Below, piece after piece: positions 1 through 42,829 of a stretch of DNA of 42,829 bases. The notes under the pieces are model-generated. The model was given only the letters and a program-made list of their open reading frames with translations, was not told the DNA's origin and searched no databases. Source of the stretch: Okeania sp. SIO2B3 (GTDB taxonomy: Bacteria; Cyanobacteriota; Cyanobacteriia; Cyanobacteriales; Microcoleaceae); assembly GCF_010672525.1 (NCBI RefSeq), contig NZ_JAAHGH010000062.1, forward strand, positions 1-42,829, in the 5' to 3' direction. Within the stretch, counting starts at the first letter, position 1. Each line of letters opens with the position of its first letter. Both the position numbers and the translations under genes were made by a program.

Positions 1-1070
1 GGCGTACAATCAAATCACCTCCAACCAGATTATCAACCATTTTTTTTGTCAAGTCAAAAAAATCCCCTTCTTTGTTTGAGCTATTGCCAGAAATTGCCAG
101 AGATATTGACACTAGCAATCAGCTCCTATTTCTCAGTATTTGCTCTATCATACTTTTTATGCGTTGAATAAAAAGTCATGCGTATGGGCGAGTTCACCCC
201 AATAACATAATACTACCACATTTTTTTTGACTGTGAGAATCCTATTTGCTTCCATCCTGGGGTTTTTTTGGTGCTTCACAGGATGATAATTTCTATCAGT
301 CGGATAAATCTTCAGTTTACCGAATAATTAAGGTTTAAACCCTCTCCTTTAAAGGAGAAACAATGAATTAATTTTCCTTTTATTCAATCCTCTTCCTTTT
401 AGGGACAGGTAATTATCAATTATCAATTATCAATTATTGAACCACTAGCTTTTGCCCCAACTAAGTCTAAAACCAAACTCCTATTTCTCAATACTTCTTC
501 CCTAGACAACTTTTATGCATTGAATAAAAAGTCATGTATATGGGCGAGTTCACCCCAATAACATAATACTACCACATTTTTTTTGATTGTGGGAATCCTA
601 TTGCCTTCCATCCTGGGGTTTTTTGATGCTTCACAGAATGATGATTTTTACCAGTAGATAAATCTTCAATCATAGAAACTCATAATTAATAGACATCTCT
701 AGAAAATAGGGAGCAGGGAGTAGAGAGTAGGCGGAAAGAATTAATGATTTATGTACGAGAATTAATTTGATTTTTTATTATTGGAGATGTCTAATCAAGT
801 TGCACTTGTTAAGCTGATAACTTTATATTTAATTTTTTATTATCAAACAGGATTGGGTCGCGCAACCCCGCCTTTTAAGGCGATCGGGTTTTTGGAGAGT
901 TGCTCAAATCCCCTACTTCCCCTCCTGGGAGGGGGAGGGGCGAGGGGTGGGTTAACTTCTGACTTCTGACTTCGTTAAAGATACCCTCAATTTTAGAACA
1001 TGAAAATTGATACTATAATAATTGTACTTCTGCTCAACAATAAACATTAAAGTAACTTAACAGGACAATT
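1..1070. repeat. Gene-free, repeat-filled region upstream of the CobW-type gene
   Basis: No convincing gene. Two copies of a ~140-bp repeat (family C) lie at about 160-300 and 508-645. Both contain GAATAAAAAGTCATG, a shared CACCCCAATAACATAA block and a T-run, and a third diverged copy is at about 13440-13575. A family B repeat (CCGAATAATTAAGG at its left, multiple ATTATCAA at its right) lies between them at about 317-440. A small inverted-repeat element (family G) occupies 690-793. A GGGAGGGGAGG-type low-complexity tract is at about 910-950. A short open frame at 781-969 begins inside the family G terminal repeat and is not believed to be a gene. Confidence 0.7.
690..793. mobile_element. Family G miniature inverted-repeat element, copy 1
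   Basis: About 104 bp bounded by TAGACATCTCTA on the left and TTGGAGATGTCTA on the right, which are imperfect reverse complements (TAGACATCTC / GAGATGTCTA is perfect). A second copy with the same ends is at 39203-39314. The interior has no coding potential. It is probably a non-autonomous element; the family is unknown and no clear target duplication is seen here. Confidence 0.5.
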
Positions 1071-2156
1071 ATGCAATCAACAACGACTCAATTAGATACC
1101 TCAAATATGGATATGCCAAAATATGGTTTACCAGTGACAATAATTACAGGTTTTCTTGGTAGTGGTAAGACTACTTTGCTTAACCATATATTGCAAAATC
1201 AACAGGGTGTAAAAACTGCCGTTTTAGTAAATGAATTTGGAGAAATTGGTATTGATAATGAGTTAATTGTTTCTACCGATGGAGATGACACAATGGTCGA
1301 ACTTAGTAATGGTTGTGTTTGCTGTACTATTAATGAAGATTTAGTTAATGCTGTTTATAAAATTTTAGAAAGACCAGACAAAATTGATTATATGGTAGTA
1401 GAAACGACTGGTGTAGCTGACCCATTACCAGTAGCTTTAACTTTTTTAGGTACTGAATTACGAGATATGACTCGCCTAGATTCAATTATTACTTTGGTTG
1501 ATGCTGCTAACTACAGTCTTGATTTGTTTAATAGTCAGGCAGCATATAGTCAAATAGCTTATGGTGATATTATTTTGTTAAATAAAACTGACTTAGTTGA
1601 GGAGGCAAATTTAGACTTATTAGAAGTGAAGATTAGAGATGTTAAAAAAGATGCGAGAATTATGAGGACTAGCCAATCACAAATAGCTTTGCCGTTAATT
1701 CTAAGTGTGGGTTTGTTTGAGTCGGATAAGTATTTTGAAATAAAAGAAGAAGCTCATAGCCATGACCATGACCATGACCACGACCATGAAAATCATCACA
1801 GCCATGACCATGAACATCATCATCACGACCACGACCACGACCACGATCATCATCATTCCAACCACTTAGAAAATGATGGTTTTACTTCTATTTCTTTTCA
1901 AAGTGATAAGCCTCTTTCTCTTAAAAAATTCCAAGATTTTTTGGATAATAAATTGCCTGCAAATATTTTCCGAGCAAAGGGAATTTTGTGGTTTCAAGAA
2001 AGCCCTCTACGACATATTTTTCATTTGAGTGGTAAGCGGTTTACTATTAATGATGATGAGTGGAAAGGTACTCCTAAAAATCAGTTAGTTTTGATTGGTC
2101 AAAATTTAGACCATGATGAGTTGCGATCGCAATTAGAAGACTGTGTTATTGCTTAA
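1071..2156 (+). CDS. CobW/COG0523-family zinc-type metal GTPase with His-rich loop
   Basis: This 361-residue G3E-family P-loop GTPase belongs to the CobW/YjiA/ZNG group, whose members move metal ions, often zinc, to client proteins. The sequence shows a Walker A GFLGSGKTT from residue 27, the metal-binding GCVCC at 81-85 (the CxCC signature), a G3-like ETTGVADP and a G4 NKTD. A histidine/aspartate-rich stretch of about 45 residues (roughly 225-270, many HDHDHD and HHSHDH runs) separates the GTPase half from the CobW C-terminal domain. Such loops bind or sense Zn, Ni or Co. The ATG at 1071 has a weak CAGGA Shine-Dalgarno 5 nt upstream and the length is normal. The gene stands alone, with no cobalamin gene nearby, so a zinc-homeostasis role is more likely than cobaltochelatase work. 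No Zur box was identified with confidence. Confidence 0.9.
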   Translation: MQSTTTQLDTSNMDMPKYGLPVTIITGFLGSGKTTLLNHILQNQQGVKTAVLVNEFGEIGIDNELIVSTDGDDTMVELSNGCVCCTINEDLVNAVYKILERPDKIDYMVVETTGVADPLPVALTFLGTELRDMTRLDSIITLVDAANYSLDLFNSQAAYSQIAYGDIILLNKTDLVEEANLDLLEVKIRDVKKDARIMRTSQSQIALPLILSVGLFESDKYFEIKEEAHSHDHDHDHDHENHHSHDHEHHHHDHDHDHDHHHSNHLENDGFTSISFQSDKPLSLKKFQDFLDNKLPANIFRAKGILWFQESPLRHIFHLSGKRFTINDDEWKGTPKNQLVLIGQNLDHDELRSQLEDCVIA

Positions 2157-3104
2157 AAAGTTAGGAAAAAGGAATAAGGTAATAGGTTGGAATTCTTGAA
2201 ATTTCCTACAAACCAAAATATCTTTTTTATTCTCTTTCTTAGAAGTGCTATACATTAGCATTTTTTCTACGTATAAAAATGATTATAGGGAGGTTAAAAG
2301 CAATATTTAAACATTAGGAATCAGGAGCTAGAGAAATAGGATAGGGGAAAAAGGTGGAAATGTGCCATTATATTCACCATCTACCTATCTCCCTATATTT
2401 AAGTACATAAAGTACATAAATAGACACCTCAAATAATAAAAAATTAAATCAATTATTGCACTCTTATTCATCAATTCTTGGCCTCTATGACCTACAGACG
2501 TTGCATGCAACGTCCCTACCCCCTACTCCCTCTTTTCTGGTAATGCCTAAAAGATCCCAAATGGGTTCTATACATTGATTCTGCTTAAAGAACAGAATTA
2601 GGAATCGGGAAAATTATGACTCAAGATTCACCCCCATTACAATTGAGGCAATGCAGGTAAGGTGTGGTCTATTAAACCAGGGAAGTGGTAGACAAAAGTA
2701 AGTATTCTCTACTCCTGACTCCTTTCGATTGAAGATTAATTAATACAATTTATCTGTAAAAATGTGCTTAATAATTGTTGCTCAGACCTGATTATACTGA
2801 TTATTCTCATCTTTATATTAGGTGTAAATTTATGGAGAAATGTTATAAGTGGTAGTGCCAAATTAATTGCACATCTTTGACAAAGGAATATATGCAATAA
2901 AAAGCAAATATAGATTTATAACTTTATGAGATTCATGTTTAGATTGAAATCCAGAAAGTAGAAAGCTTCTCAAAAGAAGAAGTCACCATAGTAATTGTCC
3001 TCAAGTTAGAGACCCATACTAATTTAGATTTATTATTCTTCCCTAGTTTCTTCTTTGTCAAAAGAAAAAATTATTTTTAACTTTTAACTTTTAACTTTTT
3101 TATT
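2157..3104. repeat. Gene-free region between the CobW-type gene and dtd
   Basis: No gene seen. A partial family G-like end (TAGACACCTC) is near 2423. A short palindromic repeat with the core GACGTTGCATGCAACGTC lies at about 2498-2517; the same core recurs in degenerate form at 26166-26190 and 31677-31705 and inside the WD40 gene at 40445-40472. Purine-rich heptamer tracts of the CTCCCTACTCC type are scattered through it. Just before dtd a TTAACTTT-type tandem motif occurs (about 3078-3098). Confidence 0.6.
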
Positions 3105-3575
3105 ATGCGAGTTTTTATCCAAAGAGTGAATTTTTCTCAAGTAAAAGTAAATGGAGAAATTGTCGGTAAAATTGGCAAAGGGTTAAATTTACTTGTAGGT
3201 ATTGCGACTACTGATACAGAAGTAGAAATAGATTGGATGGTGCGTAAATGTTTAGAGATTCGTTTATTTCCTGACCCAGATAGTAATAGTAACCGTTGGG
3301 AAAAATCAGTAAAAGATATAAATGGTGAATTGTTAATAATTAGTCAATTTACTCTTTATGGAGACTGTCGCAAAGGTCGTCGTCCATCTTTTGATAATGC
3401 AGCATCTCCTGAAGTTGCTAAACAACTTTACCAGCTATTTGTAGACCGATTAAAATTGAGTTGCTTAAAGGTAGAAACTGGTATATTTGGAGCAATGATG
3501 GAAGTTGAAATTGATAATGACGGTCCGGTAACTCTTTTGTTAGAAAGAGAAGCTACTTCAACAATTAATAATTAA
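3105..3575 (+). CDS. dtd: D-aminoacyl-tRNA deacylase (DTD)
   Basis: Cytoplasmic proofreading enzyme of 156 residues that hydrolyses D-aminoacyl-tRNAs (and glycyl-tRNA(Ala)) so that D-amino acids are not trapped on tRNA. The family signatures are all visible: the start MRVFIQRV, the catalytic-site SQFTLYGD, the KGRRPSF segment and the C-terminal [10 protein letters not shown], which carries the cross-subunit Gly-Pro motif. Length is typical of DTD1. The ATG at 3105 gives the conserved N-terminus; no good Shine-Dalgarno precedes it. The last codons (ACA ATT AAT AAT TAA) run straight into an 8-bp tandem repeat (ATTAATAA-type, to about 3594), so the extreme C-terminus and stop lie in simple-sequence DNA. 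Confidence 0.95.
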
Positions 3576-3594
3576 TAATTAATAATTAATAATT
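3562..3594. repeat. 8-bp tandem repeat over the 3' end of dtd
   Basis: About four copies of an AATAATTA-type octamer start within the last codons of dtd and run to the edge of a family D element. This is simple-sequence DNA and could vary in copy number without changing the protein much, because every copy carries an in-frame or near-frame TAA. Confidence 0.7.
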
Positions 3595-3836
3595 AGGGTT
3601 TGCGCTCATAAAGTCTTTTTGTTAGGGTAGGGAGTAGGCAGTAGTTAAGAGTTAGGATTTAGGGGAGTTGTAGAAGAGGTAGTCATTCATCATTGCTCCT
3701 TAGTTTTTCTCTCATCATTACCCCACGATCCTCACTTTTTCCGCTCCATCAACTGAAAAGCTGGTACTTTTTCAGTACTTAAAATTCTTCAAACCGATAT
3801 CAGTTAATGCTTTGATATTTAATCAGCAAACCCTAT
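3593..3836 (-). mobile_element. Family D miniature element, copy D0 (inverted)
   Basis: It is bounded by ATTAGGGTTTGC on the left and AGCAAACCCTATT on the right. Read on the minus strand, the right end (GGGTTTGCTGATTAAATATC) is almost identical to the left end of the copy at 5118-5398, and the AAAGTCTTTTTG near the left is the reverse complement of the CAAAAAGACTTT near the right end of the other copies. Length ~245 bp; no coding capacity. Confidence 0.65.
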
Positions 3837-4184
3837 TTAATGAAATATCTATGAATAAAACTATTTTTTCCACCACAAAAAATATTTCTATACTTAATTC
3901 TCTATTATCTGTTGCCTATTTACTTTTTCTCAAAAGGATTTTCATAACTTAAATGTAAACTCTATATAAATGTGATAAATAAAATTTCGGGTTGACGAAC
4001 CAAGATAGGGGTATTTCCACACCATTTTTTTTCAATGGTCGAGACAAAATTAATGTTATAGTACTATAAGTAATGGATTTACCTAACAAACAGGTATCAT
4101 GTTGATATCATAATTGTTAAATTAGGGTAGTTCTAAACTTAAAAATTTAGTTAATATAATTTCAGATTTTAAATAAGGAAAGCT

Positions 4185-4508
4185 ATGGGATTTTTTGATT
4201 CAGAAGTAGTTCAACAGGAAGCTAAACAATTATTTGAGGATTATCAATCCTTAATTAAGGTAGGAAGTGACTATGGTAAGTTCGACCGAGAAGGTAAAAA
4301 GATTTATATTGAAAAGATGGAATCTATTATGGAGCGCTACCGAATTTTTATGAAACGTTTTGAATTATCAGAAGATTTTATGGCTCAAATGACTATGGAA
4401 CAACTTAAAACTCAGTTAAATCAATTTGGCATTAGTCCTCAACAAATGTTCGATCAAATGCACACAACTTTAGAAAGAATGAAGTCAGAATTAGAAAAAC
4501 ATTCCTAA
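4185..4508 (+). CDS. DUF1825 family protein (cyanobacteria-specific)
   Basis: A 107-residue soluble, mostly helical protein starting MGFFDSEVVQQEAKQLFEDY, with FDREGKKIYIEKME and MERYRIFMKRFELSEDFMAQ in the middle. This matches the small DUF1825 family found throughout cyanobacteria, whose function is not known to me. An AAGGA Shine-Dalgarno 5 nt before the ATG supports the start. The gene stands alone; the flanking 600 and 1150 bp are non-coding. I do not assign a function. Confidence 0.85.
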   Translation: MGFFDSEVVQQEAKQLFEDYQSLIKVGSDYGKFDREGKKIYIEKMESIMERYRIFMKRFELSEDFMAQMTMEQLKTQLNQFGISPQQMFDQMHTTLERMKSELEKHS

Positions 4509-5117
4509 TTGAATACAAGATAAATAACGATTTAATATGTTAAGCAAATTATTTCAAACAGTTTTTTGGGAAATTTTTTTGATTTTTTGAAGTTATAGAA
4601 ATTATAGATAGAAATAAGCAGTTTTTTCGCTTTTCCGAATAACGGTATGATTTGAACCCATCATTAAGTCACTTTCAATCTATAATCATACTTGCCTATT
4701 AACAAAGTTATTTTCTTTAACCCAAGCTGTTGATTCTAGGAATTAATAAAAAAATTATCTTGCATTTTGCTATTTATTTTAGGTATTTAGTAAACACATT
4801 TTTTTTGAGATTGTCAAAAACATCAAGACAAGAAGAATTAGGAATTTATTGTTGTACTGCTTGGCTTTTAATTTAGTTTTATTTAGCAACAAACAAAAAA
4901 ATTCTACTTAGACCTTTGATTCAGATTGGAAAAATTAAAAATAGAATCTATCTTAGAGATACAAACTTATAGTTTTCTTTTAGCCCACATTCCGCACTTC
5001 AATTTGTAACATGAAAATTAGTATAAAATCCGTAGCTTGCTTAAGTATTTATACTATATAAGTTATCTTCATTTACATTGATCGGGAGTCAAATTCTCAG
5101 TGAAATGTTAAGCATAA
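4509..5117. repeat. Gene-free region with family J repeat
   Basis: No gene seen. From about 4986 to 5117 there is a ~135-bp block (family J: CATTCCGCACTTCAATTTG at one end, AATGTTAAGCATAAATA at the other, with GATCGGGAGTCAAATTC inside). It recurs in the opposite orientation at about 37581-37714. The block abuts the family D element that begins at 5118. Confidence 0.65.
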
Positions 5118-5398
<281 letters not shown>

Positions 5399-5643
5399 TT
5401 AGGGATTGCTGATTAAACTTCAAAGTATTGATATATAAAGGTTTTGACTGTTTTTGGTTGAACAAAAGAGCCAGCTTTTCGGTTGCTCAAGGTCAAAAAG
5501 GAACGCATTTTGGGCAAGAGTTGGGCAGAAAAATCACTCTTACAATTCTTACTCCTACTTTCTCTATAATTCCCCTAACTCCTGACTCCTGACTCCTAAC
5601 TACTCCCCTTACTTACCAAAAGACTTTTTCAGCAAGCCCTACT
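5399..5643 (+). mobile_element. Family D miniature element, copy D2
   Basis: Left end TTAGGGATTGCTGATTAAAC, right end AAAAGACTTTTTCAGCAAGC followed by CCTACT. The internal GAGTTGGGCAGAAAAATC is shared with copy D3. It directly abuts D1 and ends just before the 3' end of the PBP gene (stop at 5659). Confidence 0.65.
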
Positions 5644-5658
5644 TATTAGACACTAAAT

Positions 5659-7593
5659 TTATGGCCGATCAAATTTATATGCTGGAGGGAAATATTCGCG
5701 ACGCTGGCCACTCAAGGCTTGATTCATAAAATCACGCCAGATCGGTGCAACAGTAGTACCACCAGTAGCACCATAATTTAGAGGCCGATAATCATCATTG
5801 CCCACCCAAACAGCCGTTGCCAACTGAGGCGTATAACCTACAAACCAAACATCTCGTTCAGAAGAAGTAGTACCAGTTTTTCCAGCGGCCTGACGACCAA
5901 TCTTAGCTCTAGTAGCAGTACCTCGTTCAATTACCCCCACCAATACACTATTAAGTGACGCGACAGCCCACTGATTGAGAACCAACTTAGGTTTAGGAGT
6001 ATTATCCAACAAGACATTCCCACTAGTATCTGTTACCTGCACAATAAAAGTAGTATCAGAATGCCAACCATTATTAGCAAAAGTCGCATAAGCACCCGCC
6101 ATCTCCAGAGGTGTCAAATCAACCGAACCAAGTGGTAAAGAAATAACAGGTTCCATCGGACTCTTAATACCTAAAATGCGACAAACCTCAATTACCTTAT
6201 TAAGTCCAACATATTGACCAATTTTCACCGCTGGTATATTCAAAGAAGACTCCAAAGCCTTACGAATACTAACAGAGCCAGAATATCCACCACCATAATT
6301 TCGAGGAGAGTAATAACCATTACCATCTGGATAACTAACTCGAGTATCAGACACAACCGAATATGGAGAATATCTACCCGAAGCAAAAGCGGTGTAATAA
6401 ACAAAAGGCTTAAAAGCAGAACCTGGTTGCCTGCGAGCTTGAACAGCACGATTATATTGACTACTCTTAAAATCTGCCCCACCAACCATTGCCCGCACAA
6501 AGTGGGTGCGTGGGTCAACTGCCACTAATGCCATTTGACCTTTGTCCCAACTCCGATAAACCCGACGGTAATATAAGATTTCATGCCATTCAGTCACAGT
6601 TCTTTCAGCCATCCGTTGGAAATTCATATCAATGGTCGTTTGTATCCGCATTCCTCCCTTGAGAACAGCATCTTTACCAAACCTCTCAGTTAACTCCTGA
6701 ACAACTGCCTCAGTAATATAAGGAAGTTCACTCTGGCGAAAAGAGGTAACTTTACCCACTAATAATGGTTGCTTGAGAGCCTCTGCTTCCTCTTCAGCAG
6801 TAATCCAATTAAGTTCACGCAGTCTTGCTAAAACAGTGGCTTGGCGTTGCTTGGACTTTTGGTAATTGATAAATGGACTATACTCTTCTGGCGCAGGAAT
6901 CATACCTGCCATCAAGGCAGCTTCAGCCAAAGTTAAATCCTTGGAGGATTTATTAAAATAGCTTTTCGCTGCAGTCTCAACTCCATAGAGATTATGACCC
7001 CAGTAAATTTGGTTGAGGTATAATTCTAAAATTTCGTTTTTATCGAGAATTTGTTCCATCCTAATTGCCAAAACTGCTTCAGCCACTTTCCTACTTAGTT
7101 TGGCTGTTGGGGAGAGAAACAAATTTTTCACCAACTGCATAGTTACGGTAGAACCACCTTCAACTGTTCTACCCCGCTCTAAGTTGGCCACAAAAGCACG
7201 CATAATTCCGATAGGATAGATTCCGTAGTGATTGTAGAAGTTACTATCCTCGATCGCTAGAACTGCTCGTTTTAAGTCTGGAGAAATTTGGTTTAGGGGT
7301 ATGACTTCTCGGTTGGCCTCGTCGTGGAGACTTGCCAATGGTCTACCTTTAACATCATATATATGAGTTGTTTCTGAAGGTGTGTAATTTTTTAGTACTC
7401 GAACATCCGGAAGATTACGAAAGCTGATTGCTAAACCTACCAGTCCACCAGCTACTAATGAGCTAGTCAGCATGGTGATGCCTAGTACAGTACCTGCTGT
7501 CACCTTACTGACAGATTGAACAAATCCGAAGACTGGTGAAATTTCAGACTGAGATTTTGTAGTTTGCTTATGTGGGAGGGCGTTGGTGGACAC
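5659..7593 (-). CDS. Class A penicillin-binding protein (GT51 transglycosylase plus transpeptidase)
   Basis: A 644-residue bifunctional peptidoglycan synthase of the PBP1a type. It polymerises lipid II and cross-links stem peptides in the periplasm. After a ~25-residue cytoplasmic tail there is one membrane anchor (about 33-58, rich in V, L, A, G). The GT51 domain follows with the catalytic EDSNFYNHYGI region, GGSTVTMQLVKN and RKVAEAVLAIRMEQ. The transpeptidase has SxxK at S392 (PGSAFKP), the SLN motif (ESSLNIPA) and KTGTT at about 572-576. The start is GTG at 7593, supported by AAGGAAG about 10 nt upstream; no ATG fits better. It is somewhat short for PBP1a and ends soon after the transpeptidase domain, with no OB-domain or long tail seen. 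It is flanked on both sides by family D elements. Confidence 0.93.
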   Translation of the reverse strand: MSTNALPHKQTTKSQSEISPVFGFVQSVSKVTAGTVLGITMLTSSLVAGGLVGLAISFRNLPDVRVLKNYTPSETTHIYDVKGRPLASLHDEANREVIPLNQISPDLKRAVLAIEDSNFYNHYGIYPIGIMRAFVANLERGRTVEGGSTVTMQLVKNLFLSPTAKLSRKVAEAVLAIRMEQILDKNEILELYLNQIYWGHNLYGVETAAKSYFNKSSKDLTLAEAALMAGMIPAPEEYSPFINYQKSKQRQATVLARLRELNWITAEEEAEALKQPLLVGKVTSFRQSELPYITEAVVQELTERFGKDAVLKGGMRIQTTIDMNFQRMAERTVTEWHEILYYRRVYRSWDKGQMALVAVDPRTHFVRAMVGGADFKSSQYNRAVQARRQPGSAFKPFVYYTAFASGRYSPYSVVSDTRVSYPDGNGYYSPRNYGGGYSGSVSIRKALESSLNIPAVKIGQYVGLNKVIEVCRILGIKSPMEPVISLPLGSVDLTPLEMAGAYATFANNGWHSDTTFIVQVTDTSGNVLLDNTPKPKLVLNQWAVASLNSVLVGVIERGTATRAKIGRQAAGKTGTTSSERDVWFVGYTPQLATAVWVGNDDYRPLNYGATGGTTVAPIWRDFMNQALSGQRREYFPPAYKFDRP

Positions 7594-8784
7594 TTTTATT
7601 TAACTTCCTTGACGAAATTTCAAATTTTAGAGCTAGTAATTGTTTAGGTGTTAGATATATTTTTAGAGATTAATTGATTATCAGGACTTATGCATGAGGT
7701 AGAACTAGGATTTGAGATTGCTTCCCTGTGGGTTGCTTTGGACGAAAATACATTGCACTGCGTAAGTCCTAATTAGGGTTTGCTGATTAAATCTAAAAGT
7801 ATTGACATATAAAGACAAGTGCCTTTTTGGTGTCGAAAAAAATGCGCCTATTTCAGTCATTAATGCTCAAAAAGGAGCGTACTTTAGGTGCTATAGTTGG
7901 GCAGAAAAATCTTGGGACAAAACTTAGCTCCTACCTCCTCGAAATTCCCATTTCTCCCCTCCTGGGAGGGGTTAGGGGTGGGTTGTCTCCTGTCTCCTGC
8001 CTCTTGTCTTCTGTCTCCTGTCTCCTACCCTAGCAAAAAGACTTTATTGAGCAAACCCTAATTATATTAGAGAATTTTACTGTTCATAGCTGGCAACCTC
8101 TCGACTTAATTAATTGGTCAGCTAGAAGTGATAGTTGATGGTGTCTTAATTTATTGAGCTTAAAAAACTAAATTTCAAATTTTAGAGCTAGTAATTGTTT
8201 AGGTGTTAGATATATTTTTAGAGGTTAACTGATTATATTTGGCAATTCTAATGCCCATAGCTCGTAACCTCTCGACGGAATTAATTGGTCAGCTAGCAGC
8301 GAGAGTCGATAGTGTCTTAATTTATTGAGCTTACAAAGTAGATTAAGTATTTGAAGAAGGAAAAAGTAAGGACCGAATGACTGGAAAAGTGGATGGGGAT
8401 ACTGAAAAGTTGCTACTCCGCATCTACAAACCCCAATCAATTGTAGACACAGGGCGTGACGGTGGGGTATTAAACCCATAAGTAAAAAGGTCAAAGAATA
8501 AGGTTGAATTATACTCATAAATAATTTATGTTACTTTAGCACTCCTAAAATTATTAAGGAGGCTTAAACACAATAGACATAGGCGTGATCATCAAACATC
8601 AAATCAATTATCGCGTAAAAATCATCAATTCTTTTCCCTCTACTCCATACTCCCTACTCCCTCTTTTCCCGATAGGTCTAATAGTTTTTACAAAATCTAC
8701 TGAACGTTTCTATAATATTTTACTTAGATATCATTGGGCAGTTGAGTTTTTGACATCCTCCCCGGCCTAAAGACACGGGGATTC
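7594..8784. repeat. Gene-free region upstream of the PBP gene
   Basis: No credible gene. A ~110-bp sequence (AAATTTTAGAGCTAGTAATTG, GTTAGATATATTTTTAGAG and on) starts at about 7620 and recurs at 8175; a further short duplication (CTCGACTTAATTAATTGGTC / CTCGACGGAATTAATTGGTC with TTAATTTATTGAGCTTA) links about 8100-8160 with 8270-8335. Element D3 lies at 7770-8064. The promoter for the PBP gene must be at roughly 7600-7700, but I cannot place it with confidence. Confidence 0.55.
7770..8064 (+). mobile_element. Family D miniature element, copy D3, with perfect terminal inverted repeats
   Basis: This is the cleanest member. It is bounded by TAATTAGGGTTTGCT and AGCAAACCCTAATTA, a perfect 15-bp inverted pair, over ~295 bp. 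Inside are the conserved GTTGGGCAGAAAAATC, the GGGAGGGGTTAGGGGTGGG tract, a TCTCCTG heptamer run and AGCAAAAAGACTTT near the right end. No transposase is encoded, so it is a MITE-like non-autonomous element. The AATT core of the terminus is self-complementary, so the exact element edge and target duplication (possibly TA or TAATTA) cannot be separated by eye. Confidence 0.8.
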
Positions 8785-8900
8785 CTACCGAGCCGTAGCT
8801 CCTCGGCGAGTTGACATCTCACAGGCTGCTGCTACTTTGGCAGTAGTCTCATGCTTGCCTCCATGTCCGTTTAATGTCTCGGATTGCCCACCCGCGACTA
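8750..8900 (-). ncRNA. Predicted omega-RNA scaffold at the tnpB 3' end
   Basis: In TnpB systems a guide RNA is transcribed on the tnpB strand from the end of the gene through the right end, and the guide lies just outside the element. Here that scaffold would cover the last ~100 bases of tnpB and the GC-rich hairpin at 8760-8780. The guide would then read into the sequence just below 8750 (minus-strand AACTCAACTGCC). The placement follows the known rule for the family; no transcript evidence is available and the 5' boundary is a guess. Confidence 0.4.
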
Positions 8901-9987
8901 ATATATTTCTTGCTGCATTTTCGTCTCTATCGTGCTTACTTCCGCAATTTAAACATTCCCACTCACGAATTGATAAATCTAATCTTCCACCCTTAAATCC
9001 ACAACTAGAACAAGTTTGGGATGTGGGTTCCCAACGGCTAATCACCCTAAAATCACGACCGTATTTTTCTGCTTTTCCTTCTAAAAATGTCCTAAATTGC
9101 CTCCAACCTAAATCAGAAATAGCTCTAGATAATTTCCGATTTTTAACAATTCCTGAAACATTCAAATCCTCTAAAACAATTGTTTGGTTTTCACGAATTA
9201 TTTCAGTAGATAATTTATGTAGAAAATCTATTCTTGTATCTTTCAGTTTAGCATGAAATTTAGCTATTTTCAGTCTAGCTTTTTCATGACGATTTGTACC
9301 TTTAGCTTTCTTAGATAATGATTTACTTAACTTTCGATATTTATTGATTCGTTTCTTTAGTGGTTTTGGTGCATCAATTTTTTGACCATTACTCAAAGTA
9401 GCAAAAGTTTTAATTCCTAAATCTATACCTACTGAATTATCAGTTTTAGGTAAGGTTTCAGGCAAAATTTCTACTACAAAACTTAAGAAATATCTGTTAG
9501 CTGAATCTTTGATTATTGTTACTGATGATGGAACATTTGGTAGTTCCCTTGACCAGACAATTTTCAGCTTTCCTATTTTGGCTAAATACACCTTATGCTG
9601 GCCAACTTTAAATCCACCTTTTGTAAACCTTGCAGTCTGTCTTGACTTTCTAGTTTTGAATTTAGGAGGTTTAACAGGTCTGCCCTTTCTCTTACCTTGA
9701 GTTGATTTAAAAAAGTTTTGATAAGCCTGGTTTAAATCATTCAAAGATTGCTGTAGTGGTATAGCAGAAACCTCTGATAACCATTCTCTGTATTCAGTTT
9801 TTTTAGCTTGAGTAATAAACTGTTTTTGTAGCTCAGAGTTAATAGGTTTCTTCTCTCCAGATTTGTACTTTTCCTGACAGCAAGCTAGACTATCATTCCA
9901 GACAACACGGACACAACCAAATAGCCTTGCTAATCGGTATTTTTGTCCCAATGTTGGATATATACGGTACTTAAATCTTGCTTTCAT
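8785..9987 (-). CDS. tnpB: TnpB RNA-guided nuclease (IS200/IS605 OrfB)
   Basis: A 400-residue TnpB, the transposon-encoded ancestor-type relative of Cas12. In this family the protein uses an RNA made from the element's right end to cut DNA next to a transposon-adjacent motif. The RuvC site looks intact: D189 in SVGIDLGIKTFAT, E273 in IVLEDLNVSG and D355 in HDRDENAARN. The zinc ribbon is also intact (CSSCG and CLNCG pairs between the second and third catalytic motifs). The N-terminal part shows the usual WNDSLACCQEKY and QSLNDLNQAYQNFF motifs. The ATG at 9987 gives the family-typical start MKARFKYRIYPT. The length is full and there is no frameshift. It looks recently active, in contrast to the atypical second copy at 16631. 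Confidence 0.93.
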   Translation of the reverse strand: MKARFKYRIYPTLGQKYRLARLFGCVRVVWNDSLACCQEKYKSGEKKPINSELQKQFITQAKKTEYREWLSEVSAIPLQQSLNDLNQAYQNFFKSTQGKRKGRPVKPPKFKTRKSRQTARFTKGGFKVGQHKVYLAKIGKLKIVWSRELPNVPSSVTIIKDSANRYFLSFVVEILPETLPKTDNSVGIDLGIKTFATLSNGQKIDAPKPLKKRINKYRKLSKSLSKKAKGTNRHEKARLKIAKFHAKLKDTRIDFLHKLSTEIIRENQTIVLEDLNVSGIVKNRKLSRAISDLGWRQFRTFLEGKAEKYGRDFRVISRWEPTSQTCSSCGFKGGRLDLSIREWECLNCGSKHDRDENAARNILVAGGQSETLNGHGGKHETTAKVAAACEMSTRRGATAR

Positions 9988-10269
9988 AAAATGACTTTTG
10001 AACTAACAATATGATAACATAACCTGTGGCAAAAATAAACTAAAAAGTCGCCCTAGAAGGGCGAGGCTTTAAACCCAATTTTTCGGTAAACTGTTCAGCG
10101 TTTAAACTATATAATCCAATTTTTGTCAAAGGGGATAGAGAATATAGAATTTAAATGTGTCTTAGCTGACTAAAGACTAAATATTAGGATTGATTGATAA
10201 TTTAAACCATAGTTACTCTAAATTTAATTTACCCCCTAAAGTCAAGCTATATAAATGAACTTAAATTAA

Positions 10270-11487
10270 ATGATGACTGATAAATTTACATGGCTGCGTC
10301 GTGGCATCAGCGAAATTTTCCCAGATCGACCAGATTCTACAGACCCCGATGAAAACTTATTGCAAAGATTGGCCAAGTCAGACCGTCCTTTACGAGTTAA
10401 ATTAGGAATTGACCCCACAGGGGCAGATATCCATTTAGGTCATAGTATTCCGGTTCGCAAACTCCGAGCATTTCAGGATGCTGGACATACAGCAGTATTA
10501 ATCATCGGAGATTTTACTGCAAGAATTGGCGACCCCACAGGGAAATCTGAAGTCCGAAAACAGTTAACTTCTGAACAGGTGCAGGAAAATGCCAAAACTT
10601 ATTTAGAGCAAGTCCGGCCTATATTAGATTTTGACACGCCAGGGCGCTTAGAAATTCGCTACAACTCAGAATGGCTCTCTAAATTAGACTTGGCAAATAT
10701 TCTGGAACTTTTGGCAACAATGACGGTGGGGCAGATGTTGGCTAAGGAGGGTTTTGCTCTTCGTTATCAGCAGGAAAGCCCTATCTATATCCATGAATTT
10801 CTTTATCCTTTGATGCAAGGTTATGATTCTGTGGCTGTGGATGCTGATGTGGAGTTGGGGGGTACAGACCAAAAGTTTAATATTGCTGTGGGACGAGATT
10901 TACAACGGCATTTTGGTAAAAAAACTCAGTTTGGTCTATTGATGCCAATTTTGTTGGGGACTGATGGGGTACAGAAAATGTCTAAGTCTCTGGGAAATTA
11001 TGTGGGTTTATCGGAAGACTCTCTGAGTATGTATTCTAAGTTGGAAAAAATTCCTGATGACCAGATAGAGCAGTATTTTGAACTATTGACTGATTTATCT
11101 CTTGATGAATTGCCGGAAAATCCTCGTGACAGACAAAAATTGTTGGCCTTGGATATTGCATCTCAGTACCACGGTAGGGAAGCTGCTTTGTTAGCTCAAA
11201 AAACGGCTATGGAAATAGTGCTTGAGGGAGATATGAGTCAAGCTCAAGCAGTACCAGAGTTTTCTTTGGCGACTGTGGAGTTTCCAGCGAAGTTGTTTTA
11301 TGTTGTTAGTGCTAGTGGTTTATGTAAAAGTAGCTCTGAAGCTAGGAAAAAAATTGCCGGAGGAGCTGTTCGTTTGGATGACGACCGTATTTCAGACCAG
11401 AATTTGACTTTTGATTCCCCGGCAGACCTTGATGGTAAGGTTCTACGAGTGGGTAAGAAAAATTTTGTCCGTTTGGTGAAGGATTAA
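10270..11487 (+). CDS. tyrS: Tyrosyl-tRNA synthetase
   Basis: Class I aminoacyl-tRNA synthetase of 405 residues that charges tRNA(Tyr). Visible signatures are the HIGH-type HLGH at 55-58 in [14 protein letters not shown], the tyrosine-binding [21 protein letters not shown] segment, KMSKS at 236-240 and a C-terminal S4 RNA-binding domain (about 345-405: [20 protein letters not shown]). The HLGH/KMSKS spacing and the length fit the TyrZ-like branch common in cyanobacteria. The start could be either of two adjacent ATG codons (10270 or 10273). The stop codon is followed at once by the 151-bp tandem array, so whatever ends this transcript must be inside that array. Confidence 0.96.
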
Positions 11488-12605
11488 TCAATACTTTTGT
11501 TGAGACTCATAGTCTGAAAAAATCAGTAGAGAGAAATTCTGACTCACACCGAGATAAATTCTCTAGGTAGAAATGACTCAAAACTGTAACGTCTTAGTTT
11601 TTTGTTTCATTGCCCAGAAATAGACAACTGAAAATTAATTAATACTTTTGCTCAGGCTCCAAGTCGGAAAAATTCAGTAGAGAGAAATTCTGACTCACAC
11701 CGAGATAAATTCTCTAGGTAGAAATGACTCAAAACTGTAACGTCTTAGTTTTTTGTTTCATTGCCCAGAAATAGACAACTGAAAATTAATTAATACTTTT
11801 GCTCAGGCTCCAAGTCGGAAAAATTCAGTAGACAACAATTCTGACTCACACCGAGAGAAAATCTCTAGGTGGAAATGACTCAAAACTGTAACGTCTTAGT
11901 TTTTTTTGTTTCATTGCTCAGAAATAGACAACTGAAAATTAATTAATACTTTTGCTTAGACTCAAAGTCTGAACAAGTCAGTAGATAAAAATTCTGACTC
12001 ACACCGAGAGAAAATCTCTAGGTGGAAATGACTCAAAACTGTAACGTCTTAGTTTTTTTGTTTCATTGCTCAGAAATAGACAACTGAAAATTAATTAATA
12101 CTTTTGCTTAGACTCAAAGTCTGAACAAGTCAGTAGATAAAAATTCTGACTCACACCGAGAAAAATTCTCTAGGTGGAAATAACTCAAAACTACAACGTC
12201 TTAGTTTTTTGTTTGAATGCCGAAAAATAGACAACTGAGAATTAATCAATACTTTTGCTGAGACTCACAGTCGGAAAAATTCAGTAGACAACAATTCTGA
12301 CTCACACCGAGAAAAATTCTCTAGGTGGAAATAACTCAAAACTACAACGTCTTAGTTTTTTGTTTGAATGCCGAAAAATAGACAACTGAGAATTAATCAA
12401 TACTTTTGCTGAGACTCACAGTCGGAAAAATTCAGTAGACAACAATTCTGACTCACACTGAGAGAAAGTCTTGAGGTGTAAATGACTCAAAACTACAACG
12501 TCTTAGTTTTTTGTTTGAATACCGAAAAATAGACAACTGAGAATTAATCAATACTTTTGCTGAGACTCACAGTCTGAACAAAAATGTAGACGATTGAGAA
12601 TTGTG
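11488..12605. repeat. Tandem array, about 7.4 copies of a ~151-bp unit, between tyrS and pyrF
   Basis: The landmark ATACTTTTG recurs at 11491, 11642, 11793, 11946, 12098, 12249, 12400 and 12551, giving periods of 151, 151, 153, 152, 151, 151 and 151 bp. The eighth copy is cut short about 55 bp before pyrF. Every unit carries the same small stems. An AGACT-cat-AGTCT hairpin varies its loop (CAT, CAA, CAC) and in units 2-3 becomes GGCT/AGTC, held by a G-U pair. A GAGA...TCTC stem follows (ACCGAG to TCTCTAGG). Then comes AAAACT, about 10 nt, AGTTTT and a T-run. No open frame persists through the units, so this is a non-coding array; adjacent units are most alike, as expected from unequal crossing-over. 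Confidence 0.93.
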
Positions 12606-12658
12606 CAGAATATTCTCCAAGTACTTAAACTAATAACTTTTCAATTGTAACGAAAGTG

Positions 12659-13363
12659 ATGAGTATTAATAAAATTATCGTTCCGTTGGATGTTCCAACT
12701 GAGGCAGCAGCGATCGCTCTGATAGACCAATTACCGGAAATAATCTGGTGGAAGGTTGGTCTAGAATTGTTTGTTAGTTGTGGCCCTAAAATTCTCTCAA
12801 TTCTCAAAGAACGTCAGAAGCGGATTTTTCTGGATTTAAAGTTTCACGATATTCCTAATACTGTTGCTGGAGCTTGTCGAGCTGCTGCTAGTTATGGTGT
12901 CGATTTGTTGACCATCCATGCTACTGCTGGCAGAGTGGCTTTGACTGCTGCTCAAGATGCTGTTGTGGAAGGGGCAAAGGCTACAGGAGAAAACCCACCC
13001 AGGTTAATTGCTATTACTATTTTGACCAGTTTGACTTCTCGTGATGTGGCTTTTGACCTCAAAATTCCTCTGGAATTGCCAGAGTATGCTTTACAGATGG
13101 CATTGTTGGCTCAGGAATCTGGTTTAGGTGGGGCGGTTTGTTCTCCTCAAGAGGTGGAACAGTTGAGGCGGGTTTGTGGTGATGATTTTTTGTTGGTTTG
13201 TCCGGGAGTGAGGCCAACTTGGGCAGAGAAAGGAGACCAGAAGCGATCGCTTACTCCTGGTCAGGCTATTAAGGCTGGTGCTGATTATCTTGTTATTGGC
13301 CGACCTATTACTGCTGCTACTGACCCAAAAAAGGCTTTAGAGCGCATTTGTCAGGAAATTTAA
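12659..13363 (+). CDS. pyrF: Orotidine-5'-phosphate decarboxylase
   Basis: A TIM-barrel enzyme of about 234 residues that decarboxylates OMP to UMP, the last step of de novo pyrimidine synthesis. The catalytic Asp/Lys network is in [13 protein letters not shown] (the D, K and D of DxKxxD). The barrel start IIVPLDVPT, the phosphate-binding [11 protein letters not shown] and the C-terminal [17 protein letters not shown] all match the family. An in-frame GTG at 12656 sits one codon upstream, but the ATG at 12659 is the more natural start. An 8-bp HIP1 site GCGATCGC occurs twice within the gene. Just upstream is the end of the 151-bp array. No operon partner: the next gene is over 600 bp away. 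Confidence 0.95.
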
Positions 13364-14043
13364 AGGGCGTTTTATTCAAAGTATTGCTATGTTTGATGCT
13401 CGATTGTTTCAAACGTAACTTCAGGTAAATAGTACTATATTTGGGTTGAATAAAAAGTCATGCGTAGGTACGAACGCATCCTAATGATTACATATTATCA
13501 AAATTTTTGGCAGAATGCAAGGCTAAATATCTTTCGATTTTTCTGAGCTTCACAAAATGAAAGATAGCTTTCACTTCTAATACTAAGCGTGATAAATGTT
13601 TGCTACAAATAGCTAGGGTATTTCTTAGGAGTTAGGAGTCGTATAGGAATGGCTTCAATAACAGTTTTAGGTCAGAAATTCTCTTTTTTCTCAAAGGAAC
13701 ATATCCTATATGTGTCTTTTAGTTATACCTATTATTTGTAATATTCTTTTTTCAAAATGGTATAACCTACCCCGGATAACAATTACAAAAATATTGCTAT
13801 AGCAGTTGCCATTAATGTTAGGAAATTCTCAAATCCTCAAACTTATTAAATTATTAGGAAAAACTACTGAACAGTAAATATTTTTCATACATGATAACTT
13901 TCAGGGAAATATCAATCTGAAAATACTAAAGTTGAATGCTATTTTATTTGAAAATATTCATTTCTATAATCACGATTATTAGTACAGTTAGTAACGATTT
14001 ATCTTTATCTAATTCCCTATTTTTGACCATTGACAATTATTGG
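13364..14043. repeat. Gene-free region after pyrF with repeat families C and F
   Basis: No gene seen. A diverged family C repeat (TTGAATAAAAAGTCATGCGT) lies at about 13440-13575. A family F-type element lies at about 13581-13763, with left end ATACTAAGCGTGATAAATG and right end TTTTTTCAAAATGGTAT. Its interior TCAAAGGAACAT resembles the interior of the copy at 29483. Confidence 0.55.
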
Positions 14044-14571
14044 ATGGTCAGAAAAAGACGACCTAGAAAACCTAGAATAGAAAGAATAGAATCAACTGAG
14101 CCACTCAAACAAAAATCTACTTGCCCGGAAAATTATGACGATTTAGAAATTCTAGCCACAGATTTAATATTAGATTTACCAGGTTATGTTAATCGTGAAA
14201 TTCAACGCGATCGCCAATCAAATGAAGATTATTTAGAACGGAATATAGTTATAGCAGGTCGTCCTGAGTTTGAACCTTTACCGATAGATAATATGCCTTT
14301 TTTTCAGGAGGATATTAATCAAATTTTTCTGACAACTTTAGAAAGGCAATATCGAGATAGTAAGGTAGTTGAATTACAAAAATTTCATTGGTTATTTCTG
14401 AGGAAAAGTCAGAGACAATGGGAGTTAGTTAATATGTTTTCTATAGAAGAAAGTTTCCCAGAAAATTTACCACCACAACCAGAAGATAGTAGTAATGGAG
14501 TATTTGCTAGAGGTATTAGAGTTTGGTTAGAAAAATGTTATTTTGAAGATAGGAGCCAGGACACAGAATGA
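14044..14571 (+). CDS. Conserved cyanobacterial-type hypothetical protein
   Basis: About 175 residues from the ATG at 14044 (MVRKRRPRKPRIERI). The frame is open back to 13936, but that N-terminal stretch (hydrophobic, low complexity) looks like translated intergenic DNA. The protein has a basic N-terminus, then an acidic/mixed central part (YDDLEILATDLILDLPGYV, SNEDYLERNIVIAGRPEFEP) and ends with ARGIRVWLEKCYFEDRS. There is no signal peptide or membrane segment from the preferred start. I do not recognise a characterised family. The codon pattern is like its neighbours and a HIP1-like GCGATCGC occurs inside it, which supports a native gene. Confidence 0.7.
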   Translation: MVRKRRPRKPRIERIESTEPLKQKSTCPENYDDLEILATDLILDLPGYVNREIQRDRQSNEDYLERNIVIAGRPEFEPLPIDNMPFFQEDINQIFLTTLERQYRDSKVVELQKFHWLFLRKSQRQWELVNMFSIEESFPENLPPQPEDSSNGVFARGIRVWLEKCYFEDRSQDTE

Positions 14572-14825
14572 GGAATGATATAGCAGAAGGAAGAAAGCGT
14601 TTAGTTATCTACAACAGAAGGAAAAATCTGTTTTTTTCTTAGTTTTAAGCTTTTGATATGTCAAATATAGTAATGGTGACTGCTATATTTTATAGTCATT
14701 TAAAATAAGAATGACACATTTTTTCGACTGAAACTATTTCCAGGCAAGAAATGCTTGTCTCAATCTAAACTAAAATAACTATATCTTTGATAGTTTAATT
14801 TGTGGGATTTTTTATTGGTAACTTA

Positions 14826-15390
14826 ATTAGAATTTGCTAATTAACTCTAAAAGCCTTCTTATTTTACGAAAAAAATGCAGTTTTCTTACTGTTTTTTTAC
14901 TCCAAAAATCTGAAAATAATCACATTTTAAACAAACCTAAAAATACAAATTTAAGACGTAAGCATTCAGCTATCAGCCACAAGATTATCTCCTTAAGAAC
15001 AGTGTTTAAATCAATATATATTTGAAGGGCAAGGAAAGCAACTTTTGTAGTTAAGACAATTAGTAAAGCTTTTCTCCTAAACTATAGCAATATGATTTGA
15101 GTTGTGAGATATTGAAAATTTTTAGGGAACAGGAAAAAGGGAACAGGGGACAGAGAAGAAGACAAAAACGTATCATATAAAAATAATAATTGCTATATTC
15201 TATACTTTTAAGGAACATCTCAATTCTCACAACTGATTCCTGATTGCTATAAAAGTAATAGCTGATAGCTAATGTTAGCTAATGGCTGACAGCTGAATGC
15301 TTACTTTAAGACAATTATTTATACTAAATCATGAATCGGTATCCCTGACTCCTACCCAGGCAAAAAGACTGTTTCAGCAAACCCTAATCA
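14826..15390 (+). mobile_element. Family D miniature element, copy D4, split by a family A insertion
   Basis: The left end at 14826 (ATTAGAATTTGCTAATTAAC then TCTAAAAG) and the right end at 15352-15389 (CAAAAAGACTG, then CAGCAAACCCTAAT) match copy D3. They lie 560 bp apart because a 347-bp family A element with an exact 8-bp target duplication is inserted at 14958-15304. Without that insertion D4 would be ~210 bp. The right end stops at the start codon of the DUF167 gene. Confidence 0.75.
14958..15304. mobile_element. Family A miniature element (IS66-like ends) with exact 8-bp target duplication
   Basis: Left terminus GTAAGCATTCAGCTATCAG, right terminus CTGACAGCTGAATGCTTAC: a 19-bp inverted pair with one mismatch. 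It is flanked on both sides by TTTAAGAC (14950-14957 and 15305-15312), an exact 8-bp target-site duplication. It has no gene inside. Ends beginning GTAA and 8-bp duplications are the hallmark of the IS66 family (established knowledge), so this is probably a non-autonomous IS66-driven MITE (inference). Confidence 0.85.
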
Positions 15391-15623
15391 TGGCTATTTT
15401 CAAAGTAAAAGTTAAACCAAATTCTCAACAACAAAGTATTGAAGCAGAAGTAGATGGCAGTTTCAAAATATGTTTGAAGTCTCCACCAGTAGATGGTAAA
15501 GCTAATCAAGAATTAATCAAACTATTGGCAAAAAAGTTTAATGTGAAAAAATCAGAAATTACAATTAAATCGGGTTTATCTTCAAAGAGTAAATTGATTG
15601 AAATACCTCTACCAGAAATTTAA
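15390..15623 (+). CDS. DUF167 (YggU-family) protein
   Basis: A small basic protein of 77 residues from the ATG at 15390 ([18 protein letters not shown]), ending [12 protein letters not shown]. The DUF167 core KVKPNSQ...[27 protein letters not shown] and the [14 protein letters not shown] segment are clear. The molecular function of the family is not established. The frame stays open upstream to 15297, but those 31 codons are the translated right end of repeat D4, and the family-typical N-terminus begins at MAIF; hence the start chosen here. The start codon lies 1 nt after the repeat terminus, so the leader and promoter must lie in or be supplied by the mobile elements. Confidence 0.88.
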
Positions 15624-15720
15624 CAAATTATTCTGTGTCTAAAGAGGCTAATTCTTAGGCAGTCTTACACACAGTTTTAATTAGTTGGGGTGAATTCCTC
15701 GACTTTTTCTAGCTCCTTGT

Positions 15721-16449
15721 TCAAAAATCTATAGAATTATTTTCACCTTCTAATTCATGTAATTTTTGTTTAACTGCCTGAATATCTTGCCACATTAACC
15801 ACTTTGGTTTCCCCGGTTCCCTAGAAGGATTACGCAAAAGATAAGCTGGATGAAAAATGGGCATACAAAGTCGCCCTTCCCACTCCAGCCATTGGCCTCT
15901 TATTTTAGTTATACCCCGTTTCTCACCAGTCAAAGCTTTAACTGCCGTTGCTCCAGTTAAAAGAATAATTTTCGGGTCTACAAGACGTATTTGCTCTAGT
16001 AAGTATGGTTTACAAGCTTCTATTTCTTGAGTTGTCGGAGTCCGATTTTCTGGTGGCCGACATCTAATAGCATTAGAAATATAAACGTGGCGATCGCTAC
16101 TTAGCTCCACCGACTCCAAAATTTTGTCCAGCAGTTGCCCAGACCTACCAACGAATGGTAAGCCTTGTTCGTCTTCATTTTGACCGGGTGCTTCCCCTAT
16201 AATCATAATTTTTGCCTGGGGGTTGCCTCTACCAATGACAGCGTTAGTACGGTTTTCTCCTAGTTTACATCTGCAACATTGGTTACAATGAACTGCTATT
16301 TGCTCCATTGTTTGATATGTTTCTGATGGAATGGGAATTTTAGCATCTGTGGGAATGAGCTTGGAGTCGAAGTCAGAATCAGAGGTAGATTCCTCAGAAT
16401 AATTATTGTTTGACCAGTCAAAGAGACTCAGTTGTTTTTCGTTAGACAT
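15721..16449 (-). CDS. Family 4 (Fe-S) uracil-DNA glycosylase
   Basis: A 242-residue DNA repair enzyme that removes uracil from DNA. Motif 1 GEAPGQNEDEQGLPFVGRSG and motif 2 HPAYLLRNP define the UDG superfamily. The 4Fe-4S cysteines typical of family 4 are present: two in the CNQCCRCKLGENR segment, one in NAIRCRPPENR and one in EIEACKPYL. The first ~45 residues (SLFDWSNNNYSEESTSDSDF...) are acidic and low complexity, an N-terminal extension common in cyanobacterial homologues. The gene stands alone on the minus strand. The start is the first ATG; upstream there is only a weak Shine-Dalgarno. Confidence 0.92.
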   Translation of the reverse strand: MSNEKQLSLFDWSNNNYSEESTSDSDFDSKLIPTDAKIPIPSETYQTMEQIAVHCNQCCRCKLGENRTNAVIGRGNPQAKIMIIGEAPGQNEDEQGLPFVGRSGQLLDKILESVELSSDRHVYISNAIRCRPPENRTPTTQEIEACKPYLLEQIRLVDPKIILLTGATAVKALTGEKRGITKIRGQWLEWEGRLCMPIFHPAYLLRNPSREPGKPKWLMWQDIQAVKQKLHELEGENNSIDF

Positions 16450-16630
16450 GAAAGGAGATTTAGGAATAAACTGCCACTATGTGTTTAATCTAAAGTTTTG
16501 GGGTAAATACAGAAAGCGAAAACTTATCTAAAGTTTATCAAAATTACTCATAAATATAGCTATAAAACTAAAATGGGTAATTTTTCTCAGTTGTTTATCC
16601 ATTGAGTAGTTATCAGCTACAATTTAAGAT

Positions 16631-17857
16631 ATGAAGCTAGTTGAACGTCATGTTATCAGCAAATCACATGATTTGTGGTCACAAGCTGACCACAAGGCTT
16701 TTTTGTCAAAAAATCTGTTTAACTTAGCCAATTACCATTATCGTCAATATTTCTTTTCTGATCGAAAGAAATTAAATTTTAATGAACTTTATCACAAGGT
16801 ATCTAAAAGTGACGATTATCAAGCTTTACCGACCAAAGTAAGTAAGCAAATAATCAGAAGATTAGACTCAGCTTGGAATAGCTATTTTGCAGCTTTAAGA
16901 GAGTGGAAAAAACAGCCAAACAAATTTTTAGGAAAACCAAAAATCCCCAAATATAAACATAAAACAAAAGGCCGAAATATTCTGCCCTATCCTAATGAAT
17001 CAATTTACAAAAAAAACTTAAAAAAAGGAATTTGTCATCTGTCGATGAGTGAAATAAAAATTCCCACTTCACAGACAGAAATAATAGAAGCCAGAATCAT
17101 CCCCAAAAGTAGCTGTTATCTTATAGAAATAGTCTATGAAAAAGCGGAGGAAATTACAGAAAATCAACAAATAGCAGGAGTAGATTTAGGCGTAAATAAT
17201 TTAATAGCTGTAACGACAAATCAAACAGGAGTATCACCTTTTTTGATAAAAGGCAGACCATTAAAAGCCATTAACACATTTTATAATAAACAGCGCTCTT
17301 CTTTACAATCTCAATTAAATAATCAAAATCATTCTCATCGGTTAAAAAAATTAACTCACAAACGAAATTGTCGAGTAGAAAACTATCTCCATACAGCAAG
17401 TAAAAGAGTAATAGATTGGTGTGTCAAACATGAAATAGGCCAATTAATTATTGGGCATAATCAGACTTGGAAACAAGAGGTAAAATTAGGTAAAAAGAAT
17501 AATCAACAATTTGTGAATATCCCTCATTATAAGTTAATAGAGATATTAACATATAAAGCCCAATTAAGAGGGATAAAAGTAATAATTACAGAAGAATCTT
17601 ATACATCTCAGTCGAGCTGTTTAGATGGGGATGATTTACCAAAATATGGAGATAAAAAACCGAAATTTAGTGGAAGAAGAGTAACAAGAGGGTTGTATAA
17701 AACCAGGGAAAATAAATTATTAAATGCAGATGTCAATGGCTCGTTGAATATTATTAAAAAAGTAATTCCTGATGTCTTTGACCAAGGAATAAAGGGTTTG
17801 CCGTTTAACCCTGTGGTGGTCGATCCACTACGAGCAACTAAGCTTTCAGATTTTTGA
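16631..17857 (+). CDS. Atypical TnpB-like protein with rearranged or lost RuvC motif and no zinc ribbon
   Basis: A 408-residue IS200/IS605 OrfB-type protein, distantly related to the one at 8785. RuvC motif I is present (D185 in IAGVDLGVNNLIAVTTN) and so is motif III (D367 in LLNADVNGSLNIIKK). At the motif II position the usual LED is replaced by LIIGHNQTW (around 272-279), with no glutamate. A glutamate pair occurs at 321-322 in ITEESYTSQSS, where ordinary TnpB has the segment before the zinc ribbon. The two CxxC pairs of the ribbon are absent. Either the catalytic glutamate has moved, as reported for some TnpB groups, or the protein cannot cut DNA. There is no frameshift, so the reading frame is under selection or the element is young. 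Confidence 0.85.
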   Translation: MKLVERHVISKSHDLWSQADHKAFLSKNLFNLANYHYRQYFFSDRKKLNFNELYHKVSKSDDYQALPTKVSKQIIRRLDSAWNSYFAALREWKKQPNKFLGKPKIPKYKHKTKGRNILPYPNESIYKKNLKKGICHLSMSEIKIPTSQTEIIEARIIPKSSCYLIEIVYEKAEEITENQQIAGVDLGVNNLIAVTTNQTGVSPFLIKGRPLKAINTFYNKQRSSLQSQLNNQNHSHRLKKLTHKRNCRVENYLHTASKRVIDWCVKHEIGQLIIGHNQTWKQEVKLGKKNNQQFVNIPHYKLIEILTYKAQLRGIKVIITEESYTSQSSCLDGDDLPKYGDKKPKFSGRRVTRGLYKTRENKLLNADVNGSLNIIKKVIPDVFDQGIKGLPFNPVVVDPLRATKLSDF

Positions 17858-17910
17858 GTAAGTTTAGTTGAGCGGTAGAAAGTCTCAACTTAAAGGCCAT
17901 TAGGTAAAAT
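17858..17910 (+). mobile_element. Putative right end of the atypical TnpB element
   Basis: Just after the stop is a perfect 6-bp stem, GTTGAG (17867-17872) and CTCAAC (17884-17889), with an 11-nt loop, followed by TTAAAGGCCATTAGG. A structured 3' end is expected for an IS1341-type element and would form part of its guide RNA. The left end, upstream of 16631, shows only a weak GTAG...CTAC pairing and was not located. The element ends within 50 bp of the next gene. Confidence 0.45.
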
Positions 17911-17936
17911 ATAAGTGTCAGTAGCTGGAGAAAATT

Positions 17937-18605
17937 ATGTCATCTATTCCCATATTTCGAGACCGCACTGATGCTGGAGAAAAATTGGCCGAGGTTATTT
18001 TTTCAGATTTTTGTCAAATGAGTTTGACTACTGAGTGGATGATTAAGCCTATTGTCTATGGTCTACCAAGAGGGGGGTTGCCAGTAGCAGTAACTATTGC
18101 GCGTCGGTTGGGTTGTCCTTTGAGTGTGGTGGTGGCGAAGAAAATTACTTTACCGGATAATCCAGAATTGGCTCTTGGTGCTGTGACAGCGGATGGTTGT
18201 ATAGTTTGGTCGAGGCACAAACCACGCAATTTACAAGTCCAAAAGACTATAATTGAAAGAGCAAGGGAAAAAGCACAGTCTCAATTAGAATGTCTTAGTG
18301 GTGGAAAGCCTGAAGTTATTCCTCTAGGTAGGTTAGTAATTTTAGTTGATGACGGAATAGCTACGGGTATGACTATGGTAGCTGCATTAAAGTCTATTAA
18401 GTTGCAGAAGCCGAATGCTGTCTGGATATCTGTGCCAGTTGCCCCTCCAGAATTGATTAAATCTTTGGAAGATTGTTGCGATCGCTTAATTGTATTGGAA
18501 ACTCCTCAGCCTTTTTTGAGTGTGAGTCGATTTTATGCTGAGTTTTCTCAGGTGGAAATGGAGGTTGCTTTGGCTTGTCTCCAGCAACAGAATGAGTGGT
18601 TATGA
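17937..18605 (+). CDS. Phosphoribosyltransferase-domain protein (COG1926-like)
   Basis: A 222-residue type I PRTase fold. The PRPP loop LVILVDDGIATGMTM (the two acidic residues plus TG-type loop) is in the second half, and the pyrophosphate loop PIVYGLPRGGLPVA in the first. The arrangement RDRTDAGEKLAE, GLPRGG, VAKKITLPDNPELALGAVT, VDDGIATG, PVAPPE fits the 'predicted phosphoribosyltransferase' group, whose substrate is unknown; it is not a standard Hpt, Upp or Apt. A CTGGAGA Shine-Dalgarno 6 nt upstream supports the ATG. It follows the TnpB-like gene by 79 bp on the same strand, so element transcription may run into it. Confidence 0.85.
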   Translation: MSSIPIFRDRTDAGEKLAEVIFSDFCQMSLTTEWMIKPIVYGLPRGGLPVAVTIARRLGCPLSVVVAKKITLPDNPELALGAVTADGCIVWSRHKPRNLQVQKTIIERAREKAQSQLECLSGGKPEVIPLGRLVILVDDGIATGMTMVAALKSIKLQKPNAVWISVPVAPPELIKSLEDCCDRLIVLETPQPFLSVSRFYAEFSQVEMEVALACLQQQNEWL

Positions 18606-19600
18606 TAGGGCAGGGGGAGTAGGGAATAAGCAAAAAATATTTACTCTGTCAAAAGTCCATTTATTGTACCTCACGGGCAACGGGAAGCGCTGTAATAATT
18701 TGGAACTGGAGAAATATTTTTAGATGATTTAATCATCTAAGTTAAATATAGCGACAAATAACAAATTATTTAGATATTCAGTTTATGAAAAAGTATTTTT
18801 GTGATAGGAGTACAATTTATTTTTTCGCTGTAAAGTATCGTTGTGCTATTCGAAAACATCATGCCTGTTAGTATCGTTTATATAAAAACTGAGTAAATTT
18901 CCTTATACCAATTCTGGAGTTGAAAAACTCGTTTTTAAATATTGACTAAATTTTATTATATCAATGATTTATACTTTATAAATAACATAAATAGCAGATG
19001 GTATGAAAACCAGATTTGGTATTATTTAAAATCTTCTTTCCTCTTTCTTGATTGTGAGTTAAGATGGTTGAACTATTTATAATACTGATGCTACCGGATT
19101 TGAGATCAGACCAATTCCTAAAAATAATGCGATTCTTATTGAAGACTCTAGTTATTCAGTAATAATAATTGTTCAGTAATATTTTTAGTAATTATTTGTA
19201 TGAAGTTAAGATATCTTATTGGTTATTTACCGAAAATTTTTGTCTAAAGCCTCTCCATTTTAAAGGAATAAACAGCGGTCGAGATATGGCAAGGAAAACT
19301 CACCATATCTAATCGACTAAGAGAACATATGTCAAGCTTCCTTATTGCAGAGGTACTGATAACTGATAACTGAAATGACCTACTCCCGGCCTTTATGCTC
19401 TCAAGAAGATGTAGCAAAAATTGGTAAGATTTGATATAACACAAAAAAAATAGTAAAAGATAAATTTATTATTCCAGAAATTTTTTTAAGATTAACTGTA
19501 TCAACTAGCCAGGAAAATAATTGCTAATAAAATACAAATGCCATTAATTTATTTTATGGTAATTAGTCGAAATTTTGTGATTTTATTTGATGTCAAAAAT
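18606..19600. other. Gene-free region with a palindrome and a family F-like element
   Basis: No credible gene. A near-perfect 21-bp palindrome (arms TTAGATGATT and AATCATCTAA, one-base centre) is at 18720-18740, 115 bp after the PRTase gene; it could be a terminator stem or an operator, but no T-run follows. An element with ends ATACCAATTCTGG and CCAGATTTGGTAT occupies 18905-19022. The rest, 19023-19600, shows nothing I can identify. Confidence 0.55.
18905..19022. mobile_element. Family F-like MITE flanked by TA
   Basis: A 118-bp segment whose ends ATACCAATTCTGG and CCAGATTTGGTAT are inverted repeats with one mismatch in 13. Counting from CCAA, both sides carry TA, the target of Tc1/IS630-type elements. 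The outer ATACCAATT matches family F (29483-29622) but the inner part differs, so it is a related subfamily. Non-coding. Confidence 0.55.
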
Positions 19601-19891
19601 ATGAGAATTTTACAACTGTGGTGGCAAAATATTAGGAGTGGCATACAATATAATCCACCTGGTTTTGTCGAGTTAATAATGTTAGTCTTTGCCATAGTAT
19701 TATTATTGTGTTGGAGTGTTACAGATAAATGGCAATATTTAGTATTATGTCTGAGTTATGTAATGGGTTCTTCTATTTCTATTTTAGTGAGAGAAGCACT
19801 GGCATCATCTCCTCAAATACAGGCTTCCCAATTCACAGCTATACTATTGTTAATTCTTAGCACTTATAGTTTTGCTGATTTAATTCGTTGA
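19601..19891 (+). CDS. Small three-helix membrane protein, unknown
   Basis: About 96 residues from the ATG at 19601 (MRILQLWWQNIRSGIQYNPP); the frame is open back to an ATG at 19538, which would give 117. Three hydrophobic segments are visible: FVELIMLVFAIVLLLCW, LVLCLSYVMGSSISILV and FTAILLLILSTYSFADLI. An inner-membrane protein is likely. I do not recognise the family and assign no function. No neighbour is close enough to suggest an operon (next gene ~460 bp downstream). Confidence 0.6.
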   Translation: MRILQLWWQNIRSGIQYNPPGFVELIMLVFAIVLLLCWSVTDKWQYLVLCLSYVMGSSISILVREALASSPQIQASQFTAILLLILSTYSFADLIR

Positions 19892-20355
19892 GAATAAAAT
19901 TTTTAACGAATTAAGCATAAATAGGAAGGAAAAACTTTTCTTCGAGGGTATTTTTTCTTTACTTGAGGGGAAAAGAGGAAATGAATAAGGTTGACTAATT
20001 TTTTGACTTTACATTCCACTTTCTATAGGTGCTAACTTTAGGGAGTAAGGTGGAAATTTTTCTACTTTTTAAAGTTGCTTATATTCAGTTAGGGTAAAAT
20101 TTCTAACTAAATACTTACTTTTCTAAAGGGAGAAATAGGGTGACGCTACCCCCGCTATAAATTTCATTTTAGCGGTTGAAAATTAGTGGTGATTAACAAT
20201 CTCCGACTAATTGTAATTTCTGACTTTCGGTCCAAACACACTTCTGACTTCTTGAACTTCCATACTTTGTAAGGATGTTGTCTGCAACTTTGTATATCCA
20301 GAAATTAACAAACTACTGTATATCTTTGACTATTAAATCTAGAGAAAAAAACAAT

Positions 20356-22434
20356 ATGATTGACAAAATAGAAATTGAAAATTTTATCCAAGATTTGGCA
20401 AAAGTAGCAAAAGTTCGTGTTGAGGTTGCTGAGAGTTTAGGAAAAATTGCACAAATATTAGAAACAGCAGAATTTGCAGGTAAAGAAACTTCTGGTGAGT
20501 TTGGTTTAGACAGAGAAATAGAAGATATGAAAGCTTCTAGTAAGAATCTCAGAGAGGGTGTGTTTAGATTGATGGTTTTGGGAGATATGAAACGAGGTAA
20601 AAGCACTTTTTTAAATGCTTTAATTGGTGAAAATATTCTTCCCAGTGATGTTAATCCTTGCACTGCTTTACTAACTGTTTTGCGCTACGGAGTAGAGAAA
20701 AAAGTGACGATTTATTTTAATGATGGGAAAAATCCTGAAGATTTAGATTTTAAAAGTTTTAAGGGTAATTATACAATTGACCCCGCAGAAGCTAAAAAAT
20801 TAGAAAAGGAGAAAAAACAAGCTTTTCCTGATGTTGATTATGCTGTGGTTGAATATCCTTTACCGCTATTAGAAAAAGGAGTTGAAATTGTTGATACTCC
20901 AGGATTGAATGATACGGAAGCTCGAAATGAATTATCCCTGGGATATATAAATAGTTGTCATGCAATTTTATTTGTGATGAGGGCAACTCAACCTTGTACT
21001 TTGGGAGAGCGTCGCTATTTAGAAAATTATATTAAAGGTAGAGGTTTGAGTGTATTTTTTCTAATTAATGGTTCAGACCAAGTTAGAGAAAGTTTAATAG
21101 ACCCAGACGATCTGGAAGAATTAGCAGAAGCATCCGCAAAAATTAGAAAAGTTTTTCATGCTAACTTGGCTGAATATTGCATAGTTGATGGTCAAGATAT
21201 TTATCCAGAAAGGGTATTTGAAATATCTTCTTTACCTGCTTTGCGACGGCGGATAAAAGATAGTTTTGTTTCTCTGGAAGGAACAGGTTTTCCAGAATTT
21301 ATGGGTGCTTTGAATACTTTTTTAACTAAAGAAAGAGCAGCTCAAGAATTTCGACAAGCTCAGACTTTAGCTAGTCAAGCTAATAGTCGGATGAAAGAGG
21401 CGATCGCTAGAAGAAAACCTTTATTAGATGAGGATGTAAATGAGTTAAAAGTTAAGATTAATTCTGTGGAACCGGAGTTTAAAAAACTTACAGAGATTCG
21501 CGACCAATTTCAAGAGGAGATTAGGACTGTTCGGGATAAAAAAGCTAAAATTGTGGCTGATTCTTTTCGCTCTTATATCTTAAATTTAGGCGATACTTTC
21601 GAGACTGACTTTTTGCGTTATCAGCCAGATTTAAACTTTATGGATTTTCTGAATAAAGAGAAACGAGAAACATTTGAAACAGAATTAAAAAAAGCCTTTG
21701 AACAATATATTAATGATAAATTATCTGCCTGGACAATAACTGTGGAAAATGAAATGGATGCAGCATTTTTACAACTTTCAAGAAGAGCTGCACATTATGG
21801 TGCCTCTTACAATACAGTGACAGATAAAATTACTGAAAAAATTACTGGAAAAAAAGTTAAATCTTTTGGCAATTCTGCTACAGAAGATGACTCTCCGGCT
21901 TGGGCAAAATGGGCAATGGGATTATTTTCTTTAGCTAGAGGAAATATTGCTGGTATGGCAATGGCAGGAGTTGGTTTTGACTGGAAAAATATTTTATTAA
22001 ACTTAGTTACTGTAGCTGGAATAGGAACAATTATTGCTACTATTAGTGGCATAACTTTAGGTCCTATTGGTTTAGCATTATTAGGCTTAGGAGTAGGGGC
22101 AATGCAGGCAGACCAAGCCAGAAAAAAATTAGTTCAAGTAACTAAAAAAGAACTGGTCAAACATTTGCCTCAAGTTGCTCAAGAACAGTGGCAACCAGTT
22201 TATGATGCGATTAAAGAATGCTTTGATATTTATGAGGGAGAAGTGAGTGAAAGGATAGATGATGATATTCAATCTCGCAAAAGAGAATTAGATAATTTAC
22301 TGAAGCAAAAAGAGGAACGAGAAATTAATCGCGGTGCTGAGTTAGCTAGGTTTCAGCAGTTAGAAATTGATGTATCGTCTGAGTATAAAAATATTGAAAC
22401 TGTCTGCGATAATTTTCTCAAAGCAGTGGCTTAA
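20356..22434 (+). CDS. Bacterial dynamin-like GTPase (large, C-terminal membrane segment)
   Basis: About 692 residues from the ATG at 20356; an upstream in-frame ATG at 20275 would add 27 poorly convincing residues. It has a G1 P-loop GDMKRGKST, G2 threonine in NPCTALLTVL, a G3 DTPGLND and a G4-like FFLINGSDQ. A long helical stalk region (ARRKPLLDEDVNELKVKINS and on) follows. Near the end is a hydrophobic block (about residues 520-600 from this start: WKNILLNLVTVAGIGTIIA and GPIGLALLGLGVGA), the expected membrane paddle or insertion. A final coiled coil (ERIDDDIQSRKRELDNLLKQ) ends the protein. Bacterial dynamins remodel or guard the inner membrane, and some act in phage tolerance. A second, smaller dynamin follows on the same strand, and bacterial dynamins often work as unequal pairs (inference). 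Confidence 0.9.
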   Translation: MIDKIEIENFIQDLAKVAKVRVEVAESLGKIAQILETAEFAGKETSGEFGLDREIEDMKASSKNLREGVFRLMVLGDMKRGKSTFLNALIGENILPSDVNPCTALLTVLRYGVEKKVTIYFNDGKNPEDLDFKSFKGNYTIDPAEAKKLEKEKKQAFPDVDYAVVEYPLPLLEKGVEIVDTPGLNDTEARNELSLGYINSCHAILFVMRATQPCTLGERRYLENYIKGRGLSVFFLINGSDQVRESLIDPDDLEELAEASAKIRKVFHANLAEYCIVDGQDIYPERVFEISSLPALRRRIKDSFVSLEGTGFPEFMGALNTFLTKERAAQEFRQAQTLASQANSRMKEAIARRKPLLDEDVNELKVKINSVEPEFKKLTEIRDQFQEEIRTVRDKKAKIVADSFRSYILNLGDTFETDFLRYQPDLNFMDFLNKEKRETFETELKKAFEQYINDKLSAWTITVENEMDAAFLQLSRRAAHYGASYNTVTDKITEKITGKKVKSFGNSATEDDSPAWAKWAMGLFSLARGNIAGMAMAGVGFDWKNILLNLVTVAGIGTIIATISGITLGPIGLALLGLGVGAMQADQARKKLVQVTKKELVKHLPQVAQEQWQPVYDAIKECFDIYEGEVSERIDDDIQSRKRELDNLLKQKEEREINRGAELARFQQLEIDVSSEYKNIETVCDNFLKAVA

Positions 22435-22438
22435 GTTT

Positions 22439-22918
22439 GTAAGCATTTCCTGCGGAATGCTGCGCAAACAGCCGTCAGCTATTAGCTATCAGCTATTAAT
22501 TTTGGGGAAGTTCATTAATTGATAATTACCTCTGGTTAAAAGCGTTACGGAATTGAATATAAGGAAATATTATTTCTTCTCTTGGTCGATTGGATATGGT
22601 TAGGAAACCCATCCATCCAACCCTACGGGAAGCTGCGCTTTTTCCTGACGGAATGCTCCGCAAACATGTCGCGTAGCGTTAACGTAGTTATGCGCCAGCA
22701 AAACGACCGCTTTTTTCCCCTTAAAAGGGTCGGCTTCAAGGCACGAATTATTTAATTATTAATATTAATTATTCGGTAAGAATAATTGAGAAATTGAGAC
22801 ATAATAAAAATTACTGTTAAAGTCTCCTTCCTAAACCTTAAAAGTAATAAATAATTATTAATTTCTGATAGCTGACTGCTAATAGCTGTTTGCGCAGCAG
22901 TCCGCAGAAAATGCTTAC
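22439..22918. mobile_element. Family A element, large copy or composite
   Basis: Left terminus GTAAGCATTTCCTGCGGAAT continuing GCTGCGCAAACAGC; right terminus AGCTGTTTGCGCAGC then AGTCCGCAGAAAATGCTTAC. This is an inverted pair of about 34 bp with few mismatches, and the element is 480 bp in all. It starts 4 bp after the stop codon of the first dynamin gene. Flanking octamers (TTAAGTTT and CAATAGTT) do not match, so it may be two half-elements or a rearranged copy. At 22620-22690 it holds a further TTTTCCTGACGGAATGC segment and a GTCGCGTAGCG motif. Confidence 0.65.
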
Positions 22919-23910
22919 CAATAGTTAGTAGTTAGGAGCTATGAATTTATGTGATTTTTTTAAGCTTGGAAAAATTTGCTTTAGAATTGCTGAGTAACAA
23001 CTGTCAGCAAATCGATAATTTTGTTTGGATAAACAGCTATATTCTGTATGTATAGGGTTTTTCAAGTTACTGAGGTACATTTGTTTTTCCTCTTTTCTAC
23101 TCCCTATTCGCTAAAAAAGTAGTTTTATAGGTATATTTAGACAAGACATAGGGTTACTAATAGTCAATCGTTAGTAGTTAGGAGCTATGAATTTATGTGA
23201 TTTTTTTAAGCTTGGAAAAATTTGCTTTAGAATTGCTGAGTAACAACTGTCAGCAAATCGATAATTTTGTTTGGATAAACAGCTATATTCTTTGTGTATA
23301 GGGTTTTTCAAGTTATTGAGGTAAATTTGTTTTTCTTCTTTTCTATTCCCTACTCCCTATTCCCTATTCCCTATTCCCTACTCTCTACTCCCTACTCGCT
23401 AAAAAAGTAGTTTTATAGGTATATTTAGACAAGACATAGGGTTACTAATAGTCAATAGTTAGTAGTTAGGAGCTATGAATTTATGTGATTTTTTTAAGCT
23501 TGGAAAAAATTGTTCTATAATTGCTGAGTAACAACTGCCTGAAATCGATAATTTTGTTTGGATAAACAGCTATATTCTGTATGTATAGGGTTTTTCAAGT
23601 TACTGAGGTACAGTTGTTTTTCCTTTTTTCTACTCCCTACTCCCTAAAAAAAACGGTTTTATAGGTATATTTTAACAAGACATAGGGTTACTAATAGTCA
23701 ATAGTCAATAGTTAGTAGTTAGAAGCTATGAATTTATGTGATTTTTTTAAGCTTGGAAAAAATTGTTCTATAATTGCTGAGTAACAACTGCCTGAAATCG
23801 ATAATTTTGTTTGGATAAACAGCTATATTCTGTATGTATAGGGTTTTTCAAGTTACTGAGGTACAGTTGTTTTTCCTTTTTTCTACTCCCTACTCCCTAC
23901 TCCGTTTGAT
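22919..23910. repeat. Four tandem ~250-bp repeats between the two dynamin genes
   Basis: The landmark AGCTATGAATTTATGTG recurs at 22937, 23183, 23471 and 23724 (spacings 246, 288, 253). The longer second unit is due to extra heptamers (CCCTATT / CCCTACT) at about 23346-23395. Copies 1 and 2 hold a perfect 7-bp stem, TTGCTGA-10 nt-TCAGCAA, that copies 3 and 4 have lost (CTGCCTGAAATC), so the array has two subtypes. The last copy is truncated and ends only ~15 bp before the start codon of the second dynamin gene, which must take its 5' leader from the repeat. Confidence 0.9.
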
Positions 23911-23918
23911 TAAAAAAA

Positions 23919-25595
23919 ATGCAACAACAAGAAAATTATCATAATCTAATTAATTATTTTAATTCTGCTCTAGGAATGTTAGAACTTGAGCCAGAGTCAC
24001 AACTAAGAAAAGATGTATTTTTTATTTGTGAATATCTCAAAAATCCTGATTTTAAAATTGCTGTTTTTGCTCCATTTAATTATGGCAAATCTACTTTACT
24101 AAATGCTTTTTTAGGTCAACGTACATTACCTATTGATTTGATTCCTACTACTGGAGCTGCAATTTCTATCAAATATGGCAGAGAGTTACAGACTAAAATT
24201 AATCTGAAAGATGGAAGTCAAATTTGTGAAACTGGTACAGAAATTCTCAAACAATATGCAGTGCTAGATAATAACCGTCGAATGCGAGATGATGTGACTT
24301 CAGTCGAAGTTTATTGCCCTCATTCTTTCTTGAAAAGAGGAGTAGAATTTTTAGATTTACCAGGAACAAATGACAGGGTCGCTCAAGATATTTTGGTGCA
24401 GGATAAATTATTAACTGCCGATTTAGTAGTACAGGTTTTAGATGCCAGAAATTTGATGACTTTAGGAGAACGAGAAAATCTCAGAGATTGGTTGTGGGAA
24501 AGAGGTATTAATACAGTAATTTTTGTTGTTAATTTTATGAATTTACTAGCGCCAGACGAACAAAAAGAAGTTGACAATAGAATGCGGTTTGTGGCAGAAA
24601 GTTTTCGTTCGGAGCTACCAAATAATATTAGTAATTTATATCGAGTTGATGCTTTACCTGCTTTGCGGGGTCGGTTAAAAGGTGATATTTCTGTGGCACA
24701 AACAACGGGTTTAGCAATTTTTGAATCTGCTGTACAAAATATTGTTGAAACTCATGGGAAAAAGATAGATATTCAATTGCCAAGAATACAGGCGATCGCT
24801 TCTCAGTTATGTCAAGTCATAAAAGCTAGTGCTAAGGAGGTAACTAAAGAGTTAATTGCTATCCAAGAGCAGAAAAGTGAAAAATTTGAAATTCAAAAGC
24901 GGGCAGAAAAATTAATTAAACAAGGCTTTCAAAAAAGTAGTTCAAATTTCCAAAGTTGGTTATATTTAACTAAACTTTTAGAGCGCCATCAATTTGAATT
25001 AGCTATAGTTTTGGAACAAAGAACTTTTAATATTTGGGAGTCAGAAAAATTTAGACCGGAAGTGCTTAAATATAAACAAGAAATTACTGAATGGATAGAT
25101 AAAGCTTGTGAGTTTTTTCAACAAGAAGAACCAGCAGAATTAATTATCACATTCCCTGAAGCTCCTAAAGTTTTTTTGCCATCCCCACCCCCATCAGAAA
25201 CCAAAAAATCAGGAGGGGTAAAAAATATAGCGATCGCCACTGGAATAGGTTGGTTATTAGGAGGTCCAATGGGTGCTGCAGTTGCTGGTGGTGCGACCTA
25301 TTTTTTGAGCGATAATAAACAGAATAAATCACAAAATTTAGATAGTTATCAGCAGCAGGTAAAACAAGCTTATGCTAATGCGGCTAGAGATTATTTAAGT
25401 CGTTTTAGTGCTGTAGCTTTAAAAGCAGTTGAGGAATATGAAGAAAAGGCAGAAAAAGTGATTAAGGTTCCTATTAGTCAGCAGTCACCAGAGGCAATTA
25501 AGTTAAGGAATAAATTACAGTTATTGAATAATTTGTCGGCAGAAATAAATCAAGAATTGGAATTTTTAGGTAAGCATTCAGCCGTCAGCTATTAG
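23919..25595 (+). CDS. Second bacterial dynamin-like GTPase, C-terminus supplied by a mobile element
   Basis: A 558-residue dynamin-family protein, shorter than its neighbour. G1 is AVFAPFNYGKST (G56-K57-S58), in which the first glycine of GxxxxGKS is alanine. G3 is DLPGTND (146-152), with leucine in place of the usual T. A helical stalk region follows, then a short Gly/Ala-rich membrane-prone segment (about 427-463: IATGIGWLLGGPMGAAVAGG) after a Pro-rich PSPPPSE linker. The last eight residues (GKHSAVSY) and the stop lie inside a family A element that begins at 25570, so the original C-terminus has been replaced. The start ATG at 23919 follows an A-run with no Shine-Dalgarno. It probably works with the first dynamin (inference). 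Confidence 0.88.
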   Translation: MQQQENYHNLINYFNSALGMLELEPESQLRKDVFFICEYLKNPDFKIAVFAPFNYGKSTLLNAFLGQRTLPIDLIPTTGAAISIKYGRELQTKINLKDGSQICETGTEILKQYAVLDNNRRMRDDVTSVEVYCPHSFLKRGVEFLDLPGTNDRVAQDILVQDKLLTADLVVQVLDARNLMTLGERENLRDWLWERGINTVIFVVNFMNLLAPDEQKEVDNRMRFVAESFRSELPNNISNLYRVDALPALRGRLKGDISVAQTTGLAIFESAVQNIVETHGKKIDIQLPRIQAIASQLCQVIKASAKEVTKELIAIQEQKSEKFEIQKRAEKLIKQGFQKSSSNFQSWLYLTKLLERHQFELAIVLEQRTFNIWESEKFRPEVLKYKQEITEWIDKACEFFQQEEPAELIITFPEAPKVFLPSPPPSETKKSGGVKNIAIATGIGWLLGGPMGAAVAGGATYFLSDNKQNKSQNLDSYQQQVKQAYANAARDYLSRFSAVALKAVEEYEEKAEKVIKVPISQQSPEAIKLRNKLQLLNNLSAEINQELEFLGKHSAVSY

Positions 25596-25821
25596 CTATC
25601 AGCTATTGCTTTTAGTGAGTTATAAAAGCTTTATTAATTGAGAAACGAAAAATATTACTACAAAAGTCAGCTCCAAAGTCTGTATTAATTTCAACCCCGT
25701 CCTTAAGCACAAGGTCTTATTGCTGTTAACGCAGTTCCTCCGTTTGCGCAGCATTCCGCAGGAAAGGAGGCTAGCTGACGGCGAATAGCTGTTTGCGCAG
25801 CATTCCGCAGGAAATGCTTAC
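25570..25821. mobile_element. Family A element overlapping the dynamin 3' end, with near-exact 8-bp target duplication
   Basis: Left terminus GTAAGCATTCAGCCGTCAGC, right terminus GCAGGAAATGCTTAC; 252 bp. The flanking octamers are ATTTTTAG (25562-25569) and ATTTTGAG (25822-25829), matching at 7 of 8 bases. The left end reads in frame from the dynamin gene and provides its TAG stop at 25593-25595. Confidence 0.8.
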
Positions 25822-26924
25822 ATTTTGAGAAAGGTAAAAGCAACCTTTGAAATTGAGTTTGAATAAAAATTGCTGCCAAAGTCCCTTTATGTTTTGATGA
25901 AAATTTAGGTAACAACTCTATGTCAATATATAGATACAGCAGTCTTATTTGAATTGTGAGAGATTGTAGATTTTTATGGAAAAGGGAACAGGGAACAGGT
26001 AAGAAAGAAAAACTTTATTCTGGCAGTTAAACCAACTTTATATATACCTTATATATTAGGAGAAATAGTAAACCATTCTTGTCAAAGGTAGACCTCCTGT
26101 AAAGTCTTTTTCTCATGCTTATTATTCGTAATACCAAGCGTGATAAATTTTTGTTACAAATGGTAGGGACGCCCTTATGCAACGTCCGTACGAAAGAAGG
26201 AAGAGGGAAGAAGGAAGAAGGGATAAATATTTTAAAAAATGGAAAAACGATATAAATAACTATCTAAAATGAACTATACTAGCTATTTTTAAGCATATTC
26301 GATCAAGGTCTACTTTTTTGTAGCATTCTTTTTTCAAATTGGTATAAGGTACACCCATAGCGGGCAAGATGCCCGCACTTACATTCATTTAATTGTTAAT
26401 ATCTGTACTTCTTATGCGAGGAATTTGCTGTATCAAAAACTTAAAACTTAGGCAACGAAAGATTTTTCTTTCTTTCTTTTTCCTTCTCCATACCACAAAA
26501 TTGTCAATCTATCAATCTGCCAAAAAATTAGGCGAGGAAAATTAGTCATTCATGGTAAAAGAACGGAAGAGTCTTTGCCTCTAAAAACAACGAAATTATA
26601 GGTATTTGGAGCTTTATTTTTTAAAAAAGCTATAAAAACCCCTTGGATATTAATATTATTTAGAGTATCACAAAATCTAGCTTAAGTGCTAAAAATATTG
26701 AAACCTCGTTAAGTTTATCAGAAAGTTTCTCTGATTTTTTGTCATCAACTCCTGACAAAATTAAAAATTTTTGAACTAAAAGACTAAAATTTATAACTAA
26801 AACTTAACTATAAACCTAAATTTGTGAGATATGGCAATTTTTGTAGCGATCGCTTAATAAGCAAGACAGTCGCTACAAAATATAATGACTAATTATTCAG
26901 ACGTAACAACCCATAATTTCAAAG
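25822..26924. repeat. Gene-free region upstream of the REase-like gene
   Basis: No gene seen. A segment at about 25935-26010 (CAGTCTTATTTGAATTGTGA, then GGGAACAGG runs) also occurs at about 15085-15150. Two overlapping family F-type ends lie between about 26060 and 26346 (ATACCAAGCGTGATAAAT; TTTTTTCAAATTGGTAT). A GACGCCC...GCAACGTC palindromic repeat is inside, at about 26168-26187, and GCGGGCAAGATGCCCGC at 26358-26374. Confidence 0.55.
26839..26880 (+). promoter_or_regulatory. Perfect 11-bp inverted repeat upstream of the REase-like gene
   Basis: TTTTGTAGCGA (26839-26849) and TCGCTACAAAA (26870-26880) are perfect reverse complements with a 20-nt spacer that contains part of a HIP1 site. It sits 45 bp before the ATG at 26925. 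It may be an operator, an RNA stem in the leader, or a terminator for upstream transcription; there is no way to choose from sequence alone. Confidence 0.5.
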
Positions 26925-28016
26925 ATGAAAGAAATAGATATAACCAAAACCCTCCAATACTTAGCTACTGGTTTAGTGGAGTGGGAAAAGTTAGATTTGG
27001 ATAAGCGAAATGAAATTCCAAAAGCTCTCCGTATTGGAATGTCAAAATTGTCAGCAATCTCAATTTTAGAAGGAGAAACTGCACCGACAAATTTACCAGA
27101 ATTTTTTCAGTGGGCAACTCAACCGATTAAGTCTTGGAAGCCAGCAGAAAAAGTAGAATTTATTCCTGAAGATGCAACTTTCATAGATGATGGTTTAGTG
27201 TCTGACTTTGCTAAAGATTTAGCACTTACTGGTAAAAATTCTATTGCTCAAGTGCAAGAATATATTTTGAAAAAAATCAAAGATTATTGTACAGATAATT
27301 CATTAGAAGACTCTTATCGTGATTTCAGAAATCTAATTATTACCACACCAGTTATACATCGAATAGAATTAGAAGACTATTTAGATTCCCGCACATTCAG
27401 ACCTTTAAATGATTACTTCAAAAATCAAGAAATCTACAAACCATTAACAAATTTGGATGAGTATGATCAATACCATCTTTGTCCGAGATGTAAGTATATA
27501 GAAAGGCAACGCAGGGATGGTAGTTATAGCTGTAAAAATGCTTTTTGTCAGCGAGTTGTTGCTGAAAATCCAAATAAATTTCCTCGTTTATCTCCCATTC
27601 CTAAAAAAGAAGTTGACCAATGGTTAGCTGTGAGTTATGGAGTTTATTTGTATGGCACAATTCCGGGAATTTGGGAGGTAAAATTAGCTGAAGATTTAAC
27701 AAATTTAGGAGCAAAAGTTACCTTATGGCCTCATGTTGATTGGTATGATTTACTGGTGGAATTGCCTGGAAATATTAAATGGGCAATTGATGTTAAAGAT
27801 TGGTCTTATATTACTCCAGAACGTGTGAAAGAAGTTAGGGTTCAGTCGGAAGCGACAGAGACATTTATTGTGATTGCTGATGCTAGAGAAAGTTTGCGAA
27901 TTCCTGTCATTCGCAGGCAAAAAGCATATAGGGATGCTTTGGGGAAATTGCAACTAAAATTAAGTACTGAAATTTTTGAAGCAGCGAAAAAGATATTAAA
28001 AGTTACTCAACAATAA
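26925..28016 (+). CDS. Restriction-endonuclease-fold protein, probable pPIWI_RE-associated REase
   Basis: A 363-residue protein. The N-terminal half is helical and unrecognised. In the middle is a zinc-finger-like module (C186-P-R-C189, then C203 and C208: YSCKNAFCQR). The C-terminal third reads as a PD-(D/E)xK nuclease: PGIWEVKLAEDLTNLGAKV, then WYDLLVEL (D275) and WAIDVKDW (D289-x-K291), the order expected for the active site. I associate this with the REase subunit of pPIWI_RE systems, a prokaryotic Argonaute-related defence module, because of its layout (zinc finger, then E...G..V.LWP..D.YDL..WAIDVKD). Next to it on the same strand is a fragment of the pPIWI RNase H domain. The gene is intact, but its 3' end has been copied into a tandem array. 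A family search would settle it. Confidence 0.72.
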   Translation: MKEIDITKTLQYLATGLVEWEKLDLDKRNEIPKALRIGMSKLSAISILEGETAPTNLPEFFQWATQPIKSWKPAEKVEFIPEDATFIDDGLVSDFAKDLALTGKNSIAQVQEYILKKIKDYCTDNSLEDSYRDFRNLIITTPVIHRIELEDYLDSRTFRPLNDYFKNQEIYKPLTNLDEYDQYHLCPRCKYIERQRRDGSYSCKNAFCQRVVAENPNKFPRLSPIPKKEVDQWLAVSYGVYLYGTIPGIWEVKLAEDLTNLGAKVTLWPHVDWYDLLVELPGNIKWAIDVKDWSYITPERVKEVRVQSEATETFIVIADARESLRIPVIRRQKAYRDALGKLQLKLSTEIFEAAKKILKVTQQ

Positions 28017-28590
28017 AGCTTATGAATTCCTGTCATTCGCAAGCAAAAAGTATATAGGGATGCTTTGGGAAAATTACAACTAAAATTAAGAGCTGAAATT
28101 TTTGAACCAGGGAAAAAGAGATGAAAAGGTACTCAATAATCAACCTGACAAATTTCTAATTTCTCCAGGGAAAATAAATATAGGGATGCTTTGGGAAAAT
28201 TACAACTAAAATTAAGTGCTGAAATTTTTGAACCAGGGAAAAAGAGATGAAAAGGTACTCAATAATCAAACTGACAAATTTCTACTTTCTCCAGGCAAAA
28301 AACATATAGGGATACTTGAGGGAAATTACAACTAAAATTAAGTACTGAAATTTTTGAAGTAGGGAAAAAGAGATGAAAAGGTACTCAATAATCAACCTTA
28401 AGAGTTCCTGTCATTCCCAGGGAAAAAAATATAGGGATGCTTTGGGAAAATTACAACTAAAATTAAGTGCTGAAATTTTTGAACCAGGGAAAAAGAGATG
28501 AAAAGGTACTCAATAATCAACCTGACAAATTTCTACTTTCTCCAGGCAAAAAACATATAGGGATACTTGAGGGAAATTACAACATCTCAG
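27900..28590 (+). repeat. 126-bp tandem array derived from the 3' end of the REase-like gene
   Basis: The landmark ATATAGGG lies at 27926 (inside the gene), then at 28052, 28178, 28304, 28429 and 28555: spacings of 126, 126, 126, 125 and 126 bp, which is 42 codons. The units are copies of the gene's last codons (IPVIR.QK.YRDALGKLQLKL), but each carries stops (for example the TGA in AAGAGATGA). Units 2-3 and 4-5 form an alternating pair (GGGATGCTTTGGG versus GGGATACTTGAGG), so a ~252-bp dimer was duplicated. The array ends at about 28585, where the pPIWI remnant begins. A 65-codon open frame at 28467-28664 is only the array read in frame. Confidence 0.92.
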
Positions 28591-29364
28591 GAATTCGAGG
28601 GGAACAACGGGAACAAACGAAAATGGGTGTCATCTTGGGAAATTTACAAAATTTTATTGACTGAAAAATGGGACCCCGCTTCTTATATACAAGAACTGCC
28701 GGAAAATTTAATACTATAAATAGAAAAAGAGCAGCAGAATTTAATAAATGATTTTGTTAGTAAAGCTTTAAAAGATTGTTTATATACAAAAATTGGAGAT
28801 AATTCTCAACCCCATGTCTTATTTATGTTAGAAGCTCAAAATTCTAGGGGTATGTTGAAATGGTTAACTAATCCTAATTTACCTTCAGGAACATTGCCTC
28901 AAGAAATTAAGCGAAATTTACGACGACAGGCAGACTGTCAAAGGTTATCAATTGTCAGAATTCGTACTTCTAAAAATCAAGAAGTTCCTGTCTGGTCTGT
29001 GGAAGATAAACCGGGAAGTCGAACCAGTGGAGTATTTCGTTGGGATAATGTTTGTGATGAAAATAATCAATCTATCTACTTCAGTTTAAGACAACTATTA
29101 AATACAGAACAAGGTGTTCTAAAAATCAAAGAATCTCGACTTGAGGCAGGCAAAAAAACAGCCGGAAATCCTCCACTTCTAGAAATAGCAATTGTTTATT
29201 CTGTCTTAGAATATGATACTTTAACAACTTGTCTCCATCGCCTCAGAAATAGATGGGCTTATTTTGGCGGAACTACTGCTTTACCTTTCCCATTTATCTT
29301 TGCCCAAAAAGCAAAAGAATATGCTGTTAGTGTCAAAGATTCTATAGAATCAATAGAGTCATAA
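28588..29364 (+). pseudogene. Remnant of pPIWI_RE (Argonaute-related) gene, RNase H-domain C-terminus
   Basis: One frame reads continuously from about 28588 to the stop at 29362-29364, broken only by TAA at 28717-28719. Before the stop it gives NKRKWVSSWEIYKILLTEKW and onward; after it, NDFVSKALKD, then PHVLFMLEAQNSRGMLKWL, PQEIKRNLRRQADCQRLSIV, a GVFRWDN stretch, and finally TCLHRLRNRWAYFGGTTALP and FPFIFAQKAKEYAVSV. The hDAQN-like LEAQNSRG and the ALPFPFIFAQKAKEY ending resemble the C-terminal end of pPIWI_RE RNase H domains (from memory). The intact part from the ATG at 28825 is 179 residues. All upstream domains (X, Y, MID) and the start are missing, so no functional Argonaute-like protein can be made. 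Confidence 0.65.
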
Positions 29365-30109
29365 TAATTACGCTATTGCCCATCCAAAGTTATAGCAGAG
29401 CGAAGAAGTAAGAAGGAAAAATCTTACTTTGTCTAAGTTTTAAGTTTTTGATATGTTCGTGCCTTTTACTTCAACTCCTATAATACCAATTTGATAAATA
29501 TTTGCTAAAAATAGTTAAGTTATTTCTTGGGTCGTAAATTCTCTTTTTTGTCAAAGGGACATTTCCTGCAAAATCTTTTTATTGCACTTATTATTCATAA
29601 CATTCTTTTTTCAAATTGGTATAACTTAGAAGCCGTAAAATACACTATCAAAAATAGAATGAGAAATTATCAACTTGATGTTGATAAGATTTTGATAAAA
29701 TTCGTTTTTATCATTGATTTCTATTTTTCCTGATAGAGCTAATTTTTTGAAAATTGCTAATTCTAAAAAAATTGGCAAAGATGCTATAATATCTTTTAAA
29801 TTAACAGTGCTTGTCATTTTCTTTCCTACCCATTAATCAATTTCTTTAATCTCAGAATTAGGTTCATTTTTTGTCATTTAATTTATCTAGCAGAAGGAAG
29901 AAGAAAAAATCTTGTATTGTCTGAGTTTTAAGCTTTTGATATGTCCTAATCTTTCCTTCGACTCCTATAGCAGGGAACAGTGGAAAAAGCATTTCTCTGT
30001 CTCAGATTTATTATCAATCAAGGTTTCTTGCCTTGAAAGACTTTCAGCTAAAAAATTGAAATTAAATCTTTTGATTTAGTAGCTTATATCTTCAAAATCA
30101 AAACATAAG
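29365..30109. repeat. Gene-free region with a family F MITE
   Basis: No gene seen. It holds the family F element at 29483-29622. A duplicated phrase (GTTTTAAGCTTTTGATATGTC, preceded by an AGAAGGAAGAAG-type tract) appears at about 29395-29460 and again at 29890-29950, and also at 14640-14660. Confidence 0.6.
29483..29622. mobile_element. Family F MITE, cleanest copy, flanked by TA
   Basis: 140 bp with ends ATACCAATTTGATAAA and TTTTTTCAAATTGGTAT; the outer 13 bases (ATACCAATTTGA) are perfect inverted repeats. If the element starts at CCAATTTGA, both sides carry TA, the target duplicated by Tc1/IS630-type transposases. Related elements or single ends are at 13581-13763, 26131-26345, 31544-31790, about 37292 and about 39383-39404. 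No coding capacity. Confidence 0.75.
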
Positions 30110-30143
30110 AAAGCCTGCCAACTTAGCATTGGTGTCAGGCTTT
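30110..30143 (-). terminator. Intrinsic terminator of the pentapeptide-repeat gene
   Basis: Perfect 8-bp stem AAAGCCTG (30110-30117) with CAGGCTTT (30136-30143). It lies just past the stop codon at 30149 of the minus-strand gene. Read on the minus strand the stem is followed by TTTCTTATGTTTTG, a loose T-rich tail. This is the clearest rho-independent terminator in the window. Confidence 0.7.
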
Positions 30144-30148
30144 AGATA

Positions 30149-30817
30149 CTAATCTTGCATACTTTTTTGAAACTCTTCATAACTTGCGCCATCTGGCATT
30201 ATGACTCCCTGGAGAGCTGCTCCATCTATATTCAAATTGGAAATATTAGCACCCAAAAGACTTGCTTCATTTAAGTCCGCAGCACTCAAAATAGCCTCTG
30301 TTAAATCAGCTCTCATTAAACTTGCTCCAATTAAATCAGCTCCTGCCATATCTGCTCTGGCAAGATTAGCTCCAATTAAGTCTGCTTCATTAAGAATAGC
30401 GCGTCGGAAATTCACGCCATATAGGTTGGCCCCATGTAAGTCTGTTTCACAGAGGATAGCTCTTGAGAGGTCAGCATTAATCATATTAACTTGACTAAAA
30501 TTAGAACGACTTAAGTCTGCTCTAGTAAGTTTTGCTCCTGTTAAGTCAGCTTTGTTGAGTTTAGCCCCTGCCAGAATAGCTCCAGATAAATTTGCCCCAC
30601 TTAGATCCGCTCCAATTAGATTAGCTCGACTGAGATTAGCTTTGGCCAGATTTACTCGACTGAGATTCGCCCGACTAAGGTTGGCACCGATTAAGTCAGC
30701 TTCAAAAAAATTAGCCCCTTCTAATTCAGCTTCTAGCAAATGTACTTCATGTAGGTAAACACCGCTGAAATTTCTTTCTCCTCTTGCGTACTGCCTTAAT
30801 AATTCGTCTATTTTCAT
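30149..30817 (-). CDS. Pentapeptide-repeat protein
   Basis: A 222-residue protein made almost wholly of A(D/N)Lxx repeats: from about residue 28 to 210 there are some 35 five-residue units (EGANFFEADLIGANLSRANL and on). These form a right-handed quadrilateral beta-helix. The N-terminus (MKIDELLRQYARGERNF) is the short cap seen in many cyanobacterial members. It has no signal peptide or membrane segment, so it is probably cytoplasmic. Biological roles are mostly unknown; only some (Qnr/MfpA) are DNA mimics, and nothing links this one to them. It has its own terminator and no operon partner. Confidence 0.92.
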   Translation of the reverse strand: MKIDELLRQYARGERNFSGVYLHEVHLLEAELEGANFFEADLIGANLSRANLSRVNLAKANLSRANLIGADLSGANLSGAILAGAKLNKADLTGAKLTRADLSRSNFSQVNMINADLSRAILCETDLHGANLYGVNFRRAILNEADLIGANLARADMAGADLIGASLMRADLTEAILSAADLNEASLLGANISNLNIDGAALQGVIMPDGASYEEFQKSMQD

Positions 30818-31848
30818 AATATGTTCATCAAAACTTTTCTTTGAAATATACTCTCATCAGAATAGATAAACAGGATATTATGGAAGAAGGAAGAAGGAAG
30901 AAGGAAGAAGGAAGAGGGAAAAGGGAAGAAGGAAGAAGGAAAAGTCTGGCGTTGTCTGAGTTTTAATATCAAGTTTCCAGACCCAACCTGAGAAATAATG
31001 ATTCATGAACCTATCCCACTATTTTTAACAAACTTATTTCTTTGAGTAAAATGTGTTTAAAAAGCTTAATTTTTGGTTTTTAATTCTCAAAATATTTATG
31101 GTTTTTAGCAAAAATATTATTAGTGGGATAGGTTCATTATTAATTGCTGATAGCTGACTACTAATAGCTGTTTGCGCAGCAGTCCGCAGGAAATGCTTAC
31201 CGAATAATTAAGGTAAAAATCCTCTCCTTTAAAGGGGAAACAAGAAAATATTTTCCTTTTATTCAATCCTCTTCCTTTTAGGGAGAGGTAATTATCAATT
31301 ATCCATTATCAATTATCAATTATTGAAAAATTTCCTGTAGATATTCACCCTTGGTTCTACACAAACGATACCAGTGGACATGATATAAATTTATAATTTT
31401 CTCTATTTCTTGTTTCTCTTTCCCTTTGTTTGATCAAAGCTATGCTTTTTTCACTGGTAGATTTTAAGTGTAGAAAACAGTTGCCGTTCAATTGGGTTAA
31501 AAATCACACATTCAGTCATGCTATCTGCAATTATTTCTGTTTTATACCAAGCGTGAAAAAAGAATGCTATATTTAAGTGACACTTCAATTATTAAGTAAT
31601 TAACACAAACTGAATATTTTTTTTGATAATTAGCACGCCAGTTATTGTTAATTATTCTTATTTTTACCTCTCCCTGTACGGACGCCCTTATGCAACGTCC
31701 CTACTCACTCCCCTATTTCCCCTCCTGGGAGGGGTTAGGGGTGGGTCCCCCGCAATGCGAAAATGTAGCAAACATTTATCAAATTGGTATTAATCCCCTA
31801 AAAATTAAATCTAAAATCTGATTCAATTTCATAATTTAATTTCATAGA
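30818..31848. repeat. Repeat-filled gap between the pentapeptide gene and the binding-protein gene
   Basis: No gene seen. In order: a GGAAGAA heptamer tract (about 30883-30945, seven or more copies); a 133-bp inverted-repeat element (family E, 31005-31137); a family A right end (GCAGCAGTCCGCAGGAAATG, to 31199) without a visible left end; a family B repeat (31199-31325); and a family F-type element (31544-31790) that carries the GACGCCC...GCAACGTCC palindromic repeat and a GGGGTTAGGGGTGGG tract as in family D. Confidence 0.6.
31005..31137. mobile_element. Family E miniature element, perfect 17-bp terminal inverted repeats
   Basis: ATGAACCTATCCCACTA at the left and TAGTGGGATAGGTTCAT at the right are perfect 17-bp reverse complements around a 99-bp AT-rich centre without a gene. 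I see no clear target duplication. Only one copy occurs in the window. It is directly followed by the family A half-element. Confidence 0.75.
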
Positions 31849-32706
31849 TTATCTGAAGCTTTCATAAGGAAATTTACCTTTTTCAGGGTCAAACCACTGA
31901 TGCAAAAGTTGGGTATTTTCATTACTAGCAATAGTAGTATCAACAAATTTATCCCAATCAGGATTTTGTAATGGTAAAATACAACCATAATTTTCAAAAG
32001 TAAAAGGAATTTTAGGTATTAATTCAAACTCACTAATAGTTTTATTTTGTTGCCTAATTTCTCCTAGTAATAAAATTCCATCACTAGCAACAGCATCAAT
32101 TTTACCATTATCTAATTGACTAATACCTTCGGCTCTGTTGGAAACTGACTGCCAATTTGCATTGGGATAAATAGGGCGAAATTCCTCATCAGTAGTTGAA
32201 CCTGCTAAAAATCCTATGGATACTTTTCCTGTAGTACCTTTCATGGGGTCAAATCTTTCTACATCTGTTTTTCTTACTAAGAATTGAATGCCTGTAGTAA
32301 AAAAAGGAATGGAAAAATCTACTATTTCTTCTCTCGTATTATTAATAGTTGTAGCAGCACAGACAATATCTAGTTTTCCATCTTGGATTAGTTTAAAACG
32401 GTTTTCTAGAGATACTTCTTGCCACTCCAATTTGATTGATTTACCCAGTTCTTGTTCTAGACGTTGATGAATTAATTTAACCAATTCAACAGAATAACCT
32501 TCTAATTGATTGGTTTCACTGCCGATATAGCTAAAAGGAGCTGCATCACTTCTAAATCCTGCTTTTAGTACCCCCGTTTTTTGGATTTCTTCTAATACAG
32601 TTTTTTCTACAGTTTCTGCCAAAGTTGTTAGAGGAAAAATGATGAAAAATATGGCTATTAAGAAGGAAGAGGGAAGAAGGAAGAAGGAAGAAAATAACTT
32701 GAACAT
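31849..32706 (-). CDS. Amino-acid-type ABC transporter periplasmic binding protein
   Basis: A 285-residue extracellular solute-binding protein, family 3 (SBP_bac_3). The start is ATG at 32706; one codon further up is a TTG that is less likely. A hydrophobic signal peptide (FFLLPSSFLIAIFFIIFPLTTLA) ends near residue 31. The mature part begins with VLEEIQKTGVLKAGFRSDAAPFSY, the family's typical opening, and has LEGYSVELVKLIHQRLEQEL, KLDIVCAATTINNTREEIVDFSIPFF and IDAVASDG. No permease or ATPase gene is next to it, so it is an orphan or works with a transporter encoded elsewhere; polar amino acids are likely ligands (inference). The signal peptide's FSSFFLLPSSF is written in the GAAGAAG heptamer tract, and its 5' end is triplicated upstream. 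Confidence 0.88.
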   Translation of the reverse strand: MFKLFSSFFLLPSSFLIAIFFIIFPLTTLAETVEKTVLEEIQKTGVLKAGFRSDAAPFSYIGSETNQLEGYSVELVKLIHQRLEQELGKSIKLEWQEVSLENRFKLIQDGKLDIVCAATTINNTREEIVDFSIPFFTTGIQFLVRKTDVERFDPMKGTTGKVSIGFLAGSTTDEEFRPIYPNANWQSVSNRAEGISQLDNGKIDAVASDGILLLGEIRQQNKTISEFELIPKIPFTFENYGCILPLQNPDWDKFVDTTIASNENTQLLHQWFDPEKGKFPYESFR

Positions 32707-32820
32707 CAAAATTAATTTAAGAGGGAAGAAGGAAGAAGGAAGAAGGAAGAAGATAACTTGAACATCAAAATTAATTTAAAAAGGAAGAAAGAAGAAAGAA
32801 AAAGATAACTTGAACATATT
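32655..32820. repeat. Triplicated 5' end of the binding-protein gene with heptamer tract
   Basis: Three units occur: a GGAAGAA heptamer run, then ATAACTTGAACAT, then CAAAATTAATTTAA (the third copy ends differently). The first lies over the gene's start codon (CAT at 32704-32706 is ATG on the minus strand); the second and third lie at about 32720-32775 and 32780-32820. On the minus strand the second copy reads MFKLSSSFFLLPSSLLN and then a stop, so it is a decoy start upstream of the real gene. Confidence 0.85.
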
Positions 32821-32973
32821 AGGTTTTTGATAAGTATTTGATCTGAAATAAAAATCAGATATTAAATTATACCATACTTGAAAATCAAATTTCTTGATAA
32901 TTGGTAACAATTTACTATTTAAGTAGGCATTAAGATTAGAAAATCACCAAAAAACTGCTGAGGAGATAATACA

Positions 32974-33408
32974 ATGGCGAAGGTGATTTTTTATGAAAAA
33001 ACAGGTTGTAAAAATAATACCAAGCAAAAGACTTTGCTGGAAGCAGCGGGTCATCAATTAGAAACTCACAACCTGTTGAAAGAAACTTGGACAAAAGATA
33101 ATTTGCGTTTATTTTTTGGCGATCGCCCAGTAGTAGAGTGGTTTAACAAAGCTGCTCCAAAAGTTAAGTCTGGAGAAGTAGTTCCTGAACAAACTGATGC
33201 TGAAACTGCTCTAACAATGATGCTGAGTGACCCATTACTTATCCGTCGTCCTCTAATGCAAGTGGGCGATCGTAGAGAAGTGGGATTTGATGTGGAAGTT
33301 GTGAATAACTGGGTTGGTTTACAACCTGTAGATGAAACCCAGAGGGAAAAAAGTGAGGAGTTGATGGGTCAAGACTTACAAACTTGTCCAAATAGCCATA
33401 ATCACTAG
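32974..33408 (+). CDS. Nitrogenase-associated ArsC/Spx-like protein
   Basis: A 144-residue thioredoxin-fold protein of the ArsC/Spx group. The opening MAKVIFYEKTGCKNNTKQKTLLEAAGH has the single cysteine of CxxN type. PLLIRRPLMQVGDRREVGFD carries the RRPL motif shared with arsenate reductases. This arrangement matches the 'nitrogenase-associated protein' subgroup (often beside nif genes in diazotrophs), whose function is unknown. No nif gene is nearby here. A GAGGAG Shine-Dalgarno 8 nt before the ATG supports the start. The C-terminal tail (MGQDLQTCPNSHNH) adds a second Cys. As a marker it suggests a nitrogen fixer (inference). Confidence 0.82.
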   Translation: MAKVIFYEKTGCKNNTKQKTLLEAAGHQLETHNLLKETWTKDNLRLFFGDRPVVEWFNKAAPKVKSGEVVPEQTDAETALTMMLSDPLLIRRPLMQVGDRREVGFDVEVVNNWVGLQPVDETQREKSEELMGQDLQTCPNSHNH

Positions 33409-33414
33409 AATTTC

Positions 33415-33887
33415 ATACCGTTTCACGGAAGTCGTAGGGGCAAATAGCATTCGCCCTTACAAAAGTAAGATTTTATAGACTCGAAATTTTGATGCCACAG
33501 TAATTTCAGGAAATTATTTCAGATATGGGGTTTGAAACTATTTGTGACATCTTTAAAGTGAATTGGTATCATAAAGTTTATTTTTATCAATGAATTTGTT
33601 GAATCTCTCGTGAGAAAATTTTCTGGCGGGAGATATTTTTCATAGCAATTTACACTCAGTTTTTTTGTTTCTCCGGTCTTATAAAATGATGATAATTAGT
33701 TATTATATAATTGTTCTTCAAAATCAGTCATAAGTGTTAATAATTAAATGCACTTTTGCTCTACTTACCGAATAATTAAGGTTTAAAGCCTCTTCTTTAA
33801 AGGAGAAAAAAGAAAAAATTTTCTCTACCGCGTCAATTCTATCCGTTTTCAAGGAGAAGTAATTGTTAATTATTAATTGTTGAACTA
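33415..33887. repeat. Gene-free region with families I and B
   Basis: A ~128-bp repeat (family I) at about 33415-33542 (GTTTCACGGAAGTCGTAGGG to GTTTGAAACTATTTGT) recurs at 38959-39083. A family B repeat (ACCGAATAATTAAGGTTTAA) runs from about 33767 to the end of the minus-strand phytochrome gene, ending at its stop codon. Confidence 0.65.
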
Positions 33888-36800
33888 CTAATTAATTAAA
33901 GGTTTTGGTCTGGCAATTCCATAACCCTGAGCATAATCAACACCTATTTCTTGCAACTTTTCTAAAATAGCCTCATTTTCTACAAACTCCGCAATTGTTT
34001 CCATCCCCATCATATCACCAATACGATTAATAGCCTCCACGATTTCACAATTAATCGGATTATCCACCATATCTTTAATAAAAGAACCATCAATTTTGAT
34101 GTAATCTACAGGCAAATTTCTTAAATAACCAAAAGACGACATCCCACTACCAAAATCATCTAAAGCAAACTTACAACCTAACTCCTTTAGAGAGCGAATA
34201 AACATCTCCGCTTTCTTTAAATTAGCGATCGCCAAAGTTTCTGTCACTTCAAAACAAATAATTTGAGGTCGTATTTGATGAGAGTCAAATTGCTGATATA
34301 AAAATTCAACAAACATCTCATCATTAATACTATCACCAGAAAGATTGATAGTATACACACAGTCCAATTTCTTTACTTGTTGAAAACACTGTTCTAAATA
34401 TGCAAAAACATGGCTCACTACCCAGCGATCGATTTTATTCATCAAATTATAGCGTTCTGCTGCTGGAATAAAAGCCATCGGGGAAATAATCTTCCCAGAA
34501 CTATCCTGCAAGCGTAAAAGTATTTCTCTATGTTCCCAAACAGAATCAGTTGCTATCAAAGGTATAATAGATTGATAGTACAAACAAAAGCTATTGTCTT
34601 CTAGAGCTTGAGGAATTTTCACTGCCCACTCAATCTGATTGCGCTGTCTGACTAACTCATTATCATCTACTTGATAAACATGAACTCTATTCCTCCCCAA
34701 ATTCTTCGCAGCATAGCAAGCAGCATCTGCAGCACTCAACACGCTAGCTAAATCTTCTTGAGTACTGCTGTCGATAGAAACCAAACCAATACTCACTCCA
34801 ATTCTAAAAACCTTTTCCTCCCAAATAAATCGGTAATTCATAATTTCTTCCCGCAGTGAATTCGCTATCTGCTTTGCTGTTTCTAATTTGATATTGTGTA
34901 ACAACAAGCCAAACTCATCACCTCCTAAACGCGCTAAAGTATTATTTTTTCCTACTTTACTTTCCAGCAAATTACTAACTTGACGTAACAATTCATCCCC
35001 TGCTACATGACCACAGGTATCATTAACAATTTTAAATTGGTCTAAATCAAGATAACAGAGGGCATGATTATTATGCTTTTGGTCCCTGAGTTTCAGCAAC
35101 TGCTCAAGTTCTCGCTCAAATTGATGGCGATTAACTAAACTTGTCAATTGATCGTGACTTGCCTGCCATAATAACTGATTTGCCAGATATCTTTCTTGAG
35201 TAACATCCCGAAATACTAGCACTGCTCCAATAATCTCACCAGCCAAATTGCGAATGGGTGCTACTGAATCATCAATGGCATATTCACTACCATCTTTAGC
35301 AATGAGTACAGCATCTGCATCTATATTAAAAGTCATGCCAGAGTTAATCGCTTTTTCAAATTGATTTTCTATGGGCAAGCGAGTGCTTTCTTTAATAACC
35401 GAAAATACTCGATCCACTGGCAAACCTCTGGCTTCCATCATTGACCAACCTGTGAGTTTTTCTGCTATGGGGTTCAAACCTTCAATCCTACCCTCTGCAT
35501 CAGTTGTAATTACAGCATCCCCAATTGATTTTAGAGTAACTTGAGCAAGTTCTTTGCTCTGGCGCAGCTCTTCTTGAGAAGATTCTAAAGCTGCTAACAT
35601 AATTGCACTTCTCAGTTCTAGAGCGACATCAATTTCTTGTTCCTGCCATGGATAAGATGTTAATTTAACTGTTTCTTTCCACAACTCAAATGATTTCCGT
35701 GGAGACAATCTTATCTCTGGTTTTTCATAAATTTTGACGATTTTCTTGGGATTTCCTCCCCAGTTTACAGTATGAATAAATTCTGGTCTAAACCAAACAA
35801 CTTGATAAGATTTTTGACTTAGATTTATAGTAATTACCAGTAAACCACTAACTATATCTTTAAAATTTTCTGACTCTGGATAAATTTTAGCTAGAGAGTC
35901 TGTATAAAAAACTTCTTGATTTATGTTAGTTTTTAACCATGAAGTTAATTTTTTGAGATTTTTTGCTGTGGGTGTTTTACCTAGTAAAGTGCAGTTATCT
36001 CCCCAGCATACTACTCCGCCTTCAGCATTTACTAAATTTAGCAAACTATTTGGTTCTTTAACTAATCCCTGCAAAAAGTTTTTGCTGTTAGTCATCGATT
36101 GAATAATGTTATTTTTTAGCTTTTTTAAGCCTTGAAGATAATAATAGTTTATTTCTGTATGTTCTTTATAAACAAGTTCTACAGACATTACTTGAGATAT
36201 AAATTCACAAGCTTTCCTCAGTTCATAAGAAACAAACTTGGGTAAATAGTGATGACAAGCAATTAATCCCCATAATTTTTGATCTTTAATTAAAGACATA
36301 GATAGAGTTGCTCTGACTCCCATATTTTTTAGATATTCTATATGTACAGGAGAAACGCTTCTTAGTACGCTAAGACTCAGGTCTAAAGGTTGATTAGTAA
36401 TTGGATTATTTGTGGGAAAAATTGCAATTGACTGATAATTTGTATCTGGTATTAATCTCAGGCAATTTAAAGTATATAATTTCCTTGCTTGCTTGGGAAT
36501 ATCCATTGCCGGATAATGTAATCCCAGGTATGATTCTAAATCTTTTTGTTTGTCTTCTGCAATGACCTCTCCATTCATTTCTTTATCAAACTTATATACC
36601 ATTACTCGGTCAAATCCAGTAATTTTTCTAACCTCTTTGACAACAAACTCAATTAATTCTTCAAAATTTAAGGCACTTTGAAGTTTGTATGTAGAATTTC
36701 TGATTAGATAATAAAAATTTGAGAAAGAAATCTTGCTAGATTGATAATATTTTTGTTCTAACTCTAGAATCACAACACCATTGTAACGATGAATAATTCC

Positions 36801-37130
36801 ATCCAAAAATGTATCTCCTTTGTCAGGAGTTTGTACTAATAAACTTATCTGATTAACAACGTCTACTTGTTTTTTCTTGTTTAAAACAGATTGAATTTTT
36901 TTTATTTGGGATACTTTGAGAATTTTATCTAATTTCTGATTAATAATTTCATCACAGTCAATCCCTAATAATTCCTGAGTATTTTTACTACTTTGTAAAA
37001 TAATTAATTCTGGCTCTTTTAGTACCAAGAGTATTCCGTGAGGCTGAATTGCACCAGGAATATGAATTGCTTCCCGGTCACAGCTAATTAGATTGGTTTC
37101 TGACGATTTTACCCATTCAATAATATTCAT
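33888..37130 (-). CDS. Bacteriophytochrome with PAS, GGDEF and EAL domains (light-linked c-di-GMP enzyme)
   Basis: A 1080-residue photoreceptor. PAS (1-~115) carries the BphP-type cysteine C17 in ISCDREAIHIPGAIQPHG. GAF (~125-310) has D210 in YPAMDIP (the PASDIP position) and H263, but the Cph1-type GAF cysteine is V262 (RSVSPVHIEYL). Biliverdin on C17 is therefore expected rather than phycocyanobilin. A PHY region follows (~330-510), then a PAS domain (~525-650), GGDEF (736-740, canonical GGDEF, no RxxD I-site just before) and EAL (E869-I-L-L; DDFGSGMSSFGYL at 991; KIDGSFIKDM). Both cyclic-di-GMP domains keep key residues, so it could make or degrade c-di-GMP under red/far-red control. It stands alone on the minus strand. 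Confidence 0.93.
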   Translation of the reverse strand: MNIIEWVKSSETNLISCDREAIHIPGAIQPHGILLVLKEPELIILQSSKNTQELLGIDCDEIINQKLDKILKVSQIKKIQSVLNKKKQVDVVNQISLLVQTPDKGDTFLDGIIHRYNGVVILELEQKYYQSSKISFSNFYYLIRNSTYKLQSALNFEELIEFVVKEVRKITGFDRVMVYKFDKEMNGEVIAEDKQKDLESYLGLHYPAMDIPKQARKLYTLNCLRLIPDTNYQSIAIFPTNNPITNQPLDLSLSVLRSVSPVHIEYLKNMGVRATLSMSLIKDQKLWGLIACHHYLPKFVSYELRKACEFISQVMSVELVYKEHTEINYYYLQGLKKLKNNIIQSMTNSKNFLQGLVKEPNSLLNLVNAEGGVVCWGDNCTLLGKTPTAKNLKKLTSWLKTNINQEVFYTDSLAKIYPESENFKDIVSGLLVITINLSQKSYQVVWFRPEFIHTVNWGGNPKKIVKIYEKPEIRLSPRKSFELWKETVKLTSYPWQEQEIDVALELRSAIMLAALESSQEELRQSKELAQVTLKSIGDAVITTDAEGRIEGLNPIAEKLTGWSMMEARGLPVDRVFSVIKESTRLPIENQFEKAINSGMTFNIDADAVLIAKDGSEYAIDDSVAPIRNLAGEIIGAVLVFRDVTQERYLANQLLWQASHDQLTSLVNRHQFERELEQLLKLRDQKHNNHALCYLDLDQFKIVNDTCGHVAGDELLRQVSNLLESKVGKNNTLARLGGDEFGLLLHNIKLETAKQIANSLREEIMNYRFIWEEKVFRIGVSIGLVSIDSSTQEDLASVLSAADAACYAAKNLGRNRVHVYQVDDNELVRQRNQIEWAVKIPQALEDNSFCLYYQSIIPLIATDSVWEHREILLRLQDSSGKIISPMAFIPAAERYNLMNKIDRWVVSHVFAYLEQCFQQVKKLDCVYTINLSGDSINDEMFVEFLYQQFDSHQIRPQIICFEVTETLAIANLKKAEMFIRSLKELGCKFALDDFGSGMSSFGYLRNLPVDYIKIDGSFIKDMVDNPINCEIVEAINRIGDMMGMETIAEFVENEAILEKLQEIGVDYAQGYGIARPKPLIN

Positions 37131-37407
37131 AGCTATTTATTCAGTTATTTAATAAGGATTTGAAGATGGCATTGCTGAATGAACAAATATATGTGGGAGG
37201 TAAATCGCAAAATTTGAAGTATAGAATAGGGTTTCACGTTCACCTCAGTATTACAGAACATTATAGCTTATTTGAATGTTCTATTACCTATAATACCAAT
37301 TTGACAAATGAGCTAGGCTTTTTATTAGGAGTCATAAGTCATAAGTCAGGATGTAGCATAAAAACAAAAGTCAAAAGTAAGAAATAAGAAGTAAGAAGTA
37401 AGAAATA

Positions 37408-37529
37408 ATATCATGTTCGGATAATCAGTTATAAAAAACCTTTTCCATTTTAACTTTTCTTTTCCTTCAGCATAGCAGCATAGCTGCCTTCCTTCCTCCT
37501 AAGTGTAAGTATTCAACCGAACATGATAT
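37408..37529. mobile_element. Family H miniature element, perfect 13-bp ends
   Basis: ATATCATGTTCGG and CCGAACATGATAT are perfect reverse complements, 122 bp apart end to end. A diverged copy is at about 39405-39532 (left ATATTGTGTCAGGATAA, right CCGGACATGATAT). Both share GTTATAAAAAA-AC just inside the left end. Flanks are low-complexity AAGAAGTA-type DNA, so a target duplication cannot be told from tandem repeats. Confidence 0.7.
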
Positions 37530-37911
37530 AAGAAGTAAGAAGAAAATTATAGTGGTCAATAGGAGTCAAGGATTCAGCAAGTATTTATGCTTAATATTTA
37601 ACTAAGAATTTGACTCCCGATCAAGGTAAATGAAGATAATTTATATAGTATAAATACTTAAGTAAGCTACGGATTTTATACTAATTTTAATATTACAAAT
37701 TGAAGTGCGGAATCTGGATTTTAACCTAAATTATTTAATTAATAATTATTAATTATTCGGTAACTTATCTTTTTAGTCAAAGGGATATCTCCTGTCATTT
37801 CAGTTATCAGTTATCAGTTATCAGTACCTCTGGAATAAGGAGGGTTGACATAAAGTACGAGTTATGGTTATTTGAATCTTCGGTTTAGGCTTAACCTGCA
37901 AAAAATGAAAG

Positions 37912-38110
37912 GTAAGCATTTCCTGCGGAATGCTGCGCAAACAGCTATTAGCGGTTAGCTGTAAGCTTTTTAATGAATGAAGCAAGTATTCGTTTAATTT
38001 CTACTACATTCTCAACCACAGATTCGTACTTTGAAGCTTTGATAAAATTGCTTTTTTATCCTTTAAAGGTAATAAAGCTGATAGCTGATAGCTGACTGCT
38101 GAATGCTTAC
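37912..38110. mobile_element. Family A element with exact 8-bp target duplication AATGAAAG
   Basis: Left terminus GTAAGCATTTCCTGCGGAAT, right terminus AGCTGACTGCTGAATGCTTAC; 199 bp. It is flanked by AATGAAAG at 37904-37911 and again at 38111-38118, an exact octamer. This is the second independent perfect duplication for the family and fixes its termini at GTAAGC...GCTTAC. It lies 23 bp from the 3' end of rsmG. Confidence 0.88.
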
Positions 38111-38133
38111 AATGAAAGTATTAAAGCTTGTTT

Positions 38134-38901
38134 TTAAGGTTTATGTAGATTATTCAAAGGTTTTTGACTAGGTACGCCAACTGGACGAGGATAATTTATC
38201 GGAGTTTTTTTTACTTTCTGCAAATATATACAATGACGAATACTGTTAGTTAAGGGAGTTTTAAATTCTTCAATAGTATGTATTTTTCCTCCCAAAAATT
38301 TGACAACTTCTCGTAAATTAGCCTGTTCATTAGTTGTAAAATTTCCCCGATATAAAATTGCCATGCCACCTATTTTTAACATTGGTAAAGCATATTCAGC
38401 ACAAACTATTGTAGGAGCAACGGCTCTTAAAAGAGCAAAATCGTAAATTTCTCTGTGTTTAAATATCCGACCAATTTGTTCAACTCTGTTAGTTAAAGTC
38501 AAACAATTTTTAATAGCTAAATCTGCCAGAATAGTTTCAATAAAATTAATTTTTTTACGTGTTGAATCTAGTAACGTAACAGTATATTGAGGTAAAGTAA
38601 TAGCAACTGGTAATCCTGGAAAACCTCCTCCTGTGCCAATATCAATAACCTTTTTTTCTTCTTGGGAATTAATCTGATTTTCTAAGATAAATTTAATGCC
38701 TCTGAGGGAATCCCAAAAATGTTTTTCCCAAAAATCTTCTGGGGTAGTAATTCTAGTTAAATTTAACTTTTTATTACCAATAAGAATCAACCGATAAAGT
38801 TGCTGAAATTGTTGTTGTTGTTCTGCTGTTGGTTGCCAATTTAATGTTTCCTGCCAAAGAGAATTCATCTCTGGCAATATCTCGTTATTATTATTATTCA
38901 T
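38134..38901 (-). CDS. rsmG: 16S rRNA (guanine527-N7)-methyltransferase
   Basis: A 255-residue SAM-dependent methyltransferase that modifies G527 of 16S rRNA; loss of the enzyme gives streptomycin tolerance in other bacteria. The SAM-binding motif VIDIGTGGGFPGLPVAI, the following TLLDSTRKKINFIE and the RAVAP segment match RsmG. The N-terminal part (QQQFQQLYRLILIGNKKLNLTRIT) is the usual NKxxNLT/S region. The C-terminal ~25 residues (NYPRPVGVPSQKPL) include the RPGxP-like ending of the family. The start ATG is the first; the DNA just upstream is a GAATAGG heptamer tract. A family A element lies just past the stop. Confidence 0.94.
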   Translation of the reverse strand: MNNNNNEILPEMNSLWQETLNWQPTAEQQQQFQQLYRLILIGNKKLNLTRITTPEDFWEKHFWDSLRGIKFILENQINSQEEKKVIDIGTGGGFPGLPVAITLPQYTVTLLDSTRKKINFIETILADLAIKNCLTLTNRVEQIGRIFKHREIYDFALLRAVAPTIVCAEYALPMLKIGGMAILYRGNFTTNEQANLREVVKFLGGKIHTIEEFKTPLTNSIRHCIYLQKVKKTPINYPRPVGVPSQKPLNNLHKP

Positions 38902-39599
38902 TTCGCTTTAGAGAACAGGGAATAGGGAATAGGGAATAGGGAATAAGCAACAGGTAATATAGTTTCACGGAAGTCGTAGGGGCGAATGGCATTCGTCCTT
39001 ACAAAAGCAATATTTTATGGATTCAACACTTTAACACTACAGTAATTTACGGAAATTATTTCACATCTAAAGTTTGAAACTATTTGTAATATAAAATCCG
39101 GTTATACAGTTATCGCACTTTCTACTTCCATGCAATGCAGACATAAAATGCCGGAATATCCTCAGATAATTCTAACTCTCATCCTTTCTTCCTACTGACT
39201 ACTAGACATCTCCAAAAATCCAAAATAAAATCAATTCTTATCCATAAGTTATCAATTATTTCTCCCTGTTGCCAGATGAGCTGTTGCCTGTTGCCTCTTT
39301 TCTGGAGATGTCTACTGACTACTGACTCCTGAGGACTGACTTCTCTCATCATACAATAACTAATTATCTGGATACTATATAACATTCTTTTTTTAATTGG
39401 TATAATATTGTGTCAGGATAAGAGCGTTATAAAAAAACTTTCTTCTTCTTCTCCTATTCTTCCTCTTCTTTCTTCCCTCCTGACTCCTGAGGACTCCGTA
39501 TTTATTTATCACTGTTCAACCGGACATGATATAATAGATCTTCATAGCAAACATTCATAAAAGAGGTAATTCTAAATTCTAAATTCTAAATTATTACCC
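38902..39599. repeat. Gene-free region with families I, G and H
   Basis: No gene seen. A GAATAGG heptamer tract is at 38906-38945, family I copy 2 at 38959-39083 (ends ATAGTTTCA and TGAAACTAT), family G copy 2 at 39203-39314, a family F end at about 39383-39404 and a diverged family H copy at 39405-39532. Confidence 0.6.
39203..39314. mobile_element. Family G miniature element, copy 2
   Basis: TAGACATCTCCA and TGGAGATGTCTA are perfect 12-bp reverse complements, 112 bp end to end. It is flanked by CTGACTAC on both sides (39195-39202 and 39315-39322). The octamer might be an 8-bp target duplication, but this phrase is common in the local heptamer-like DNA, so coincidence is possible. Copy 1 is at 690-793. 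Confidence 0.65.
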
Positions 39600-42500
39600 C
39601 TACTCCCTTCCATTTAATTTTTCACAAAGCTGACGATCGCTATCAGAAACATTAGGATTAGTTTGTAAATAATCACTCACCCAACTACAACCTTTTTCTA
39701 ACAAATCATCCAATGCCAAATTCCACAAAATAATAGTATTATCTCTGCTACCTGAAGCTAACAATTTACCATCAGAACTAAAATTAACACTCATCACACT
39801 ATCTCCATGACCGCTCAAAGTTTTCAATAAAGTTCCATCATCATCATCATCATTAAGACTCCATAACTTAACTTTACCATCATAACTAGATGAAGCAATT
39901 ACCTGACCATCTGGACTAAAACTAACACTGGTTACACTATCACTAGAACCTTTTAAAAAAGTTTTCAATAACTTGCCATTTATACTCCAGAGTTTAACCA
40001 TATTATCATAACTAGCGGTAGCGATCGCCTGACCATCAGGACTAAAACTTACCCCCAACACCCAATTATCGTGAGCAGGAATAGTTCTGAGCAACTTACC
40101 ATCTTGAGTCCAGAGTTTCACAGTACCATCATCGCTGGCAGAAGCAAGCATTTTACCATCGGGACTAAAACTAACACTATTGACCCATTTTTTATGACCA
40201 ACTAAAGTTTTAAGTAATTTACCTCTGCGGTTCCACAACTTAACTGTTTTATCTTTACTACCAGAAGCAATAATTTGATTGTTCGGACTAAAGCTAACAC
40301 TCATTACACTATCACTATGTCCGATAAGATTAATATTCTTAGAGATAGGATAAACAGAATGATAATTTATATTCCAATTCCAATCAACACAAATATTTCT
40401 GATAGCTTCTGAACAACATTGTAGTCTGGTTACAACTTCTGCTTGTACGGACGTTGCATGCAACGTTCGTACTGGGGCAATATTAGTCAAACTGCTATAT
40501 TTTCCCTCTTCAAAATATTGATTTGTAGAAAAATTGAACTGTGGCAGAAGGGTAAAATTATGGGGAAGTAAGGAAATAATTTTGCTCAGGGGAACTATGC
40601 AAAAATTACTTACTTTGACGAAACATTGAAGCTTAGTAGCAATATGATCTGTAACTTTTCCCTGTTGACTTAAATATAATTTAATTCTCCTGCTATTGAG
40701 ATCGAGAAACCGATCATTTTGACTGTATAGTTGCCAATACCTGGAATAATCAAGTAATTCTGAATTCCAGATTTTCTCTGGATAGTTAAGATACCACAAT
40801 TTTACTGTATTGTCATAACTACCAGAAGCGAGAATTTCACCATCTGGACTAAAATTTACACTTGCGACTCTATCTGTATGTCCCTGAAGAGTCTTGAGTA
40901 ACTTACCTGCACGACTCCATAGTTTAATTGTATTATCTTGAGATGCAGAAGCTAAGATATTACCATCTTGACTGAAAGTCACACCCAGAACTCTGTGTTT
41001 ATGTCCTCGTAGAATATTGAGAGAACTGTTTTTGAGACTCCACAATTTAATAGTTTTGTCATAACTTGCTGAAGCCAAGGTTTGACCATTGGGGCTAAAA
41101 CTAACCTGAGTAACTTTGTCTCCATGACCAGCAAAAGTCTTCAATAGACTTCCATCTCGGTTCCAAATTTTGATGGTATTATCCGCACTAGAGGAAGCTA
41201 TTATTTGACCATCAGGGGAAAAACTAGCACTGAGAACTTCTTGCTTATGCCCGATAATTTTAGTTTCGAGGATAACTCTGTTTCTAGAAAAGCGCCAAAT
41301 TTTAATTGTTTGGTCTCCACCTCCTGTAACTATCCTGCCACCATCAGGGGAAAAATTTACACTGTAGACTGGATAATTCTGATTGCCATTTCCATGGTTT
41401 AAAGTTGCCAATAGTCTGCCTCTAAGATTCCATAATTTGACAGTGCCATTTGCATTAGCAGCCGCAACGACCTGCCCATCTGGACTAAAACTAACCGAAT
41501 TGACAACTGCTTTGGTTTTAATTGTTCTGAGTAATTTTCCTGTTTTGCTCCAAATTTTGATTGTTTTGTCTTGGGAACCTGATGCTAATATTCTACTATC
41601 TGGACTGAAGCTGACTGCTGTTACTTCATCTCTATGACTTTTCAGGTTCAGAGGTTTAATTTCTGTTTGCTGAAGGTTCCATATTTTAACTGTGCGGTCA
41701 TGGGAAGCAGAAGCTAGATATTTTCCATCTGAGCTAAAACTAATTCTGCTGACACTATCTGTATGACCTTCTAATGTCTTTTCTAATTTGCCATCGTGGG
41801 TCCATAATTTAATAGTTTTATCTACACTAGCAGAAGCAATTAAATTACCTTCAGGTTGAAAAGTTACACTCCAAACTACATCACCATGTCCTTCTAAATG
41901 ATTATATTCTTTGACTCCATAAACTGCTTGTTGTAGGGAAGCTGCAATTCGATATTCGGTATCATTTGAAAGATGATTTTCACCTAATGATTGTTTGATA
42001 TTTGTCCATTTTTCACCTGCTCTGAGACTTTCTATCAGAGCATCAAATTTATAATCTGAAAAAAATAATGCTTCCGAAGCAGCAGTCATGCTATTAATAT
42101 CTGCTCGATATTTTTGAGCATCTGCCACCTGTTTTTGAAATATTGTTCTCTGCCAAAAACCTAGTGTGGCGATGGTTGACAGTGACATGGAAATAATTCC
42201 TACAATTGCTACTGCTAGTTGTCGTTTTAAGGCAATATTTAGTTGAGTTTGACTAATTATTTTTTCGCTTTCTGCTTGTTTTTTAGCGATTTCTGCTTGC
42301 TTAATTTCAACTTCAGCTTGGAGTAATCTCTCTTCTAAATTAAATCTTTGACGGATTGGTTTTACTAAATAATCATGAACTAGCTGGTAGTGTTTTTCAT
42401 GGGATTCTTTCCTGACAAATAATAATCCTGAATCTATTAAAATTTCTAAAATTAATTCTGGCAGATTAATTTCTTTACTCTCAATAAGATTAAGTTGATT

Positions 42501-42829
42501 TTTGGTGATTTTATCTAAATTATTATTAAATGTAGATAGCAAATTTTGTTTTGTAAATTGTTCAATTCTTTCTAATAATTCTGTCTGAGTTCGACTAGCT
42601 CTAGTTAAATTATCATTAGTCAGTGCAAACAAAATTTGCATGGTAGTTTCTTCATTTTTCTTTCCACAATCTACGATTACTTGCTCCAAAAACTTTTTAA
42701 TCAATTTTTCTTTGGCTTCTTGTGGATTAATGCCAAATTTTTGCTGAAATCTATCTAAGGTTTTAATAGGAGGTTTTTCTTCTTGTAGTTGACTTCCCAC
42801 TACTTGCAATTCAATCGGACGAATCTTGA
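39600..42829 (-). CDS. nSTAND-type protein with TM segment and 14 WD40 blades, partial (5' end outside window)
   Basis: At least 1075 residues; the frame stays open to the window edge and reads KIRPIELQVVGSQLQ at the left, so the true start and the NTPase domain are beyond 42829. (A TTG at 42809 is not believed to be the start.) The visible part begins with the end of an nSTAND1-like helical region (LVHDYLVKPIRQRFNLEER), then a coiled coil (~155-195: AEVEIKQAEIAKKQAESEK), a membrane segment (~198-218) and WD40 repeats. Nine blades (about 300-670) and five blades (about 828-1045) are separated by ~155 residues that do not resemble WD40. Fourteen blades suggest two seven-bladed propellers. Such STAND-WD40 proteins are sensors or scaffolds, and some act in defence or cell-death (inference). 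Confidence 0.9.
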   Translation of the reverse strand, partial: KIRPIELQVVGSQLQEEKPPIKTLDRFQQKFGINPQEAKEKLIKKFLEQVIVDCGKKNEETTMQILFALTNDNLTRASRTQTELLERIEQFTKQNLLSTFNNNLDKITKNQLNLIESKEINLPELILEILIDSGLLFVRKESHEKHYQLVHDYLVKPIRQRFNLEERLLQAEVEIKQAEIAKKQAESEKIISQTQLNIALKRQLAVAIVGIISMSLSTIATLGFWQRTIFQKQVADAQKYRADINSMTAASEALFFSDYKFDALIESLRAGEKWTNIKQSLGENHLSNDTEYRIAASLQQAVYGVKEYNHLEGHGDVVWSVTFQPEGNLIASASVDKTIKLWTHDGKLEKTLEGHTDSVSRISFSSDGKYLASASHDRTVKIWNLQQTEIKPLNLKSHRDEVTAVSFSPDSRILASGSQDKTIKIWSKTGKLLRTIKTKAVVNSVSFSPDGQVVAAANANGTVKLWNLRGRLLATLNHGNGNQNYPVYSVNFSPDGGRIVTGGGDQTIKIWRFSRNRVILETKIIGHKQEVLSASFSPDGQIIASSSADNTIKIWNRDGSLLKTFAGHGDKVTQVSFSPNGQTLASASYDKTIKLWSLKNSSLNILRGHKHRVLGVTFSQDGNILASASQDNTIKLWSRAGKLLKTLQGHTDRVASVNFSPDGEILASGSYDNTVKLWYLNYPEKIWNSELLDYSRYWQLYSQNDRFLDLNSRRIKLYLSQQGKVTDHIATKLQCFVKVSNFCIVPLSKIISLLPHNFTLLPQFNFSTNQYFEEGKYSSLTNIAPVRTLHATSVQAEVVTRLQCCSEAIRNICVDWNWNINYHSVYPISKNINLIGHSDSVMSVSFSPNNQIIASGSKDKTVKLWNRRGKLLKTLVGHKKWVNSVSFSPDGKMLASASDDGTVKLWTQDGKLLRTIPAHDNWVLGVSFSPDGQAIATASYDNMVKLWSINGKLLKTFLKGSSDSVTSVSFSPDGQVIASSSYDGKVKLWSLNDDDDDGTLLKTLSGHGDSVMSVNFSSDGKLLASGSRDNTIILWNLALDDLLEKGCSWVSDYLQTNPNVSDSDRQLCEKLNGRE
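40445..40472. repeat. Palindromic interspersed repeat inside the WD40 gene
   Basis: A near-perfect 28-bp palindrome centred on TTGCATGCAA (left arm GTACGGACGT, right arm ACGTTCGTAC). It falls in the non-WD40 insertion between blades 9 and 10 (about residue 780-788) and reads in frame (VRTLHATSVQ). The same core GACGTTGCATGCAACGTC is at 2498-2517 in non-coding DNA, with degenerate relatives at 26166-26190 and 31677-31705. Confidence 0.75.

Follow-up and report, generated by a model that had tools for sequence, protein, structure and literature searches.

A three-gene pPIWI_RE island, probably broken recently, at a fixed chromosomal site of the cyanobacterium Okeania

The closest described counterpart of the locus reported here is the three-gene pPIWI_RE island, a system that is already known but little tested. 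Burroughs, Iyer and Aravind (2013; PMC3702460) describe the island as a triad in which the order REase, DinG helicase, pPIWI_RE is strictly conserved, and predict that it restricts invading DNA under the guidance of RNA-DNA hybrids. According to this prediction, the pPIWI_RE protein of an intact system would sense RNA-DNA hybrids of invading DNA, the helicase would open and the REase would cut. PsPIWI-RE of Pseudomonas stutzeri (Huang and colleagues, PMC10991935) is also among the closest known systems. In the literature examined on PIWI-RE, Okeania defence and defence-system decay, including abstracts or passages of PMC3702460, PMC10991935 and PMC9950141, no report of the locus was met.

Intact operons are present in four other cyanobacteria (loci L019, L020, L021 and L022), in the order REase, helicase, pPIWI_RE and with adjacent or overlapping genes. 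Their REases contain 438–440 residues, the second proteins 1,152–1,177 and the third proteins 936–955. A Pfam scan of L019 and L021 reveals pPIWI_RE_Z in the second gene and pPIWI_RE_X, MID and RNase H domains in the third. No Pfam helicase domain was detected in the second gene of these two loci at E ≤ 0.01; its assignment as a DinG-type helicase is based on domain Z, the gene order and the published description (PMC3702460). The profiles PF18154 and PF13032 were run against 388 genomes of the order; the former matched 89 of them and the latter 100, 97 of these above the cut-off. The survey comprises 103 REase places, 89 with a same-strand RNase H match at most 12.5 kb downstream and 14 without. 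For 85 of the 89 pairs the two lie 4,535–6,803 bp apart. The remaining four have distances of 10,770, 4,197, 2,272 and 611 bp, and the last and shortest of these values belongs to the locus under study.

This locus lies in a stretch of 42,829 nucleotides from the marine cyanobacterium Okeania sp. SIO2B3, hereafter the window, and its features are collected in Table 1. An original prediction, made from the nucleotide sequence, had placed there a 363-codon nuclease gene and a downstream frame with one stop codon, and had read the two as a decayed pPIWI_RE module. Both frames are found where it put them and, judged from matches to PF18154 and PF13032 that exceed the curated cut-offs of both families, the REase and the PIWI remnant belong to a pPIWI_RE system. 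Like the island described in PMC3702460 (PADLOC models PprRE and PprPIWI), the locus starts with a REase that contains domain Y and a zinc ribbon and ends with an RNase H on the same strand. Unlike that island, it contains no helicase and no X or MID domain, its RNase H is truncated and carries a stop, and the 3′ end of its REase gene is repeated in tandem. The proteins of the four intact relatives are 43–49% (REase) and 45–50% (PIWI tail) identical to those of the window, but these loci have complete second and third genes and a REase with an N-terminal extension.

Table 1. Coordinates of the features of the window locus and of comparable wrecks in other genomes
Feature	Position	Strand	Evidence
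Upstream ATG matching the in-frame start of sister genome G002	26887..26924	+	Sequence versus L011/L024
pPIWI_RE island REase subunit gene	26925..28016	+	Pfam PF18154 and PF18156, PADLOC PprRE, 32-row alignment, AlphaFold2
REase layout: domain Y; four-Cys zinc-ribbon-like module; PD-(D/E)xK nuclease	aa 10-145; C186, C189, C203, C208; aa 248-359		
126-bp tandem array, 5.4 copies	27899..28583	+	Repeat analysis, unit alignment, REase matches with stops
Junction zone, truncated array unit meets pPIWI_RE	28584..28611	+	Spacing, tblastn, unit alignment
pPIWI_RE gene remnant, C-terminal ~250 codons	28612..29364	+	PF13032, tblastn of intact proteins, alignment
179-aa open frame, part of the remnant 3′ of the stop	28825..29364	+	ORF list, PF13032
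In-place pPIWI_RE wrecks, three other cyanobacterial genomes	L097:1509-3018, L100:207-2789, L076:4595-8755		

The REase frame is open throughout its 363 residues. It scores 69 bits against pPIWI_RE_REase (PF18154; curated cut-off 26.1), with the D...DxK residues of that family present, and 59.1 bits against pPIWI_RE_Y (PF18156; curated cut-off 26.7), and it is matched by the PADLOC model PprRE. All three elements that characterize the REase of the three-gene island are found, namely domain Y, the zinc ribbon and the PD-(D/E)xK nuclease. An alignment of 32 REase rows contains 15 invariant columns, all of which are kept by the window, including C186, C189, C208, E251, D272, D275, D289 and K291, while C203 is conserved in at least 90% of the rows. 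The four-Cys module and the D275, D289-x-K291 layout had both been recognized in the original prediction. From the family pattern, E251, D275, D289 and K291 are predicted to form the active site. An AlphaFold2 model of the REase has a mean pLDDT of 85.7, and a fold search with this model gave no matches at E ≤ 0.001. The top match below significance is DdmD (8u0w_A; E 0.0083, TMq 0.31), followed at lower ranks by several structures which we take to be PD-(D/E)xK nucleases; the search agrees with a nuclease fold but adds little. Sequence searches against solved structures gave no matches at E ≤ 0.1 for either the REase or the 179-residue frame.

The nuclease gene had been called intact, which holds for its catalytic core and open frame but not for its N-terminus. 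An extension of approximately 75 residues, present in 20 other members of the clade to which the protein belongs, is absent from the window REase, where it was lost or never gained; this absence had not been anticipated. The extension may be HTH-like (LexA-like), as suggested by a reading of its sequence and by the HTH additions that Burroughs and colleagues describe (PMC3702460). In two extended REases (L019 and L021), Pfam recognized no HTH at E ≤ 0.01. The window ATG that matches the in-frame start of sister genome G002 stands 38 bp ahead of the REase ATG and is therefore out of frame, and by this sequence comparison the REase gene is altered at its 5′ end relative to G002.

A phylogenetic tree was calculated from the window REase together with 49 rows, taken from a total of 62 REase rows. 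Six of the 13 omitted rows are second copies of loci already in the tree or also left out, and the other seven were judged, without a test, to be partial or divergent. The tree places the window REase in a clade of 21 rows with a support of 100/100 but does not resolve its position inside that clade. Its branch length is 0.75, compared to 0.025–0.36 for the other clade members, and it departs at 20 of the 94 positions that are invariant across the 20 other members, whereas in a leave-one-out control these members depart at 0–6 of 94–100 such positions. In terms of its sequence, the window REase is thus diverged beyond the members of its clade, yet it retains the family-wide core.

The downstream remnant corresponds to residues ~678–940 of the intact pPIWI_RE proteins. 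The stretch 28612–29328 matches RNaseH_pPIWI_RE (PF13032) at profile positions 43–287 of 288 with 107.4 bits; it contains a single TAA at 28717–28719, the one stop that had been noted originally, and shows no frameshift over 250 codons. The RNase H domain is incomplete, with the first 42 of the 288 profile positions absent and the stop inside. When taken alone, the 179-residue frame scores 86.4 bits (cut-off 25), in a match that begins at profile position 99. The Argonaute-like gene had been thought to be lost save for its last ~250 codons, and this view is confirmed by tblastn with the intact proteins, in which the pPIWI_RE match begins only at residue ~678, and by the negative result with the domain X profile. 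The same tblastn search found no helicase at the locus. The window contains neither a DinG-type helicase with domain Z as a second gene nor, apart from the RNase H part, the third gene with its X, MID and RNase H domains. What is missing amounts to the helicase and roughly the first two thirds of pPIWI_RE, while the order of the remaining genes, REase first and pPIWI_RE last on the same strand, is that of the island. Profiles of domain X and of domain Z (PF18155) matched none of the five genus genomes, while each was positive in six of six control genomes. A translocation of the helicase or of the pPIWI_RE N-terminus to another site was considered and rejected, since the two profiles find neither in the window's genome. 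Each of the REase and RNase H families has a single match (E ≤ 0.001) in this 10.0-Mb genome, which is the present locus.

The gap between the REase gene and the PIWI remnant is mostly filled by the 126-bp array, which had escaped the original prediction. Unit 1 of the array consists of the REase gene's own last 38 codons and stop, and units 2–6 are diverged copies of this 3′ end, carrying stops. The divergence from unit 1 amounts to 13.5–20.6% for units 2–5; in pairs, units 1 and 2 differ by 13.5% and units 2 and 5 by 4.8%, and by a reading of the alignment units 4 and 6 are identical over their first 56 bp. Unit 6 is truncated and runs into the pPIWI_RE remnant, at a junction that leaves the locus approximately 4.8 kb shorter than in the four intact relatives. 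With array and junction intervening, the two parts of the locus are not adjacent or overlapping so as to be read as one operon. Because the last unit is cut by the junction, the deletion would be younger than the array.

The flanks of the locus consist of a dynamin-like gene on one side and a pentapeptide-repeat gene on the other, and the latter is found in all five genus genomes. In sister genome G004 the dynamin-like gene on the left is followed by REase codons 1–107 and then by the pentapeptide flank. G002 retains REase codons 1 to ~52, with a left intergenic stretch and a right flank that agree with the window; its contig piece contains no dynamin gene. In G003 only a piece of pPIWI_RE is left (residues ~634–885, with several stops), and this genome gave no REase match. 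Neither family is matched in G001, where the contig ends before the left flank. Four of the five genomes, the window's included, hold remnants, each differently broken, and the fifth holds none; none of the five contains a complete pPIWI_RE system, and no breakpoint common to two of them was seen. A blastn match starting at 28611 had suggested that G003 shares the PIWI breakpoint of the window, which was dropped as the G003 piece extends upstream to residue ~634. The surviving pieces come from different parts of one operon, so that this operon was probably present in the common ancestor and lost separately in the lineages.

Several other features of the region were observed. Two consecutive dynamin-like GTPase genes (20275–22434 and 23919–25595) lie upstream of the locus, and the PADLOC models LeoA and LeoBC match both. 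Two dispersed repeats of approximately 90 bp each are found in 30874–31100; a 1.2-kb query containing them gave 62–78 matches per genome in the five genus genomes, and among the matches listed most lie within the repeats. IS605 OrfB/TnpB-like genes of two different kinds are present at 8785–9987 on the reverse strand and at 16631–17857 on the forward strand. The window further contains a 151-bp unit in 7.2 copies (11483–12581), a 253-bp unit in 2.1 copies (23384–23899) and many arrays of 7-bp units spread over its length.

The locus is very probably a recently broken three-gene pPIWI_RE island, originally composed of REase, DinG-type helicase and pPIWI_RE, at a fixed chromosomal site in the cyanobacterium Okeania. 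Its history may be reconstructed as follows. The operon would have been under selection in early Okeania; slippage or unequal exchange would first have turned the REase 3′ end into a tandem array, and a deletion that began within this array and reached into pPIWI_RE would later have removed the helicase and most of pPIWI_RE. A REase that has lost its sensor and helicase would be expected to have no targeted activity. As the remnants at the site are broken differently in close relatives, the window locus is most likely an ordinary, recent loss of a defence system.

The single stop in the PIWI tail points to a recent breakage. A tail of 250 codons with one stop and without a frameshift is compatible with a neutral change of about 1–2% per site, and over 187 aligned codons G003 shows six stops in the window's frame. 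Of the positions that do not vary among the four intact relatives, the PIWI tail retains 82 of 103 and the REase 109 of 163, which indicates that the tail has not yet fallen behind; 75 of those in the tail are covered in G003 as well, and of these the window retains 60 and G003 52. The open frame of the REase would be due mainly to the recency of the break. Simulations that assume certain mutation and indel ratios leave the frame of an unselected REase open in 20–36% of the runs at 1% neutral change per site, in 4–14% at 2% and in 1–5% at 3%. It counts against this reading that, with a neutral change of 3% or more, an unselected REase would be open in at most 5% of the runs.

As an alternative, the REase might have been kept by selection after the loss of its partners, acting alone or with other cell proteins, for instance as an unguided nuclease on damaged or foreign DNA. 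The original prediction had left the choice between recent wreckage and such another role; the differing remnants in the genus and the single stop favour wreckage, and a new role is the less likely reading. The comparison with G004 contains seven synonymous and six non-synonymous changes (Fisher p 0.008, from rounded counts) and yields a dS of 0.11, a dN of 0.024 and a dN/dS of 0.22, a value that spans REase codons 1–107 alone and includes the G004 branch. These codons were under purifying selection after the split from this sister genome; selection acted on the REase after the split, either within the system or on the REase alone, which is in line with both readings. The value resembles that of the adjoining dynamin gene (0.20); for other neighbours the corresponding values are 0.26 (solute-binding protein), 0.08 (ArsC-like) and 0.06 (pentapeptide). 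Comparison of the window with G002 gives a REase dN/dS of 0.23 (44 and 47 codons), and that of G004 with G002 0.40–0.43 (44–47 codons).

A lone, selected REase would also be in line with the open 363-codon frame and its complete set of invariant residues, with the occurrence in genome G011 of a REase without a helicase or PIWI match alongside, from which it follows that a lone REase can occur, and with the old-looking array behind the gene. The diverged array behind an open REase suggests an old disturbance of the 3′ end and would be consistent with a REase that was retained for a longer time in the absence of its partners; the divergence of units 2–5 from unit 1 is at least as large as the distance to G004 (6.6% in the upstream intergenic stretch, and the dS given above). 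Owing to exchange between the units, however, the age of the array is unsafe as a clock, and the verdict was not rested on it. Furthermore, the body of the REase is lost in G004 and G002 and no trace of it is found in G003 and G001, so that the genus shares no such role. The open frame is unsurprising given a recent break, and the window protein, with its long branch, departs from its clade at many more invariant positions than any other member does. A retained function of the lone REase is thus considered unlikely. Its more specific form, in which the nuclease subunit outlived guide protein and helicase and was kept by selection as a free-standing enzyme following the tandem multiplication of its 3′ end, seems quite unlikely, and nothing requires a new role of the lone nuclease.

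The break could also be an artefact of assembly, with a real locus that is intact. Tandem arrays such as the one at the locus are a known cause of assembly collapse, and the genome is in 249 contigs. However, the profiles of domains X and Z were negative in this 99.85%-complete genome with working controls, junction and stop both lie within one contig, and the same site is broken in other ways in three sister genomes and without trace in the fourth, so that an assembly error is very improbable. That the REase and the C-terminal RNase H part of 179 residues form a minimal working two-gene system is hardly conceivable and was rejected: both frames are open and above the family cut-offs, and open C-terminal PIWI fragments are known from other genomes of the survey, but the match of the 179-residue frame covers nothing of MID or X, in G003 the PIWI piece is interrupted by several stops and accompanied by no REase, no comparable spacing occurs among the 89 pairs, and the two parts were nowhere seen paired intact.

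The window is not alone in having the system broken through an internal deletion, as follows from in-place wrecks in three other cyanobacterial genomes, L097 (G337), L100 (G360) and L076 (G330). Like the window, these loci have internal deletions, with parts of the first and the last gene left in their original order. Unlike in the window, the REase itself is cut in L097 and L100, and part of the helicase remains: L097 contains REase residues 1–98, helicase 8–308 and PIWI 803–944, and L100 contains REase 1–134, helicase 53–612 and PIWI 748–950. L076 differs from the window by a 340-residue REase followed by a 639-residue ORF that matches approximately the first 600 helicase residues. L097 and L100 have a downstream gene in common, beginning MSNTSNFREAIREA, and may therefore represent the same site in two species.

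In nine of the 14 REase places without a downstream RNase H, the contig ends no more than 5 kb away on the downstream side. A helicase match accompanies the unpaired REase in G293, G300, G317, G372 and G383. In G053 further ORFs that are helicase-like in size alone stand behind the REase, in G008 and G016 a long ORF extends behind it up to the contig end, and in G258 the region stops at the contig end. The remaining places, apart from G011, are G318:C72, G108, G344 and G098. As partners or genes were examined for eight of the 14, these numbers give no orphan rate. In G011 (L026:8805-10367) a pPIWI_RE-type REase of 375 residues is followed by a 143-residue ORF and then by genes on the opposite strand; the 12-kb piece gave no tblastn match to helicase or PIWI, and this REase is likely an orphan. 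G383 (L080:2784-8405) has a REase and a full helicase, followed by a match to only the first 280–320 residues of PIWI, with an RNase H match on another contig, and in G300 (L075:1529-6479) REase and full helicase are followed by only the ~170 first residues; the pPIWI_RE genes of both are possibly interrupted. Two 5-kb pieces without a REase match, L096 and L098, contain an open frame of 124 codons (2533-2904 and 2531-2902, respectively) that matches only the last 66–89 positions of RNaseH_pPIWI_RE, and these frames either are fragments or encode a distinct small protein.

The locus forms part of a natural series, consisting of one genus, one chromosomal site and five genomes, of which four carry different wrecks and one shows no trace, while intact operons exist in the same family and order. 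The series is an indication that in-place deletions can remove a pPIWI_RE island repeatedly after it has been under selection for some time, and it lends itself to the question of whether the nuclease subunit does no harm on its own. If it were true that selection keeps the lone REase, the nuclease would be able to act without the guide protein.
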